Shown: piece by piece, positions 1 to 64,000 of the stretch | Layout: each line of letters starts with the position of its first letter | Position numbering within the stretch: position 1 is the stretch's first letter | Assembly (NCBI RefSeq): GCF_003634105.1 | Contig: NZ_RBIQ01000008.1 | Location: forward strand, 496,001-560,000 | DNA: 64,000 nt | Origin: Maribacter vaceletii | GTDB lineage: Bacteria; Bacteroidota; Bacteroidia; Flavobacteriales; Flavobacteriaceae | Reading direction: 5' to 3' | The notes under the pieces: model-generated | Databases searched by the model: none | What the model saw: the letters and a program-made list of their open reading frames with translations, nothing else | Told to the model about the DNA's origin: nothing | Translations under genes and position numbers: made by a program

Positions 1-2722
1 CTCCTTCTTTAACTACCCAAAAATCTCCTGCAAAGGCATAACCTCCACCACCAGTAACTTCACCACCAACAAAATCTGGCACCTCCGTTACTTCATTATC
101 TAAAGTTGAAAATGTTAGATCTGATTCCCATGAGAAATTATCATTAGTTATATTTTTACTACTTAAAGAAATATCAAAACCTTTGTTTCTTACATTTCCA
201 AAGTTTTCTCTAAAACTGCTAAATCCTGTAGAAGTTGGTACTGGTCTTTGAAAAAGTTGGTCCGATGTGTTTCTTACATAATACTCTATACTTCCTGATA
301 GCTTATAATCTAATAAAGCAAAATCTAGACCTAAGTTTATTTCTTTTGTAGTTTCCCAAAGAAGGTTATTATTTGGAATTCTACTAGGAATAGCTCCCGT
401 AAGAACTTGCCCTCCTAAAACTGCATTAGCCCCAGGAATAAATGTTGAAATAGTTTCAAAATTGTTAATAGCTTGGTTTCCTATTTCTCCATACCCAATT
501 CTTAATTTTAGATTATCAAACAGTTCTTGCTTTTCCATAAAAGGTTCGGAGCCAATTTGCCAACCTAAAGAGGCAGATGGAAATACTGCTGTCTTATTTT
601 TCTCTGAAAACTTACTGGTGCCATCTGCTCTAAAAGATGCTGTTAACAAGTACTTGTCTTTATAAGCATATGTAGCTCTTCCTAAATAGGAACGCAAAGT
701 AGGCTCAAACCTCTCTGTTTCTGTAGCGTATCTTTCTGGGTTAGCAGCTCCAAAGAAATCGGATCCATTAACATCAGACAAAAACCCTTCTGCAGTTGCT
801 TCTACTTCTCTATTGATAAATTTTTCATAGGTTACCCCTCCTAGTACTTTAAAATTATGATTACCTACTTCTTTTTCATAAGAAAGAAGGTACTCTGCAA
901 TACCATAAGAATTATCATTATTTCTTACCAACCCTAATCCTTTAGCACCAATACCAGCTTGGGTCCATCTATTCTCATAAGAATCAAATTTAGTACCGCT
1001 TATTCTACCACCAAGATTAAGGTTCATTTTAAACCCATCAAATATCTCATATTCAATTTTAGCATTACCTATAATTTCATTCCTCTCTCTATTTTGGTCA
1101 AAACCTTGCATTATTGCTTCTGGGTTTTCTACCTGAATAAAAGGGTTTAATTTATACCTTCCTTGGGCATCTAATTGCGCATCTAAAGTTGGATCAAATA
1201 ATAAAGCTGCAGCTACAGAACCAGATATGCTATTGGTTCCTAAAGGCATTAAATCTGTAAGTGTTCTATTGGCATTTAAATTAAAGTTAATTTTTAATTT
1301 ATCTGTAGGCGTTACATTTACATTTATTCGAGCGTTGTATCTATTTTCTCCTGTGTTTCTAAGCACCCCTTTTGCATCATAATAATTTAAAGACGCATAA
1401 TAGGTTGCTTTTTCGTTACCACCTGAAAGAGAAAGTTGGTGATTTTGCATTACACCACCTCTTAAAATTTGATCTTGCCAATTAAAGCCATTACCAATTG
1501 ATGCTATTTGCTCATCGGTATATAATGGAGTGTAAGCTGGGTCTGTAGCATTTGCTGGATCCGACTCAAAGTCTAATGCGTTTAGAGTTTCCATATATTG
1601 CTCCCCATTAAGCATATCTATCCGTTTTGCTGCGTTTTGAATACCAACATAGGTATTATAGGAAACTTTAAGGCCGCTTCTGCTACCCTGTTTTGTTGTA
1701 ATTAAAACTACCCCGTTAGCTGCTCTAGAACCATAAATTGCAGATGCAGATGCATCTTTTAGTATTTGAATAGATTCTATATCATCTGGGCTTAAAGCAT
1801 CTACATTACCGTTTGGCAACCCATCTACAACTACTAGAACACCGTTACCGCCATTTACTGAGTTTAGTCCACGAACTTTAATTTCTACCGCTCCGCCTGG
1901 TGCACTACTAGATTGACTAATTTGAACTCCTGAGGCTTTTCCTTGTAAAAGCTGAAAAGCATTAGTATTAGCTCCTTTTGCAAAGTCTTTAGCGGTAACC
2001 TGTACAACAGAACCCGTAACGTCTTTTACTCTTTGAGAACCATACCCTACAACTACAACTTCGTCTAATGCTGCTGCATCTTCTGCCATTGCAACCTTAA
2101 TTGTTGTTTGGTTTGCAACTACAACTTCTTGGGTAACATACCCAATATAAGAAATTACAAGGGTTGGTTTTTCTCTGGAAGGTGTTATAGAAAAGTTTCC
2201 ATCAAAATCGGCCTGTGTACCATTACTTGTTCCCTTTTCAAGAATATTTGCTCCAGGTAGTGGAATACCATCTGCATCTACAATTACTCCCGAAATACTG
2301 GCCTGAATATTGGAAGTAACATTTTCTACAGCATTTGTAGTAGCAATAGGTAAGTTATTTTTTTCTGTTAAATAAATACGTTTCCTTATAATATTATACT
2401 TTGTTTTTGTTGTACTAAACACTTGATTTAAAATAGTATTTATAGGTTCCTTATTGGCTGCTATAGATATGGTCCTATTTAAATCTATATCTGCTAATTT
2501 ATATACGAAACGAAATTTAGTGCTGCTTTCTACTTCATCTAAAAATTGACTTACAGATACATCATTTAAATTAAGTGTAACTTTTGTCTCTTGTGAGTAG
2601 GTGTCATTTGCTTGCAGTGCAATGAATGATACAAAAAATAATAGGAGACTAAGTTTCATTTTAAGATCAAATTTTAATAACGGATAAAACCGCCCTTTTG
2701 GTTTAGAAGGTTGTTTTTTCAT
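1..2722 (-). CDS. SusC/RagA-type TonB-dependent outer-membrane receptor with STN domain, 3' end missing
   Basis: Outer-membrane importer, probably for a glycan or other large ligand. The minus-strand frame is open from the ATG at 2720-2722 to the window edge (about 907 codons); the C-terminus is cut off, the last readable residues being GDFWVVKEG, typical of the late barrel of SusC proteins. Reading in: a signal peptide ending near NDTYSQ, an STN (secretin/TonB short N-terminal) domain starting TKVTLNLNDVS, a carboxypeptidase-D-like regulatory domain (VIVDADGIPLPGANI), the EVVVVGYG motif and a plug with ILKDASASAIYGSRAANG. The STN domain plus the upstream sigma and FecR genes indicate a trans-envelope signalling receptor that controls its own expression when ligand binds. 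A SusD partner would be expected beyond the left edge. The substrate cannot be told from this sequence. Confidence 0.93.
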   Translation of the reverse strand, partial: MKKQPSKPKGRFYPLLKFDLKMKLSLLLFFVSFIALQANDTYSQETKVTLNLNDVSVSQFLDEVESSTKFRFVYKLADIDLNRTISIAANKEPINTILNQVFSTTKTKYNIIRKRIYLTEKNNLPIATTNAVENVTSNIQASISGVIVDADGIPLPGANILEKGTSNGTQADFDGNFSITPSREKPTLVISYIGYVTQEVVVANQTTIKVAMAEDAAALDEVVVVGYGSQRVKDVTGSVVQVTAKDFAKGANTNAFQLLQGKASGVQISQSSSAPGGAVEIKVRGLNSVNGGNGVLVVVDGLPNGNVDALSPDDIESIQILKDASASAIYGSRAANGVVLITTKQGSRSGLKVSYNTYVGIQNAAKRIDMLNGEQYMETLNALDFESDPANATDPAYTPLYTDEQIASIGNGFNWQDQILRGGVMQNHQLSLSGGNEKATYYASLNYYDAKGVLRNTGENRYNARINVNVTPTDKLKINFNLNANRTLTDLMPLGTNSISGSVAAALLFDPTLDAQLDAQGRYKLNPFIQVENPEAIMQGFDQNRERNEIIGNAKIEYEIFDGFKMNLNLGGRISGTKFDSYENRWTQAGIGAKGLGLVRNNDNSYGIAEYLLSYEKEVGNHNFKVLGGVTYEKFINREVEATAEGFLSDVNGSDFFGAANPERYATETERFEPTLRSYLGRATYAYKDKYLLTASFRADGTSKFSEKNKTAVFPSASLGWQIGSEPFMEKQELFDNLKLRIGYGEIGNQAINNFETISTFIPGANAVLGGQVLTGAIPSRIPNNNLLWETTKEINLGLDFALLDYKLSGSIEYYVRNTSDQLFQRPVPTSTGFSSFRENFGNVRNKGFDISLSSKNITNDNFSWESDLTFSTLDNEVTEVPDFVGGEVTGGGGYAFAGDFWVVKEG

Positions 2723-2878
2723 ACTTTTGTAATGTTAAAAATTGTGGTTATTCTTTTTTGAGTTTAATCACATCATAACCGATCGGGAAATGTTGCACCA
2801 TTTTCCGATTTTTTATTATGATATGTTTTTGTGTTAGTTACGTTACTTTACATAGGCAGTTAATTTATTTTAAGTTAA

Positions 2879-4003
2879 TTAATTAAGTATTATAATATTC
2901 CCATCTATTTCATAATCTAAATGATAGGTTATTTTTAATTCATCTAAAACTTCTTTAATAGGCGGCTTACTTCCAAAGCTTGCATTAAATTTTTCATTAG
3001 ACAGGCTTTTATTTTTATTTATAATCTTAACATCATATTGCCTTTCCAATTTTTTAAGAATATTATCAAAAATCATATTTCTAAAAACAAGTTCCCCTTT
3101 CATCCAAGAAGTGTAAATATCTGTAATAACTGCATTGCTTTTTATATCTTTATTTTGCTTACTAAAACTTGCCTTGTAACCAGGAACTAAGCGTTTATCT
3201 ATTTCTCCTTCTTTAGTTTCATTAGTATAAAGACCAACAGAACCTTCTACCAAAACAACTTCGGTTACATTATCTTCTGGATACGCATTTACATTAAATA
3301 CGGTTCCAAAAACTTTAACATTAAGATTATCTGCATTTACTATAAAAGGATGTTTTTTATCTTCGCTAACATCTAAAAGTGCCTCTCCTGTTACATAGAC
3401 TAAGCGTTCTTTACCTTTTATAAATTTTACTGGGTATTTTAAAGAGGAACCCGCATTTAAATACACTTTTGTGCCATCAGACAACAACAACTCAAAAGTT
3501 CTGCCATAAGGAATAGTCAAGGTATTATATACTAATTTTTCTGTTTTAGTTTCTACATCAGAATATACTAGTTGGTTTTTATTTTGCCTGCCAACTACAC
3601 TCCCTGAAGCATTAAAAAGAGGCGTGTTATTTTCTTCGTCTAAAACTTTTATAGTGCCATCTTCTAATTCTAAAGTAATAACATCTTTAGGAGATAACTC
3701 TACACTATCACTTTTTTGAGTGGCATATTTACTACCAAAAAACAGTATACCTAATACTATTATTGCTACGGAGGCTACTTTCCATAATTTTGTGGTTGAT
3801 CTTGATGACCCATCTATATTTTTATTAATATCTGACCAAATAGTTTCTTTTAAATTATTTTTTGATTCTTCATCTTTAAAATTATTTTCATTTTTATGTA
3901 TCCTATATTCTTCTTCAAAATTTTCTAAAGCTATCTCTTCTTGCTCTGTTAATGAGCCATTTATAGACTTCTCTAAAAGCTTTCTAAATTCTTTTTCTTT
4001 CAT
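2879..4003 (-). CDS. FecR-type anti-sigma factor
   Basis: Single-pass inner-membrane anti-sigma factor of 374 aa. An acidic cytoplasmic N-terminus (about residues 1-65) is followed by one membrane helix (about 68-88, VASVAIIVLGILFFG), the FecR domain (TIPYGRTFELLLSDGTKVYL, then GEALLDVSEDKKHPFIV and FGTVFNVNAY) and a C-terminal domain ending LDYEIDGNIIILN, the DUF4974 arrangement of Bacteroidota. It lies 162 bp after the ECF sigma gene and 156 bp before the SusC gene on the same strand, the standard sigma-FecR-SusC order. By analogy with FecIRA it would hold or activate the sigma factor in response to the STN domain of the receptor. Confidence 0.95.
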   Translation of the reverse strand: MKEKEFRKLLEKSINGSLTEQEEIALENFEEEYRIHKNENNFKDEESKNNLKETIWSDINKNIDGSSRSTTKLWKVASVAIIVLGILFFGSKYATQKSDSVELSPKDVITLELEDGTIKVLDEENNTPLFNASGSVVGRQNKNQLVYSDVETKTEKLVYNTLTIPYGRTFELLLSDGTKVYLNAGSSLKYPVKFIKGKERLVYVTGEALLDVSEDKKHPFIVNADNLNVKVFGTVFNVNAYPEDNVTEVVLVEGSVGLYTNETKEGEIDKRLVPGYKASFSKQNKDIKSNAVITDIYTSWMKGELVFRNMIFDNILKKLERQYDVKIINKNKSLSNEKFNASFGSKPPIKEVLDELKITYHLDYEIDGNIIILN

Positions 4004-4165
4004 AATAATAAGTATACATTAGTAAGACTCTTTTAGGGGGTCTTTTTCCCACAAAAAAATTGTATTTAACATTTTTTTAACATTTAATAAATTTGTAAAA
4101 TAAATTAATATGTCATAAAAAATAACACATATAGTTGTTGAATTGAAAAATAATGTAGAGTGATT

Positions 4166-4732
4166 TTACGAAAAAATAAAAATCAAAAGGATAGTTATAT
4201 TACTTCTTATGGATTTTACAGCAACTGAAATTTGATTTTCAACAGATTTTTTAGAAATACCAAGTTCCATCGCAATTTCTTCATTAGAATAGTGTTTAAA
4301 TCTACTTAACTCAAAAATTTGCTTACAGCGTTTTGGTAAACTATTCATAGCTTGTTTAATAGTACTTAAAGTCTCTTCTAAATCGTGCTGCTTTTTAGAA
4401 GCCGACTCTGAAATTATATATGATTTTTCAATAAAATCTAAACGCACAGAAGAAAACTTCTTATCCCTGAGGTATTTGTAACAATTGTTTCTTACTGATG
4501 TATGAATATAAGCTTCAAAATTTCGTATTTCTATAGCCTCTCTTTTTTGCCATAATTTTATCCAAATTTCTTGAACAATATCTTTAGCTATAGTTTCATT
4601 TTCTACAATAGAAATAGCTTTAACATACATAACCTCCCAATACAGCTCATAAAGCTTACGAAAAGCTCTTTTATTGCTTTTTCTAAACTCTAGTACTAAT
4701 AAATTGCTAGATAGGTTGGTTTTTGTTGGCAT
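4166..4732 (-). CDS. ECF RNA polymerase sigma-70 factor (FecI-like, Bacteroidota family)
   Basis: 188-aa sigma factor with only regions 2 and 4. Region 2 is seen in FRKLYELYWEVMYVKAISIV and IAKDIVQEIWIKLWQKR, region 4 in LPKRCKQIFELSRF and YSNEEIAMELGISKKSVENQ. It is first in a minus-strand unit with fecR and the susC-like gene, so it most likely transcribes that receptor operon. The tail (ITILLIFIFS) is unusually hydrophobic for a cytoplasmic sigma factor. It is clearly different from the two ECF sigma genes near 48-49.7 kb. Confidence 0.95.
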   Translation of the reverse strand: MPTKTNLSSNLLVLEFRKSNKRAFRKLYELYWEVMYVKAISIVENETIAKDIVQEIWIKLWQKREAIEIRNFEAYIHTSVRNNCYKYLRDKKFSSVRLDFIEKSYIISESASKKQHDLEETLSTIKQAMNSLPKRCKQIFELSRFKHYSNEEIAMELGISKKSVENQISVAVKSIRSNITILLIFIFS

Positions 4733-4913
4733 TCAGGTATTTGGTTTCGGTAGAATAAAACTACACTAAAATTATTAAATATTCAAAAATATGTTAATTA
4801 ACAAAGGATAAATATAAATTTTAAAACGAAATAGTAACAAATAAACAATAAACAAAACTTTTTTTCCAAAAAAGAAAGTACTAATCTGTTTTTTTTCTAC
4901 ACTCCTCATACTT

Positions 4914-4921
4914 TATCTTTA
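4914..4921 (+). promoter_or_regulatory. Possible -7 element for the D-2-hydroxyacid dehydrogenase gene
   Basis: TATCTTTA is close to the Bacteroidota -7 consensus TAnnTTTG and ends 16 bp before the ATG at 4938, in the divergent gap between this gene and the sigma gene. The predicted leader is very short. A -33 element is not obvious in the T-rich upstream sequence. Confidence 0.35.
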
Positions 4922-4937
4922 TACACAAATAAAATAT

Positions 4938-5903
4938 ATGGAAATTGTAGTTTTAGATGGATATACACTTAACCCTGGTGATTTAAGTTGGGATAGCATG
5001 AAAAAATTAGGGAATGTAACGGTTCATGGTCGTACTCCTACAGACCCAGAAACTGTTTTAAAAACTATTGGTAATGCCTCTATAATTTTCACTAATAAAA
5101 CCCCTATACCAAAAGAGGTTATTGATAATGCTCCCAGTCTAAAATATATTGGTGTTTTAGCTACTGGTTATAATGTAGTAGATATTACTGCTGCAATAAA
5201 CAAAGGTATTACTGTTACTAATGTACCTGCATATAGCACTACTTCTGTAGCACAAATGACAATGGCTTTATTATTAGAAATGTGCCATAATACTGGTTTA
5301 CATTCTAACGCTGTACATGATGGAGAATGGACAAAAAATGGAAACTTTAGTTTTTGGAAAACTCCTTTGATTGAACTTGCTGGAAAGACTTTTGGCATCA
5401 TTGGTTTTGGTGCTATTGGGCAAGCTACTGCAAAATTAGCACAAGCTTTTGGCATGCAAATTATTACCTATAGTAGAACAAAAAAACCAGTATTAGAAAC
5501 TGCTAATTGTAAATTTGTCTCTTTAGATGTTTTATTAGAAGAGTCAGATTTTATAAGTCTTCACTGCCCTTTGCTTCCAGAAACAGAAGGCATTATTAAT
5601 ACCAAAAACATTTCTAAAATGAAAGATGGTGTTAAGATTATTAATACTTCTCGCGGACAACTAGTAAATGAAGAAGATTTAAAAATTGCATTGCAAAATG
5701 GTAATGTTTCTGGTGCTGCATTAGATGTTATTTCGGAAGAACCAATGCTTAGTACAAATCCTCTTTTAGAAGTTAAAAATTGTATAATTACACCACATAT
5801 AGCATGGGCTCCTAAAGAATCTAGAGCGCGTTTATTACAAACTGCTACACATAATTTAGAAGCCTATTTAAATAACAAACCTATAAATGTGATTAAAGGT
5901 TAA
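4938..5903 (+). CDS. D-2-hydroxyacid dehydrogenase (glycerate dehydrogenase/hydroxypyruvate reductase-like)
   Basis: NAD(P)H-dependent cytosolic oxidoreductase of 321 aa that interconverts 2-oxoacids and D-2-hydroxyacids. The Rossmann motif GIIGFGAIG lies around residues 153-161. The catalytic residues are all present with the usual spacing: Arg239 (NTSRG), Glu268 (SEEP) and His287 (TPHIAWA). The sequence resembles the hydroxypyruvate reductase branch, but substrate cannot be assigned from motifs alone. It is monocistronic, divergent from the sigma gene and convergent with the polyamine operon, whose last stop lies 10 bp away; no clear terminator separates them. Confidence 0.93.
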   Translation: MEIVVLDGYTLNPGDLSWDSMKKLGNVTVHGRTPTDPETVLKTIGNASIIFTNKTPIPKEVIDNAPSLKYIGVLATGYNVVDITAAINKGITVTNVPAYSTTSVAQMTMALLLEMCHNTGLHSNAVHDGEWTKNGNFSFWKTPLIELAGKTFGIIGFGAIGQATAKLAQAFGMQIITYSRTKKPVLETANCKFVSLDVLLEESDFISLHCPLLPETEGIINTKNISKMKDGVKIINTSRGQLVNEEDLKIALQNGNVSGAALDVISEEPMLSTNPLLEVKNCIITPHIAWAPKESRARLLQTATHNLEAYLNNKPINVIKG

Positions 5904-5913
5904 GTTTTACATA

Positions 5914-7440
5914 CTATTTTTTACGTAATTCAAAAATATCTTTTCTACGGTCTTTTAAGTTACGAACTGCGCCAAATTGATTTAATTCTCTAAGTAAATC
6001 TATATCTACATCTGCAATTAAAATCATTTCGGTATTCGGGGTAGCTTCTGCTTTAATACCATTGGTAGGAAAAGAAAAATCGCAAGGTGTAAATACCATA
6101 GATTGCGCAAACTGTATATCCATATTCTGCACATTAGGCAAGTTACCAACGCTACCAGCAATTGCTACATAACACTCATTTTCTATAGCTCTAGCACGTG
6201 CGCAATTTCGCACTCTTGAATAGCCATTTTGGGTATCGGTTAAAAAAGGAACAAACAAAATATCCATACCTTCATCTGCCAGCAATCTACTTAGTTCTGG
6301 AAATTCCGAATCGTAACAAATAAGCACTCCTATTTTACCACAATCGGTATCCAAAGCTTTTAATTGCGTACCTCCTTGCATTCCCCATACTTTAGCTTCG
6401 TCTGGGGTTACATGCAATTTCTCATACCGCTCCATACTACCATCTCTTCTACATAAATACCCAACATTATACAATCTGCCATCTATAACCTGCGGCATAC
6501 TTCCTGTTATAATATTTATGTTATACGAAATAGAAAACTCCGAAAATTTTTGCACAATAGCATCAGTATGTTTTGCTAATTCTCTAATAGCATCTGGTGT
6601 AGACAAATGGTTATCTTTTGCCATTAAAGGAGCATTAAAAAACTCTGGGAAAAGTGCAAAATCTGAACGATAACCAGAAACTGCATCTATAAAATATTCT
6701 GCCTGTTCTAGTAAAGCTTCTAAATTTTTGTACGGACGCATTTGCCACTGAATTAACCCAAGGCGAATAACTTTCTTCTTTGTTTCTGCTTTTTTTGATG
6801 GCTTTTGATAGTAAATATTATCCCACTCCATAAGAATAGCAAAATCTTTAGATGCTTTATCGCCTTCTAAATAACCACGCATTACTTTTGCAGGATGAAA
6901 ATCATTACTGATTTGAAAATTTAATACAGGATCTGCAATTTCTTTTCTTTTAACTTTAGCTATATATTCTTTAGCCGTTAATTCTCCAGAATGTTTATGA
7001 AAATTTGGCATTCTACCACCAAAAACAATACTTTTAAGGTTTAGTTTTTCGCATAATTCTTTACGATAATCATATAATCTACGTCCTAAACGAAGCCCTC
7101 TGAATTGAGGTTTTATAAAAACCTCAATTCCATATAGTATATCTCCCTCATTATCATGTGTGTTAAAAGAATAGTTTCCTGTAATTTGCTCATAGGTATG
7201 TTCCTCATTAAACCTATCATAGTCTACTATAATAGATAAAGCAACACCTGCCAATTGACCGTTAATTTTTATAACAACCTGCCCTTCTGGAAACTTAGTT
7301 ATTAAAGACTCTATATGTTCTTCTTTCCAATATGCACCAGGCATACTAGAATACACAGAAATCATTGCACTTTTAAGCTCCTGATAATCATTTAAATCTA
7401 GGAACTTAAGCTCTATATTAGTTATATCTTCTATTTTCAT
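5914..7440 (-). CDS. GNAT acetyltransferase-nitrilase fusion protein
   Basis: 508-aa cytosolic protein with two enzymes in one chain. Residues about 1-215 are a GNAT domain, with the acetyl-CoA loop seen in KPQFRGLRLGRRLYDYR. Residues about 225-500 are a carbon-nitrogen hydrolase with the Glu-Lys-Cys triad intact: Glu266 (LFPEFF), Lys341 (YEKLHVTP) and Cys375 (LICYDSEFPE). From memory this matches nitrilase-superfamily branch 12, which carries an N-terminal RimI-like domain. It is the last gene of the polyamine operon and its ATG overlaps the previous stop by 4 bp. Inference: it may acetylate or deamidate a polyamine or a polyamine-derived amide. The true substrate is unknown. Confidence 0.9.
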   Translation of the reverse strand: MKIEDITNIELKFLDLNDYQELKSAMISVYSSMPGAYWKEEHIESLITKFPEGQVVIKINGQLAGVALSIIVDYDRFNEEHTYEQITGNYSFNTHDNEGDILYGIEVFIKPQFRGLRLGRRLYDYRKELCEKLNLKSIVFGGRMPNFHKHSGELTAKEYIAKVKRKEIADPVLNFQISNDFHPAKVMRGYLEGDKASKDFAILMEWDNIYYQKPSKKAETKKKVIRLGLIQWQMRPYKNLEALLEQAEYFIDAVSGYRSDFALFPEFFNAPLMAKDNHLSTPDAIRELAKHTDAIVQKFSEFSISYNINIITGSMPQVIDGRLYNVGYLCRRDGSMERYEKLHVTPDEAKVWGMQGGTQLKALDTDCGKIGVLICYDSEFPELSRLLADEGMDILFVPFLTDTQNGYSRVRNCARARAIENECYVAIAGSVGNLPNVQNMDIQFAQSMVFTPCDFSFPTNGIKAEATPNTEMILIADVDIDLLRELNQFGAVRNLKDRRKDIFELRKK

Positions 7441-7733
7441 GATAGGTCTGGTTCTGGAACTGCAGCAGGATCGTCGTCATCAAAATCTTCGTAATCTTCC
7501 TCATCATAATTCTCCATAGTATACTCTAGCTTTTCACTAATTTTCACCAAATACTTAGTATCAACAGTTAAAACTTCTACCGCCTCTATACGTTCCCCAT
7601 GAGAGTTTCTAAAGGAAATAATATCGTTATCATCATACCCATCTGGGTAACGGTCTACCAAAAGCTTTAATACTTCTGGTGTTAGTTTTTTAAAGTCTAC
7701 GATAACTCGGTTTAAATGTGCGTTCTTATCCAT
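7437..7733 (-). CDS. Conserved small acidic protein of the polyamine operon
   Basis: 98 aa, no family recognised with confidence. The first two thirds look like a compact alpha/beta domain (NRVIVDFKKLTPEVLKLL, then a basic patch around the ERIEAVEVLTV strand). The tail is strongly acidic (EEDYEDFDDDD). It starts 2 bp after the synthase gene and its stop overlaps the start of the GNAT-nitrilase gene by 4 bp, so it is translated with them. An acidic protein among enzymes that handle polycationic products might be a regulatory or binding partner; that is inference only. Confidence 0.8.
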   Translation of the reverse strand: MDKNAHLNRVIVDFKKLTPEVLKLLVDRYPDGYDDNDIISFRNSHGERIEAVEVLTVDTKYLVKISEKLEYTMENYDEEDYEDFDDDDPAAVPEPDLS

Positions 7734-7735
7734 AA

Positions 7736-8710
7736 TTACATATTTAAAAGGTAAGCAAAAACAAGAGGCGCCACTATAGTAGCATCACTCTCAATTATAA
7801 ATTTTGGTGTATTAATATCTAATTTTCCCCAAGTAATTTTCTCATTAGGTACTGCACCCGAATAAGAACCATAACTGGTTGTACTATCACTAATTTGACA
7901 AAAATAGCTCCAGAAAGGTGTGTCTGTACGTTCCATATCTTGGTATAACATTGGCACAACGCAAATAGGAAAATCGCCAGCAATACCACCGCCAATTTGA
8001 AAAAAACCTATCCCTTTTTCGGAATTATTAGTATACCAATCTGCTAAGAAAGTCATATATTCTATACCAGATTTCATGGTAGTTGCTTTTAATTCTCCTT
8101 TTAGAACATAAGAAGCAAAAATGTTTCCCATAGTACTATCTTCCCAACCAGGGCAAACAATTGGAAGTTTTTTTTCTGCAGCAGCATACATCCAAGAGTT
8201 TTTTATATCAATCTCATAATACTCTTCTAAAACTCCAGAAAGGAGTAATTTATACATATACTCATGTGGCAAATAGCTTTCTCCTTTAGCTTCGGCATCT
8301 TTCCAAATTTTTACAATATGTTCTTGTATTCTTCTAAAAGCTTCTTCTTCTGGTATACATGTATCTGTAACACGGTTTAGTCCTTTCTCTAATAAATTCC
8401 ACTCATCTTGTGGCGTTAAATCTCTATAGTTAGGTACGCGCTTGTAATGCGAGTGTGCCACTAAGTTCATTATATCTTCTTCTAAATTGGCACCTGTACA
8501 AGAAATAATATGCACCTTATCTTGGCGAATAACTTCTGCAAATATTTTTCCTAATTCTGCAGTAGACATTGCACCTGCTAAGGAAACTAACATTTTAGAG
8601 CCTTTTTCTAATTGCTCTTCATATCCTTTTGCAGCGTCTACTAAAGCTGCTGCATTAAAATGTAAATAGTAATTTTCTATAAAATTAGATATAGCGCCTT
8701 TAGTCTTCAT
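7736..8710 (-). CDS. Deoxyhypusine synthase-like protein (probable homospermidine synthase or related aminobutyl transferase)
   Basis: 324-aa NAD-dependent enzyme of the DHS family. The catalytic-lysine motif is intact: SGAVPNEKITWGKL with Lys296, equivalent to the active-site lysine of eukaryotic DHS. NAD-binding stretches such as SCTGANLEEDIMN and GGGIAGDFPICVVPM are also present. Bacteria lack eIF5A, so family knowledge suggests transfer of an aminobutyl group to a small amine, for example making homospermidine from putrescine or spermidine. The operon, which makes putrescine by way of agmatine, fits this. The ATG overlaps the end of the agmatinase gene by 11 bp. The exact product is not decidable here. 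Confidence 0.88.
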   Translation of the reverse strand: MKTKGAISNFIENYYLHFNAAALVDAAKGYEEQLEKGSKMLVSLAGAMSTAELGKIFAEVIRQDKVHIISCTGANLEEDIMNLVAHSHYKRVPNYRDLTPQDEWNLLEKGLNRVTDTCIPEEEAFRRIQEHIVKIWKDAEAKGESYLPHEYMYKLLLSGVLEEYYEIDIKNSWMYAAAEKKLPIVCPGWEDSTMGNIFASYVLKGELKATTMKSGIEYMTFLADWYTNNSEKGIGFFQIGGGIAGDFPICVVPMLYQDMERTDTPFWSYFCQISDSTTSYGSYSGAVPNEKITWGKLDINTPKFIIESDATIVAPLVFAYLLNM

Positions 8711-9641
8711 TGTCTGTAAATTTTAAAATTGTGTTTACTTCTTTTCTGTCTGTATTGTATGTATTATCATAATCCTCATCAGCATCTTGTCCCATGAATT
8801 TATAGCTAAGCATTTTATAATATAGTTTTGCCGCTAAGAAATCTGAAGATTTGTCTACTACATTTGGGCATAGTTCTACAATATCAAAACCAACTACATT
8901 TTTTTCTTCAAATACTTGTTTTAAAAATTCTAAAGTTTCATACCATAACAGTCCGCCTGGTTCTGGAGTACCAGTAGATGGCATAATAGATGGGTCTAAA
9001 GCATCTAAATCAAAAGTTATAAATACATTCTCTGTTAAAGATTCCACTACCTTATCCATCCAATACTCATCATTCATCATATCATGTGCAAAGAATGTTT
9101 TTTCTTCATCCATAAACGTTTTTTCTATAGCATCCATAGAGCGTATACCTACCTGAATAAGATTTGTATTTTGGCTTGCTTCGTGTACTGCACAGGCATG
9201 GTTATATGGTGTTCCTTCATATGATTTACGTAAATCTGCATGTGCATCTATATGCAATACAGTAAGATTATTAAAACACTCGTTAAATGCTCTAATTGTT
9301 CCTATAGAAATAGAGTGTTCACCTCCAAATAGAGTTACAAATTTGTTCCGTTTTATATATTCTTTTGTTGTTTTATGCACTGCATTTACCATAGCTTCTG
9401 GCGAGCTATTTTCTGTAATTGCATTTGCTAAATAAACTCCCTGCTCATAAACTTCTGAAGCTGTTTCTATATCGTAAAGCTCCATGTTTTCTGAGGCTTC
9501 TAAAAAAGCTTGTGGCCCTTTATCTGCGCCTTTACCCCAAGTACTTGTACCATCATAAGGTACAGGGATTAAAACTACTTTTGCTGTTTCTAGTTGTGCG
9601 AATTTATCGGCAATGCCTGCATAATTCTTTATTGTGTTCAT
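8700..9641 (-). CDS. speB: Agmatinase (agmatine ureohydrolase)
   Basis: 313-aa member of the arginase/agmatinase/formiminoglutamase family, which hydrolyses agmatine to putrescine and urea with two Mn ions. The metal-binding motifs are all visible: GGEHS, HIDAHADLR and FDLDALDPS, followed by GTPEPGG. It sits directly after the arginine decarboxylase gene (29-bp gap), which supports agmatine rather than arginine as substrate, and overlaps the DHS-like gene. The family also contains arginases, but the context makes agmatinase the best reading. Confidence 0.92.
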   Translation of the reverse strand: MNTIKNYAGIADKFAQLETAKVVLIPVPYDGTSTWGKGADKGPQAFLEASENMELYDIETASEVYEQGVYLANAITENSSPEAMVNAVHKTTKEYIKRNKFVTLFGGEHSISIGTIRAFNECFNNLTVLHIDAHADLRKSYEGTPYNHACAVHEASQNTNLIQVGIRSMDAIEKTFMDEEKTFFAHDMMNDEYWMDKVVESLTENVFITFDLDALDPSIMPSTGTPEPGGLLWYETLEFLKQVFEEKNVVGFDIVELCPNVVDKSSDFLAAKLYYKMLSYKFMGQDADEDYDNTYNTDRKEVNTILKFTDNED

Positions 9642-9670
9642 TGTATTATTTTAAGTACTATTAGTTGCTA

Positions 9671-11110
9671 TTAAGCTGTAATTAATTCTTTGTTTTTTTC
9701 TTGCGCTTTTTCTTGTTTCTTATACCCTAATATTTTTAAGAAATCTTCCGATTTTTGCTGAGGGTTAAATAATGTAGTTACCAAATTCCCATCTGTATCT
9801 TTATCTATTAATATATGTTTTGGTTGCGGAATTAAGCAATGTTGTAAACCACCATACCCTCCAATAGTTTCTTGGTATGCTCCTGTATTAAAGAATCCTA
9901 TATAAAGAGGCTTATCTCTCTTGTATTTAGGTAAATAAATTGCATTACGGTTTTGTTCACTATTATAATAATCATCACTATCACAAGTTAAACCACCTAA
10001 TAAAACACGCTCGTACTCATCATCCCAACGGTTAATTGGTAGCATTATAAAGCGTTTATTTATTGCCCATGTATCTGGTAAAGTGGTTATGAAAGAAGAG
10101 TCTATCATATTCCATTTTTCTCTATCGTTTTGTTGCTTTTGGTATAATATCTCATAAATAGCACCTCCGCTTTCCCCTACTGTAAAGCTTCCGAACTCTG
10201 TAAATATGTTAGGAACAGGAACATCTGCCTCTGCGCATGCTACATTAATTTGATTAATTATTTCATCAATCATATATTGATAATCATACTCAAAAGCCAA
10301 AGAGTTTTTAATAGGAAAACCTCCACCAATATTTAAACTATCTAAAGACGGGCATATTTTTTTAAGTCTCGTATACACTTTTAAACATTTTACTAGCTCA
10401 TTCCAGTAATATGCATTATCACGAATACCCGTGTTTATAAAAAAATGAAGCATTTTAAGCTCTACTTTATCATTATCCTTTATCTGATTTTCATAAAAAG
10501 GCACAATATTCTTATATCCTATTCCCAGGCGAGAGGTATAGAACTCAAACTTTGGTTCTTCTTCTGAGGCAATACGAATACCTATTTTAAAGGTGTCTTT
10601 TATCTCTTCGGATAGTAAATCTATTTCTTCATAATTATCTATAATAGGGATACAATTGCTATGGCCACTATTTATTAATCTTGCAATGTTTTCTATATAC
10701 TGCGTACGTTTAAAACCGTTACATATTACATAAGCATCCTTATGTAACTTACCGTCTTGTTTTAATTGTTCTACAATATCAATATCAAAAGCAGAAGAGG
10801 TTTCTATATGAATATTATTCTTTAAAGCCTCATGCAAAATATGTTGAAAATGAGAGCTTTTAGTACAATAACAATAGTTATATTTTCCTTTATATTTATT
10901 TTTTTCTATCGCATTTGCGAACCATAGTTTTGCCCTATTAATATTCTCCGATATTTTAGGTAAATATGTGAATTTTAAAGGGCTACCATACTTTGCAACT
11001 AGCTCATTTAAAGGAATGTTATGAAATTTTAAACTTTCGTTTTCTACGCTAAATTCCTCTTGTGGAAACTCGTAGGTTTGGTTAATTAAGTCACTATACT
11101 TAGTGTTCAT
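9671..11110 (-). CDS. speA: PLP-dependent arginine decarboxylase (short Bacteroidota type)
   Basis: 479-aa fold-III decarboxylase that makes agmatine from arginine, the first step of the operon. Lys84 in YCYCTKSSHF is the probable PLP Schiff-base lysine. The glycine-rich phosphate loop is LNIGGGFP, the motif TEFGSFTVGESGGAIYE follows, and the active-site cysteine motif is LTCDSDDY. It is shorter than the enterobacterial SpeA (about 630-660 aa, from family knowledge), lacking its inserted domains. The gene leads the operon, and the 445 bp upstream hold a possible 57-codon ORF that may affect its expression. Confidence 0.9.
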   Translation of the reverse strand: MNTKYSDLINQTYEFPQEEFSVENESLKFHNIPLNELVAKYGSPLKFTYLPKISENINRAKLWFANAIEKNKYKGKYNYCYCTKSSHFQHILHEALKNNIHIETSSAFDIDIVEQLKQDGKLHKDAYVICNGFKRTQYIENIARLINSGHSNCIPIIDNYEEIDLLSEEIKDTFKIGIRIASEEEPKFEFYTSRLGIGYKNIVPFYENQIKDNDKVELKMLHFFINTGIRDNAYYWNELVKCLKVYTRLKKICPSLDSLNIGGGFPIKNSLAFEYDYQYMIDEIINQINVACAEADVPVPNIFTEFGSFTVGESGGAIYEILYQKQQNDREKWNMIDSSFITTLPDTWAINKRFIMLPINRWDDEYERVLLGGLTCDSDDYYNSEQNRNAIYLPKYKRDKPLYIGFFNTGAYQETIGGYGGLQHCLIPQPKHILIDKDTDGNLVTTLFNPQQKSEDFLKILGYKKQEKAQEKNKELITA

Positions 11111-11196
11111 TTAATAAAATAATTAAAAAATAAAAAATATGAGATAGGGTAATAGGTGTGCCTATTACAGAATAAAAAGTAAAATGATGTAGTAGA

Positions 11197-11370
11197 TCAA
11201 ATAATAATCTGTTCCCTAGTTGTGGGAATAAAGAAGTAGTTGTGCTGGCTTTGCACAATTGTAATATTACCTTCGGAAGTTAGCTTTAAAATTCGGCTAC
11301 CTATCTGATAAGCTACTTTGGGTTTTGACTTCCTAAACTCCCAAAGTCCGAACACAGAAACACATTTCAT
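11197..11370 (-). CDS. Possible small protein or leader ORF upstream of speA (57 aa)
   Basis: An uninterrupted ATG-to-TGA frame of 58 codons, starting MKCVSVFGLWEFRKSKP and ending TTREQIII, lies between speA and the next upstream gene and stops 86 bp before the speA ATG. It is too short for default gene callers. The composition is less AT-biased than the surrounding spacer, which suggests coding or structured RNA. I do not recognise a family. It could be a real small protein, a regulatory leader peptide for the polyamine operon, or a chance ORF. The rest of the spacer (11371-11555) is A/T-rich with no feature I can name. Confidence 0.35.
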   Translation of the reverse strand: MKCVSVFGLWEFRKSKPKVAYQIGSRILKLTSEGNITIVQSQHNYFFIPTTREQIII

Positions 11371-11555
11371 AATGCTCAGCTAAATGCTAAATGCAAATTC
11401 AATCTTATGCTGAATTGTACAGGACAAATGAAATCAAAAAAAATGAAAAAACAACTTTTTTTATAAAAAAAAGCTAAAACAAAAACAATAATTACATAAA
11501 CACCTAAAAAAAAGAAAGTTACAACTTGTTTAAAATCTATAAAGCTATATTATTA

Positions 11556-12836
11556 TTAATCAAAATTATCTAAATATATATTTCCGGTAGTTAAATCTTT
11601 AATTTCAAGATAATCTAACATCCCTGAGCCTTTAAAAGAATTTTCTATTCCTATAATATCCCCATTAGGATTGGTGTAATTTCCTTTGTAAATCTCCACA
11701 TTGTTTACATAAACATTTACATTTTTTTTAAGAACTTTTATAAATAAAGTATTCCATTCTTCTGGGTTTATCTTAAAATCTGATAAGTTTTCATGATTTC
11801 CATTAATTGTATTTTCTCCAAATTTTAATCCTGAAAATTGAGAGCAACCTGTTTCCATTAATTTTATATTATTCTTATTATTTTCACAATACAATCGTAA
11901 AATAAAATCGTAACAAGTAATACCTCCAAATGCTTTGGCATTTTTAAATTTGGTTTTTAATGTAAAATTATCCCCATCTATATTAAATTTCTTAAAAATC
12001 CTATTTACCAAATAATAAACTGGAGGTACTTTTATTCCATTTTGCTTCATTTCATTTGGAGAATAATACAAATAATCTTTTGTCGTATTCTTAGGCATTT
12101 TGTTATCCATCCAATACCTACCAATATAACCTTCATCTATTAAATAACTATTCCAACCTTTGGACATTGCTAATATATTTTTAGTTTTTAAAGTGTCTAG
12201 ATTGTCTTTTACTAACATTTGATAATAGCCCGGAATTTGGTAGGTAAAATTATATGCAAACTTGTTCTTATTTAGTTTTATTATTTGATCTCCCATTACA
12301 GGGTGCTTAAAATCATAATCTATATAAATACTTTCAGAACTATTTTTTGAAAAATCATAATTAGCTTGTACCGTAAAAGGTACCGTACCTACAGAGTCTT
12401 TCAAAGCAAATAGAAAAGGCTCTTCTACTTTATCTTTTATATGTTCTTTGCTTTTAACACTATAAACTACAAAAACTATTGCGCCAATTAATAAGGGAAT
12501 TATATAGATTAACTTCCCTTTATTTTTGCTAGTAACAGTATCTTCATATTTATAAATGTTTTCTTTATGATTTTTAATAAAATCTTCCCATGAGGCGTAT
12601 CCCAAAAATTTAGATAATGCATTTTTAGTAGCCTGTTGCGGATTGTAATGCTCTTTATACTTTATCTTCCCAAATAATCTTTTTAAAGTATGCGGACTTA
12701 TAGATATTTCTGATGCATTAGAAATAGTATCTGCCAGTTTTATAAAATCTGATTCTTTCCATAAAGAAGATTTTTTCCATTTTAATTTCTTCTCTACTTG
12801 AGATAAACAATAGTTTAAATAATCTTGTTCTGTCAT
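11556..12836 (-). CDS. Membrane-tethered regulator: N-terminal DNA-binding-like domain, TM helix, extracytoplasmic LamG-like domain
   Basis: About 426 aa. I place the start at the internal ATG giving MTEQDYLNYCLSQ (12836); a frame extension to 12878 exists but looks unrelated. Residues about 1-110 are helical and basic (FIKLADTISNASEISISPHT, then LKRLFGK, then ALSKFLGYASWEDF), like the N-terminal HTH-type domain of flavobacterial one-component regulators. One membrane helix follows (LIYIIPLLIGAIVFVVYSV). A PKD-like segment and a concanavalin/LamG-like domain make up the outer part, with an NVYVNNVEIYKG strand near the end. It is divergent from the DUF5107 gene, whose product or substrate it may sense. 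The regulatory role is inferred from architecture. Confidence 0.75.
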   Translation of the reverse strand: MTEQDYLNYCLSQVEKKLKWKKSSLWKESDFIKLADTISNASEISISPHTLKRLFGKIKYKEHYNPQQATKNALSKFLGYASWEDFIKNHKENIYKYEDTVTSKNKGKLIYIIPLLIGAIVFVVYSVKSKEHIKDKVEEPFLFALKDSVGTVPFTVQANYDFSKNSSESIYIDYDFKHPVMGDQIIKLNKNKFAYNFTYQIPGYYQMLVKDNLDTLKTKNILAMSKGWNSYLIDEGYIGRYWMDNKMPKNTTKDYLYYSPNEMKQNGIKVPPVYYLVNRIFKKFNIDGDNFTLKTKFKNAKAFGGITCYDFILRLYCENNKNNIKLMETGCSQFSGLKFGENTINGNHENLSDFKINPEEWNTLFIKVLKKNVNVYVNNVEIYKGNYTNPNGDIIGIENSFKGSGMLDYLEIKDLTTGNIYLDNFD

Positions 12837-12990
12837 CCCTATATATACTATATGCAAAACTTTGAATAGGTTTTGCATACCTAATTTTTATTTATTTATT
12901 CAATATTCTCTTAAATTTAAAGAAGTATTAATAATTTTTACCTTCAAAAATTGAATTTAACATAATAACCCTTTAAAAAGACTCAATATA

Positions 12991-15900
12991 ATGGAAAAAA
13001 CAGAACGTAATTATTTTACATTTTTTGCTCTCTTTATTTTAATAAGTATTAATAGTCTTTTTGCACAAGTAAGAATGACCGAAGAATCTTGGACGCTACC
13101 AACATATAAAGTTATGCCTTCTGAAAAAGCTCCTATGTTTTTTACAAATGGTAATTTCCAAGGCGCGCAGAGAGTTATTTATCCGTATGCTACTAATGAT
13201 GAAATTTCTGGGGAAAGAACTATGCAAGATTGGAAAGCTCTTATATTAGAAAATGAGTATATAAAATTAGGTATTACTCCTGAAATTGGTGGTAAATTAT
13301 ATTACGCTACAGATAAAACCAATGACTACAATTATATTTATAAAAATAATGAGGTAAAACCTGGTAATATAGGAATGACAGGTGCATGGGTTTCTGGAGG
13401 AATAGAATGGTGTGTTTTACACCATCACAGAGCATCTACTTTTCTACCTATGGATTATGATTTAGTTAAAAATAAAGATGGTAGTAAAACAATTTTTATA
13501 GGAGAAACAGAACCAAGACATAGAATGCGATGGAATGTAGGCATAACAGTATCTCCTGGCAAATCTTATTTTGAAGCAGAAGTGTCTATTTACAACCCTA
13601 CACCTTACACTCATAATTTTTTATATTGGGCAAATGTTGCTGCGCATACCAACAATACATACCAAACTATATTTCCGCCAAGTGTTGAATTTGTTACTTT
13701 TCATCAAAAAAATCAGTTTACAAGGTGGCCTATTTCTAATGATATTTATAGAGGACAAGATTTTACAAAAGGAGTAGATATAAGTAGGTGGAAAAATGTT
13801 AAAGAACATGCTTCGTTTTTTGCTCATGATTTAAAAGAGGATTTTATGGGAGGTTATGACCATGGAAAAAATAGTGGAACAGTACATATTGGCGACCATA
13901 ATATTGTAAAAGGTGCTAAACTTTGGGAATGGGGCTCAGGAAAAGTAGGACAAAATACAGAGGGAAAATTAACAGAAACTAGTGGCCCATATGTAGAAAT
14001 TATGGTTGGTGCATTTTCTGACAACCAACCAGACTATACTTGGATAAGACCATATGAAGTAAAAAAATGGAAACAATACTGGTATCCTGTTAAAGACATT
14101 GAAGGTTTTAAAAACGCAAATCTTAATGCTGCCGTTAATTTAGAGCAAAGAGAAAATAATACAATTTTCTTGGGGTATCATTCCACCCAAAAAGTAAAAA
14201 ATGCTAGAATTACTTTAAAAAATGGAAACCAAGTAGTATTAGAAAAAGACATACTAATTTCTCCTGAAAAAGCATTTACAGAAAAAATTAAAATAAATTC
14301 CGAATATAAATTTACAAACCTATATACGGAACTAAAAGATTTGGACACTGATTTTGTAATTATATCCTATAAACCAAAAGATCCTAAAAACACTAAAAAC
14401 CTACCTCCTGTTGTTACGCCTCCTGCTGCTCCAGAAGATATTACTAGTGTAGAAGAATTGTTTATTGTAGGTAATAGAATGGAACAATTTTATAAAACTG
14501 CAAACGGAGGAGAAACCCCCTATTATAAAGAAGCTCTTAAAAGAGACCCCAATCATACCAAAACAAATATCGCAATTGGAAATAAATTACTTAAAAATGG
14601 GGATTATACTACTGCAAGAACTTATTTTTCTAGAGCTATAAAAAGACAAACAAACAACTATACAAGACCGTCTAACGGAGAAGGATTGTATTTACAAGGT
14701 ATAACATTAAAAAAACTAGGATTATATGAAGAAGCTATTGATACGCTTTATAGAGCAACTTGGGATAATGCTTATTTTTCTGCAGCATTTTTTGAATTAG
14801 CTCAAATATCTTCTATAAATAAAAACTACAAAAAGGGTCTTAAAGAAATTAATGAAGCTATTTCTAGTAATACAAAAAACACTAGATTATATGGCTTAAA
14901 ATCTGCTATTCAAAGAAAATTAGGGAATTATAATAGTGCCTTAGAAACATTACAACAAGTGTCTAATATAGACCCACTTAATTTTAGAATACAAAATGAA
15001 CTTTATTTAACAGCCAAAGAAACCAACAAAGAACAAGAAGCTGCTATTTTACTTGCATCTCTAAACAAAAAAATGCGAAACTTTGATCAAAACTATATAG
15101 AATTAGCTGTAGAATATCTTAATGATGGTATGCTAAAAGAATCTGAAGATGTTTTAAAACGATACAAAGGAAAAAATCCTATTTCTATATACTACCTAGG
15201 GTATATACAGGATAAACTTAAAAATAAAGATGCTGCTAAAAAACTATTTAGTGAAGCACAATCTTTATCAGAAGAGGGTATTTTTCCTTATAGACTTGAA
15301 ACTATTGAAGTTTTAAAAAAGGCCATAAAATACAATCCTAATGACGGTAAAGCTTATTACTATTTAGGTAACATTTTATATGACAAACAACCCAAAAAAG
15401 CAATATTACATTGGGAAAACGCAGTGAAAAACGCTCCCAAACTAGCAATGGCACATAGAAATATAGGTTTTGGTTATTACCGCCATTACAAAGATTATCC
15501 TAAAGCTATACTTTCTTATGAAAAAGCAATTACATTAGATAATACAGATGCTGTTTTTTATAATGAATTGGATGTTCTTTATGAATTAAATAATAGTCCT
15601 TTAGAAAAGAGACTTGCAATTTTTGAAGGTAATAATAAATATGTGAAAAATAGAGATGATGCCTTTGTTAGGCAAATGCAAGTACTTACACTAGCAGGAC
15701 AAGCAGATAAGGTGGTAACTTATTTAAAAGATAAAACATTTAGCTATAGAGAGGGAACCTCTAGAGTTCGTGAAAATATTATAGATGCACAATTGTCTTT
15801 AGGAATTAAATTTTATAAAGCTAAAAACTACAAAAAAGCATTAGAACATTTTTTATTAGCACAAGTACCAGATGAGGCTGCTGGTAGAGCAAAGTTTGGA

Positions 15901-16332
15901 AATAGAGAAATACAGGTTAATTACTTTATAGGTTTAGCTTATGAAGCCCTAAGCAATACTATAGAGGCCAAAATATTTTATACGCTATCTACTAAGGTAG
16001 AGAGTGTAAAAAACAAAAAACAAAGAAGTGGTTTTATGAGTTATTATGAAGGGTTAAGCTTTTTAAAACTAGGAAACAAAGCTAAAGCAAATGAAATTTT
16101 TAACTCTCTTGTTACTAATGGAGACAAACAACTTAATTTTAATTCTGATGAGAATAGTTACTTTCAAATCTTTGGAGAAAAAGATAGTGAAAACACAAAA
16201 AAATCTTTAGCATATACAATGAGAGGTCTTGGATACAAAGGTCTAAACAAGAAAAAACAAGCAAAAGAAGATTTAAAGAAAGCCACTGAAATATCTGTAA
16301 GTAATTTGTGGGCAGGTCTTGAGTTAGAATAA
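12991..16332 (+). CDS. Exported DUF5107 and tetratricopeptide-repeat protein
   Basis: 1113 aa with a signal peptide (hydrophobic stretch ending NSLFAQ). Residues about 30-430 form the DUF5107 domain, a galactose-mutarotase-like beta-sandwich region rich in aromatic residues (GAWVSGGIEWCVLHHHRAST). Residues about 470-1113 are TPR repeats, for example ALKRDPNHTKTNIAIGNKLL and GKAYYYLGNILY. DUF5107 proteins are common in glycan-utilisation loci and probably bind or process carbohydrate, but no reaction is established that I know of. The gene is monocistronic and divergent from the membrane regulator at 11556-12836. Confidence 0.88.
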   Translation: MEKTERNYFTFFALFILISINSLFAQVRMTEESWTLPTYKVMPSEKAPMFFTNGNFQGAQRVIYPYATNDEISGERTMQDWKALILENEYIKLGITPEIGGKLYYATDKTNDYNYIYKNNEVKPGNIGMTGAWVSGGIEWCVLHHHRASTFLPMDYDLVKNKDGSKTIFIGETEPRHRMRWNVGITVSPGKSYFEAEVSIYNPTPYTHNFLYWANVAAHTNNTYQTIFPPSVEFVTFHQKNQFTRWPISNDIYRGQDFTKGVDISRWKNVKEHASFFAHDLKEDFMGGYDHGKNSGTVHIGDHNIVKGAKLWEWGSGKVGQNTEGKLTETSGPYVEIMVGAFSDNQPDYTWIRPYEVKKWKQYWYPVKDIEGFKNANLNAAVNLEQRENNTIFLGYHSTQKVKNARITLKNGNQVVLEKDILISPEKAFTEKIKINSEYKFTNLYTELKDLDTDFVIISYKPKDPKNTKNLPPVVTPPAAPEDITSVEELFIVGNRMEQFYKTANGGETPYYKEALKRDPNHTKTNIAIGNKLLKNGDYTTARTYFSRAIKRQTNNYTRPSNGEGLYLQGITLKKLGLYEEAIDTLYRATWDNAYFSAAFFELAQISSINKNYKKGLKEINEAISSNTKNTRLYGLKSAIQRKLGNYNSALETLQQVSNIDPLNFRIQNELYLTAKETNKEQEAAILLASLNKKMRNFDQNYIELAVEYLNDGMLKESEDVLKRYKGKNPISIYYLGYIQDKLKNKDAAKKLFSEAQSLSEEGIFPYRLETIEVLKKAIKYNPNDGKAYYYLGNILYDKQPKKAILHWENAVKNAPKLAMAHRNIGFGYYRHYKDYPKAILSYEKAITLDNTDAVFYNELDVLYELNNSPLEKRLAIFEGNNKYVKNRDDAFVRQMQVLTLAGQADKVVTYLKDKTFSYREGTSRVRENIIDAQLSLGIKFYKAKNYKKALEHFLLAQVPDEAAGRAKFGNREIQVNYFIGLAYEALSNTIEAKIFYTLSTKVESVKNKKQRSGFMSYYEGLSFLKLGNKAKANEIFNSLVTNGDKQLNFNSDENSYFQIFGEKDSENTKKSLAYTMRGLGYKGLNKKKQAKEDLKKATEISVSNLWAGLELE

Positions 16333-16446
16333 TTTTTTTCTCAATTACAAAAATAATCTTACATATTTAGAACATTAATTATAGAATCACTTAAAAAATT
16401 AGAAAATATTTATGATTTAAAAGCTTAAAAATTGAATCTGTAGTCA

Positions 16447-16454
16447 TAGCTTTG
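16447..16454 (+). promoter_or_regulatory. -7 promoter element before the small multidrug-export-like gene
   Basis: TAGCTTTG matches TAnnTTTG. It overlaps the most upstream in-frame TTG (16452), so translation should begin further downstream; the next start-like codon is TTG at 16482. Confidence 0.45.
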
Positions 16455-16481
16455 TACGTTATTTTTAAAACTACATTTTCT

Positions 16482-16940
16482 TTGATACAAGATTATATCA
16501 TAGCATTCTTATGGAGTATCTCCCCTTTTGGAGAAGCTAAAGTTGGTATTCCCTATGGTTTATTAAATGGGTTAGACAAATATTTAGTATTTGTAATTTG
16601 TTTTGCTGCTAATGTGTTTGTTTTTCCTTTAATGTTTTTCTTTCTAGAAAAAATAAATAAATATTTATTACGCATGCATTTCTACAAAAAATCTGCTTTA
16701 TATGTTGCCCGTAAAGCAAAAGTGGGTTCTGGAGATAAAATAAAAAAATACGGCTTCTGGGGATTAATATTCTTTGTAATGCTACCTATACCTGGCACAG
16801 GAGTTTATGCAGGAAGTATAGCAAGCTATTTATTTAAGATGGAAAAGAAAAGAGCATTTGTTGCTAATACAATTGGTATTTTTATTTCTTCAGTAATTGT
16901 TTGGGCTACAACAATACTTACAATGAAAGGTGTTAATTAA
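16482..16940 (+). CDS. Small multi-drug export family membrane protein (COG2426)
   Basis: About 152 aa and strongly hydrophobic with four or five membrane segments. The family signature SPFGEAKVGIPYG near the N-terminus and LPIPGTGVYAG in the middle identify the COG2426 family, whose transport role is predicted rather than shown. There is no ATG in the first part of the frame. I chose TTG 16482 because the upstream TTG at 16452 lies inside a -7 promoter match; the earlier start remains possible. The stop overlaps the convergent regulator gene by 4 bp. Confidence 0.82.
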   Translation: MIQDYIIAFLWSISPFGEAKVGIPYGLLNGLDKYLVFVICFAANVFVFPLMFFFLEKINKYLLRMHFYKKSALYVARKAKVGSGDKIKKYGFWGLIFFVMLPIPGTGVYAGSIASYLFKMEKKRAFVANTIGIFISSVIVWATTILTMKGVN

Positions 16941-18073
16941 AAAGGCACAACGCATATAGTTTCCTTTTTCATATTTGTTCTATCTTTTCCAAATACCTTA
17001 TAAACAGCAGTAAAATTATCTTTATTTTTTAAATATTTACTAGTAAATACTGCCAAAGAATCTTTATTAGAAAAAAACTCTACCGTAGCTAACACCCCTA
17101 TATCATGATTAGAAAAAAATAAAAATTGCTCTTTAGCATTAAGACTCTTTGATCTAGAAACTATTGCATATTCCATATCAGGAGGTGTGTTTGTTAAATG
17201 TATTACACTATCTTTTTTATTAGGAATATTTACCATTTGTAAAGTAGTATCAGAAATTTTAAAATGTCTATTTTCATTATTAAATAAAGTTGTGAATTTT
17301 TGTCTTCTATGAAAAGGACCAACGTAAATTATATTCCCCTCTTTTAAATCATCATAAGTAGTTTTAGATGCAAAACGTATAGTAAAAGATTTAGTATACT
17401 TAGAAAACACTCTAGATATATTATTTGCTGCATAGGCTCCCATTCCTGTAATATAGGAATAAGGTGAAGGCTTTAATAAGTCTTTATACTTTTTATTTAT
17501 CTCAATAAAATCATAATATTCTGTTGCATTATTAATTTTAAAATCTCTGGTTACTCCTACCCCACCAGTAATCGTTCTGCCATAAAGGCTATAGGCATCT
17601 CCAATAAACATGGTAGTTTTAAAATCGTTTTTAAAATAATCTCTCCAAACTTTAGGAGCATTAAGGAGACTATTATTTACAAAAAAACTTAATAAGACTA
17701 ATAGTAAACCCAAGTATGGTAATACTTGCCAAAAACTAATGCTTTTTGTATTCTTTTTTAGACTAGAAACTTTTACGTACCGTATTCCATACTGTCCTTT
17801 ATCAATAATTAATCTCCATGTGTCCTCTTTCCCTTGAGAAGCATAATAAACTTCTAGCTTTTTTCTTAAATTATAGACATTAACTCGTACTCTAGCATTC
17901 GTTTTATCTGCCTCTAAATTACCTCCAAAAAATTCTATATCTATTATATTTTCTTTTAGGTAACTCCCTTCTAAATCTGCTTGCACTAAATATCTTAATA
18001 AAGCAGAACTCTTAGGTGCTTTTAAGAAAATTTTACTTTGTAATATTTTAGAACTTATCTCTTTTTTATCCAT
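16937..18073 (-). CDS. Membrane-anchored winged-helix regulator
   Basis: 378 aa. Residues about 20-105 resemble an OmpR-type winged-helix domain (ARVRVNVYNLRKKLEVYYAS, then WRLIIDKGQYGIRYVKV). One membrane helix follows (about 117-133, WQVLPYLGLLLVLLSFF). The rest, about 240 aa, would be extracytoplasmic and has no family I recognise. This layout, DNA-binding domain inside and sensor outside, resembles CadC/ToxR-type one-component regulators. It is transcribed divergently from the GH105-propeller lipoprotein gene, and a direct repeat (ACCGTTA twice) lies in the shared promoter region. It probably controls that gene; this is inference. Confidence 0.75.
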   Translation of the reverse strand: MDKKEISSKILQSKIFLKAPKSSALLRYLVQADLEGSYLKENIIDIEFFGGNLEADKTNARVRVNVYNLRKKLEVYYASQGKEDTWRLIIDKGQYGIRYVKVSSLKKNTKSISFWQVLPYLGLLLVLLSFFVNNSLLNAPKVWRDYFKNDFKTTMFIGDAYSLYGRTITGGVGVTRDFKINNATEYYDFIEINKKYKDLLKPSPYSYITGMGAYAANNISRVFSKYTKSFTIRFASKTTYDDLKEGNIIYVGPFHRRQKFTTLFNNENRHFKISDTTLQMVNIPNKKDSVIHLTNTPPDMEYAIVSRSKSLNAKEQFLFFSNHDIGVLATVEFFSNKDSLAVFTSKYLKNKDNFTAVYKVFGKDRTNMKKETICVVPF

Positions 18074-18110
18074 AAAAACTAGTAAAACAGTTATTTACAA
18101 TTAACTTTTA

Positions 18111-18129
18111 ACCGTTATAAGTACCGTTA
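18111..18129. promoter_or_regulatory. Candidate operator: two direct ACCGTTA repeats
   Basis: ACCGTTA occurs at 18111-18117 and again at 18123-18129, 12 bp apart, in the 157-bp divergent gap between the winged-helix regulator and the GH105 lipoprotein gene. OmpR-fold regulators usually bind direct repeats spaced by about one helical turn. A partial third match (GGTTAAAT) lies just downstream. Confidence 0.35.
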
Positions 18130-18230
18130 AATATAGGTTAAATCTAAATACTCTAACAACTTCAATTATATTTAAGACTAGAAATACATTTAGATTACAC
18201 TTACTACATAACTCTTAAATAAATTACCTT

Positions 18231-20651
18231 ATGACTAACTCGTTACTAAAATACTTATCAGTTATTATTATTCTAATCCATTTTAGTAGCTGTAAAACTT
18301 CCTCAAAAATTCCTTCTTCAACCAGTATAAAAGCTATAAATAATAAAGTAGCAGATTGGCAAATAAATACTTTTGAAGATATGGGAAAATATAGAGCCCT
18401 ACCCCCTATAGAAAAAAGAAAAAATTGGCATACACGCATTAAACATCATGAATTAGATTGGACAAATGCTGCCTTGTATTCTGGTATGTTCCAATGGGGA
18501 GAAATTGCTGGGGATAATTCTTATTTAGAATGGCTAAACAGTATTGCAGAAAAAAATGATTGGCAGTTATTAAAAAGAAAATATCATGCAGATGATCATG
18601 CCGTAGGACAATTATATTTAAAACTTAAAACAGTTTATGGTAACAGTCATGGCAAACGTAAAACACATTTAGAACAACGTTTTGATTCTATTTTAATTGA
18701 CAAAAAAAAGGATAAACTACACTGGGATTGGTGCGATGCTTTATTTATGGCTCCTCCTGTTTGGGCAAAATTGGCTAAACAAAAAAATGATGCTACATAT
18801 TTAAATTACATGCATAGTCAATATAAAAAAACCTACGATTTATTATGGGATAAAGAAGAGGCTTTATTTTATAGAGATGCTAATTATTTTGATAAAAGAG
18901 AAAAGAATGCTAAAAAAATATTCTGGTCTAGGGGAAATGGTTGGGTATTTGGCGGTTTAGCGCTTATGATACCAGATTTTCCTAAAGATTGGGAACATAC
19001 CAATTTTTATATAAACACCTTTAAAGAAATGGCAAATACCCTAAAAAGAACCCAGCGCAAAGATGGCACTTGGTCTTCTGGTATTCTTGGCGACTTAAAA
19101 ACATATGAAAATATAGAAACAAGCGGTACTTCATTCTTTGTATTTGGCTTAGCTTGGGGCATAAATCAAAATATACTAGATAAAGCTACTTATGAACCTG
19201 TATTACTAAAAGGGTGGAATGCATTGGTTAATGCTGTAAACCAAGAAGGCATGCTTACTTATGTACAAGGCATAGGTGCGCAACCAGGAGTTAGTTATAA
19301 AGATTACTCTGAAGTTTATGGTACAGGTGCTTTTTTAGCTGCTGGTTCAGAAATGTATAAATATGCAAAAAAGAACGAATTATACTTAAGTAAAAACGCT
19401 ATAACAAATACTAGTGTATTTACATTTATGAAAGACGGTGGTTGGTGCTGGTACCAAGACCCTAGAGCAATAATTAAAAACAATAAAGTGGTATTAGGTG
19501 GTCTTAGCGGGCAAACAGGAGATGTAAAAGTTTCTGTATTCGATTTAAAAAATAAAGAAAACGAAGGAGAATATATTTTACACAAAAATTTTCAGAAAGA
19601 CGACCATAATGTTCCTGCTTTTTTTACAAGAAAAGATGGAAGTATTCTTGCTTTTTGGGCTAAACATGGTTCTGAAAAAAAACATTATTACAGCACTACA
19701 TCTTCTAACAATTATTTAGACTGGAATACTACTAAAGAATTTAATCATGAATATGAAGAAACATTTGGGGTAACCTACATGAACTTGCATTACATGGAAA
19801 ATGAAAACCTACTCTATAATTTCTTTAGAGATGGCCCTACATACAACCCTAGTTTTATTACTTCTAAAGACAATGGAGAAACTTGGGGGAATCGTAGTCA
19901 TTTTATAGCTGATGATGTAGAAGGAAGACAAAGGCCCTATGCTAAATACTTGCAGAAAGATGCTAATACTGTAGGCGTTTCTTTTACAGATGGGCACCCA
20001 AGAAATTACGGTAATAGTCTTTATTATGCCGAATTTAAAAACAATGCTTTTTATAAGGCTGATGGAACTTTAATAAAAAAATATACTAGTACTCCACTAT
20101 TTACATCAGAGGCAGAAAAAATATTTATTGGAAGTGAAACTAAAGAAAAACCTGAATATTGTGAGAGTGTTCCTAATTCTGCTTGGACCTGCACTAGCGC
20201 TAAGGATAAAAACAACAACCCATATATTGGTTACACCTTATATATAAATAATAACGACCATAGGTACAGAGTTGCACATTGGAACGGAAAAAAATGGATA
20301 GACAAAGAAATTGCATATGCAGGAACTTGTTTATACAGTATAGAAAGTAGTTATACTGGTCTAATGGATTTTGACCCTGAAGACCCATCTATGGTATACA
20401 TATCTACAGACGTAAACCCTAATACTGGAAAAGCTACTGGAGGCACGCATGAAATTTATAGTGCTAAAATTAATTCTAATGACACAATAGAAACAATTGC
20501 ATGGAAACCAATAACACAAAATTCTGAGTACAGAAATATTAGACCCATTATAGTAGCCAATGAAGGAAAAAAAGTATTATTATGGCTTAATGGTGTTTGG
20601 AACTCCTTTATAAATTATAATGTGGATGTAAAAGGGATTATTCTTGAATAG
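18231..20651 (+). CDS. Lipoprotein fusing a GH105 unsaturated glucuronyl hydrolase to a BNR_4-type beta-propeller
   Basis: 806 aa. The N-terminus has a lipobox (IHFSSC), so it is a surface or periplasmic lipoprotein. Residues about 40-385 are GH105, the (alpha/alpha)6-barrel family that removes the unsaturated uronic acid left by lyases: WDWCDALFMAPPVWAK contains the probable catalytic Asp169, followed by FWSRGNGWVFGGL and DGTWSSGILGD. Residues about 395-806 match BNR_4-type propellers (WCWYQDPRAIIKNNKVVLGG). In this part His459 (DDHN), His479 (AKHG), Tyr521 and Arg533 (FFRDG) resemble the catalytic His/His/Tyr/Arg set I recall for PL24/PL25 ulvan lyases. A protein that both cuts a polysaccharide and trims the product is plausible; lyase activity is inference. 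It is divergent from a membrane-bound regulator. Confidence 0.87.
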   Translation: MTNSLLKYLSVIIILIHFSSCKTSSKIPSSTSIKAINNKVADWQINTFEDMGKYRALPPIEKRKNWHTRIKHHELDWTNAALYSGMFQWGEIAGDNSYLEWLNSIAEKNDWQLLKRKYHADDHAVGQLYLKLKTVYGNSHGKRKTHLEQRFDSILIDKKKDKLHWDWCDALFMAPPVWAKLAKQKNDATYLNYMHSQYKKTYDLLWDKEEALFYRDANYFDKREKNAKKIFWSRGNGWVFGGLALMIPDFPKDWEHTNFYINTFKEMANTLKRTQRKDGTWSSGILGDLKTYENIETSGTSFFVFGLAWGINQNILDKATYEPVLLKGWNALVNAVNQEGMLTYVQGIGAQPGVSYKDYSEVYGTGAFLAAGSEMYKYAKKNELYLSKNAITNTSVFTFMKDGGWCWYQDPRAIIKNNKVVLGGLSGQTGDVKVSVFDLKNKENEGEYILHKNFQKDDHNVPAFFTRKDGSILAFWAKHGSEKKHYYSTTSSNNYLDWNTTKEFNHEYEETFGVTYMNLHYMENENLLYNFFRDGPTYNPSFITSKDNGETWGNRSHFIADDVEGRQRPYAKYLQKDANTVGVSFTDGHPRNYGNSLYYAEFKNNAFYKADGTLIKKYTSTPLFTSEAEKIFIGSETKEKPEYCESVPNSAWTCTSAKDKNNNPYIGYTLYINNNDHRYRVAHWNGKKWIDKEIAYAGTCLYSIESSYTGLMDFDPEDPSMVYISTDVNPNTGKATGGTHEIYSAKINSNDTIETIAWKPITQNSEYRNIRPIIVANEGKKVLLWLNGVWNSFINYNVDVKGIILE

Positions 20652-20652
20652 A

Positions 20653-21027
20653 TTATACCTTTTTATACTTCATAAAAAAGTTAATCCAGATGTTTCTAGA
20701 AATCCTTAAAATAATTGGTAAAGAAACTATCATAACACCAACTATTACTACATAAGAACTTATAATAGTTAAATTAAAAAAGTAATACGCAATTACAAGA
20801 GCCGCAGTTGCAAAAGCTATACCTACAGGATAGCTTACATACATTGCCCCATAAAAAAAAGAAGGTTCTATTTTATATTTTGTATTACAATGTGAACAAC
20901 GTTCATGCATTTGTAATGTACTACCCAATTTATATGGATTAGGCTCTACATACATACTTTCTTTTTGACAAACAGGACAATTTCCTGTTAAAATACTATA
21001 TACTTTTGTTCCTTTTAACACTTTCAT
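20653..21027 (-). CDS. DUF983 family membrane protein with zinc-ribbon motif
   Basis: 124 aa. An N-terminal CPVC and CSHC pair probably binds zinc, and two membrane helices follow (IAFATAALVIAYYFF and VVIVGVMIVSLPIIL). This is the DUF983 pattern; function is unknown. It ends 2 bp from the convergent GH105 lipoprotein gene, and no terminator is evident between them. Confidence 0.88.
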   Translation of the reverse strand: MKVLKGTKVYSILTGNCPVCQKESMYVEPNPYKLGSTLQMHERCSHCNTKYKIEPSFFYGAMYVSYPVGIAFATAALVIAYYFFNLTIISSYVVIVGVMIVSLPIILRISRNIWINFFMKYKKV

Positions 21028-21162
21028 TACCTCCTATTAAAACACGAATTAAAAATAACTAAACACATAATTATTAGATAATTACAAAAATAAAACACTA
21101 TAACATATATATTCTAGGTTAATTTTCTCTATTTTTTGTACTTTTAAGACATATGTAATTGT

Positions 21163-22035
21163 ATGAATACGGTACCAATATTAAATATTAAACAGTTTGA
21201 TCAAGAGGAAACCCAACTAAATTTTTATAGCAATATACTTTCTAGACATTTAAGGAAAAATGAAAAAATTATACATAAAGCCCATAAGCACGACTTTTAT
21301 TTATGCGTACTTTTCATGAAAGGAACTGGAATTCATGAAATTGATTTTAACACCTATTCCATAAAACCAGGAAGTGTTTTTTTCTTAAAACCAGGACAGG
21401 TACATAGTTGGTTATTTAAAAGCCCTCCAGAAGGGTTTATCTTTTTTCATACACAAGAGTTCTATAATTTCTACTTTTCATCAAAAAGCCTTTCACAATT
21501 TCCCTTTTATTATTCTTATAAAAACCCACCAAACTTACATTTAAAAACTACAGAATTAGAAGTTCTAGAAAATAGGTTTAAAGAAATAAATAACGAAAGC
21601 AATACTAATTACGTTTACAAAAATCAAAAAATAGCTAGTCTTATTAATTTAACTTATATAGATTTAAGCCGAATTTATTCTACAGAAATAAAGCCCAGGA
21701 AAGTAATTTCATCTACTTATCTAGAAACTTTAGAAGCATTAGAAATTCTTATTGAAAAATTTTATAGAAAAGAAAAATCTGCTCTATTTTATGCTAACAA
21801 ACTTAATATAACAACAAAACACCTTAATAGAATAACCAAATCATCCTTAAATAAAACTACTACTGAATTAATCTCTGAACGAGTTATACTGGAAGCCAAG
21901 AGATTATTAATTCATTCCAAAAACACCCTCTCTATAGTATCTGAAACATTAGGTTATGAAGACTATGCTTATTTTTCTAGAGTATTTAAACTTAAAACAA
22001 AAAGTACTCCCCAAGAATTTAAAAAGCAATTTTAA
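21163..22035 (+). CDS. AraC-family transcriptional regulator with cupin sensor domain
   Basis: 290 aa. The N-terminal half is a cupin-like sensor (KAHKHDFYLCVLFMKGTGIH, then KPGSVFFLKPGQVHSW). The C-terminal about 100 residues hold the two AraC helix-turn-helix units, ending with the typical LGYEDYAYFSRVFKLKTKST and PQEFKK. Such proteins usually activate nutrient-uptake genes. No operon partner is evident; the gene stands alone, 49 bp before the PD40 frame. Confidence 0.93.
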   Translation: MNTVPILNIKQFDQEETQLNFYSNILSRHLRKNEKIIHKAHKHDFYLCVLFMKGTGIHEIDFNTYSIKPGSVFFLKPGQVHSWLFKSPPEGFIFFHTQEFYNFYFSSKSLSQFPFYYSYKNPPNLHLKTTELEVLENRFKEINNESNTNYVYKNQKIASLINLTYIDLSRIYSTEIKPRKVISSTYLETLEALEILIEKFYRKEKSALFYANKLNITTKHLNRITKSSLNKTTTELISERVILEAKRLLIHSKNTLSIVSETLGYEDYAYFSRVFKLKTKSTPQEFKKQF

Positions 22036-22141
22036 AAACCCTTCTTTTAGTATTTACTGATAAAAAAACTATGAATTTTTACTAATGATAGATTTAGAAT
22101 GTTTCTGCAACTTTGACAAACAAACATTTAAATCTTACGTT

Positions 22142-23365
22142 ATGAAACACAATTTAACCTACACCATGTTGCTTTCCTGTGTATTTAGCTTAGGCTTTTT
22201 TGCACTATCTGCACAAAAATCTACTCCTGCTAACAATAACTTAAGTGTTAGTACTAAAATGAATAATAGAGTAAAAGAATACTTAGAGCTCCAAAAGCTT
22301 GGTTATTCTGATAATGCCATTTTTCAAGATTTAGGAAATGCACATTTTTTAATGGAAAATTATGATACTTCTGTTTTTTGGTATACTAAATTAAAAGAAA
22401 TGGGAGATTTAGAAGGAAACTACACAGAACGTTATAACTATGCCCTTGAAAAAGTTAAAACACCAAGCGGAATAACTAGTAATAAAGACTGGGTAGCAGA
22501 AATAGAAAAAGACTACGAAGTAAACAAGACTAGTAAACATACTAATTTTAGGAAATTAGATTTCCTAAACACAAATACTACAGCAAGTTTAGAAACTTTA
22601 ATAGAACAGGAAACCGCTCCAAAAGAATATTCTACAGATAAAGCTTTACTCTATAAAAATGCGTATAAGTCCCCTATATCTGTAACTAAAGATGGTAAAA
22701 CTGCTTATTTTAGCAAACCTTTTTATATAAAACCTAAGGTAGGTGTATTATCAAAAAAGCAAATGGTTTACAAAACCTATTCCGCAAAAAAAATAAATGG
22801 AAAGTGGACAAACATAAAAGAAATAGCACTTTGTCCTAAACACTATTCTAGCATACACCCAACAGTCTCCGACGATGGAAAAAGACTATTCTTTGCATCT
22901 AATATGCCAGGAACTTTTGGAAAATATGATATATATGTTTCCGAAATAAATATCGACGGTTCTCTTGGTATTGCAAAAAATCTAGGTCAAAAAGTAAACA
23001 CAAAAAAGAACGATTTATATCCAAAAATTATAAACGGAACGTCTTTATTTTATGCCTCCGAAGGTCACAAAGGATATGGTGGCTTAGATGTGTATGTATC
23101 TAATGTTTATAAAAGAAAAGTTAGTCCTTCTACTAATTTAGGAGCATCTATAAATAGTAATAAAGACGATTTTGCAATTGCTTTTAAAGATAATGGACAA
23201 GGCTATGTAGTTAGTAATAGAGGTACCGCAGAAAAGGGTTTACAACAAGTTGCTTTTTCTATAAAACCAAGAGCAACAGAAAAGAATATATATAATTCTC
23301 TTGAAGCCTTAACAACACATGCAACACATACAAACTACACCAACTCTGTATTTGAAGATGAATAG
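22142..23365 (+). CDS. Exported PD40 beta-propeller protein without an OmpA domain
   Basis: 407 aa from the internal ATG at 22142, which gives a good signal peptide (LLSCVFSLGFFALSAQ); a frame extension to 22085 would bury it. An N-terminal TPR-like part (YLELQKLGYSDNAIFQDLGN) precedes PD40/WD40-like repeats (HPTVSDDGKRLFFASNMPGT, then FGKYDIYVSEI). In flavobacteria such proteins usually end with an OmpA-like peptidoglycan-binding domain; here the chain stops at about residue 407 without one. It is followed 217 bp later by a PorP/SprF-type gene, its usual partner, suggesting a role in type IX-linked surface-protein anchoring. Confidence 0.85.
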   Translation: MKHNLTYTMLLSCVFSLGFFALSAQKSTPANNNLSVSTKMNNRVKEYLELQKLGYSDNAIFQDLGNAHFLMENYDTSVFWYTKLKEMGDLEGNYTERYNYALEKVKTPSGITSNKDWVAEIEKDYEVNKTSKHTNFRKLDFLNTNTTASLETLIEQETAPKEYSTDKALLYKNAYKSPISVTKDGKTAYFSKPFYIKPKVGVLSKKQMVYKTYSAKKINGKWTNIKEIALCPKHYSSIHPTVSDDGKRLFFASNMPGTFGKYDIYVSEINIDGSLGIAKNLGQKVNTKKNDLYPKIINGTSLFYASEGHKGYGGLDVYVSNVYKRKVSPSTNLGASINSNKDDFAIAFKDNGQGYVVSNRGTAEKGLQQVAFSIKPRATEKNIYNSLEALTTHATHTNYTNSVFEDE

Positions 23366-23470
23366 CACCATAAGAATACAAAACACTAACCATTTTATAT
23401 TCTAGACTATCTATTTAGATAAATGAACAAGTAACATATCTAAATTTGGTAGAAGCCCCATAGTAAACTA

Positions 23471-23557
23471 CCTCAGGGCAAGCCCACGAGGCATTTATTA
23501 GGAAACTAATTTTGATTTCGAGGTAAGCCTCGGAGCATTTAAATCTCGATTATCGAG
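23471..23557. repeat. Cluster of three short hairpins, REP-like
   Basis: In 87 bp between the PD40 and PorP genes there are three palindromes: GGGC-aa-GCCC inside CCTC/GAGG arms (23471-23491), CGAGG-taag-CCTCG (23519-23532) and CTCGATTATCGAG (23545-23557). The first two are followed by the same GCATTTA sequence, so they look like diverged copies of one unit. The segment is more G/C-rich than its surroundings. It may be an intergenic repeat family or a structured leader of the PorP gene. Confidence 0.5.
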
Positions 23558-23582
23558 TAAAAAGAACCCAAATTTTAGTGTC

Positions 23583-25331
23583 ATGCAGAACTCCACCCCC
23601 CAAATTCTAAAAAGTTGTGTACTAATTATTGTTTACCTGCTATTACAAATGCAAACAGTAAATGCACAAGAAACAGTTACCAATAGTAACAGTAATAATG
23701 GTTACCACAATCAATTGTTTTTTAATAGGTATTTAGTAAACCCCACGTTCTCTCTAGTTCGCGAGAATAAATCCTACCTAACAATTTTACACCGTAACCA
23801 GTATACCACCTTTGAAGATAATAGTCAGAATTATTATTTAGGATTTAGCAATTTAATAAATGAGAACACTGCTTTAGGTATTGGTGTATATAGCCAATGG
23901 TCTGGCGTAGTGCAACAATTTGGCTTTAATGCTAATTATGCTACAGGTGTACAATTAGGTGCTAATAGCAAACTTACTTTTGGTACTAATATTACGTATT
24001 ACAATGAAGGTGTAGACAAAAATAGAATTGTTGCTAATACAAATGATACGCAAATTAGTGATGCAAAAAAAGAAAGTAAGCTAGCTATACAACCAGGCAT
24101 GGCTCTTTCTATTGGTAAATTTGATATTGGCATTTATGCTACAGATTTACTAAAGTACAATCAAAGTACCAATGAGTTTAGCACAAATATTAATTCTAAA
24201 ACTATAAAAGCATCTTTACAGTATACCTATGATTTTAATAACACGAGAGGTATTTTTAAAGAAGCTAGACTGCTTCCACTATTACAAATAGGTCAAAATA
24301 TAGATAATTCTATTTCTTATATGGGAGCTTTGGTGTTAGATATGCCTAAATATGGATGGCTACAAGGCACCTATGATCTAGAAAATGGAATTTCGGCAGG
24401 AGTTGGATTTAACTTAAGTAAAAAAATGTCTTTAGGATATTTAATGGAAAAAAATGTAGCCACAGAAGAAGCTAACCTTGGGTGGAATCACGAACTATCA
24501 CTTGCGTATACTTTTAAAGATACAAATGCTTATGGTGGTGCATTTACAGAAAACTCACAAGACAAAAAAATAGATGGTATTATACGTAACTATGAAGAGC
24601 AAATATTACAACTTATAGCTGATAAAAACGAAGTGCTTGCTGAAAACCAAGCAATTAAAGTAGCGAATACCATAAAAGAAGAAGAAAAAATTGAGAAAAA
24701 GAAAGAAATTGTAGTTGAAAAAATAATAAAAACACCTCTAAATACAAATGATTTGGCCTATGAAAATAGATTAATATTAGATGCATTAATTATGAGACAA
24801 GACTCTATTGAAGCCGCTCGAAATAAAGATTTAGAGCAGCGATTTAAAACTTTAGCACGTTTAGTAAAATCAGAAATTAGAAGAAATACGACTGAAAAAC
24901 CTACTACCATACCTGTTAAAAAAACATATAATAGTCTTGCAGTACATAAAAAGACAAGTACCCCTAAAACAAAAATTATAAAATCATTACCCAATAAAGA
25001 AACAAGACATTATGTAAAGCTTCCTATTAAAGTATTGGACCAAGAGGATATTGTGGGAGTAAAATCTGGCTACTATGTTATAGCAAACGTATATAAGACT
25101 AAAAAATATTTAGACTCCTTTATACATACTTTAAAAGAACAAGGCTTAGATGCCAGAAAGTTTTTTAATAAAGAAAACGGACTCTACTACGTGTATTTAG
25201 CAGATTATAATTACAAGCAAGATGCCGAAATAGCATATACATCAAACCTAAATGGAAAATACAATCATGAAAAATGGATTATGCAAGTAAATAATAATAC
25301 AGCAACCGCTGCCAATATTTACGAAGATTAA
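23583..25331 (+). CDS. PorP/SprF-family outer-membrane protein with coiled coil and SPOR-like C-terminus
   Basis: 582 aa with a signal peptide ending TVNAQ. Residues about 35-315 are the PorP/SprF barrel (HNQLFFNRYLVNPTF near the start), a family that works with type IX-secreted gliding adhesins. Unlike a standard PorP (about 300 aa), it continues with a charged coiled coil (about 330-430) and a domain resembling SPOR at about 485-575 (GYYVIANVYKTKKYLDSFIH, then GLYYVYLADYNYKQDAEIAY). SPOR domains bind denuded peptidoglycan, so the tail may provide the wall anchor that the upstream PD40 protein lacks. A strong terminator follows. Confidence 0.85.
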   Translation: MQNSTPQILKSCVLIIVYLLLQMQTVNAQETVTNSNSNNGYHNQLFFNRYLVNPTFSLVRENKSYLTILHRNQYTTFEDNSQNYYLGFSNLINENTALGIGVYSQWSGVVQQFGFNANYATGVQLGANSKLTFGTNITYYNEGVDKNRIVANTNDTQISDAKKESKLAIQPGMALSIGKFDIGIYATDLLKYNQSTNEFSTNINSKTIKASLQYTYDFNNTRGIFKEARLLPLLQIGQNIDNSISYMGALVLDMPKYGWLQGTYDLENGISAGVGFNLSKKMSLGYLMEKNVATEEANLGWNHELSLAYTFKDTNAYGGAFTENSQDKKIDGIIRNYEEQILQLIADKNEVLAENQAIKVANTIKEEEKIEKKKEIVVEKIIKTPLNTNDLAYENRLILDALIMRQDSIEAARNKDLEQRFKTLARLVKSEIRRNTTEKPTTIPVKKTYNSLAVHKKTSTPKTKIIKSLPNKETRHYVKLPIKVLDQEDIVGVKSGYYVIANVYKTKKYLDSFIHTLKEQGLDARKFFNKENGLYYVYLADYNYKQDAEIAYTSNLNGKYNHEKWIMQVNNNTATAANIYED

Positions 25332-25367
25332 TAGTGTTTTAAAAAAACTAAATGTTTTTGTGCAGAT

Positions 25368-25413
25368 AAAAGGAGGGACTCTGGGGGGAGTAACACTTCC
25401 CTCCTTTTTATTA
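25368..25413 (+). terminator. Rho-independent terminator after the PorP gene
   Basis: Perfect 11-bp stem (AAAAGGAGGGA at 25368-25378, TCCCTCCTTTT at 25398-25408) with a 19-nt loop, followed by T-rich sequence. It closes the PD40-PorP unit. Confidence 0.85.
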
Positions 25414-25565
25414 TTAGTGCATTTCATCTAACAAAAATAAAAAATTCAACAAAAAGAATGCATTTGAACGAATTTTCGCGCAATTTAAACGATTAAATAC
25501 AATAAATTAATATATTTAAGTAAGCGAATAAATAGGTATATGTTTAACCCTAAAACCCCCCAAAT

Positions 25566-25712
25566 ATGGAAGTAAAACTTTACTCTAAAAAATCTAGTAT
25601 TCTAAAATTTCGAAAAATAGTTCCTGGAATACGACAACTTTTACAGCAAATAATGCATCTAAATTTTCTTAACCTACGACAGCATTATAATTCTTCTATT
25701 ACTACTTATTAA
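25566..25712 (+). CDS. Possible 48-aa basic small protein
   Basis: ATG-to-TAA frame starting MEVKLYSKKSSILKFRKIV, rich in Lys/Arg/Gln and with no family I recognise. It lies in the 539-bp gap between the PorP terminator and the LuxR-type gene, where I see no other gene. A chance ORF is possible. If real, it might be co-transcribed with the regulator 159 bp downstream. Confidence 0.3.
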   Translation: MEVKLYSKKSSILKFRKIVPGIRQLLQQIMHLNFLNLRQHYNSSITTY

Positions 25713-25870
25713 AAAGTATTAAAGAGCTTTAAAGCTACTATTTACAGTTGCTTTAACACTATCTAAAAAAAATGTTTTTCTTTTAGAAAGGGATTCCTAT
25801 GTTTTATTTAAAAAGCATAACACCATTTTTTTAATAATATTACTTGCATTTTTAATCCCCCCAGATAAGA

Positions 25871-26515
25871 ATGCAAGTATTAAAAACACAGCTTATGAAA
25901 TCTAATTTGCACAAAATAATAGTAATAGAAAAAGACCCTAATTATAATGCTATCTATAAAGAATACTTTAAAAATTTTGAGGAGTATTCCTTAATAGGAA
26001 TTTACACCACAGTCTATGAAGTATTAGAGAAATATGATTCCTTAAAACCTAATATTATAGTTTCTGAAGTAGATTTACTACGAAGCAATGGTATAAATGG
26101 AATAGCACAATTAAAAAGAAAAGACCCATATGTAAAAATTATAATGATTAGCAAAAACCCCTCTTTTGAGCTTATAAAAAAAGCTTTTAAAAATGGTGCT
26201 AATGGGTATTTAACAAAACCATTAAGCTCTAAAAGGTTAAAAAGAGCCTTACATACTATTTCATCTGAGGGCGAAATTATGGGTAATGCTATAATTAAAC
26301 AGGTTATTCAGAATTTTCGAAAAAAGACCTATGCTTTTTTCTCCAGTAGAGAAAATCAAATTGTAGATCATTTATGTAAGGGAGCTACTTACAAGGATAT
26401 AGCAGAAACTTTATTTGTTACTCCTAGCGCTATTAATTACCATATTCAAAATATATATGAAAAACTAAACGTAAACAGTAAATCTGAAGCTTTATACAAA
26501 CTACAACAAATGTAA
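25871..26515 (+). CDS. LuxR/NarL-type response regulator with Glu in place of the phospho-acceptor Asp
   Basis: 214 aa; ATG 25895 (MKSNLHKII) is an equally likely start. The receiver domain occupies residues about 12-130. Where receivers have the phosphorylated Asp (LMDI-like), this one has Glu66 (VSEVDL). The Ser/Thr position (MISKNPS) and the conserved Lys (YLTKPLSS) are kept. A linker follows, then a LuxR helix-turn-helix (FFSSRENQIVDHLCKGATYK, then DIAETLFVTPSAINYHIQNI). Glu often mimics phosphorylation, so the protein may be constitutively active. No kinase gene is adjacent. Confidence 0.88.
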   Translation: MQVLKTQLMKSNLHKIIVIEKDPNYNAIYKEYFKNFEEYSLIGIYTTVYEVLEKYDSLKPNIIVSEVDLLRSNGINGIAQLKRKDPYVKIIMISKNPSFELIKKAFKNGANGYLTKPLSSKRLKRALHTISSEGEIMGNAIIKQVIQNFRKKTYAFFSSRENQIVDHLCKGATYKDIAETLFVTPSAINYHIQNIYEKLNVNSKSEALYKLQQM

Positions 26516-26584
26516 ATAATACTGTATTGTGCCCAATATAGCCTCTATGATTTCATTATTATAGGGGTTATATTATTTTGTACT

Positions 26585-27694
26585 TTAAACAAAACTTTTA
26601 TCCCAATCTTTCCAAACCACTTCATACCCTTGCGATTTTATCATATTAGCAACCTCGGCAGTAGATCGCTCATCCGATATTTCAAACTGTTCTAAAGATT
26701 GTGGCTCTACACTATAACCCCCTGGGTTGGTTTTAGATTCTGCACTTATAGAAGTAATTCCTAGTTTTATAATATTATTTCTAAATAGTTGGCTCTCTCT
26801 GGTAGACATAGATAACTCCACGTCCTCATCTAACAACCTATACGCGCAGATTAATTGCACCAAATCAGCATCCGTCATTTCTACTTTTGGCTGTACCTCG
26901 CCTTCATGTGGCCGCAGTCTTGGAAAAGAAATAGAATACTTAGTTTTCCAATACGTTTTTTGCAAATATTTTAAATGTAAAGCGGTATAGAAACTATCAA
27001 CTCTCCAATCTTCTAAACCAAACAAAGCTCCTATTCCTATTTTATGTACTCCCGCTTTTCCTAGTCTATCTGGAGTATCTAATCTATAATCGAAGTTAGA
27101 TTTTTTTCCTTTTGGGTGATGCTCTTTATACGTTGCTTTATGATACGTTTCTTGATATACTAAAACCGCATACAAACCTTCAGCAACTAATTCTTCATAT
27201 TCTTCTTGATCTAATGGCTGCACTTCTATGCTTATATTAGAAAAATGTTTTTTTATAAGCTCTATTGCATTTTTAAGATACGAAACACCAACCGTTCTAT
27301 TAGCCTCTCCTGTGACCAATAAAATATGGTCATAGCCTAAATTTTTTATATGTTTTACCTCTTTTAATATCTCTGCATCTGTAAGTGTTTTTCTTGGAAT
27401 TTTATTTGTCATACTAAAACCACAATAGGTACAAATATTCTGGCATTCGTTAGACAAATACATAGGCACATACATTTGCATTGTATTTCCAAAACGTTTT
27501 TTAGTAATTGCACTACTACGTTGTGCCATCTCCTCAATAAACGGCTTAGCAGCAGGAGATATAAGAATCTTAAAATCTTCTAAATCTATCTTTTCTTTTT
27601 GAAGAACTTGTTTAACATCTTCTGAAGAATAAGTATATATTTCTTTCTCTAAAATATCCCAATCGTATTTTTCAAAGGTGCTTTTAAAAGACAT
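26585..27694 (-). CDS. thiH: 2-iminoacetate synthase (tyrosine lyase), radical SAM
   Basis: 369 aa. It cleaves tyrosine to p-cresol and dehydroglycine for the thiazole ring of thiamin under anaerobic-type chemistry. The radical-SAM cluster motif CxxxCxxC is at Cys84, Cys88 and Cys91 (CQNICTYCGF). Length and the VYQETYHKATYKEHHPKGKK segment match ThiH. It is the last gene of the thiamin operon, 88 bp after thiG. The presence of ThiH and absence of thiO here shows which thiazole route is used; thiF was not seen in the window. Confidence 0.96.
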   Translation of the reverse strand: MSFKSTFEKYDWDILEKEIYTYSSEDVKQVLQKEKIDLEDFKILISPAAKPFIEEMAQRSSAITKKRFGNTMQMYVPMYLSNECQNICTYCGFSMTNKIPRKTLTDAEILKEVKHIKNLGYDHILLVTGEANRTVGVSYLKNAIELIKKHFSNISIEVQPLDQEEYEELVAEGLYAVLVYQETYHKATYKEHHPKGKKSNFDYRLDTPDRLGKAGVHKIGIGALFGLEDWRVDSFYTALHLKYLQKTYWKTKYSISFPRLRPHEGEVQPKVEMTDADLVQLICAYRLLDEDVELSMSTRESQLFRNNIIKLGITSISAESKTNPGGYSVEPQSLEQFEISDERSTAEVANMIKSQGYEVVWKDWDKSFV

Positions 27695-27782
27695 TTATTT
27701 TCTGGCTTTTGATTTTTGGTTATCTGTTGTTCGTTGTTAAAAAATACTTCTTTTGCTAAAGGCTAAGAGTTGATATCAAAAA

Positions 27783-28553
27783 CTAACTTAAAAAAGAAGT
27801 TAGCGGACTACTAGCTTCCGCTTCTTTCCTTACAGGCGCTAATTTTGCATTGTATGCCATTCTACCAGCTTGTACTGCTATTTTAAATGCAGTAGCCATT
27901 TCTACTGGGTTTTGTGACACTGCAATTGCAGTATTAACCAAAACGGCATCAGCTCCCAATTCCATAGCATAAGCCGCATGAGATGGCGCACCAATACCCG
28001 CGTCTATTATAACCGGAACGGTACTTTGTTCAATAATAATCTCTAAAAAATCTATTGTCTTTAAACCTTTATTACTCCCAATTGGCGCTCCTAAGGGCAT
28101 AACACACTGTACTCCTACTTCTTCCAAACGTTTACATAAAACGGGGTCTGCGTGTATATAGGGCATAACCACAAAACCTTGCTTAACTAATTCTTCTGCA
28201 GCTTTTAAAGTTTCTATTGGGTCTGGTAATAAGTATTTAGGATCTGGATGAATTTCTAACTTCACCCAATTAGTTTGCAATGCTTCTCTTGCTAATTCTG
28301 CCGCAAAAACAGCTTCCCTTGCTGTACGAACACCAGAAGTATTTGGTAATAAATTAATATGATTCCCTTTTAAATGTGCCAGCATATCATCATTCTCATT
28401 CTGGACATTTACTCGTTTTAGGGCAACCGTAACCAATTCGCTTTCCGAAGCCAATACAGCCTCTCTCATTTTTTGCGAACTATTAAATTTACCTGTTCCA
28501 GTAAATAATCTTGAATTAAAAGTCTTATCGGCTATTTTTAAAATATCTTTCAT
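27783..28553 (-). CDS. thiG: Thiazole synthase
   Basis: 256-aa TIM-barrel enzyme that builds thiazole phosphate from deoxyxylulose phosphate, dehydroglycine and ThiS thiocarboxylate. The substrate-binding lysine is Lys98 ([10 protein letters not shown]), with RLFTGTGKF near the start and [13 protein letters not shown] and [12 protein letters not shown] late in the chain. It follows thiE by 11 bp and precedes thiH. Confidence 0.97.
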
Positions 28554-28564
28554 TTTACATTCTA

Positions 28565-29212
28565 TTATTTTTCAAAACTATGGCGTTGTTCTAAAGCACT
28601 ACCTGTATTTAATAAGTTATGAAACTCCCCTATTTTATTAAAATCTCTAGTAATTTCTCCAGAAACTGCAATACCAGAAATTCCCGTTTTTAAAATCTCT
28701 GAAACATCTTCTGTTACAATACCACCAATAGCAATAATTGGCGTATCCGCTTTTAACTCATCTAAAATCGCTTGGTATCCTAAAATACCTAGTACTGGAC
28801 TTAAGTTTTCCTTAGTTGTTGTATACCTATATGGCCCCAAACCTATATAGTCAATTCCTTTAGTGACTAATGCCTCACAATCCTGTAAAGTATTTGCTGT
28901 GCCACCAATAATTTGCCACGATTCTAAAGATTTACGTGCTTCTATAGGACACGTATCCTTCTTTCCTAAATGAACTCCATCTGCTTTTACTTCCTTAGCT
29001 ATTTTATAATAATCATTTATAATAAGCCTTGTTTGAAAATGCCCCGTAATCTCACGTGCTTTCATCGCTATTTTCAAAATCTTCTTTTCTGATACATTTT
29101 TTAAACGCAATTGCACTAGTTCCGCGCCAGATGTACATGCTTTTTGAATATTATTTAAATGTTCCTGCGGACTTTCTCCTTGCGATATATAATGTAGTTT
29201 AGGTATAATCAT
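28565..29212 (-). CDS. thiE: Thiamin-phosphate synthase
   Basis: 215-aa TIM barrel that joins HMP pyrophosphate and thiazole phosphate. Active-site motifs are complete: [45 protein letters not shown] and IIAIGGI. This is the canonical copy; the second ThiE-like gene at 30417 is more divergent. It lies 18 bp after thiD. Confidence 0.95.
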
Positions 29213-29230
29213 TTTTATATTTATTAGAAG

Positions 29231-30031
29231 TTAAGAATTTGAGGATTTAATAGTATTAATTTTTTGATGAAACCCTAAGAGAGAATCGTTAGAATTTAAA
29301 AACTGTTCTGTATAATATTTTGCATTTTTAGCAGCGTCATCTAATTCTATTTTCAAAGCTATATTACTAGCTAAAGAAGAAGATAATACACAACCACTTC
29401 CGTGTTTTTCATAAACACTTTTTGCTTTAGGTTCTATATTGATTTGAACAATTTTATTATAATACAATTCATCCCAACCTTTTTTATCGGTTCTATGTCC
29501 GCCTTTTAAATAGATATTTGTTTTTTCTGAAATATGCGCAATGGTTGCCTCTATATCTTTTTCTGGGTATAGCAGCTTAATTTCATCGTAATTGGGTGTG
29601 ATTAAAAAGCACTTATCCCAAATACAGTCTAACAAATTTTGATTTTCGGTTGCATGAAAATCAAAACCTGCTGTTGCTTTTAGTATTGGGTCTACTATAA
29701 TTTTAACTTCTGAATTTAAGATATGCAACTTATCTAAAACTTCTGACAATATCTCCCAAGACTGAATAATTCCAATCTTAACAACTGAAATTTCAAAACG
29801 CTCAAAAAGTGTTTCAATTTGAGCTAAAATCACTTCTGTGTCTGTCCAAATACATGCTTTAAAATCAATATCATTTTGAACTGTTATCGCACTACAAACA
29901 GAAAGTCCATACAAACCATGCGCTTCAAATGTTTTAATATCTGAAGTTAAACCAGCACCCCCTGAAGGGTCGTGACCAGCTATAGTCAATATGCAATTAT
30001 CAATTGGCAATGAACAATTCCTTTTCCCCAT
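29231..30031 (-). CDS. thiD: Hydroxymethylpyrimidine/phosphomethylpyrimidine kinase with repeat-derived N-terminus
   Basis: 266-aa ribokinase-fold enzyme that phosphorylates HMP twice. Motifs are AGHDPSGGAGLTSDIKTFEA near the N-terminus, KATAGFDF and the GSGCVLSSSLAS anion hole. The first 12-15 residues (MGKRNCSLPIDNC) are read from the left inverted repeat at 29987-30019, so the 5' end of the gene was created or replaced by the repeat; family members usually begin just before LTIAG. The ATG is 1 bp after the stop of the four-helix-bundle gene. Confidence 0.93.
   Translation of the reverse strand: MGKRNCSLPIDNCILTIAGHDPSGGAGLTSDIKTFEAHGLYGLSVCSAITVQNDIDFKACIWTDTEVILAQIETLFERFEISVVKIGIIQSWEILSEVLDKLHILNSEVKIIVDPILKATAGFDFHATENQNLLDCIWDKCFLITPNYDEIKLLYPEKDIEATIAHISEKTNIYLKGGHRTDKKGWDELYYNKIVQINIEPKAKSVYEKHGSGCVLSSSLASNIALKIELDDAAKNAKYYTEQFLNSNDSLLGFHQKINTIKSSNS
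29987..30019. repeat. Left inverted repeat bracketing the four-helix-bundle gene (33 bp)
   Basis: This 33-bp sequence pairs in inverted orientation with 30391-30423: 26 of 33 positions agree by my count, including 18 of 19 at the inner end (core CAATTGGCAA then GAACAATT). Its inner end is 13 bp from the stop of the four-helix-bundle gene, and it lies inside the thiD reading frame. Confidence 0.7.
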
Positions 30032-30032
30032 A

Positions 30033-30386
30033 TTAGATATTGTTTTTAGATGAATTGATGATTTTGTACAATATCCTTAGGATTTCTTCAACTTTATCAA
30101 ACAAAATTTTAAATTCTTCTTGGTTGATGTATCCAGTATCTTTTAATATTCTTAACCAATATTTGGTTTCACGAGCTTCTTTATAGGCAATTGATAATTT
30201 ATAAATAAAATCTTTTTTAGAAATCCCTCCAATAGCTTCTTCCGTATTCGCTCCTATTGAAGTTCCCGAGCGTAGTATTTGTTTAGACAAAACGTATTCT
30301 TTCTTTTCAGAAACTAATTTCTGTGAAAGTTTAACTACTTCCACTGCAAAGTCATAGGTTTTATCTAAAATAATATTTTTACTCAT
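30033..30386 (-). CDS. Four-helix-bundle protein (S23/IVS-like family)
   Basis: 117 aa, all alpha-helical. The family signature SKQILRSGTSIGANTEEA is at about residues 39-56, followed by KLSIAYKEARETKYWLRIL. This family was named for proteins encoded by intervening sequences in 23S rRNA genes and is related to the Avd accessory protein of diversity-generating retroelements; its function when found alone is unknown. It sits between thiE2 and thiD with no known link to thiamin, and its ORF is bracketed 4 bp and 13 bp away by 33-bp inverted repeats. It therefore looks like an inserted unit that preserved operon expression. Confidence 0.92.
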   Translation of the reverse strand: MSKNIILDKTYDFAVEVVKLSQKLVSEKKEYVLSKQILRSGTSIGANTEEAIGGISKKDFIYKLSIAYKEARETKYWLRILKDTGYINQEEFKILFDKVEEILRILYKIINSSKNNI

Positions 30387-30390
30387 AGTA

Positions 30391-30423
30391 AATTGTTCTT
30401 TGCCAATTGTACATTGTTAATTG
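30391..30423. repeat. Right inverted repeat bracketing the four-helix-bundle gene (33 bp)
   Basis: Partner of 29987-30019. Its inner end is 4 bp upstream of the four-helix-bundle ATG and its outer end contains the thiE2 stop codon. Read on the minus strand it is nearly the same (about 30 of 33) as the repeat at 31010-31042. Confidence 0.7.
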
Positions 30424-31004
30424 AAGTGACGTTTCATTGTTTTAAAAATTTCCACTGGTTCATTACTATTCCAAATTCCCCCTAAAACACCAACACCTTT
30501 ATAACCTAGTTTATCAAACTCAGATAGATTCGTAGTAGTTACACCTCCCATACCCACAATTCTTTTATCAATATTATTCACATTAAAACCACGACCTTCA
30601 TAGCCTTTTTTAGATATGGATGAAAACACGGGACTTAATAAATGATAATCAAATTCAAAATCGCAATTCTCTAACACTTTCGGTTCATGAAAAGAAGAAC
30701 TAATTGTTTTTCCATACATATTTAAGTTTAAAAAATACTGCCCAGGATTATCTATATGGTCTATTCTTTTCTGTTCTTGAAAATGAATTCCTTTTAAAGA
30801 AAACTCATTTATTAACTCATGAAAATAATGCACTACTATGCGGTTATGGTATTTTGAATGTATTAGATTTAAATACGCACAATGTTCCGCATAGTTTTTA
30901 TTAGGTTTCCTTAAATGATAATACTGTAAACCTTCTTGAAATAACTGGTTCAATATTTCAATTTCGTTGGCAACATCGTTTTCTGGTGCTATTAAAACTA
31001 TCAT
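30417..31004 (-). CDS. Second ThiE/TenI-like protein (possible thiazole tautomerase)
   Basis: 195-aa TIM barrel of the ThiE/TenI family. I chose the ATG at 31004 (MIVLIAPENDVANEI) because the longer frame to 31040 is read through repeat DNA. It keeps YYHLRKPNK and LLSPVFSSISKKGYEGRGF but lacks the usual Asp-rich pyrophosphate-binding loop (GIHFQEQKR in place of DGVHLG). That suggests TenI-type thiazole tautomerase rather than a second synthase; this is inference. Order thiC-thiE2-(four-helix bundle)-thiD is otherwise usual for the phylum. Confidence 0.85.
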   Translation of the reverse strand: MIVLIAPENDVANEIEILNQLFQEGLQYYHLRKPNKNYAEHCAYLNLIHSKYHNRIVVHYFHELINEFSLKGIHFQEQKRIDHIDNPGQYFLNLNMYGKTISSSFHEPKVLENCDFEFDYHLLSPVFSSISKKGYEGRGFNVNNIDKRIVGMGGVTTTNLSEFDKLGYKGVGVLGGIWNSNEPVEIFKTMKRHFN

Positions 31005-31009
31005 TTTGT

Positions 31010-31092
31010 CAATTAACAATGTACAATTGACAATGAACAATGAACAATAATATATAACTCAAGAGTTATTGTTAATTGCACATTGCCAATTG
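31010..31092. repeat. ORF-less long hairpin of the same repeat family
   Basis: Arms 31024-31050 and 31066-31092 pair with about 22 of 27 matches, around a small inner palindrome (ATAACTC-aa-GAGTTAT, 31054-31069). The left 33 bp (31010-31042) match the right repeat of the four-helix-bundle unit at about 30 of 33 positions. It fills almost the whole spacer between thiC and thiE2, so it could also act as an mRNA stability or attenuation hairpin inside the operon. Confidence 0.65.
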
Positions 31093-31101
31093 TATTATTT
31101 A

Positions 31102-33053
<1,952 letters not shown>

Positions 33054-33070
33054 AATTACTCTTTACTTTT

Positions 33071-33274
33071 TTACCCGCCTTGTGCAGCCTGAATTATTAA
33101 AACTTTATTATTAGTGTCTAAGAGATGTGTTTCCCAAGTAGCAGTTGGTATAACCGTATTATCTATTGCTACTGCAACTCCTTGAATAGGAAATTTTAGT
33201 TCTTTTAAAAGCTCTAAAACGTTGGTATTTTTCCGTATCTCTAACGGAGAATCATTAACATAAATAGTAATCAT
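33071..33274 (-). CDS. thiS: Sulfur carrier protein ThiS
   Basis: 67-aa ubiquitin-fold carrier ending in the required Gly-Gly (IIQAAQGG), whose C-terminal thiocarboxylate donates sulfur for the thiazole ring. Internal motif GVAVAIDNTVIP is typical. It is the first gene of the operon, directly below the TPP riboswitch. Confidence 0.95.
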   Translation of the reverse strand: MITIYVNDSPLEIRKNTNVLELLKELKFPIQGVAVAIDNTVIPTATWETHLLDTNNKVLIIQAAQGG

Positions 33275-33376
33275 ATACAGTATATTTAAAATATGCTGTA
33301 AATCTTAAAGGGCTAAAACGACTTTGAAATAAACATACACCGGAAGAAAATAAGGTGCATTCTATGAAAATGTTGC

Positions 33377-33398
33377 AAACGTATATTGCAATACGTTT
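33377..33398 (-). promoter_or_regulatory. Hairpin in the expression platform of the TPP riboswitch
   Basis: Perfect 8-bp stem (AAACGTAT and ATACGTTT) with a 6-nt loop, directly downstream of the riboswitch on the minus strand. There is no long U-tract after it, so control of translation or a partner-dependent terminator is as likely as intrinsic termination. Confidence 0.45.
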
Positions 33399-33400
33399 TT

Positions 33401-33484
33401 CAACTTTTCCCTTCGGCGGTACTAACCGCATCAGGTTCAAAGGGTATGTCTCAGTCCCAAAAAAGGAACACCCCTAAAGTTTAC
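33401..33484 (-). promoter_or_regulatory. TPP riboswitch (THI element) controlling the thi operon
   Basis: On the minus strand the conserved cores are all present in order: AGGGGTGTTCC, GGGACTGAGA, CCCTTTGAACCTGAT and GCCGAAGGGAA. Helix P1 can form between AACTTT at the 5' end and AAAGTT at the 3' end. It lies about 127 bp upstream of thiS and would reduce expression of the eight-gene operon when thiamin pyrophosphate is abundant. Confidence 0.96.
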
Positions 33485-33515
33485 CCTGTAAATGTATATA
33501 AAAAATACAAGCAAA

Positions 33516-33584
33516 AATACAAAAGAGTATTATTTTATTTTTTGTTGTAATTGCCTTGTACATTCTTGTAAAATTCTTTCGTAA
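33516..33584 (+). repeat. Decayed direct copy of the GT2 gene promoter and first codons
   Basis: Positions 33516-33561 match 37891-37936 at 38 of 46 positions by my count. After a 2-nt gap the match continues into sequence equivalent to the first codons of the GT2 gene (shared AAAATTCTTT and GTAA), but the start codon position is TTG and the next is a stop. The two copies flank the BNR-protein/lipoprotein gene pair. The rest of the 33485-33835 gap shows only an A/T-rich spacer and the hairpin at 33631. Confidence 0.5.
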
Positions 33585-33630
33585 AAGACGCCAAAAGAAG
33601 GGTTAATATCAACAAAAGACATTCGTACTA

Positions 33631-33664
33631 CCATATATCAAACCCTATAATTTTGATCATATGG
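33631..33664. promoter_or_regulatory. Imperfect palindrome upstream of the BNR protein gene
   Basis: CCATAT-ATCAAA at 33631-33642 pairs with TTTGAT-c-ATATGG at 33652-33664, a 12-bp stem with one bulge and a 9-nt loop. It lies about 170 bp before the gene start and could be an operator or a structured leader. Confidence 0.35.
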
Positions 33665-33835
33665 TGTAAAAAAACAATCATAAAAATCGTTACGAAAACC
33701 CGATGTACACTTAATTTGTAACAAATAGGTATGCGATAATTAAAAAACTTTTTATATGCCTAATAGTTTTTTGAAACGCATTCTATAGTTACCAAAAATT
33801 AGCAGCTATTCTGCAATATTATAATATTTAATTAA

Positions 33836-36800
33836 ATGAAAATAGCAACAAAAATAATCCTATTTCTTACCATAGTATTTTTTCAATTTAGTGCACGTGC
33901 ACAAACCGACCCTGATTTCTTTAATAAGATAAAAACAGAGCGTGTTGTATCTGACCCAGATATAGAGTGGGAAAGCTTTGCTCCTGGCACATCTGGTTAT
34001 TGTGAAGAATTTTGGTGTCACCCAACAGATACAAACGTTATGTTTAGTGGTCCAGATATGCACGCTAGTTTTGGTACATGGGATGGCGGTCTAACTTGGC
34101 AGACACTAAAAGATTACGATGGTTCTGGACTAGAAATGAGACGTGTGATTGACATTCAATTTTCAACACAAAATCCAGATTTAGGAATAGCCTTTTCCAG
34201 TAACCAAACATCCAGTAATACAAGAGGTGAAATTTATGAAACTAATGATAGAGGAAAAACTTGGAGTTCAGTTTCCAACATGGGGCTGGTACATTCTAAA
34301 GTTGCTATACACCCTACAAATGATAATATTTGGTTTTTAGGTGCTGGTGATTTCTGGAACGTTAAAGCGGTACGTAGAAGTCAAGCAAATCCAAACGGAG
34401 GAAAACAAAGTAGAGCTAGTTATGGTTATGTATGGAAAACAACTGACAAAGGAGCTAACTGGACAAAAGTAGCTACTAATCTTTCTAATGATTTAGATGT
34501 AGGTAGAATTATATTCAACCCTAGTAGCCCACAAAATATGATTATGGCAACTAGTCATGGTGTTTATGTAAGTTCCGACACTGGAGACACTTGGACTGCA
34601 AATTCAACAGGTTTACCTAATAACTTACCTCGTGACTTAACATCTCATTACGAATCAAGCACAGGAACTTTTACTTTATTTCTTGTAGAACAAACTGTTT
34701 TTACAGCTAGTGGTAGCGCTATAAACTCTACAGGAGGGGTATATAAGAGTACCGATAATGGCGCAAGCTGGACAAGTATTACTGGTGATTTAGGTATAGA
34801 TTTTACAACAGTTACAGACTGGTCTGCACGTAATCGCTACCACAGATCATTAGGCTATTGGTTTGGTATGTCTATAAATGATTCTAAAGCTACACATACT
34901 ACCTATCCGTCTAATGTACTATCTGTCTTTAATAGAATCGTTGTTAATCCATTAAACAAAGATGAAATTTACATTTCTCAAAACACAAAACACGACTATG
35001 GTTTTGGCCCTGGAGATATTTGGAAAACAGAAAATGGAGGAACTACTTGGTTTCCCTGCGCTAGAAACGGGAAATATTGGCTAAATAACAGTAATGCTAG
35101 TTATTGGAATAACAAAACAGGCCTTAGTACAACTACTGCTAATATGGATTTTTCTCATGTACAAACAGAAATGGATGATTTAAGTGAAATCCAAGGTACA
35201 CGAGCACTAGCTATAAATGCCAATGGTGATGTTTTTACCGTTATCGCTCAACAAACATTTAGAACAAATAATAGTGGAAATAGCTGGGAACAAATAGATG
35301 ATTTTGAAACCAATTCAGGAAGTAACAAATGGGTTGGACGAGGTAATAATGCGCTTCCAGGAAGATTTATGTTATTAGAAACTGGTATACAAAATCGTAA
35401 ACTACTATGTAGTGGCGAGCATGGTTTATGGCAAACAACAGATTTAGATGGCTGGGCAAATCCAGATGCTGTAGTAATAGAACAAATTGAAGGTCAAACT
35501 TTTGATACTGGAGGTTACAAATCTGCACATTCTATCTCTGCGGTAGCAGTACACCCAAATGACCCAAACACTATTTATACTTTAGTAGATCGTCAAACCC
35601 ACAGAGGTAAAGTACGTAAGTCTACAGATGGAGGACAAACATGGTCAAACATAGCTACTATTTTTGATGCAGCTTCTGGAATCTCATCCAGTGTTGCACA
35701 TCAACGTTCACTACTAATAGATCCGGTTACTCCAAATAACATGTATTTTGTTGCTGTAAATAGAAATGTAAGAGGTGTTGGTGGCTCTGGTCCTGGTCCA
35801 ACTTTAACTCAAGGACAATATGGAGTTTATAGATCTAATGATGGCGGGGTTACATGGAATGTTAATAACCCTAGTCCCCTATCTAATACTAGCGTAAGTG
35901 AGATTGCTATGCATCCTGATGACCCACAAACAATTTTTGCAACATTAAATCATCCTGTAGGAGCTTTATACAAATCTGTTGATGGTGCTGTTAGCTGGAC
36001 ACCAATGACAATACCTTCGGAAATAGCATCTGTTAACGATATATTTATTGATAGAAATACAAAAGACATGTTTTTATCTGCAGGTTCTCGTTCTGGAGTA
36101 TTTAATGCAGGTGGTGTTTGGAAAAGTACTGATGATGGAGCTACATGGGATCGTATTTTTGAAGCGCCTTTTATATGGCAAACAGAAACGTCTCCTTTAG
36201 ACTCTAATATTATTTTAATTTCTGCTGCTACTCAAATTTACACAAAGGCTAATGATTTTAAAAACCCTGGTGCCTACCTTTCTCTTGATGGTGGTACTGC
36301 TTGGACAAAAATAAATAAAGGCTTAGCACATTCTGATAGAATAGTTGACCTTAAACCAGATCCTTATGATCAAAATATTATTTGGTCTGCTGGTTGGGGA
36401 AGTGGATGGTACAAAGCTCAAATATCTACCGTAGAAAAAACGGTATTTGACGCTGATTTTACTATAGCAATAACTACCGAAACATGTCCTAATCAAAACA
36501 ATGGTAAAATAAATATTGTTGCCAATAGTAGTAATGATTACATTGTTTCTTTTAATGGTACTACTACAGATTTCACTAAAGATATTACACTAGAAAATAT
36601 TGAACCTGGCAATTATAATTTATGTATTTCTATAGACGGAAAAACAGAAAGTCAATGTTTTAATATTGAAATAAAAGAAGCCGCAGAGATTCAAGGAATA
36701 TCTTTATTAAGTGAACACAAATTTTCTTTAAATATAGAAAAAGGAACAGCTCCTTTTAGTGTTTCTATAAACGACCAAGTAGTATACGAAACACTATCCA

Positions 36801-37132
36801 ACTCTTTTTCTGTAGATGTTAATCATGGTGATGTTGTTAAAGTAAAATCAGGTGTTTTATGTGAAGGAACTATTGTTAAATCTATTGATTTATTACACAC
36901 AACAATAGCTTATCCTAATCCAACAAACAATGCTTTTCAACTTTCATTACCTATGAATGAGGGCAATATTTCTATAGAGTTATATAATATAAATTCTCAA
37001 TTAGTCTCTTCTAAAGTATACAAAATACAATCAGGAAAAGTAAATCTGAATTTAGAAAACAACCCTGCAGGAATATATTTTGTAAAAATTAAAGGAAAAA
37101 AACCTACGTATTTCCAAATTATAAAGAACTAA
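33836..37132 (+). CDS. Secreted BNR/sortilin-type beta-propeller protein with type IX sorting domain
   Basis: 1098 aa. A signal peptide ends near SARAQ. Residues about 25-870 consist of BNR/Asp-box repeats (SxDxGxTW forms such as STDGGQTWSNI, SNDGGVTWNV and STDDGATWDRI), the sortilin/GH74-like double propeller look. The C-terminal about 75 residues are a T9SS type A sorting domain (AYPNPTNNAFQLSLP, then GIYFVKIKGKK), so the protein is exported by type IX secretion and fixed to the surface or released. I cannot tell whether it is an enzyme; GH74 catalytic residues were not recognisable. The lipoprotein gene follows after 5 bp. Confidence 0.9.
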   Translation: MKIATKIILFLTIVFFQFSARAQTDPDFFNKIKTERVVSDPDIEWESFAPGTSGYCEEFWCHPTDTNVMFSGPDMHASFGTWDGGLTWQTLKDYDGSGLEMRRVIDIQFSTQNPDLGIAFSSNQTSSNTRGEIYETNDRGKTWSSVSNMGLVHSKVAIHPTNDNIWFLGAGDFWNVKAVRRSQANPNGGKQSRASYGYVWKTTDKGANWTKVATNLSNDLDVGRIIFNPSSPQNMIMATSHGVYVSSDTGDTWTANSTGLPNNLPRDLTSHYESSTGTFTLFLVEQTVFTASGSAINSTGGVYKSTDNGASWTSITGDLGIDFTTVTDWSARNRYHRSLGYWFGMSINDSKATHTTYPSNVLSVFNRIVVNPLNKDEIYISQNTKHDYGFGPGDIWKTENGGTTWFPCARNGKYWLNNSNASYWNNKTGLSTTTANMDFSHVQTEMDDLSEIQGTRALAINANGDVFTVIAQQTFRTNNSGNSWEQIDDFETNSGSNKWVGRGNNALPGRFMLLETGIQNRKLLCSGEHGLWQTTDLDGWANPDAVVIEQIEGQTFDTGGYKSAHSISAVAVHPNDPNTIYTLVDRQTHRGKVRKSTDGGQTWSNIATIFDAASGISSSVAHQRSLLIDPVTPNNMYFVAVNRNVRGVGGSGPGPTLTQGQYGVYRSNDGGVTWNVNNPSPLSNTSVSEIAMHPDDPQTIFATLNHPVGALYKSVDGAVSWTPMTIPSEIASVNDIFIDRNTKDMFLSAGSRSGVFNAGGVWKSTDDGATWDRIFEAPFIWQTETSPLDSNIILISAATQIYTKANDFKNPGAYLSLDGGTAWTKINKGLAHSDRIVDLKPDPYDQNIIWSAGWGSGWYKAQISTVEKTVFDADFTIAITTETCPNQNNGKINIVANSSNDYIVSFNGTTTDFTKDITLENIEPGNYNLCISIDGKTESQCFNIEIKEAAEIQGISLLSEHKFSLNIEKGTAPFSVSINDQVVYETLSNSFSVDVNHGDVVKVKSGVLCEGTIVKSIDLLHTTIAYPNPTNNAFQLSLPMNEGNISIELYNINSQLVSSKVYKIQSGKVNLNLENNPAGIYFVKIKGKKPTYFQIIKN

Positions 37133-37137
37133 AAACA

Positions 37138-37851
37138 ATGAAAAAAATAAATTTATTAATTATAATTGGGGGCTTATTGTTCTCATGCTCAAAAAGTGGA
37201 AATGGTTCTGAAGGTGATGATAAACCGGGCACACCACCTCCAGAAAACCACGCACCTTCTGCAGTTTCTTCTTTAACATACCCAACCAATAATCTATTGT
37301 GTATTACAAACGTTTTAGATTTTAAATGGGAAGCTTCTACAGACCCAGATGGCGATAGTGTCTCTTACTTGCTTGAAATTTCAAAAAACAATGCATTTTC
37401 TACCATAGATAATTCCTATGACGTTTCTACAACTTCTAAAATGGTAACTTTAGAAAAAGAGGTTGCATACTACTGGCGTGTTAAAGCAATAGATAGTAAA
37501 AATTTAAGTAGTGAGTACTCTACAACATATCAGTTTTATACAGAGGGTGTAGGAGAAACAAATCATTTACCCTTTTCACCTAAGTTAATTGCACCAGCAA
37601 TTGATGAGAATGTATCAGGTGTATCTATTAATTTAGAATGGAGCGGCAGTGACGTTGACAATGACCCTCTTACTTATGATGTATATTTTGACACTGTAAA
37701 TCCTCCTGTAACTAAAGTTGGTGACAACCAAACTGCGGAGTCTTTAAATGTTAACATAAATACAGCTACCACCTATTATTGGCAAATTGTTTCTAAAGAT
37801 ACTAACAGTGGACAAGCTATAGGTCAAGTATGGAGTTTTAGTGCCAATTAA
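37138..37851 (+). CDS. Lipoprotein with fibronectin-III-like domains
   Basis: 237 aa. The lipobox is LLFSC with the modified Cys near residue 17. A short Gly/Pro/Glu-rich linker precedes two similar Ig/FN3-like domains (DFKWEASTDPDGDSVSYLLE and NLEWSGSDVDNDPLTYDVYF), each ending with a YYW motif (YYWRVKA, YYWQIVS). It is co-transcribed with the BNR protein (5-bp gap) and probably holds it or a ligand at the surface. Pairing is by position only. Confidence 0.85.
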   Translation: MKKINLLIIIGGLLFSCSKSGNGSEGDDKPGTPPPENHAPSAVSSLTYPTNNLLCITNVLDFKWEASTDPDGDSVSYLLEISKNNAFSTIDNSYDVSTTSKMVTLEKEVAYYWRVKAIDSKNLSSEYSTTYQFYTEGVGETNHLPFSPKLIAPAIDENVSGVSINLEWSGSDVDNDPLTYDVYFDTVNPPVTKVGDNQTAESLNVNINTATTYYWQIVSKDTNSGQAIGQVWSFSAN

Positions 37852-37877
37852 AAATAGTCACTCCTAATTTCACATAT

Positions 37878-37927
37878 AATTAAAAGGAAGAATACAAAAG
37901 AACAATATTTTATTTTTCCTTTTAATT
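37878..37927. promoter_or_regulatory. 12-bp perfect inverted repeat next to the GT2 promoter
   Basis: AATTAAAAGGAA (37878-37889) and TTCCTTTTAATT (37916-37927) flank 26 bp of A/T-rich DNA. The right arm abuts the probable -7 element (TACCTTGC at 37927-37934), only 4 bp before the GT2 start codon. It may terminate the lipoprotein transcript or serve as an operator. Confidence 0.45.
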
Positions 37928-37938
37928 ACCTTGCACCC

Positions 37939-38946
37939 ATGCAAAATTCTTTAGTAAGCATCCTTATTCCGGTAAAAAACACAGAAAAATTTTTAGAAGA
38001 GTGCCTTGATTCTATACTACAACAAGAATATAAAAATTGGGAAGTTTTAGCTATCGATGATGGCTCTACAGATTCTAGCTTATCTATTTTAAAGACATAT
38101 GCAAAAAATTGTAACAAAATTAAAGTGTATTCTAATTCTGGAACAGGAATTATTGACGCATTACGATTAGCTTATGCAAAAAGCACAGGAAATTTTATTA
38201 CAAGAATGGATTCTGATGATATTATGCCAAAAAATAAACTTTCTATTATGGTAGAAAGTTTAACGGAAAAAGGAACTGGTTATTTGGCTACAGGTAAAGT
38301 ACATTATTTTGCTAAAGAAGGTATTAGCAATGGTTATGCCCGTTACGAATCTTGGCTAAACTCTCTAACCGAAAAGGGCGATAATTTTAAAGAAATATAT
38401 AAAGAATGTGTAATCCCTTCTCCTTGTTGGATGGTACACAAGGATGATTTTGATACTAGTGGTGCTTTTTTCTCTAGTAGATATCCTGAAGATTACGACT
38501 TAGCTTTTAGATTTTACAAAAATGATTTAAAAGTAATTCCTTGCAATATAGTATTACACCATTGGCGAGATTATAGTTACCGAACTTCTAGAACTAGTGA
38601 ACATTATGCAGCTAATTACTTTATTGATCTAAAAATGCATTATTTTTTAGAATTAGATTTTAATGCGAATAGACCTCTTGCCCTTTGGGGTGCAGGAAAT
38701 AAAGGAAAGGAAATAGCTAAAATTTTAAACTCAAAAAACATTCCATTTACTTGGCATTGCGATAACCCAAAAAAAATTGGGAAAGAAATTTATAACAAAA
38801 CCCTAGAGCATTTTAATTCTATTTCTGAGTTACAAAATCCGCAATGTATAATCACTGTTGCAAATGAAGAAGAACAACTAAAAATTAAAAAATTTTTCTT
38901 AGAAAAAAACAAACAACAGGGAAAAGATTACTTTATCTTTTGCTAG
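37939..38946 (+). CDS. Family 2 glycosyltransferase with C-terminal nucleotide-binding-like region
   Basis: 335 aa. The GT-A domain (about 1-215) has VSILIPVKNTEKFLEECL, the IDDGSTD motif and the DxD-type RMDSDD metal site. From about 240 the chain continues with LALWGAGNKGKEIAKIL and HCDNPKKIGKEI, which resembles the Rossmann-like tail of PglD-type or related sugar-modifying proteins. Substrate unknown. It is probably monocistronic; a new promoter follows its stop. Confidence 0.9.
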   Translation: MQNSLVSILIPVKNTEKFLEECLDSILQQEYKNWEVLAIDDGSTDSSLSILKTYAKNCNKIKVYSNSGTGIIDALRLAYAKSTGNFITRMDSDDIMPKNKLSIMVESLTEKGTGYLATGKVHYFAKEGISNGYARYESWLNSLTEKGDNFKEIYKECVIPSPCWMVHKDDFDTSGAFFSSRYPEDYDLAFRFYKNDLKVIPCNIVLHHWRDYSYRTSRTSEHYAANYFIDLKMHYFLELDFNANRPLALWGAGNKGKEIAKILNSKNIPFTWHCDNPKKIGKEIYNKTLEHFNSISELQNPQCIITVANEEEQLKIKKFFLEKNKQQGKDYFIFC

Positions 38947-38991
38947 AATATTTCTTAAATAAAAAAAGAAACTTATGCTTAATTTTTTAAG

Positions 38992-38999
38992 TATCTTTG
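38992..38999 (+). promoter_or_regulatory. -7 promoter element for the BatA-domain gene
   Basis: TATCTTTG, a full match to TAnnTTTG, ends 17 bp before the ATG at 39017. Confidence 0.55.
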
Positions 39000-39016
39000 G
39001 GAAATTAATATGATGA

Positions 39017-40936
39017 ATGCTGTTTAAATATCCAGATCTTCTTTGGGGGCTTTTTCTACTAGTTATCCCTATTATTATTCATCTTTTTCAGCTTCGAAAA
39101 TTTAAAAAAACACCTTTTACCAATGTAAAACTTTTACAAGAAGTTATTGCTGAATCCAGAAAAAGCAGTTCTATAAAAAAATGGTTATTATTATTAAGTA
39201 GATTAGGAATTATTGCAGCATTAATTCTTGCTTTTGCACAACCTTTTTTAGCAAGTAAAACAGCTTTAGCTAAAAAAGAAACTGTAATTTATATAGACAA
39301 TTCTTTTAGCATGCAAGCAACTACAGAGAATGGAACTTTACTAAATTCTAGTATTCAAGAATTACTTAAAGCCATTCCAAAGAATGAAAAAATAAGTCTT
39401 TTTACCAACAATAAAGTTTATAAAAATGTAACCATTAAAGAAATTCAAAACAACTTACTTTCTTTAGAACATAGTACCTCACAGTTACCTTTAGATGCTA
39501 TTTTATTAAAAGCAAGCACCCTTTTTTCTGATAATACTTCCTCTATAAAAAATAGCATAGTAATTTCTGATTTTCAAGAAAACATGGCTGCTATAAAGCT
39601 AGATAGTTTACAAAAAAGTAATACCAACTTTATTGTTAAAAGACCAAGTAACATATCTAATATTAGCATAGATTCTCTTTACTTAAAGGAAGTTCGAGAT
39701 GAAAACTTAAATATTATTGCAAAGTTAACTAGTGCTACAGATACTGAAAGTACGCCAGTTTCTCTTTATAACAATAACAAACTTATTGCCAAAACCGCAG
39801 CCGTTTTTAATAATAACAAAAAAGCAACCGTAACTTTTACTATCCCAAAAAACGAAACTATACATGGGAAATTACATATTGTAGATAAAGGACTTAAATA
39901 CGATAACAACTTATATTTTAACTTAGCTATTGCTCCTAAAATAAAGGTGCTAGTAATAGGAAAAAATAATTCTTTCCTTAATAGAATATATACCAAAGAT
40001 AAATTTAGTCTCAAATCCCTTTCTCTAAAAAATCTCAACTATAGTTTATTACAAAAGCAAAACACTATAGTTCTTAATGAGTTGGCTACCATTCCTAATT
40101 CTTTAACTACTGCTTTACATTCGTTTACAAAAGAAGGAGGAACATTAATTATTATTCCAGACGTTACTATTAATACAAACTCTTATAAAACATTAACATC
40201 ATCTTATTATAATAGTAGTCTACAAAAAAACATAAACAAAGAGCAAAAAATAGCAAACATTACTTTTAATCACCCTTTATATACTAATGTATTTGAGAAA
40301 AAAGTAACCAATTTTCAAAACCCAATTACTAAAACTAATTATACTATAAACTCTAATGCCCCTACAGTATTATCTTATCAAAATAATGCAGCATTCTTAA
40401 TAGGTTCTAAAGGGTTTTATCTTTTTTCTGCTTCGCTTTCCAAGGAGAATTCTAATTTTAAAAATTCGCCTTTAATTGTCCCTACTTTTTATTCTATGGC
40501 TACACAAAGTTTAAAATTGCCAAAATTATATACACAACTAGGAACTAATACAACTTTAGATTTAAACGTTTCTTTAGGAAAAGACCAAATTTTAAAGGTA
40601 AAAAAAGGGGAATATCAATTTATACCAAGACAAATATCTCTTGCTAATAAAGTAAGTTTATCCTTTTTTGATAATCCTACGCAAGATGGTACATATCAAA
40701 TAATAAATAAAGAGAATATAATACAGAACATAAGTTTTAATTATCCTCGTAAGGAAAGTAATTTACTTTATGTACCACTAGAAAATTTAAATGCAAAAAG
40801 TGTTGGATCAAGCATAGAAAACCTTTTTACAGAAATGCAAAAAAACAACTCTATAAATGCCCTTTGGAAATGGTTTGTTATTTTAGCATTGCTTTTTGTA
40901 TTTCTTGAAATAATATTTCAAAAATTTTTAAAGTAA
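39017..40936 (+). CDS. BatA-domain membrane protein with vWA-like domain
   Basis: 639 aa. The N-terminal BatA domain has two membrane helices (LLWGLFLLVIPIIIHLFQLR and LLLLSRLGIIAALILAFAQP). A vWA-like domain follows (ETVIYIDNSFSMQ, a DxSxS MIDAS-type motif), then a class-I amidotransferase-like region and a last membrane helix (about 617-635). Such proteins are common in Bacteroidota next to dihydroorotase-like genes; they are thought to act in envelope stress or protein assembly, but evidence is thin. Confidence 0.9.
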   Translation: MLFKYPDLLWGLFLLVIPIIIHLFQLRKFKKTPFTNVKLLQEVIAESRKSSSIKKWLLLLSRLGIIAALILAFAQPFLASKTALAKKETVIYIDNSFSMQATTENGTLLNSSIQELLKAIPKNEKISLFTNNKVYKNVTIKEIQNNLLSLEHSTSQLPLDAILLKASTLFSDNTSSIKNSIVISDFQENMAAIKLDSLQKSNTNFIVKRPSNISNISIDSLYLKEVRDENLNIIAKLTSATDTESTPVSLYNNNKLIAKTAAVFNNNKKATVTFTIPKNETIHGKLHIVDKGLKYDNNLYFNLAIAPKIKVLVIGKNNSFLNRIYTKDKFSLKSLSLKNLNYSLLQKQNTIVLNELATIPNSLTTALHSFTKEGGTLIIIPDVTINTNSYKTLTSSYYNSSLQKNINKEQKIANITFNHPLYTNVFEKKVTNFQNPITKTNYTINSNAPTVLSYQNNAAFLIGSKGFYLFSASLSKENSNFKNSPLIVPTFYSMATQSLKLPKLYTQLGTNTTLDLNVSLGKDQILKVKKGEYQFIPRQISLANKVSLSFFDNPTQDGTYQIINKENIIQNISFNYPRKESNLLYVPLENLNAKSVGSSIENLFTEMQKNNSINALWKWFVILALLFVFLEIIFQKFLK

Positions 40937-40987
40937 GATATATCTTTTTACACTAAAAAAGACCGATTAAAAGAAAAGCAACGTATT

Positions 40988-42241
40988 ATGAATATACTTT
41001 TAAAATCTGCCATAATAGTCGATAGTTCCAATAAAGCACTTCATCTTAAAAAAAGAGATATTCTTATAAAGGATGGAAGCATCATTTCTATAGCATCTAA
41101 AATAGATACTCCAGCAAATACAAAAGAAATAAAGCTAAAAAATTTACATGTATCTATTGGTTGGTTTGATAGTAGTGTAAGCTTTGGGGAACCAGGTTAT
41201 GAGGAAAGAGAAACTATTGCTAATGGAATAGCAACTGCTGCCAAAAGCGGTTTTACAGACCTAGTTCTAAACCCTAGCTCTACCCCTGTTCCAGATACTA
41301 GTTCTGATATTGTTTTCTTAAAAAATGCTGCCCAAAATAAAGGAGTAAATTTATACCCTTTAGGATGCCTAACTAACGATGCAAAGGGAGAATCTTTAGC
41401 AGAATTATTTGATATGAAAAATGCGGGTGCAGTTGGTTTTTATGATGCAAAACACCCAATAAGCAATCCTAATCTTTTAAAAATTGCTTTACAATATACC
41501 GAAAGTTTTGAAGGGTTAGTATACTCTTATCCTTTAGACAAAAAAATAGCAGGTAAAGGTATTGTAAACGAAGGAACCGTTAGTACAAAATTAGGATTAA
41601 AAGGTATTCCTGCACTAGCAGAAGAACTTCAAATAGCTAGAGATTTATTTATATTGGAATATGCTGGAGGCAAACTACACATACCAACAATATCTACAGC
41701 AAACGGAGTAAAATTAATAGCCGACGCAAAAAAGAAAGGACTTAATGTAAGTTGTAGTGTTGCCATACATAATTTAATTTTTGACGATACTGTTTTACAT
41801 GATTTTGATAGTAATTACAAAGTAATGCCACCTTTACGAACTAATAAAGATTGTAAAGCTTTAGTAAAAGGAGTTAAAGACGGAATCATAGATTTTGTAA
41901 CATCGGACCACACACCAATAAATATTGAAAATAAGAAAGTAGAGTTTGATAATGCAGACTATGGCACCACTGGTTTAGAAAGTGCTTTTGGTTCTCTTAA
42001 TCTTCTTTTTGGATTAGAAAAAACTATTGAACTTTTAACAAAAGGAAGGGAAAGATATGGCTTAGAGACTCTTAAATTTAAAGAAGGAGAAAAAGCTTTT
42101 ATTACGCTTTTTAACCCGGAAGAAACTTTTATCTTTAAAAGAGAAGAGAGCGTTTCTACTAGTAAAAACTCTGCATTTATAGGAAAAGAACTTAAAGGAA
42201 AAGCATATGGTATTATTGCCAATAATGAAGTTCTTTTTTAA
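40988..42241 (+). CDS. Dihydroorotase homologue lacking catalytic metal ligands (PyrC'-like)
   Basis: 417 aa of the class-I dihydroorotase family. Active enzymes have DxHxHxREPG at the start of the barrel; here it is FDSSVSFGEPG, so both histidines and the arginine are gone. The later positions are also changed: SYPLD where HAED is expected and LHIPTIST where a second His is expected; only the late Asp (TSDHTPI) remains. The chain is otherwise full length and well conserved (NGIATAAKSGFTDLVLNPSS). It is probably a structural partner, like PyrC' that binds aspartate transcarbamoylase in some bacteria. A catalytic pyrC should exist elsewhere. Confidence 0.9.
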   Translation: MNILLKSAIIVDSSNKALHLKKRDILIKDGSIISIASKIDTPANTKEIKLKNLHVSIGWFDSSVSFGEPGYEERETIANGIATAAKSGFTDLVLNPSSTPVPDTSSDIVFLKNAAQNKGVNLYPLGCLTNDAKGESLAELFDMKNAGAVGFYDAKHPISNPNLLKIALQYTESFEGLVYSYPLDKKIAGKGIVNEGTVSTKLGLKGIPALAEELQIARDLFILEYAGGKLHIPTISTANGVKLIADAKKKGLNVSCSVAIHNLIFDDTVLHDFDSNYKVMPPLRTNKDCKALVKGVKDGIIDFVTSDHTPINIENKKVEFDNADYGTTGLESAFGSLNLLFGLEKTIELLTKGRERYGLETLKFKEGEKAFITLFNPEETFIFKREESVSTSKNSAFIGKELKGKAYGIIANNEVLF

Positions 42242-42285
42242 CTACCTTTAAATATTATAATAACAACCACTAAAAACTAAACAAA

Positions 42286-42603
42286 ATGGATCAGAGCACA
42301 AAAGAACAAGGAAAAACAATGGCTATAATAAGCTACATTACTGTTATTGGATTGTTAATAGCATATTTTAGCACCAGAGGGGATAAAGAAAATGAGTTTG
42401 TTTCTTTCCATATAGGGCAATCTTTAAGAGTATTTATCCTAGGGATAATAATATCTGTTTCTATTGGAATTATAATATCTGTTACTGGGCTTTCTATCCT
42501 AAGGTTTTTATCCTATGCACCACTAGTTTTTATGGTATTAGGGGTAATGAATGCTAATAACTTAAAAGATGAAAAATTGCCAATTATTGGTGATATTGGA
42601 TAA
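42286..42603 (+). CDS. Small integral membrane protein (Tic20/DUF4870-like)
   Basis: 105 aa with three hydrophobic segments (IISYITVIGLLIAYF, VFILGIIISVSIGIIISVTG and LSYAPLVFMVLGVMNA) and a conserved FHIGQSLR turn, like the DUF4870/Tic20-type family of small membrane proteins. Function unknown. A relative of similar size follows at 42669. A terminator hairpin separates the two. Confidence 0.75.
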   Translation: MDQSTKEQGKTMAIISYITVIGLLIAYFSTRGDKENEFVSFHIGQSLRVFILGIIISVSIGIIISVTGLSILRFLSYAPLVFMVLGVMNANNLKDEKLPIIGDIG

Positions 42604-42630
42604 TAAAGTATTCTATTTTATAGAATAACA

Positions 42631-42659
42631 AAAAGAGGTGCAAATTGCACCTCTTTTTT
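42631..42659 (+). terminator. Rho-independent terminator between the two small membrane-protein genes
   Basis: Stem AAAAGAGGTGCAA (42631-42643) with TTGCACCTCTTTT (42645-42657), followed by T residues. It overlaps the start of the longest reading frame of the next gene, which therefore must start further downstream. Confidence 0.85.
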
Positions 42660-42668
42660 AGTTTCAAA

Positions 42669-43010
42669 ATGTATAACTTGCAAAAAATTTCAAGAATGCC
42701 TGAAGGAAAAACTACAGCAATAACAGCATACTTTACTATTGTAGGTGCTTTAATAGCAATTACCATGAATTTAGAGCCAAAGCATGATTATGCTAGGTTT
42801 CATACTAGACAAGCTTTTGGTTTACATATTACTTTTTTAGGTTTTGCCTTATTTTTAAGTCAATGGTTTAATACCTATGCATGGTATGGATTGTATATTT
42901 TTTATATTATTTTATGGGGATATGGTTTCATTGGTGCTATTACAGATAAAAAACAATCGGTTCCTGTTTTAGGTCCTTTATTTCAAAAATGGTTTACTTT
43001 TATTCAATAA
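42669..43010 (+). CDS. Small integral membrane protein, relative of the preceding gene
   Basis: 113 aa from ATG 42669; ATG 42696 (MPEGKTTAITAYF) is also good. The frame reaches back to 42645, but that part is the terminator hairpin. It has three hydrophobic segments and FHTRQAFGLH at the position of FHIGQSLR in the neighbour, so the two are divergent members of one family. Only 3 bp separate it from the esterase gene, so these two are probably co-transcribed. Confidence 0.75.
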   Translation: MYNLQKISRMPEGKTTAITAYFTIVGALIAITMNLEPKHDYARFHTRQAFGLHITFLGFALFLSQWFNTYAWYGLYIFYIILWGYGFIGAITDKKQSVPVLGPLFQKWFTFIQ

Positions 43011-43013
43011 TTT

Positions 43014-43673
43014 ATGACAACAGCTCCATTATCTCTAGAACACTTAATTAAACCTTCTACTATTACAGAAGGAAAAATTCCGGTTTTATTTATGTTTCAT
43101 GGTTACGGTAGTAATGAAGAAGATTTATACTCTTTTTCTCCAGAATTGCCAGAAGAACTTTGCATAATATCGGTAAGAGCTCCCTACCCTATGCAACCAC
43201 AAGGTAATGCATGGTATGCGATTAATTTTGATGCAGAAAAAGGAAAATGGAGTGATGATAAACAAGCTATAGAATCTAGAGATAAAATAATAAATTTTAT
43301 AGATGAAGCCTGCAAAACCTATAGTCTTGACAAAGACAATGTAACTTTATTAGGATTTAGCCAAGGTACCATTCTTAGTTATGCTGTTGCTTTATCCTAC
43401 CCAGAAAAAATAAAAAATGTAATAGCTTTAAGTGGCTACATTAATGAAGCAATTTTAAAAGAAGGTTATACAAAAAAATTACATACTTCTTTAAATATAT
43501 ATGCTTCTCATGGCTCTGTAGACCAAGTAATTCCTGTAGAATGGGCACAAAAATCGGCACCTTTTCTTTCTAATTTAGGAATAGAACATGTGTATGAAGA
43601 ATTTCCTGTAGGTCATGGTGTAGCGCCACAAAATTTCTATTCTTTTAAAAAGTGGCTAGAAGATAAAATTTAA
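43014..43673 (+). CDS. Phospholipase/carboxylesterase family alpha/beta hydrolase
   Basis: 219 aa. The nucleophile elbow is GFSQG with Ser116; Asp is in HGSVDQVIPVEWA and His in VGHGVAPQ, completing the triad. MFHGYGSNEEDLYSF near the N-terminus forms the oxyanion region. No signal peptide, so cytosolic. Substrate is probably a short-chain ester. The stop overlaps the convergent gene at 43670 by 4 bp. Confidence 0.92.
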   Translation: MTTAPLSLEHLIKPSTITEGKIPVLFMFHGYGSNEEDLYSFSPELPEELCIISVRAPYPMQPQGNAWYAINFDAEKGKWSDDKQAIESRDKIINFIDEACKTYSLDKDNVTLLGFSQGTILSYAVALSYPEKIKNVIALSGYINEAILKEGYTKKLHTSLNIYASHGSVDQVIPVEWAQKSAPFLSNLGIEHVYEEFPVGHGVAPQNFYSFKKWLEDKI

Positions 43674-44164
43674 TTGCTTCTAGTGTATAATAGGTTATCA
43701 ACAAGAGAAAAATCTACCCCTAAATCATCCTTAAGCTCATATTTAATAAGAACCTCTCCCCAATATTTGCCATCAGAGAAATCGGCAATAATCCATTTGT
43801 GATTTAAGATTTTAATCTTGTTTATCTTAAAATCGTTCTCCATACCTTCATAAGGTATTAAAGGATTATTTCCTTTAGTCTCGTTTGTTTCTAGTAATTT
43901 ATCAGAAATGTAACGTGTTGCATCTTTTATATTTAAATGATCGTAGTATGCCAATGCATCGTCATTATTTTCTAAAGAAAAATATTGCATTTCTAACGCC
44001 TTAAGTTCTGTTACTTGTACAGAATCTTGTAATTGAATTACTTTATTCTCTAGCCCAACAATTCGTTTTTCTTTGGCATCTACCATAGAGCCGCCGCTAA
44101 CAAAAAGGTATAATGCTATTAAAGATGCAAAAATAAATAGATAAAGAAAAAGTTTATTTTTCAT
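43670..44164 (-). CDS. Membrane-anchored protein of unknown function
   Basis: 164 aa from ATG 44164 (MKNKLFLYLFIFASLIALYL). The frame extends to 44248 but then overlaps the upstream hydrolase gene, so the internal start is better. One N-terminal membrane anchor is followed by a short coiled coil (EKRIVGLENKVIQLQDSVQ) and a small alpha/beta domain with WIIADFSDGKYWGEVLIKY. I recognise no family. It is 10 bp after the hydrolase gene, so the two form an operon. Confidence 0.8.
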   Translation of the reverse strand: MKNKLFLYLFIFASLIALYLFVSGGSMVDAKEKRIVGLENKVIQLQDSVQVTELKALEMQYFSLENNDDALAYYDHLNIKDATRYISDKLLETNETKGNNPLIPYEGMENDFKINKIKILNHKWIIADFSDGKYWGEVLIKYELKDDLGVDFSLVDNLLYTRSN

Positions 44165-44174
44165 GAATTTGGTT

Positions 44175-44996
44175 TTATTTAATAGTGAGGGTAAGGTTAT
44201 CGTAAGCCAAAAGTACGTTTTCTGGCAATTTTTTTTCCACATCATCATGAAAACCTAAAAGATGACTAATATGTGTAAAATAAGCTTTGTCTGGACTCAC
44301 TTTTTTTACAAAAGCTAAAGCTTCTTCTAAATTAAAATGAGAATGGTGGGCTTCTTCTCTAAGTGCATTAATTACTAAAACTTTTGACCCTTTTATTTTT
44401 TCTATTTCTTCCTCTGCTACATACTTAACATCGGTTAAATAAGTAAAATCTAGAAACCTGTAGCCAAAAACTTGTAAATTATTATGGTCACCTTCTATCG
44501 GTATTACTTCTATACCTCCTAGAGGTATGTTTTTATTATTTATAACTTCATTAGCAGAAACTGCAGGAGCACCAGGATATCTATTTTCCTGTGCAAAAAT
44601 ATAATCAAATCTTTTATTTAAAGATTTTAAAACTCTTTTATGCCCATAAATAGAAATATCTCCCTGTCTAAAGAAAAAAGGTCTAATATCATCTATACCA
44701 GCAGTATGATCTGCATGTTCGTGTGTAAATAACACCCCATCTAGTCTAGAAATAGGATTTGAAAGCATTTGTTGTCTAAAATCTGGTCCACAATCTATTA
44801 CATAATTATAATTTTCCCAGCGAACTAGAACAGATACTCTAAGTCTTTTATCTTTTGGATTACTGCTTAAACATACAGGATGCGTACTCCCAATAACTGG
44901 GATTCCTTGCGAAGTTCCTGTTCCCAAAAAAGTAATTTTCAAACTATAATTATTTTCTTTCAAATTTATAACATAAATATTTAATTGATTGCGCAA
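44175..44996 (-). CDS. Metallo-beta-lactamase-fold hydrolase (PhnP-like)
   Basis: Up to 273 aa. Metal ligands are in FTHEHADH, with further His/Asp at YLTDVKY and EEAHHSHF. The motif FLGTGTSQGIPVIG near the start and length resemble PhnP and related cyclic phosphodiesterases. There is no ATG close to the conserved start; the frame begins at 44996, but a TTG at about 44941 just before KITFLGTG is a likely real start, because the longer N-terminus is not family-like. Divergent from the gene at 45031. Confidence 0.9.
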   Translation of the reverse strand: MRNQLNIYVINLKENNYSLKITFLGTGTSQGIPVIGSTHPVCLSSNPKDKRLRVSVLVRWENYNYVIDCGPDFRQQMLSNPISRLDGVLFTHEHADHTAGIDDIRPFFFRQGDISIYGHKRVLKSLNKRFDYIFAQENRYPGAPAVSANEVINNKNIPLGGIEVIPIEGDHNNLQVFGYRFLDFTYLTDVKYVAEEEIEKIKGSKVLVINALREEAHHSHFNLEEALAFVKKVSPDKAYFTHISHLLGFHDDVEKKLPENVLLAYDNLTLTIK

Positions 44997-45002
44997 ACTT
45001 TC

Positions 45003-45010
45003 TAACTTTG
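45003..45010 (+). promoter_or_regulatory. -7 promoter element for the 487-aa protein gene
   Basis: TAACTTTG, a full match to TAnnTTTG, ends 20 bp before the ATG at 45031; an ATTG about 17 bp upstream may be the -33 part. Confidence 0.5.
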
Positions 45011-45030
45011 TGAAAATTAAATTTTAAAAA

Positions 45031-46494
45031 ATGGCTTCAGTTCTTAAAAGGGATAATAATATATTTGAAAACGTTCCTTCTATAAAAGCAAAAACATTAC
45101 GTATAAATCTTAACCCAGATATATATGGAACTTTCGCTGAAATTGGTGCAGGTCAGGAGACTGCAAGGCATTTTTTTAGATCAGGCGGCGCATCTGGTAC
45201 AATTGCAAAAGCAATGAGTGCCTATGATAAAGATTTTAGTGATGCTATTTATGGGGTAGAAAATGATGGTCGATACGTTTCTCAAGCACGTTTAAAAACA
45301 ATGCTAGATTATGAGATGCAATTAATGGAAGAGCGTATTAGTAGAGAAAACCACCCAGATCGTCTGTTTTTCTCTTATGCAAATACTGTTGCAACTATTG
45401 ATTTTTCTAAGCGTTATAAAGGTCATGGTTGGATTGGTATTCGTTTTCAACTAGACCCAAAACAAAAAGAATTAGACGAAATCATTTTACATGTTCGTTT
45501 TAAACAAAATGAAGCTCGCTTACAACAAGAAACTTTAGGTATTCTTGGTGTTAACTTAATATATGGTGCTTTTTACAAATACCACAATCCAAAAAAATTA
45601 TTACAATACCTATACGATCACATAGATAAAGATACTGTTGAAATTGATATGATTAATTTCTCTGGCCCTAATTTTGAAAATGTAGATAACCGCTTAATGA
45701 GTTTAAGGCTTATTAAGAATGATATGACAGATGCTGTTATGTTTGGGCCTGATGGTAATAATTTATTACCTGCCGCAGTCTTATATAAAAAGAATATTCT
45801 AGCTCTTAGAGGTAGTTTTAGACCTGTAACTAAGGTTAACGAAGATATGTTTAAAAAATCGTATGATATTTTCATACGAGACAAAATGGTTGATCAAGAA
45901 AAAACTATTGTTATTTTTGAAATAACCTTATCTAACCTAAAAGCTTCTGGAGAGATTGACGAACAAGATTTTATGGATAGAGCTCAATTACTTTGTTCTT
46001 TAGGGCACACTGTAATGATTTCTAAATTCCAAGAATACTACAAACTTGTAGAATATTTTAATAATTATACCAAAGCTAGAATTGGCCTTACAATGGGGGT
46101 TAATAATTTAGTAGACATCTTTGACGAAAAATACTATAGACATTTAAGTGGTGGTATTTTAGAAGCATTTGGTAAATTATTCTTTAAAGATTTACAAGTT
46201 TATTTATACCCAATGAAAAACGCAGAAACTGGGCAAGTAATGACCAGTAATAATGTTAAAGTACATCCAAGAATGAAAGAACTCTATAAGTTCTTTAAAT
46301 ACAACGGAAAGGTTATGGATATTTTTGATTATGACCCAGAAATTATGCATATTTTCTCTAGAGATGTTCTTAAAAAAATAACAAACAATGAAGAAGGATG
46401 GGAAGAAATGATACCAAAAGGTCTTGCCGAAATGATAAAAGAAAAGCAGCTTTTTGTTAGAAAACCAGATGAAATTGTAACTAAGAAAAAATAA
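45031..46494 (+). CDS. Conserved 487-aa flavobacterial protein of unknown function
   Basis: 487 aa without signal peptide or membrane helix. The N-terminal part has glycine-rich turns (EIGAGQETARHFFRSGGASG). The rest alternates charged helices and strands (GWIGIRFQLDPKQKELDEII). Proteins of this type are often labelled TonB-dependent receptor or nicotinate-nucleotide adenylyltransferase in annotations I recall, but I see none of the motifs of either. No function assigned. A clear terminator follows. Confidence 0.8.
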   Translation: MASVLKRDNNIFENVPSIKAKTLRINLNPDIYGTFAEIGAGQETARHFFRSGGASGTIAKAMSAYDKDFSDAIYGVENDGRYVSQARLKTMLDYEMQLMEERISRENHPDRLFFSYANTVATIDFSKRYKGHGWIGIRFQLDPKQKELDEIILHVRFKQNEARLQQETLGILGVNLIYGAFYKYHNPKKLLQYLYDHIDKDTVEIDMINFSGPNFENVDNRLMSLRLIKNDMTDAVMFGPDGNNLLPAAVLYKKNILALRGSFRPVTKVNEDMFKKSYDIFIRDKMVDQEKTIVIFEITLSNLKASGEIDEQDFMDRAQLLCSLGHTVMISKFQEYYKLVEYFNNYTKARIGLTMGVNNLVDIFDEKYYRHLSGGILEAFGKLFFKDLQVYLYPMKNAETGQVMTSNNVKVHPRMKELYKFFKYNGKVMDIFDYDPEIMHIFSRDVLKKITNNEEGWEEMIPKGLAEMIKEKQLFVRKPDEIVTKKK

Positions 46495-46513
46495 TTTTCT
46501 TGTAAAAACTCAT

Positions 46514-46550
46514 AAAAAAAGCATCAGATAAACATCTGATGCTTTTTTTT
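46514..46550. terminator. Bidirectional terminator between two convergent genes
   Basis: GCATCAGAT (46521-46529) and ATCTGATGC (46534-46542) form a 9-bp stem, with an A-run on the left and a T-run on the right. It serves the 487-aa gene and the peroxiredoxin gene, whose stop it touches. Confidence 0.9.
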
Positions 46551-47001
46551 ACTCTAAAAGTTGTGCAGCATGGTCCTTAGTTTTTACTTTATCTATAACT
46601 AAAGTTACAACACCATCTTCATTTACCTTAAAGGTTTTTCTATGAATACCGTCATATTCTCTACCCATAAATTTTTTAAGTCCCCAAACACCAAATGCAT
46701 TAATTACAGTATGATCTTCATCTGCAAGTAACGGAAAAGGAAAATCGTATTTCTCTTTAAATTTGGCTTGCCTTTTTTCTGAATCTGCGCTAACACCGAG
46801 TAAACTATAACCTTGCGCTTGTAATTCTGCATAATTATCTCTTAAATTACATGCTTCTGCTGTACAACCAGGTGTACTTGCTTTAGGGTAAAAAAATACA
46901 ATAAGTTTTTTTCCTTTATAGTCCGATAGGTTAACAGTATTACCATCTTGATCTTTAACAGAAAAATCTGGAACTTTATCCCCTACTTTTAATGTTTTCA
47001 T
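46549..47001 (-). CDS. bcp: Thioredoxin-dependent thiol peroxidase (Bcp/PrxQ)
   Basis: 150-aa cytosolic peroxiredoxin that reduces peroxides with thioredoxin. Peroxidatic and resolving cysteines are spaced by four residues (PGCTAEACNL), as in PrxQ, and FFYPKASTPGC is the usual approach. Divergent from the endonuclease III gene. Confidence 0.96.
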   Translation of the reverse strand: MKTLKVGDKVPDFSVKDQDGNTVNLSDYKGKKLIVFFYPKASTPGCTAEACNLRDNYAELQAQGYSLLGVSADSEKRQAKFKEKYDFPFPLLADEDHTVINAFGVWGLKKFMGREYDGIHRKTFKVNEDGVVTLVIDKVKTKDHAAQLLE

Positions 47002-47054
47002 ATATAATTTTATTTAGTTTTATAGTTCTATTTCTGTATAAAAATAAACCAAAT

Positions 47055-47720
47055 ATGACAATAAAGGAAAAGGTTCCGTTTGTAATTACTACGCTTAAAG
47101 AATTATACCCTACTATTCCTGTACCCTTAGATCACAAAGACCCTTACACCCTACTAATTGCAGTACTTATGTCTGCCCAAAGTACAGATGTTAGGGTTAA
47201 CAAAATTACTCCGTTACTTTTTGCAAAAGCGGACAATCCTTATGATATGATAAAATTAACGGTAGATGAGATTAGGGAAATTATAAAACCAATTGGTCTT
47301 TCTCCTATGAAAGCTAAAGGGATTCATGGGCTTTCTAAAATGTTAGTAGAGAATCACAATGGTATTGTTCCTAAAGAAATGGAAATATTAGAAACTTTTC
47401 CCGCAGTTGGTCATAAAACTGCAGGTGTTGTTGTTTCTCAAGCTTTTGGTATTCCCGCTTTTCCTGTAGATACACATATACATAGACTATTATATAGATG
47501 GGGATTAACTAATGGTAAAAATGTAGTGCAGACAGAAAAAGATGCAAAAAGGTTATTTCCGAAAGAATTATGGAATGATTTGCATTTGCAAATAATTTGG
47601 TATGGCCGTGATTATAGCCCAGCTAGGGGGTGGAATTTAGAAAATGATATAATTACAAAAACTATTGGAAGAAAAACAATCTTAAACGACTATTATAAAA
47701 GTAAAAAAGCCCGTAAATAA
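47055..47720 (+). CDS. nth: Endonuclease III-like DNA glycosylase lacking the iron-sulfur cluster
   Basis: 221 aa from ATG 47055 (MTIKEKVPFVITT); a frame extension to 46992 overlaps the divergent bcp gene and reads as an unrelated hydrophobic stretch. The HhH-GPD core is intact, with catalytic Lys121 (VGHKTAG) and Asp139 (PVDTHIHR). The usual C-terminal Cys-x6-Cys-x2-Cys-x5-Cys is absent: the tail (IIWYGRDYSPARGWNLEND) has no cysteine at all. It should still remove oxidised pyrimidines by base-excision repair; loss of the cluster may alter DNA binding. Confidence 0.93.
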   Translation: MTIKEKVPFVITTLKELYPTIPVPLDHKDPYTLLIAVLMSAQSTDVRVNKITPLLFAKADNPYDMIKLTVDEIREIIKPIGLSPMKAKGIHGLSKMLVENHNGIVPKEMEILETFPAVGHKTAGVVVSQAFGIPAFPVDTHIHRLLYRWGLTNGKNVVQTEKDAKRLFPKELWNDLHLQIIWYGRDYSPARGWNLENDIITKTIGRKTILNDYYKSKKARK

Positions 47721-47735
47721 CGGGCTTATATTTTT
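47703..47735. terminator. Bidirectional terminator shared by nth and the convergent 47-aa gene
   Basis: AAGCCCG (47707-47713) and CGGGCTT (47721-47727) around a 7-nt loop, A-run left and T-run right. It overlaps the last codons of nth. Confidence 0.8.
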
Positions 47736-47877
47736 AGTTTAACAGAATATCAAATTTTAGATCTTCATGTTTCACAGTGTAAAGTGCTCTAGAATAACTT
47801 ATTAGAAATTCTATAGTTTCTGTACTTGCCTTTACCGGACTGAATTTTTTTTGGTACTCAAAGTAAATTTTTTCCAT
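47734..47877 (-). CDS. 47-aa protein downstream of ECF sigma gene (copy 1)
   Basis: Small ORF that standard callers would miss. It begins MEKIYFEYQKKFSPVKAS and ends EDLKFDILLN. It shares the same length and 21 of 47 residues with the ORF at 48881-49024, including MEKIY, ETI, FL, YS and KF. Each is about 70-75 bp downstream of one of two duplicated sigma genes on the same strand. The pairing and conservation after duplication argue that it is translated and functionally linked to the sigma factor; a small anti-sigma or co-regulator is possible. Family unknown. Confidence 0.75.
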   Translation of the reverse strand: MEKIYFEYQKKFSPVKASTETIEFLISYSRALYTVKHEDLKFDILLN

Positions 47878-47947
47878 ATTTCTAATATTGTTATACAGAG
47901 ATAACGGCACTAAATTAGAAATATTGCTTCACTACTCTAAAGTAATT

Positions 47948-48529
47948 TTAACTTGTAAGTACTATATTATTCTTTTCTATGATTTTTCTAAGATTAATTA
48001 ATGCATAGCGCATTCTTCCTAAAGCAGTGTTTATGCTTACTCCAGTGTTTTCAGAAATTTCTTTAAAGCTCATATCCTTATAAATACGCATTAACAAAAC
48101 TTCTTTCTGATCATCTGGTAATTCTTCTACTAATATTCTTAAATCAGAATTTACTTGATCTTTAATTAATTGCTTTTCCGCATTTAATTTATCATCACCA
48201 ATAACAGAAAAAATATTAAAATCATCGCTCCCCTCAAACATTGGCATTCTTTTGTTCTTTCTAAAGTGATCTATAATTAAGTTATGAGAAATACGCATAA
48301 CCCATGGTAAAAATTTACCCTCTTCACTATATCTACCTTTTTTTAAAGTCTTAATAACTTTAATAAATGTGTCTTGAAAAATATCTTCCGTAATATCTCT
48401 ATCTAATACTTTGGAATAGATAAAACTAGTAATACGTTGGTTGTGTCTGTTGATTAGTATTTCTAGTGCTTTTTCATCACCGCTAATATAATCTCTTACT
48501 AATTCTGAATCTTCAATTTGTACTGACAT
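47948..48529 (-). CDS. ECF sigma-70 factor, tandem copy 1
   Basis: 193 aa with region 2 (ITEDIFQDTFIKVIKTLKKG, FLPWVMRISHNLIIDHFR) and region 4 (ELPDDQKEVLLMRIYKDMSF, KEISENTGVSINTALGRMRY). By eye 149 of 193 residues match the gene at 49100-49681. No FecR or other classical anti-sigma gene is nearby; the only partner is the 47-aa ORF. Sequence type resembles the SigW-like general ECF sigma factors of flavobacteria. A GGGGGCTTTTC motif lies about 27 bp before the start. Confidence 0.95.
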   Translation of the reverse strand: MSVQIEDSELVRDYISGDEKALEILINRHNQRITSFIYSKVLDRDITEDIFQDTFIKVIKTLKKGRYSEEGKFLPWVMRISHNLIIDHFRKNKRMPMFEGSDDFNIFSVIGDDKLNAEKQLIKDQVNSDLRILVEELPDDQKEVLLMRIYKDMSFKEISENTGVSINTALGRMRYALINLRKIIEKNNIVLTS

Positions 48530-48820
48530 ATGATTTTTTTTAATTTTTAAGATCAGGGGGCTTTTCTTAGTTAATGGTTATTTTATTTGTTTAATAAAAA
48601 ATCAATAGGATTTCTTAATTACAGTCTAAAACTATATAAAACATAGGCCTTCATAAAAAGTATGTTGTAAAACCCCTACTTTTTGATGTGAAAGTGCTGT
48701 TTTCTATTTTTTACACAATATTTTAACATATGTATAGTTGCTAAAGAAGATTTACTATTAACAATGTAGCACAACGTTATACTATATAAATAGCACTCTT
48801 TAATAATAAAGAGAGTAGTA

Positions 48821-48860
48821 AAAACAAAAAAGCCATTAAGAATATTTCTTAATGGCTTTT
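48821..48860 (-). terminator. Terminator of the upstream sigma/47-aa unit
   Basis: Perfect 13-bp stem (AAAAGCCATTAAG at 48828-48840, CTTAATGGCTTTT at 48848-48860) with a 7-nt loop. Read on the minus strand it is followed by T residues. It ends the transcript of the 49100 sigma and 48881 small genes, so the two sigma cassettes are separate units. The 48530-48820 spacer holds no ORF I can support. Confidence 0.85.
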
Positions 48861-48880
48861 AATATATATTGTAGTGGCAA

Positions 48881-49024
48881 CTAGTTTAGGTTACTCTCAA
48901 ATTTTATTCCTTTAGCTTCTGTAACTTTTAAAGACTTTGAATAGTTTAATAAAAACTGAATCGTTTCTGGTTGCGCCTTTATAAGTTCACATTCTTTTTG
49001 TGCTTTAGTGTAAATTTTTTCCAT
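48881..49024 (-). CDS. 47-aa protein downstream of ECF sigma gene (copy 2)
   Basis: Begins MEKIYTKAQKECELIKAQ and ends KGIKFESNLN. Same length as the ORF at 47734-47877 and 21 identical residues. It is 75 bp after its sigma gene and just before a strong terminator, so it is certainly within the transcript. No signal peptide or membrane helix; predicted mostly helical. Confidence 0.75.
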   Translation of the reverse strand: MEKIYTKAQKECELIKAQPETIQFLLNYSKSLKVTEAKGIKFESNLN

Positions 49025-49099
49025 AGTACTTTTGATTTTGTTTCAATAGTAGAACGCCATCATTGCACAATGTAATAAAACTAGTCGACCTTTTACCTA

Positions 49100-49681
49100 T
49101 TAATTCGTTAAAACTATATTATGCTCCTCAATTATCTTTCTAAGGTTAATTAATGCATAGCGCATTCTTCCTAAAGCTGTATTAATACTTACACCTGTAT
49201 TATCAGATATTTCTTTAAAACTCATATCCTTATATATACGCATTTCTAAAACTTCTTGTTGATCTTTAGGCAATTCCTTAATTAATTGAGAAAGTTCAGA
49301 ATTTATTTGATCCTTAATAAGTTGTTTTTCAATATTTAACTTATCATCTCCAATCATAGAAAAAATACTAAAACTATCCGAGCCATCAAACTTTGGCATT
49401 CTATTCGTTTTTCTAAAATGGTCTATAATTAAGTTATGCGCAATACGCATTACCCAAGGTAAAAATTTACCTTCTTCATTATAAGCCCCTCTTTTAAGGG
49501 TTCTTATAACTTTCATAAAAGTATCTTGAAAAATATCTTCGGTTACTTCACGGTCACCGACCTTGGAATAAATAAAACCGTTAATACGTTTGTTATGTTT
49601 GTTTATAAGAGCTTCTAATGCTCTTTCATCGCCATCTATAAATTGCTTTACTAGTAGAGAATCGTTAATTTGTAGTTCCAT
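49100..49681 (-). CDS. ECF sigma-70 factor, tandem copy 2
   Basis: 193 aa, paralogue of the gene at 47948. Regions 2 and 4 are intact (VTEDIFQDTFMKVIRTLKRG; ISDNTGVSINTALGRMRYAL). Differences from copy 1 are mostly conservative. The promoter-proximal DNA of both genes shares a GGGGGC(C)TTTTC motif, and here it is part of a hairpin (CCTTTTC-atgt-GAAAAGG). Divergent from uvrA. Confidence 0.95.
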   Translation of the reverse strand: MELQINDSLLVKQFIDGDERALEALINKHNKRINGFIYSKVGDREVTEDIFQDTFMKVIRTLKRGAYNEEGKFLPWVMRIAHNLIIDHFRKTNRMPKFDGSDSFSIFSMIGDDKLNIEKQLIKDQINSELSQLIKELPKDQQEVLEMRIYKDMSFKEISDNTGVSINTALGRMRYALINLRKIIEEHNIVLTN

Positions 49682-49708
49682 AGAGTTTTACTTTTTAGTG
49701 TCAAAATT

Positions 49709-49730
49709 GGGGGCCTTTTCATGTGAAAAG
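49709..49730 (-). promoter_or_regulatory. Leader hairpin with GGGGGCCTTTTC motif before sigma copy 2
   Basis: CCTTTTC-atgt-GAAAAGG forms a perfect 7-bp stem about 30 bp before the sigma start. The related motif GGGGGCTTTTC occurs at 48556-48566 before sigma copy 1, at nearly the same distance from the start, but without the second arm. Confidence 0.4.
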
Positions 49731-49904
49731 GTCTTGTGGGTACTATTCTAACTTTAAAAAGTAATCTTGTTTCTATAGGCGTATTAACATTTAGTGTTTG
49801 TCAAATATACTAAAAATTAAATGTTAAAAACAAATGACTTTATATAATATATAACTTTTAGCCCCCGAGTTTAATTACTTTGCGTATAAATTAAAGGCAT
49901 ATTG

Positions 49905-49912
49905 TATCTTTG
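49905..49912 (+). promoter_or_regulatory. -7 promoter element of uvrA
   Basis: TATCTTTG, full match to TAnnTTTG, with TTTG at 49879-49882 as possible -33 part. The ATG at 49930 is 18 bp downstream. Confidence 0.55.
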
Positions 49913-49929
49913 TTTTTCTAAATAATATC

Positions 49930-52710
49930 ATGTCTACAATTCTAGAAGTTAATCCAAAAGAAAACATCATAATTAAAGGTGCTAAACTGCACAATTTAAA
50001 AAATATAGATGTTGTAATTCCACGAAATAAATTGGTAGTTATTACTGGATTATCAGGTTCAGGAAAATCTAGTTTAGCTTTTGATACACTTTATGCTGAA
50101 GGTCAAAGGCGTTATGTAGAAAGCTTATCCTCTTATGCAAGACAGTTTTTAGGAAAACTTAATAAACCAAAAGTAGATTATATAAAAGGCATAGCTCCAG
50201 CTATTGCAATTGAACAAAAAGTAAATTCTACAAACCCAAGATCCACTGTGGGAACAACTACAGAAATATATGATTATTTAAAACTCTTATTTGCGCGTAT
50301 TGGTAAAACTTATTCCCCAATTTCTGGTAAACAAGTAAAAAAACATACGGTTACAGATGTGGTTACCCATGTTAAGAGTTACCCAGAGAATACCAAGTTA
50401 CTTTTATTAGCTCCTATAACTATCGCAGAAGACAGAGATGCTATTAAATCTTTAGAGCTATTTTCTAAACAAGGATATGCAAGAATTAAGTATAAGGATA
50501 AAGTTTTACGAATAGACCAAGCTCCAGAAAATATTGGAAAAGAGTTTTATTTAGTAATAGATCGTATTATTACTAAAGATGATGAAGATTTTTATAATCG
50601 CCTAGCAAATGCAATAGATACTACTTTTTTTGAAGGCAAAGGCAGTTGTATTATAGAAGAATTAGACACACAAAAACAAAGCTTTTTTAGTAATAGGTTT
50701 GAATTAGACGGAATACATTTTCTAGAACCCAATGTACATCTTTTTAGTTTTAACAATCCATATGGAGCCTGTCCTAAATGTGAAGGTTATGGAGATATTA
50801 TAGGTATAGATGAGGATTTAGTTATTCCCAATACCGCTCTCTCTGTATATGAAAATGCCATATTTGCTTGGCGAGGAGAAAGCATGAGCGCCTACAGAGA
50901 TGATTTGGTGAATGCTGCCTATAAGTTTGATTTTCCGATTCACAAACCTTGGTTTCAACTATCTGATGAACAAAAGCAACTGGTTTGGGATGGCAACTCT
51001 TATTTTACTGGACTCCATGGTTTTTTCTCTATGTTAGAAGAAAAGAGTTATAAAATACAAAACAGAGTAATGCTTTCTCGATATAGAGGAAAAACAAAAT
51101 GCCCGGTTTGTAAAGGGCGTAGGTTAAGAGAAGAAACCAATTATGTAAAGGTTAGCGATACATCTATTAACCAACTTGTTAATTTATCTATAGAAAAGTT
51201 AATTGCTTTTTTCTCCACTTTAAAACTAAATGAACACGATACAAAAGTTGCTACTAGACTTTTACAAGAAATAAATTCTAGATTAGGTTTCCTAAGCAAT
51301 GTAGGACTTAATTATTTAACTTTAAACAGAAAATCTAACACCCTCTCTGGTGGGGAAAGTCAGCGTATAAATTTAGCTACATCTTTAGGAAGTAGCTTAG
51401 TTGGTTCCATGTATATATTAGATGAACCAAGTATAGGCCTACACCCAAAAGATACCGAAAACTTAATTACAGTATTACAATCTTTAAGAGACCTGGGCAA
51501 TACCGTTATTGTTGTAGAGCATGATGAAGATATTATGAAAGCTGCAGACCAGGTTATAGATATAGGCCCAAAAGCAGGAACTCATGGCGGAAAAGTTGTT
51601 GCTAATGGAACGCTAAAAGAAGTTTTAAAAACCGATTCTTTAACTGCCAGTTACCTTAATGGTACTATGAAAATTGAAGTTCCAAAAAAAAGGAGGCCAT
51701 TCTCTAATTATATAGAAATTAAAGGAGCTAGAGAAAATAATCTTAAAAATATAGATGTCCTCTTTCCTCTAAATGTACTTACCGTAGTTACTGGTGTCTC
51801 TGGTAGCGGAAAAAGTACATTAGTAAAAAAACTACTGTACCCTTTATTATTAAAAGAAGTTGGGGGTTATGGAGAAAAGGCAGGACAGTTTACATCTGTA
51901 GAAGGAAAGTATAAGGATATTAAACATGTAGAGTTTGTAGACCAAAACCCAATTGGTAGATCTTCTAGATCTAATCCTGTTACCTACATAAAAGCTTATG
52001 ATGATATTCGTAGTTTATTTGCCGGACAAAAATTAAGCAAAATTAGAGGGTATCTAGCCAAACACTTTTCTTTCAACGTAGATGGTGGTCGATGTGAAAA
52101 ATGTAAAGGTGATGGTGAAATTACTGTAGAAATGCAGTTTATGGCCGATGTACATTTAGAATGTGATGTTTGTAACGGCAAGCGTTTTAAAAAAGAAGTA
52201 TTAGAGGTAAAATTTGAAAATGCTAGTATAGATGATGTCTTAACTATGACAATAGATGATGCTATTGCATTCTTTAAAATTCACGAGCAAAATAAAATAG
52301 TAAACAAACTACAACCTTTACAAGATGTAGGCTTAGGCTATGTAACTTTAGGCCAATCCTCTTCTACCCTTTCTGGTGGCGAGGCACAGCGTATTAAACT
52401 CGCATCTTTCTTAGTAAAAGGAAAAACAAAAGACAAAGCCTTATTTATTTTTGATGAACCAACCACTGGTTTACATTTCCACGATATTAAAAAACTACTA
52501 AAATCTTTTACAGCTTTAATAGAAAAAGGACATTCTATTGTAGTAATTGAGCATAATATAGAACTAATTAAATGTGCAGATTATATTATAGACCTAGGGT
52601 TAGAAGGTGGTGATAATGGTGGCCAATTAATTGCGCAAGGCACTCCTGAAGTGCTAGTAAAAAACAAAAAATCTATTACCGCACCTTATTTAAAAGAGAA
52701 ATTAGTATAA
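49930..52710 (+). CDS. uvrA: Excinuclease ABC subunit A
   Basis: 926-aa damage-recognition ATPase of nucleotide excision repair. Two ABC modules: Walker A GLSGSGKSSLAFDT and GVSGSGKSTLVKK, signatures LSGGESQRINLA and LSGGEAQRIKLA. The C-terminal zinc module is complete (CEKCKGDGEI, then CDVCNGKRF). The UvrB-interaction region is present (STVGTTTEIYDYLKLLFARI), so this is not the shortened UvrA2 type. The first zinc site has only one CxxC pair (ACPKCEGYG); the other is replaced by FSNRFELDG. Confidence 0.97.
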   Translation: MSTILEVNPKENIIIKGAKLHNLKNIDVVIPRNKLVVITGLSGSGKSSLAFDTLYAEGQRRYVESLSSYARQFLGKLNKPKVDYIKGIAPAIAIEQKVNSTNPRSTVGTTTEIYDYLKLLFARIGKTYSPISGKQVKKHTVTDVVTHVKSYPENTKLLLLAPITIAEDRDAIKSLELFSKQGYARIKYKDKVLRIDQAPENIGKEFYLVIDRIITKDDEDFYNRLANAIDTTFFEGKGSCIIEELDTQKQSFFSNRFELDGIHFLEPNVHLFSFNNPYGACPKCEGYGDIIGIDEDLVIPNTALSVYENAIFAWRGESMSAYRDDLVNAAYKFDFPIHKPWFQLSDEQKQLVWDGNSYFTGLHGFFSMLEEKSYKIQNRVMLSRYRGKTKCPVCKGRRLREETNYVKVSDTSINQLVNLSIEKLIAFFSTLKLNEHDTKVATRLLQEINSRLGFLSNVGLNYLTLNRKSNTLSGGESQRINLATSLGSSLVGSMYILDEPSIGLHPKDTENLITVLQSLRDLGNTVIVVEHDEDIMKAADQVIDIGPKAGTHGGKVVANGTLKEVLKTDSLTASYLNGTMKIEVPKKRRPFSNYIEIKGARENNLKNIDVLFPLNVLTVVTGVSGSGKSTLVKKLLYPLLLKEVGGYGEKAGQFTSVEGKYKDIKHVEFVDQNPIGRSSRSNPVTYIKAYDDIRSLFAGQKLSKIRGYLAKHFSFNVDGGRCEKCKGDGEITVEMQFMADVHLECDVCNGKRFKKEVLEVKFENASIDDVLTMTIDDAIAFFKIHEQNKIVNKLQPLQDVGLGYVTLGQSSSTLSGGEAQRIKLASFLVKGKTKDKALFIFDEPTTGLHFHDIKKLLKSFTALIEKGHSIVVIEHNIELIKCADYIIDLGLEGGDNGGQLIAQGTPEVLVKNKKSITAPYLKEKLV

Positions 52711-52843
52711 TTAAATATTGATAAATTATATTTTAAATTACTGATTATAAGTAACTTAAACATAATACTATTTTTTTGGCACGCTGTTTGGTATGTACTA
52801 AGAGAATGTAAATAGTTGCATTCAGAATTTAAAACCTTATATC

Positions 52844-53980
52844 ATGAGAAAATTAGTACTCCTTTTTACAGCGATTGTTTTAGGCACATTAAGTAGCTAC
52901 GCTAGTACAACTGATGATAAGGTTGCAACACGCAATGCTTATCAATACAACAACTCATTTATTTTTGTAGAAAATGGCATTACGTTTTCTGTATTCCCAG
53001 ATGGTGAATTCGATTTTTATATAGATAACCGTTTAGGAAGAACAAATAGAAATGTAACATTTAACTCTGGTTATGATTATAGCCCTTACGCACAATATGA
53101 TGATTATGGTGCTGTAATACAAGTAGAAAATGTTCCTGTATTTTATGATTATTACGGACGTGTATCTAACATAGGAAATATAGATATTGCATATAGAAAC
53201 GGACGAGTATTTAGAGTTGGTGGTATGCATGTATACTATAACCAAAGAGGAATTTTTAACTACCATACTGGTTATATTAACAGGTATAATAGAACCTATG
53301 TTTTTAGACCTTTTCACAGGTTATTTTTAAGACCATCTATTAATTTATGTTTAGTATTTAACAGACCATATAGAAGGTATTACACTCCTACTCGTTATAC
53401 ATATCATAGACCATATAGACATAATACAAGAAGAGTGTACGCTAAAATTGGACGTGAACACAGGTACAATAAAATGCGTAATACTAGATCTAAAGTTTAT
53501 AGAAATGACAAAAGAGTTGCTGTACGTTCTAACACTTCTAGAAGTAGAAGTACAAATAGAAACATTACTCATAGAGCAAATAGAAAAAATAATACTTCTA
53601 TAAAAAGAAGTACAGCTCAAAGAGGTAATACAAAAACATATAGAAGCAATTCTGGAAGAAATACGGTAACAAAAAGACAAGTAACAAGAACACCTAGAAG
53701 TACTACGGTAACACGTACTACTAAGAACTATAGAAAACCTGTATCTAGAACAACAAATAGAACCGTTGCAAAAAGAAACAATAATACACAAAGAAACTCT
53801 AGAAGTACTGGTGTATCTACAAGAAGTTCTAATAATAAAAGAACGATTAGCAGAACACCTACTAGAAGTAGAAATACAGTTTCAAGAAGTAGTAGTTCTA
53901 AAAGAGTAACAAAAGTTCCTTCTAGAAGTTCTAGAAGCAATTCTAAATCTGTAACTACTAGAAGTAGCAGAAGAAAATAA
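52844..53980 (+). CDS. Exported protein with basic Arg/Ser/Thr/Asn-rich C-terminal half
   Basis: 378 aa with a signal peptide (LLFTAIVLGTLSSYAST). Residues about 30-165 form a Tyr/Asn-rich beta-like domain (FSVFPDGEFDFYIDNRLGRT). From about 185 to the end, the chain is low-complexity and extremely basic (SRSTNRNITHRANRKN and similar), ending VTTRSSRRK. I know no function; a cell-surface or nucleic-acid/polyanion-binding role is conceivable. Family members without the long tail seem usual in flavobacteria. A strong terminator follows. Confidence 0.85.
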   Translation: MRKLVLLFTAIVLGTLSSYASTTDDKVATRNAYQYNNSFIFVENGITFSVFPDGEFDFYIDNRLGRTNRNVTFNSGYDYSPYAQYDDYGAVIQVENVPVFYDYYGRVSNIGNIDIAYRNGRVFRVGGMHVYYNQRGIFNYHTGYINRYNRTYVFRPFHRLFLRPSINLCLVFNRPYRRYYTPTRYTYHRPYRHNTRRVYAKIGREHRYNKMRNTRSKVYRNDKRVAVRSNTSRSRSTNRNITHRANRKNNTSIKRSTAQRGNTKTYRSNSGRNTVTKRQVTRTPRSTTVTRTTKNYRKPVSRTTNRTVAKRNNNTQRNSRSTGVSTRSSNNKRTISRTPTRSRNTVSRSSSSKRVTKVPSRSSRSNSKSVTTRSSRRK

Positions 53981-54002
53981 AGAAAGTTTTTAGGTTGGTT
54001 GT

Positions 54003-54043
54003 AAACCCCGTAGCAAATTTATATGCTACGGGGTTTCTTTTTT
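54003..54043. terminator. Bidirectional terminator between convergent genes
   Basis: Perfect 13-bp stem (AAACCCCGTAGCA, TGCTACGGGGTTT) with an 8-nt loop and T-run after it. It lies between the basic-protein gene and the sugar isomerase-like gene, touching the stop of the latter. Confidence 0.9.
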
Positions 54044-54992
54044 ATGCATTTTTCCACAAAGTGTTAATTGTTTTTAAATCTTTTTTCATAGCATCATAAA
54101 CAACTTTCTTATCTACTGTTATACTATGCTTGCCCTTCTCTGCACCTCCTAAATCATATTCTAAATGTAAAGAAACCGGTGGTTTTAAACTATACTTTTT
54201 TAACAATTTAAAATAAGCATCAAAATCTACCATACCTTCTCCTATTGGCACATTAACAAGCTTCCATTTACCTTTTATTTGTGCCCATTTAAAATCTTTA
54301 AGGACTATAGTTTTTATATAAGATTGTAACAATGCTAACCCATTTTTCCAAGACCCACCTCCTTCTACAGTTGCATGTCTAATGTCATACTGTACACCAA
54401 AATAATTAGAATCTACTGTTTCTAAAATTTTTTTTACTTCCCAGAACGAACCTCCAATTTTTAAACCTGCATGGTTTTGATAACAACCAATAATTCCAAA
54501 TTTTTTATTTAATTCTCCTAATTTTTGGATTTCTTCTGTATAAAAAGCTAAAGAATCTTCCATAGAAATTTCTTTCTTATAAGCAAACCAATTGGACCTG
54601 TAAAACATTACCCCTTCTTTGGCTGCTGTTTTTATAACTTCAATATCTAATTGTTTAGAGGCATTTTCTATAGTCGTTGTAATCATTTTACATGAAGAGC
54701 CTCCTTTTTTTATTGCTGCAATAGCTTTTGGAAGGTCTTTTTCTACATTAGAAGGCAATACATGACCTTTTGGCCGCACTGTTAAATCTACACCAGAAAA
54801 TCCCATTTCTGCAGCCATTGCCCCTGTAGTCTCATAATCTAAAAACTGAAGATGTTTAGAAAATATAGAAATGTCTAAACCTGTATTCAGATCTACTACA
54901 GAGTTAAATAAAGGGTTAGCTAAACCATTAAAAGGTATTGCTCCTAAAACTCCTAATGCAGCGAGCTTAGTAAATTCTCTTCTAGTTTTCAT
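54042..54992 (-). CDS. Sugar phosphate isomerase/epimerase-like protein with Tat-type signal
   Basis: 316 aa. The N-terminus is a twin-arginine signal (MKTRREFTKLAALGVLGAIP), so the folded protein is exported. The remainder is an AP-endonuclease-2-type TIM barrel (TTGAMAAEMGFSGVDLTVRP, then YDIRHATVEGGGSWKNGLA). Family members isomerise or epimerise sugars; the substrate is unknown. Single gene. Confidence 0.88.
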   Translation of the reverse strand: MKTRREFTKLAALGVLGAIPFNGLANPLFNSVVDLNTGLDISIFSKHLQFLDYETTGAMAAEMGFSGVDLTVRPKGHVLPSNVEKDLPKAIAAIKKGGSSCKMITTTIENASKQLDIEVIKTAAKEGVMFYRSNWFAYKKEISMEDSLAFYTEEIQKLGELNKKFGIIGCYQNHAGLKIGGSFWEVKKILETVDSNYFGVQYDIRHATVEGGGSWKNGLALLQSYIKTIVLKDFKWAQIKGKWKLVNVPIGEGMVDFDAYFKLLKKYSLKPPVSLHLEYDLGGAEKGKHSITVDKKVVYDAMKKDLKTINTLWKNA

Positions 54993-55072
54993 TTTCAGAA
55001 ATTTTTTGTTTTTTTAATACAAGTATAGTTTACAACAAAAGAGTTTATATTACTTGTTTTGTTACAAACAAG

Positions 55073-56536
55073 TTACTTAAATATTCTATTAATAATAGAA
55101 TCAATTAAAATATTTACATCTCTAGAAATATTAAATCTATATAACATTCCTGTATATAAAATAAATGCCAAACTACTTTTAATTAGTATCGCTAAAATTG
55201 GAGAGAGATTTAATGGTATATAGTATAATACAAACCCTATACTTATTAATAATCCTAAAATTTTCAAAGTCTCTTTAGTAAAAGGTTGTATTTTAAATTT
55301 AGCTTTTACATAAAGTAATTTTAAAGAATTATAAACAAAAAAAGCAGAAAAACTAGCTATTGCAGCTCCTTTTATTCCAAATTCTGGGATTAACCAAAAA
55401 TTGAACCCTACAGCTAAAACAGCTAATAGAACCCCTAAAAATAAAACAGAACGATAATAATCTGAATTAAACAAAATAGAATTGTTATTCCCCAAAAGAG
55501 CATCGTAAACTTTTGCTAAACCTATCCAAAAAACAATAAGAAAACCATTACTATATGCTTCTGGCAAAAAAGAATATAAATCTTTAATATTTATTATAAT
55601 TAATAAAAATAATAAGCCTGAAATAATAAAAAGAGTAAGCGAACTTTTTTGATACAACTCTTTTAAAGAAATATAATTTTTTGTGTTAATATATGTTGCC
55701 GTTATTGGATATGTAATTTGATGCATTGCTCTAGATGGCACTGCTATAGTTGTGGCTATAAAACCTGAAACAGCATAATAGGCAACGTTCTCTATTTCTA
55801 GAAAATTATTTAACATCACTTTATCTACCTCTAATAATACAATTGCCGTAGACCCTCCCAAAATAATTAAAGTGCTATACTTAATAATCTCTTTTGTGTT
55901 TTTTGGTAAGCTAAACATTAATTTAGGCATGCGTAATTTATAAGCATAGACCTTCATAACAACGGTTCTAAGAATATAAAACCCAACTAAAGCTTTTATA
56001 AATACATCTATTGTTATTATTTTTTTCCATAGCAATAGTAATAGAATGGTTTGCCCTACTCTACAAAAAATCTCTTTCATAAAATTTCCAAAGACAGATT
56101 TCATTTGAATTTTTGCCCAAGCAAAAAAAATCTCAAAATAAGCCATTGCCATTCCTGTTAAGAAAATATAACAAACATATTCTTTTACTATTGGGTTTTT
56201 AGCAGAAAGTATATTTCCTATTATATCTGTAGCGAAAAAACTAATAAGTGCTATAGGTATTATAAACAAAAAAGGAAGAAATAACATTAAAGTTAAAAAA
56301 GACTCTTTGCTTTTACCTTCTTTAAAACCACTATAAAACTTCACTAAAGTATTTGGTACTCCAAAAGCCATAAGTGGCATTAAAACAGCAGAAATAGATA
56401 ATATTACTTGAATAAGACCGTAATACTCCTCTTTCATAAAACTAGTATATAAAAACAATGTATTTATAGCCCCAATAGCAAAACCTAAATAGGTTACTAA
56501 TGTGTTTTTTAATGACTGTTTTAATACTATTCCCAT
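55073..56536 (-). CDS. Polysaccharide flippase (Wzx/MATE-like)
   Basis: 487 aa with 12 or more membrane helices, starting SLKNTLVTYLGFAIGAINTL, a typical oligosaccharide-flippase opening. It would move lipid-linked sugars across the inner membrane. Its start overlaps the stop of the glycosyltransferase by 1 bp; together with YfhO-type protein it forms a three-gene operon. Confidence 0.9.
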   Translation of the reverse strand: MGIVLKQSLKNTLVTYLGFAIGAINTLFLYTSFMKEEYYGLIQVILSISAVLMPLMAFGVPNTLVKFYSGFKEGKSKESFLTLMLFLPFLFIIPIALISFFATDIIGNILSAKNPIVKEYVCYIFLTGMAMAYFEIFFAWAKIQMKSVFGNFMKEIFCRVGQTILLLLLWKKIITIDVFIKALVGFYILRTVVMKVYAYKLRMPKLMFSLPKNTKEIIKYSTLIILGGSTAIVLLEVDKVMLNNFLEIENVAYYAVSGFIATTIAVPSRAMHQITYPITATYINTKNYISLKELYQKSSLTLFIISGLLFLLIIINIKDLYSFLPEAYSNGFLIVFWIGLAKVYDALLGNNNSILFNSDYYRSVLFLGVLLAVLAVGFNFWLIPEFGIKGAAIASFSAFFVYNSLKLLYVKAKFKIQPFTKETLKILGLLISIGFVLYYIPLNLSPILAILIKSSLAFILYTGMLYRFNISRDVNILIDSIINRIFK

Positions 56537-57807
56537 TAAAGATGCTTAGCTAATTGTTCTGTTAATGCTTTACGACTATACTTTTCTATACTATTAGAAG
56601 TACTTTTTAATTTATTAACAAGATACAAGTTAAACCATTTTAGAATAATCTCTTTTAATTTCTCCTTACTATCATAGGTAAAAGCTTCTCCTGCGTTGGT
56701 CTCTTTTATTAATTGTCCAACTTCCCAGTCTTTAGGCCCTACCCCAAGAATAGGTCTTTTAGCTGCTAAATATTCAAAAACTTTCCCAGGTATTATTCCT
56801 TTGGTTTCTTCTGAATTTATCTCAATTAAAAGTAATACCTGAGATTTTCTTTGAAACGAAATAGCATTGTTATGAGACAAATAACCAACAATTTCAGTAT
56901 TATTATGAATACTATATTTTTTTATATTCTCTAGAACATCATCACTAACAACACCTACCAATTGCAAGCTAAAAAGTTTTTTAAAATCAGCATTCTCAAT
57001 AAGTAACTCAGATAAAGCTTGCCACAAAACATTAGGGTCTCGTCCTGTTAATAACGAACCTATATGGGCTATTGTAAATTTAGAATCCAAAGCTACATCG
57101 TTAGCTATTTGAATATCGTAACCATTTGTTATTACTTCTATAGGCTGCTTTGTTATTGCTTTAAACACATTTTTAGTTGTAGCACTAGTTACTATAATTT
57201 TGTCTGCACTATTTAAAACTTTGCTTTCTAATAGCTTGTGTTTTCTTTTGGATGCTTCTGTTAACTTTAGTTTTTTATGATAGCCTATGGTTGTCCAGGG
57301 ATCTCTAAAATCTGAAATCCATGTAATATTTAATTTTTTCTTTAAACCTAAACCAATTAAATGTACACTATGTGGTGGTCCTGTAGTAATAATTGTTTCT
57401 ATTTTTTCCTTTTTAATAACATCTTCTAAAAAAGAAATAGAAGGTTCTACCCAAAATTTGCGAGCATCTGGAATAAACAAATTACCTCTAACCCATAGAA
57501 AGGCTTTTTCTAAAAAGGATTGCTTTTTTGTTTGAATTAATCCAGAACTAATTCTATTTGTTTTTTTTGATGAAAAGATACCTGCCAATTTATAAGGTTC
57601 AAAAATTGGTTTTTTATAAATAAAAATTCCTTCGGGAATTTCTTTTAAAAGGCTAGTATCTTGTATTGGGTAATGCGGGTTTTCTGGAATATAAAGAACA
57701 GGCTCTATATTAAAATCTCTTAGGTATGTAATGAATTTTAGCCAACGCTGCACTCCTGGCCCACCAGCAGGCGGCCAATAATATGCTATTATCAGCACTT
57801 TTTTCAT
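56536..57807 (-). CDS. GT4-type glycosyltransferase
   Basis: 423 aa GT-B fold. Starts KKVLIIAYYWPPAGGPGVQR, the usual N-terminal donor-side loop, and continues with IITTGPPHSVHLIGLGLKKK and IVTSATTKNVFKAI; the late segment PGKVFEYLAAKRPILGVGP is the EX7E-type donor-binding region. Overlaps YfhO-type gene by 1 bp at its start and the flippase by 1 bp at its end, so translation is coupled. Sugar specificity unknown. Confidence 0.92.
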   Translation of the reverse strand: MKKVLIIAYYWPPAGGPGVQRWLKFITYLRDFNIEPVLYIPENPHYPIQDTSLLKEIPEGIFIYKKPIFEPYKLAGIFSSKKTNRISSGLIQTKKQSFLEKAFLWVRGNLFIPDARKFWVEPSISFLEDVIKKEKIETIITTGPPHSVHLIGLGLKKKLNITWISDFRDPWTTIGYHKKLKLTEASKRKHKLLESKVLNSADKIIVTSATTKNVFKAITKQPIEVITNGYDIQIANDVALDSKFTIAHIGSLLTGRDPNVLWQALSELLIENADFKKLFSLQLVGVVSDDVLENIKKYSIHNNTEIVGYLSHNNAISFQRKSQVLLLIEINSEETKGIIPGKVFEYLAAKRPILGVGPKDWEVGQLIKETNAGEAFTYDSKEKLKEIILKWFNLYLVNKLKSTSNSIEKYSRKALTEQLAKHL

Positions 57808-60242
57808 TACACTTTTTCCTTTTTTCTAGAACGCCAAAAAGTAAAACCTATTCCTAGTACTATTAAAAATCCTAATAATGAGGAACTTGCTAGGGCTATT
57901 GTACTACCGTCTTTTACAACTTTAGGTTCAAATTTAAATTCTATTTTATGTTCCCCTTCTGGTATTTTTAATGCTCGTAAAACATAATTCACTTTAAAAT
58001 GGTCTGTTAATACACCATCTATATAAGCATTCCAACCATTACCATAATACATTTCGGAAAATACAGCTACACCTGCATTTTCATTTTTAGAAATATAGGT
58101 TAAATAATTTAGTTTATAATCTGTAAGTTGAATTGTTGTTGTAGAATCTGTTTGAAAAGCGAATCTATTTATATTTGGAAAATTTGAAGTATTAAAAATA
58201 GCTTCGTTTTTATTATCTAAAGTACCTAACCCCTGTATTTCTTCATTTGCTGTAGTAACAGGCACTAGCTTTTTAATAAACCATGCATTACCATTAGCTT
58301 CTGGATTAACTGCTGGGTAACTTCTACCCTCTTCATCTTGCTGTACAACATACTTAACATTAAGCATATTTAACACGCCTACTTTACCTTTATAAATATG
58401 AAAATCGAACAAATCTTGAATACCAGCAGGTTTAGCAGCATGATACCCTCCTATAGATTTATGAAAATACGAAGTACGAGCACCATTTAATCCCTCCTGA
58501 GGGTCATATACTCTATAATTACCTTTATCTTTTGCAATTTGTTTATCTACAGCAGTTTGTCTAAAAGGTTCATTCATTTGTCTTTTACTAACAAAATCAT
58601 CTTTATTTACATAGCGCTTATCTACACCTACTAAATCTACCAGAATTAAAACTCCTAACCCTAAAACAAGAAGATTTTCTTTTACCTTACCTTTAATATA
58701 CAACCATAAAGCTACTGATGCTAGAGCAACAAATAAAAGAGAACGTAACGTATCATTCGTATACACAGCTTCCCTATCCAGCTTAATCAACGCCATTAAT
58801 TCATCTCCGTAATTTTGTTTTATAAAAGCATCATCACTACCAGAGAAATTAAACATTCCTTTAAAAAGTAATAAACCAATTAAAATAGAAACTACCGTAA
58901 TTGCTGAAATTTTTAAAGCATTTATTTTTTTTGCTGATGCAACCTTATTTTTAAATAATTCGTTTATTGCTAAAATAGCCAAAACTGGAGTACAAAGTTC
59001 CAATATTACCTGTATAGATGACACTGCTCTAAATTTATCGTACAACGGAAAATAGTCTATCATAAAATCAGTCAATAGGCTAAAATTCTTTCCCCAAGAT
59101 AAAATTAAAGACATAATTGTACCACCAAGTAACCACCACTTAGCTTTGCGCTGTACTAAAAATAATCCTAGTATAAATAAGAAAAAGATAACTACTCCAA
59201 TATAAGCTGGCGCAGCTACACCAGGCTGGTCTCCCCAGTATAAAGGCAACCTACTAGAAAAAGAGATTGCTTGTGTTCTTGTTATTCCTTGATCGGTTAA
59301 AAAATTAAATGTTTTAGAGCTTTCACCTAAATTTTCTCCATTAGAACCTCCAAATAATCTAGGAACAAAAATGTTTAAAGACTCTACAATTCCGTAACTA
59401 TATTGTGTAATATACTCTTTACTAAGTCCGCCTTTATTCTCTTTAGGAGAACTATCAGGGTTAATTGTAAGTTCTGACTTTCCTCTGGTACTCCAATCTG
59501 CATATTCCTTTGTAGCCATTAAACCTGTGGCATTTGTAGCAATACCAAATGCTACGGCTAATAGTAATATTCCTATTGAAATTACAAAGTGTTTAAACTT
59601 CTTTTTAAGAATAGCGTTTACTAAATAAACAGCTCCCATAATTAATATTAGGAGCATACAATAGTACGTCATTTGGTAATGGTTTGCGCCTACTTCTAAT
59701 GCCATTGCAATTGCAGTAAGTATAAAACCTCCAATATATTTTTTCCTAAAAACTAAAACAATACCGCCTAACAACATAGGTAAATAGCCTATAGCATGTG
59801 CTTTAGCATTATGCCCTACTCCAAGAATTATAATTAAATAGGTAGAAAAACCAAAAGCTAATGCACCTAAAGCAGCTAACCTATAATCAACCTTAAGGCA
59901 ACATAAAAGAATATAAAACCCTAAAAAATAAACAAATAAGTAATCTGCAGGGCGGGGTAAAAAACGAATTAAACTATCTAATTTTTTTACATAATTATGT
60001 GGATAATACGCTCCTAATTGAAATGTTGGCATACCTCCAAAAGCGCTATTAGTCCAGTACGGTTCATCGCCAGTAACTTTTCTAAAGTTATTCTGCTCCT
60101 TTGCCATACCTGTATACTGTACAATGTCTGATTGTTGTATAACCTTCCCTTGTAAAACAGGGTTAAAATATAGCAAAGCTGCTATTACAAAAAAAACAAG
60201 AACAAAAAAATGTACAAAAAGTGCTTTAAAACCTAATTTCAT
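57807..60242 (-). CDS. YfhO-family integral membrane protein
   Basis: 811 aa with about 13 membrane helices, in the GT-C-like YfhO family that includes proteins needed for glycosylation of lipoteichoic acid in Firmicutes. The N-terminal part (LQGKVIQQSDIVQYTGMAKE) and EPYWTNSAFGGMPTFQLGAY are family blocks; a large C-terminal periplasmic domain precedes a final helix. It is the first gene of the operon and probably acts with the downstream glycosyltransferase and flippase on a surface glycan. Confidence 0.92.
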   Translation of the reverse strand: MKLGFKALFVHFFVLVFFVIAALLYFNPVLQGKVIQQSDIVQYTGMAKEQNNFRKVTGDEPYWTNSAFGGMPTFQLGAYYPHNYVKKLDSLIRFLPRPADYLFVYFLGFYILLCCLKVDYRLAALGALAFGFSTYLIIILGVGHNAKAHAIGYLPMLLGGIVLVFRKKYIGGFILTAIAMALEVGANHYQMTYYCMLLILIMGAVYLVNAILKKKFKHFVISIGILLLAVAFGIATNATGLMATKEYADWSTRGKSELTINPDSSPKENKGGLSKEYITQYSYGIVESLNIFVPRLFGGSNGENLGESSKTFNFLTDQGITRTQAISFSSRLPLYWGDQPGVAAPAYIGVVIFFLFILGLFLVQRKAKWWLLGGTIMSLILSWGKNFSLLTDFMIDYFPLYDKFRAVSSIQVILELCTPVLAILAINELFKNKVASAKKINALKISAITVVSILIGLLLFKGMFNFSGSDDAFIKQNYGDELMALIKLDREAVYTNDTLRSLLFVALASVALWLYIKGKVKENLLVLGLGVLILVDLVGVDKRYVNKDDFVSKRQMNEPFRQTAVDKQIAKDKGNYRVYDPQEGLNGARTSYFHKSIGGYHAAKPAGIQDLFDFHIYKGKVGVLNMLNVKYVVQQDEEGRSYPAVNPEANGNAWFIKKLVPVTTANEEIQGLGTLDNKNEAIFNTSNFPNINRFAFQTDSTTTIQLTDYKLNYLTYISKNENAGVAVFSEMYYGNGWNAYIDGVLTDHFKVNYVLRALKIPEGEHKIEFKFEPKVVKDGSTIALASSSLLGFLIVLGIGFTFWRSRKKEKV

Positions 60243-60276
60243 TAAAATAAGATAGTCGTTAGTACTGTAAAGATAG

Positions 60277-60540
60277 TTACTCTACCTCTTCAAAATCTAT
60301 ATATTCTCCAACTTTTTTACCGTTACTCCTCTTTTGAGTTGTCTTTTTATTAATTATAACATCACCTATAGGGTCTTCTTTAACATTGTTTTGCTGCGAA
60401 AAATCATTCATTTTTTCTTTAAAATGAGCTTCGGTTTTTTTTGCAGCATACCTTAAAATATTAGGCGCAAACCATTTTGCTACTATTTTAAATAAATAAT
60501 AGAATAAAAGAATAATTAAAATTGTCTTTAAAAATGCCAT
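60277..60540 (-). CDS. DUF4834 family small membrane protein
   Basis: 87 aa: one N-terminal membrane helix (LKTILIILLFYYLFKIVAKW), a charged helical stretch and an acidic tail (GEYIDFEEVE). Matches DUF4834 of Bacteroidota. It lies 34 bp upstream of YfhO-type gene on the same strand and could be part of that operon. Function unknown. Confidence 0.85.
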   Translation of the reverse strand: MAFLKTILIILLFYYLFKIVAKWFAPNILRYAAKKTEAHFKEKMNDFSQQNNVKEDPIGDVIINKKTTQKRSNGKKVGEYIDFEEVE

Positions 60541-60622
60541 TTTTATTTGTGAAAATTTATATCAAAAATACAATTCTAGCGTTGTACTTACTGAGCAAAA
60601 GTCTTAAAATAATACTAAAACC

Positions 60623-61729
60623 ATGACCATGGCAAGTTCTTTTGAACAAAAAAAGCTAAAAAATATTTTCTTTACACTTTTTTTTGCAATTCCTATTATA
60701 GGTTTTTCGCAATATACAAATGTAATAAACTCTAATAGACCAGGGCAGTCTGTAAGTGCATTTGCTGTTGGGAAAAATGTTGTTCAGTTAGAAGCTGGTT
60801 TGCTCTATGAACAACAAGACCATAACCTACTAAACACCCAATCTAATATTTGGGCCACAGAATTTTCATTACGATATGGTCTTCTTTTTGAAAGATTGGA
60901 AATAAATTGGGAAGGCATATTTCAAAATCAAGATATTACATTTGCGAATAACGGTACAGAAGATTCCTATACTAACTTTTCTAGAAATCGTATTGGTTTA
61001 AAATTTTTAGTTTTTGACCCATTTATAAATCCAAAAAGAGCAAACCCAAATTTATATAGCTGGAAAGCTAATAATAAATTTGTCTTAGATAATTTAGTAC
61101 CTGCCATTTCTGTATACGCTGGTGTAAACTATTTATTTGGAGATAACCCTTTTTACGTGGGAGACCCTAACTTATCTTACAGAGCTATGGTTGCAACACA
61201 AAGTAGATTAACTCCCAGATTTGTCTTAATTACTAATTTTGCATACGATCGCATAAGTACAGATTTTCCTGAAATGAGTTATTTAGTATCTTTATCTCAT
61301 GCCTTTAGAAACCCTAAATGGAGTGTTTTTATAGAAAACCAAGGGATTAAAAGTGACCGTTATGCAGATAACCTTCTTAGAGGAGGTGTAGCACACTTAC
61401 TTAGCGAAAGACTACAAGCTGATATTAATTTAGGCGCAAGTTTTAAAAACACACCTTCTAGAGTTTTTATTTCTTTAGGAGCTTCTTATAGATTTGATTT
61501 TCACAAAGACCCTGAGGTTTCTATAGATGAGCAAAAAGCAGGGCAAAATGGAGGTCCTATTAAAAAGAACTCCATGAAAAAGAAGAAAAAAGAAAAAAAC
61601 AAAGGTTCAGGAGCAGAGGATATTGACTTAGGTCCTTCTAAAAAGCAATTAAAAAAATTGAAAAAAGAAGAAAACAAAAAAGCTAAAAACAAGAAAAAAG
61701 AAAAAGAGGATGGGGTAATTGAGTTTTAA
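60623..61729 (+). CDS. Outer-membrane transporter-like beta-barrel with Lys-rich tail
   Basis: 368 aa. Signal-like helix (LKNIFFTLFFAIPIIGFSQ) then a barrel domain (INSNRPGQSVSAFAVGKNVV) of the 'MetA-pathway' transporter type found in Bacteroidota. The last about 60 residues are almost pure Lys/Glu with short hydrophobic spots (KKQLKKLKKEENKKAKNKKK), which is unusual for an outer-membrane protein. Substrate unknown. Confidence 0.85.
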   Translation: MTMASSFEQKKLKNIFFTLFFAIPIIGFSQYTNVINSNRPGQSVSAFAVGKNVVQLEAGLLYEQQDHNLLNTQSNIWATEFSLRYGLLFERLEINWEGIFQNQDITFANNGTEDSYTNFSRNRIGLKFLVFDPFINPKRANPNLYSWKANNKFVLDNLVPAISVYAGVNYLFGDNPFYVGDPNLSYRAMVATQSRLTPRFVLITNFAYDRISTDFPEMSYLVSLSHAFRNPKWSVFIENQGIKSDRYADNLLRGGVAHLLSERLQADINLGASFKNTPSRVFISLGASYRFDFHKDPEVSIDEQKAGQNGGPIKKNSMKKKKKEKNKGSGAEDIDLGPSKKQLKKLKKEENKKAKNKKKEKEDGVIEF

Positions 61730-61801
61730 TTTAGAAGAACAAACCCAATCTTTTTTTAAATTCATTTAATAAGAAGAACACTGCTAGTTGCACTTTTCAA
61801 C

Positions 61802-61809
61802 TATCTTTG
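61802..61809 (+). promoter_or_regulatory. -7 promoter element before the DEAD-like gene
   Basis: TATCTTTG matches TAnnTTTG; it is 49 bp before the ATG at 61859. Confidence 0.4.
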
Positions 61810-61858
61810 TTCTTCTATCATTTTATACAGATAGGTAATTATTTTAAACTCAAAGTAA

Positions 61859-62470
61859 ATGCCATTTAAAAAACTCCATCCCTCTCTAAAAGAGGCTTTA
61901 GAAAGATTAGAAATAGAATCTGCAACAACTTTTCAAAAAAATGCAATTCCTAAAATAAAAAGTGGCGCAAATATATTTGGCATAGCCCCCAAAGAAAGTG
62001 GTAAAACTACGGCTATGATTATTAACACCATACAAAAACTACTGTGTAAGGCAGAAGGAGATGCACCAAGAGCAATTAGTATAGTAGAAAATAAAAAAGA
62101 AGCGCAAGAGTTACATTCTAAATTTTTAGAATTTACAAAATATACAGACCTTAGAGTGTATATGGGGTATGAAGAACTACATATAGATATTCAAAAATCT
62201 GAAATCTATATGGGGATTGACATACTCATTAGCACACCAAAAAACCTTCAGAAATTATTTTTAACTAATGGTGTTAGTATATCACAATTAAAAATATTTT
62301 TTGTTGATGATGCTGATTTCTTAATACAGCGTAAAGAAATTACTTCTTTAACAACAACATCAGAAAGTATAAAAAAATGCCAGTATGTAATACTAGCAGA
62401 AAAATTAAATCCAAAGTTAGATCGTTTAAAAGATTATTTTATGACTAATTCTACAGTCATAAAAATCTAA
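61859..62470 (+). CDS. Stand-alone DEAD-box helicase N-terminal-like domain
   Basis: 203 aa, equal to the first RecA-like domain of a DEAD-box RNA helicase: a Q-motif-like start (ATTFQKNAIPKIKSG), Walker A with Lys49 (APKESGKTTA), STPKNLQKLF and the Walker B equivalent VDDAD (150-153) instead of DEAD. SAT is replaced by LAE. The second RecA domain, needed for unwinding, is missing and the frame ends cleanly with a stop, so it is a natural short form and not a window artefact. It may bind RNA or ATP without helicase action. Confidence 0.85.
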   Translation: MPFKKLHPSLKEALERLEIESATTFQKNAIPKIKSGANIFGIAPKESGKTTAMIINTIQKLLCKAEGDAPRAISIVENKKEAQELHSKFLEFTKYTDLRVYMGYEELHIDIQKSEIYMGIDILISTPKNLQKLFLTNGVSISQLKIFFVDDADFLIQRKEITSLTTTSESIKKCQYVILAEKLNPKLDRLKDYFMTNSTVIKI

Positions 62471-62548
62471 AAAAACTTAGTATAATAAATCTGTTATTAC
62501 TATTGGTTATTTGTACTTTTACCTTTTATGCTATATTAACAAAATGTC

Positions 62549-63667
62549 ATGATAATCTTAAAAGAAGCTACAACTAAAGGAGATTTAAAGAAATTTGTAA
62601 AATTTCCTTTTAGCATTTACAAAGATTGCAAACAATGGGTTCCTCCTATAATTAATGACGAACTAGATAGTTTTAACAAAGATAAAAACCCAGCTTTTAA
62701 AGATGCAGAAGCTCGTTTTTTTCTTGCTTATAGAGGTACTACAATAGTAGGTCGTATAGCTGCCATTGTAAACTGGATTGAGATAAAACAGCAGCGAATA
62801 AAAAAAATGCGTTTTGGCTGGTTCGATTTTGTGGATGATACGGAAGTCTCTGAAATTCTTTTAAATAAAGTAAAAGAAATAGGTCAAGAACATAAGTTAG
62901 AATATATGGAAGGCCCTGTAGGATTTTCTAATTTAGATAAAGTTGGTGTTTTAATTGAAGGGTTTTCTGAAATGGGAACCATGATAACTTGGTATAACCA
63001 TGCCTACTACCAAGAGCATTATGAACGGTTAGGATTTGTAAAAGAAAAAGAATACATGGAAAATCGTTTTCCTTTTTCTAATGCAGACCCAAAGTTTTTT
63101 ACAAAAGTGGATTCGCTAGTACAAACTAGATATGGTGTTAAACCTTTAAGTTTTACTAAAACAGAAGAGGTTATGCCTATGGCAGACAAAATGTTTGATT
63201 TATTTAACGAAACCTATTCACAGTTATCTTCCTTTGTTCCTATTACAGAAATTCAAAAAGCATATTTTAAAAAGAAATATATAAGTTTTATAAATCCAGA
63301 GTATATCAAATTTATTTTAGATAAAGAGGATAAACTAATAGCTTTTGGTATTGTTATGCCTTCTTTTTCTGAAGCGCTACAAAAAGCAAAAGGTAAATTA
63401 TTTCCTTTTGGCTTTTATCACTTATTAAAAGCCAAAAAACATAGTAAAGATGTAATTTTTTATTTAATTGGTGTACTACCCGAATATCAAAACAAAGGTG
63501 TTACTGCAGTTATGTTTAATCAATACCACAAGACTTTTAGTGAAAAAGGAATTGTTAATTGTATACGAACCCCAGAATTGGAGGACAATGTTGCCATAAA
63601 ACAAATATGGAAACATTTTAAACCAGAAATTTACAAACGAAGAAGAACCTACAAAAAGAACTTATAA
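62549..63667 (+). CDS. GNAT-like acyltransferase superfamily protein (372 aa)
   Basis: 372 aa, conserved in Bacteroidota. N-terminal block KFVKFPFSIYKDCKQWVPPI and the middle PVGFSNLDKVGVLIEGF are family features; the C-terminal third holds a GNAT-like core (FYLIGVLPEYQNKGVTAVMF, the acetyl-CoA-binding loop). Substrate unknown. Some annotations call relatives GTP cyclohydrolase, for which I see no motif. Single gene, followed by a terminator. Confidence 0.85.
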   Translation: MIILKEATTKGDLKKFVKFPFSIYKDCKQWVPPIINDELDSFNKDKNPAFKDAEARFFLAYRGTTIVGRIAAIVNWIEIKQQRIKKMRFGWFDFVDDTEVSEILLNKVKEIGQEHKLEYMEGPVGFSNLDKVGVLIEGFSEMGTMITWYNHAYYQEHYERLGFVKEKEYMENRFPFSNADPKFFTKVDSLVQTRYGVKPLSFTKTEEVMPMADKMFDLFNETYSQLSSFVPITEIQKAYFKKKYISFINPEYIKFILDKEDKLIAFGIVMPSFSEALQKAKGKLFPFGFYHLLKAKKHSKDVIFYLIGVLPEYQNKGVTAVMFNQYHKTFSEKGIVNCIRTPELEDNVAIKQIWKHFKPEIYKRRRTYKKNL

Positions 63668-63672
63668 AACAA

Positions 63673-63704
63673 AAAACCAAACTCTTATCAAGTTTGGTTT
63701 TTTT
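63673..63704. terminator. Bidirectional terminator between convergent genes
   Basis: Perfect 11-bp stem (AAAACCAAACT and AGTTTGGTTTT) with a 7-nt loop and a T-run; A-run on the other side for the minus-strand gene. Confidence 0.9.
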
Positions 63705-63729
63705 GCTTATAATTAATTCTTTATAAAAA

Positions 63730-64000
63730 TTATTCTCCCATAGCTGCAGAAACAGCCGCAGAAAGTCTTTTATACGTTCCATTCTCTAAACGCTCTCTAA
63801 TAGCAGAAAAAGCTACTAAAGTCTCTTCTACATCTTGCAGTGTATGCGTAGCAGTAGGAATTAAACGTAATAATATTAATCCTTTAGGAATTACCGGATA
63901 AACAACTATAGAACAGAAAATTCCATGATTTTCTCTTAAGTCTTTCACCAAAGCCATAGCTTCTGGTATACTACCGTTTAAATATACCGGAGTTACACAA
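63730..64000 (-). CDS. Alpha-oxoamine synthase C-terminus (serine palmitoyltransferase or glycine C-acetyltransferase), 5' part missing
   Basis: The frame is open from the right edge (reading CVTPVYLNGSIPEA) to TAA at 63730. This is the C-terminal domain of a PLP enzyme that condenses an acyl-CoA with an amino acid; IFCSIVVYPVIPKG and LLRLIPTATHTLQDVEETL are typical. In Bacteroidota the family includes serine palmitoyltransferase, which starts sphingolipid synthesis, and 2-amino-3-ketobutyrate ligase; the visible 90 residues do not decide between them. Confidence 0.88.
   Translation of the reverse strand, partial: CVTPVYLNGSIPEAMALVKDLRENHGIFCSIVVYPVIPKGLILLRLIPTATHTLQDVEETLVAFSAIRERLENGTYKRLSAAVSAAMGE

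Follow-up and report, generated by a model that had tools for sequence, protein, structure and literature searches.

The window, a 64,000-nucleotide stretch of the Maribacter vaceletii genome, carries a single open reading frame in which a GH105 domain is followed by a BNR_4-type propeller. Its coordinates are those given in an earlier note on this DNA. The features of the locus are as follows.

18231..20651, plus strand: GH105 and BNR_4 propeller fusion, 806 aa; reading frame and coordinates confirmed
18231..18293, plus strand: lipoprotein-type signal, residues 1–21, with lipobox Cys21 and no acidic export signal after it; signal class assigned from sequence
18345..19364, plus strand: GH88/GH105 domain, residues 39–378 (Pfam PF07470, E 3.7e-72)
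19386..19409, plus strand: interdomain linker of low confidence in the AF2 model (pLDDT <50 at residues 391–393)
19410..20648, plus strand: seven-bladed, lyase-like propeller, residues 394–806, from the BNR_4 match and fold matches
16937..18073, minus strand: 378-aa protein without a Pfam match, putatively a membrane regulator
1..4732, minus strand: SusC gene (cut by the window edge) with FecR-like and sigma-factor-like genes, the latter two named from sequence

The BNR_4 match (PF15892, residues 429–695) reaches E 2.6e-22 and 79.9 bits, against a curated cut-off of 27.3. A whole-genome search found the fusion to be the sole BNR_4 protein of M. vaceletii and one of three GH88-family places in a genome with about 50 sulfatase and about 20 SusD matches. 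The AF2 model of the full protein, computed from an alignment of 56 relatives, has a mean pLDDT of 88.9, with the propeller at about 95.

Divergent from the fusion, and 157 bp from it, lies the 378-aa gene, whose product recurs near the fusion or an unfused pair (L061 and L062) in 13 loci. Its model combines a helical N-terminus, a helix at 114–134 and a C-terminal alpha/beta domain; no solved fold matched this model significantly (best E 0.02), so we treat its role as a membrane-bound regulator as putative. Elsewhere in the genome, a 47% paralog of this protein stands beside a polysaccharide utilization locus (PUL; C4:172132-188406, L153) encoding the uronate isomerase UxaC, two members each of GH2 and GH43, one sulfatase, a GH29-like protein and a GH16, the flank of which matches genes neighbouring the fusion in Seonamhaeicola and Algibacter. 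The window also encodes a large secreted protein with DUF5107 and TPR at 12991–16332.

The lack of an adjacent SusC/D pair or other PUL gene had been described as unusual. None is indeed adjacent, but a SusC-led operon (window 1–4732) lies 13–18 kb to the left as part of a SusC/D and two-sulfatase PUL; one of these two sulfatases matches, at 71%, a sulfatase encoded at the fusion locus of Lutibacter oricola. Further, about 10 of the 23 fusion loci found in this study have no PUL-type gene within 10 kb, and the solitary arrangement in the window is therefore common. PUL-like surroundings occur in the Lutibacter, Flavicella, Flavivirga and Saccharicrinis-type loci, in clusters that carry GH2, sulfatases, a DUF1080-type hydrolase, and GH29 or GH95. 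In another Maribacter, the fusion and the regulator sit beside a tgt-like gene (L042:4420-13527); the equivalent site in M. vaceletii (C3:22136-51949; L157 and L158) holds a lambda-carrageenase/SusCD/sulfatase PUL instead. Within this genus, the fusion has moved between chromosomal sites.

Recurrence of the fusion and of the unfused pair

The full GH105–propeller fusion is present in 23 loci of named genomes (L035–L056 and L067). In five further loci, a stand-alone propeller gene has a same-strand GH105 gene as its neighbour: Flavivirga rizhaonensis (L057), Algibacter lectus (L061), Marinoscillum (L062), Catenovulum (L065) and Pontiella (L068). Coupling of GH105 to this propeller, which is thus repeated across many marine bacteria, is therefore well supported, in line with the earlier proposal that one protein couples cutting and trimming. 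Full-length fusions are 59–91% identical in the 20 loci compared, which represent several families in at least two phyla, and by this sequence comparison the conservation of the fusion exceeds chance. In a tree built by a quick method, 20 of 21 fused rows fall together in a single supported group, and most of the adjacent-gene versions branch close by but outside it; on this tree, the labels fused, adjacent and other require 4 changes versus 21 when shuffled. The propeller clade as a whole spans Bacteroidota, Kiritimatiellota, Verrucomicrobiota and Planctomycetota, plus one Catenovulum. Close propellers also occur without a GH105 in the DNA stretch examined (L058, L063 and L064), and GH105 is rarely found near propellers of less than about 45% identity.

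Several related arrangements were seen. Directly upstream of the propeller gene in Pontiella, a sialate-type acetylesterase domain is fused to GH105 (L068:7875-9872); in a member of the Pontiellaceae, this propeller is instead joined to a GH2 enzyme, and a GH105 fragment lies immediately upstream (L066:525-4832); and in a member of the Flavobacteriaceae, a PL42-like BNR_4 gene adjoins a GH105-like gene, the same pairing with another propeller family (L143:1-2571). No GH105–BNR_4 fusion was found in searches of open-access papers. In Vibrio sp. 10N, 'BNR4 and GH88' denotes separate genes, and this case was rejected.

Predicted catalytic positions and fold of the two halves

The GH105 half has the (alpha/alpha)6 fold, a family-level sequence match and the catalytic aspartate of the family, with D169 paired with D143 of YteR. 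Its closest solved sequence is 4ce7, an ulvan unsaturated 3S-rhamnoglycuronyl hydrolase (E 8.9e-73, 37–40% identity), and its structural neighbours (VIA) are nearly level, with Z of 45.0 for 5noa, 44.2 for 4ce7 and 43.9 for 4q88. D121, D122, W165, W167, D169, R234 and N236 show no variation across 21 fusions. This half thus looks intact, and we predict it to be active, in agreement with the earlier reading of Asp169. The positions compared in both halves are listed here.

18735..18737, plus strand: D169, paired by alignment with YteR D143 (catalytic) and the same in 21 of 21 fusions
19605..19607, plus strand: H459, aligned with PL25 H123 and PL42 H85
19665..19667, plus strand: H479, aligned with PL25 H143 and PL42 H105
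19776..19778, plus strand: Y516, aligned with PL25 Y188 and PL42 Y150
19827..19829, plus strand: R533, aligned with PL25 R204 and PL42 R166
19938..19940, plus strand: Y570, aligned with PL25 Y246
19995..19997, plus strand: H589, aligned with PL25 H264, the sole zinc-ligand position kept

Seven residues of the propeller (H459, H479, Y516, N518, R533, Y570 and H589) are invariant in 56 of 56 propellers, at identities down to about 30% and including relatives without a GH105 partner. Alignment with hhalign places the PL25 catalytic set H123/Y188/R204 at H459/Y516/R533 and finds the PL42 set H85/H105/Y150/R166 present as well; the catalytic roles of these PL25 and PL42 positions are described elsewhere (PMC13193363, PMC8377490). 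The earlier note had correctly picked out H459, H479 and R533, all of which align with catalytic positions of PL25 and PL42, and had chosen Y521 as the tyrosine. Its idea of a catalytic set is correct apart from the tyrosine, which should be Y516, in the motif GVTYMNL, because this residue is invariant and aligned with the catalytic tyrosine of both families, whereas position 521 is Tyr in 19 of 56 relatives and varies even among close orthologs. On the strength of the profile alignment and the fold match, H459, H479, Y516 and R533 would cluster in the propeller groove.

The seven-bladed propeller predicted for residues 394–806 is close to PL25 (5uas, Z 32.4), with no PL24 among the best 50 VIA neighbours listed. 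The top solved folds belong to the former GH145, now PL42 (5mum, Z 33.7; 5mvh, Z 33.0), with PL42 FoRham1 7esk at Z 30.6; PLL-type lectins come next after the lyases, at Z of about 26, 4–8 units lower (all VIA). PL24, compared by fold alone, gives Foldseek E values of 3e-12 to 2e-10, weaker than PL25 and PL42. By its modelled fold, the propeller groups with the lyases among BNR_4 folds.

Sequence relations are more distant. Direct phmmer and profile searches of PDB sequences with the propeller returned no PL24, PL25 or PL42 chain, nor, in the test for membership of PL42/GH145, any direct match to members of that family; what matched did so by chance, such as antibodies and sialidase Asp-boxes. 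By contrast, a true PL25 of the same genus (L145) matches 5uam at E 1.5e-158, and the PL42-like Flavobacteriaceae protein (L143) matches 5muk at E 1.2e-34. Profile–profile alignment with hhalign relates the propeller clade to a PL25 profile, made from PL25 proteins found within the genus and its family (L145, L147, L149 and L151), with a probability of 95.4 and E 1.9e-8, the better of the two profiles tested, and to a profile of PL42-type proteins including L143 with a probability of 90.0 and E 1.7e-6. Three of the four PL25 zinc ligands are missing: H208 is replaced by T537, C266 by R591, and the loop with H278 is absent. Given these losses and the lack of a direct match to PL24, PL25 or PL42, the propeller represents a separate clade and, by its sequence, is not a member of PL25, two tested features (direct match and zinc site) being absent. 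Of the earlier description of an ulvan-lyase-like propeller, the lyase-like part stands, through fold search, profile–profile alignment and GH105 pairing; membership of PL24 or PL25 is not supported, with PL42 equally near to PL25 in fold.

Proposed activity, location and substrate

From the domain composition, the fold, the conserved and aligned residues and the recurrence of fused or adjacent genes, all established by computation, we infer a mode of catalysis, exo action, a periplasmic site and a class of substrate. It is quite likely that the fusion works as a PL25 or PL42 lyase does together with GH105, as a bifunctional beta-eliminase and unsaturated uronyl hydrolase. In the propeller, R533, with Y570, would hold the uronic acid and neutralise its carboxylate, and H459, aided by H479 and Y516, would take the C5 proton as the sugar on O4 departs, leaving a 4,5-unsaturated uronic acid terminus. 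Through D169, the GH105 half would then hydrate the double bond and free the unsaturated residue, the likeliest overall outcome being that chain ends or oligosaccharides lose a capping sugar together with its uronic acid.

The earlier note had described a lipoprotein at the cell surface. A lipobox-like motif ending at C21 agrees with the lipoprotein, but this cysteine is not followed by an acidic export signal, and of 23 orthologs just one shows a candidate. In Bacteroidota lipoproteins, absence of this signal favours the periplasmic face, which leaves the surface position unsupported. The fusion protein is probably lipid-anchored on the periplasmic side, as judged from its signal. For the propeller, an exo mode is preferred by analogy, because PL42-type exo-lyases pass their unsaturated product to GH105 and because of this likely periplasmic site: in a gut Bacteroides, the PL42-type lyase BpGH145 (BACPLE00338) yields an unsaturated product that BpGH105 (BACPLE00337) takes as its substrate (PMC8406133).

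The target is probably a sulfated, uronic-acid-containing algal glycan trimmed at its chain ends. Since genes neighbouring the fusion in PULs encode GH2, GH29, GH95 and sulfatases, ulvan is no more likely a substrate than a sulfated glycan that contains galactose, fucose and a uronic acid. An endo-acting PL24/PL25-type ulvan lyase fused to its own GH105 and working on ulvan at the cell surface appears unlikely to us. It would account for the nearness of the GH105 half to the ulvan enzyme 4ce7 and for the PL25 profile matching better than the PL42 profile; set against it are these fucose- and galactose-type PUL neighbours, the missing zinc ligands and export signal, and the failure of the propeller to find PL25 directly where the same-genus PL25 does so. 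PL25 itself has no match in the M. vaceletii genome, nor in 10 of the 15 further genomes tested that carry the fusion or the pair; among those 15, three have weak matches and only Catenovulum and Pontiella strong ones. It is also absent from one of two same-genus genomes tested. In the same-genus genome G152, a PL25 ulvan-lyase-like gene lies in a cluster rich in sulfatase-like and large secreted proteins (L145–L146). In Lutibacter, a sulfatase gene lies immediately downstream of the fusion. As a link to a PUL, and so as a guide to the substrate, it was rejected, because its 71% ortholog in M. vaceletii sits in a lambda-carrageenase PUL and the substrate of lambda-carrageenase contains no uronic acid.

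Two other roles for the propeller can be weighed against elimination of a sugar. It is quite improbable that the propeller is non-catalytic or altered, such as a binding module keeping substrate in place for GH105: PLL-family lectins are among the similarly shaped propellers and no activity is known for this clade, but the lyases score clearly above those lectins, and the catalytic set persists in all 56 sequences, relatives lacking a GH105 partner included. Highly improbable, in our judgement, is a dehydratase that eliminates water rather than sugar, making unsaturated from saturated uronic acid ends for GH105. The chemistry would be the same beta-elimination, and P29_PDnc (PL37) feeds P33_GH105 in this way in the Formosa ulvan pathway; P29_PDnc, however, relies on Asp, Arg and Lys, its tyrosine being dispensable (PMC8511951), and no propeller enzyme with such activity was found in the literature searched.

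Returning to the bifunctional eliminase and hydrolase, we propose tentatively, as a possibility rather than an expectation, that the propeller clade constitutes an unassigned polysaccharide lyase (or uronyl dehydratase) family and that the fusion is a self-contained chain-end trimmer acting on a sulfated algal glycan other than ulvan. If so, it would put a name to an enzyme that can be tested for removing the chain ends of sulfated glycans from the sea, add an unassigned propeller clade to the lyase map, and place in one protein the hand-off from lyase to GH105 that is known from separate genes. It would also caution that not every BNR_4 protein is an ulvan lyase.

Comparison with known systems

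PL42 enzymes (former GH145; FoRham1, BT3686 and BACPLE00338) are L-rhamnose-alpha-1,4-D-glucuronate lyases that resemble the propeller in their seven blades (Z 30–34) and aligned His/His/Tyr/Arg set, and that act with a separate GH105 (PMC8406133); they differ in giving no direct sequence match, and those in the literature searched are not fused to GH105. PL25 (PLSV_3936, 5uam) shares the fold and the positions of the catalytic His, Tyr and Arg, the second His, Tyr246 and His264, but has zinc ligands (H208, C266 and H278) that are lost here and again no direct sequence match; characterised PL25s are single-domain (PMC13193363). PL24 (LOR_107 and Uly1), with the set His146/His167/Arg259, is also a seven-bladed propeller, more weakly matched by Foldseek. 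Nu_GH105 (4ce7) and YteR (1nc5) share the GH105 domain and its catalytic Asp; these are separate proteins, whereas in the fusion this domain forms the N-terminal part of a chain that continues into a propeller. Finally, P36 of Formosa agariphila, an S1_25–GH78 protein, similarly joins two consecutive steps of uronic-acid glycan degradation in one chain (PMC8511951), although these steps are those of a sulfatase and a rhamnosidase rather than of a lyase and a GH105.
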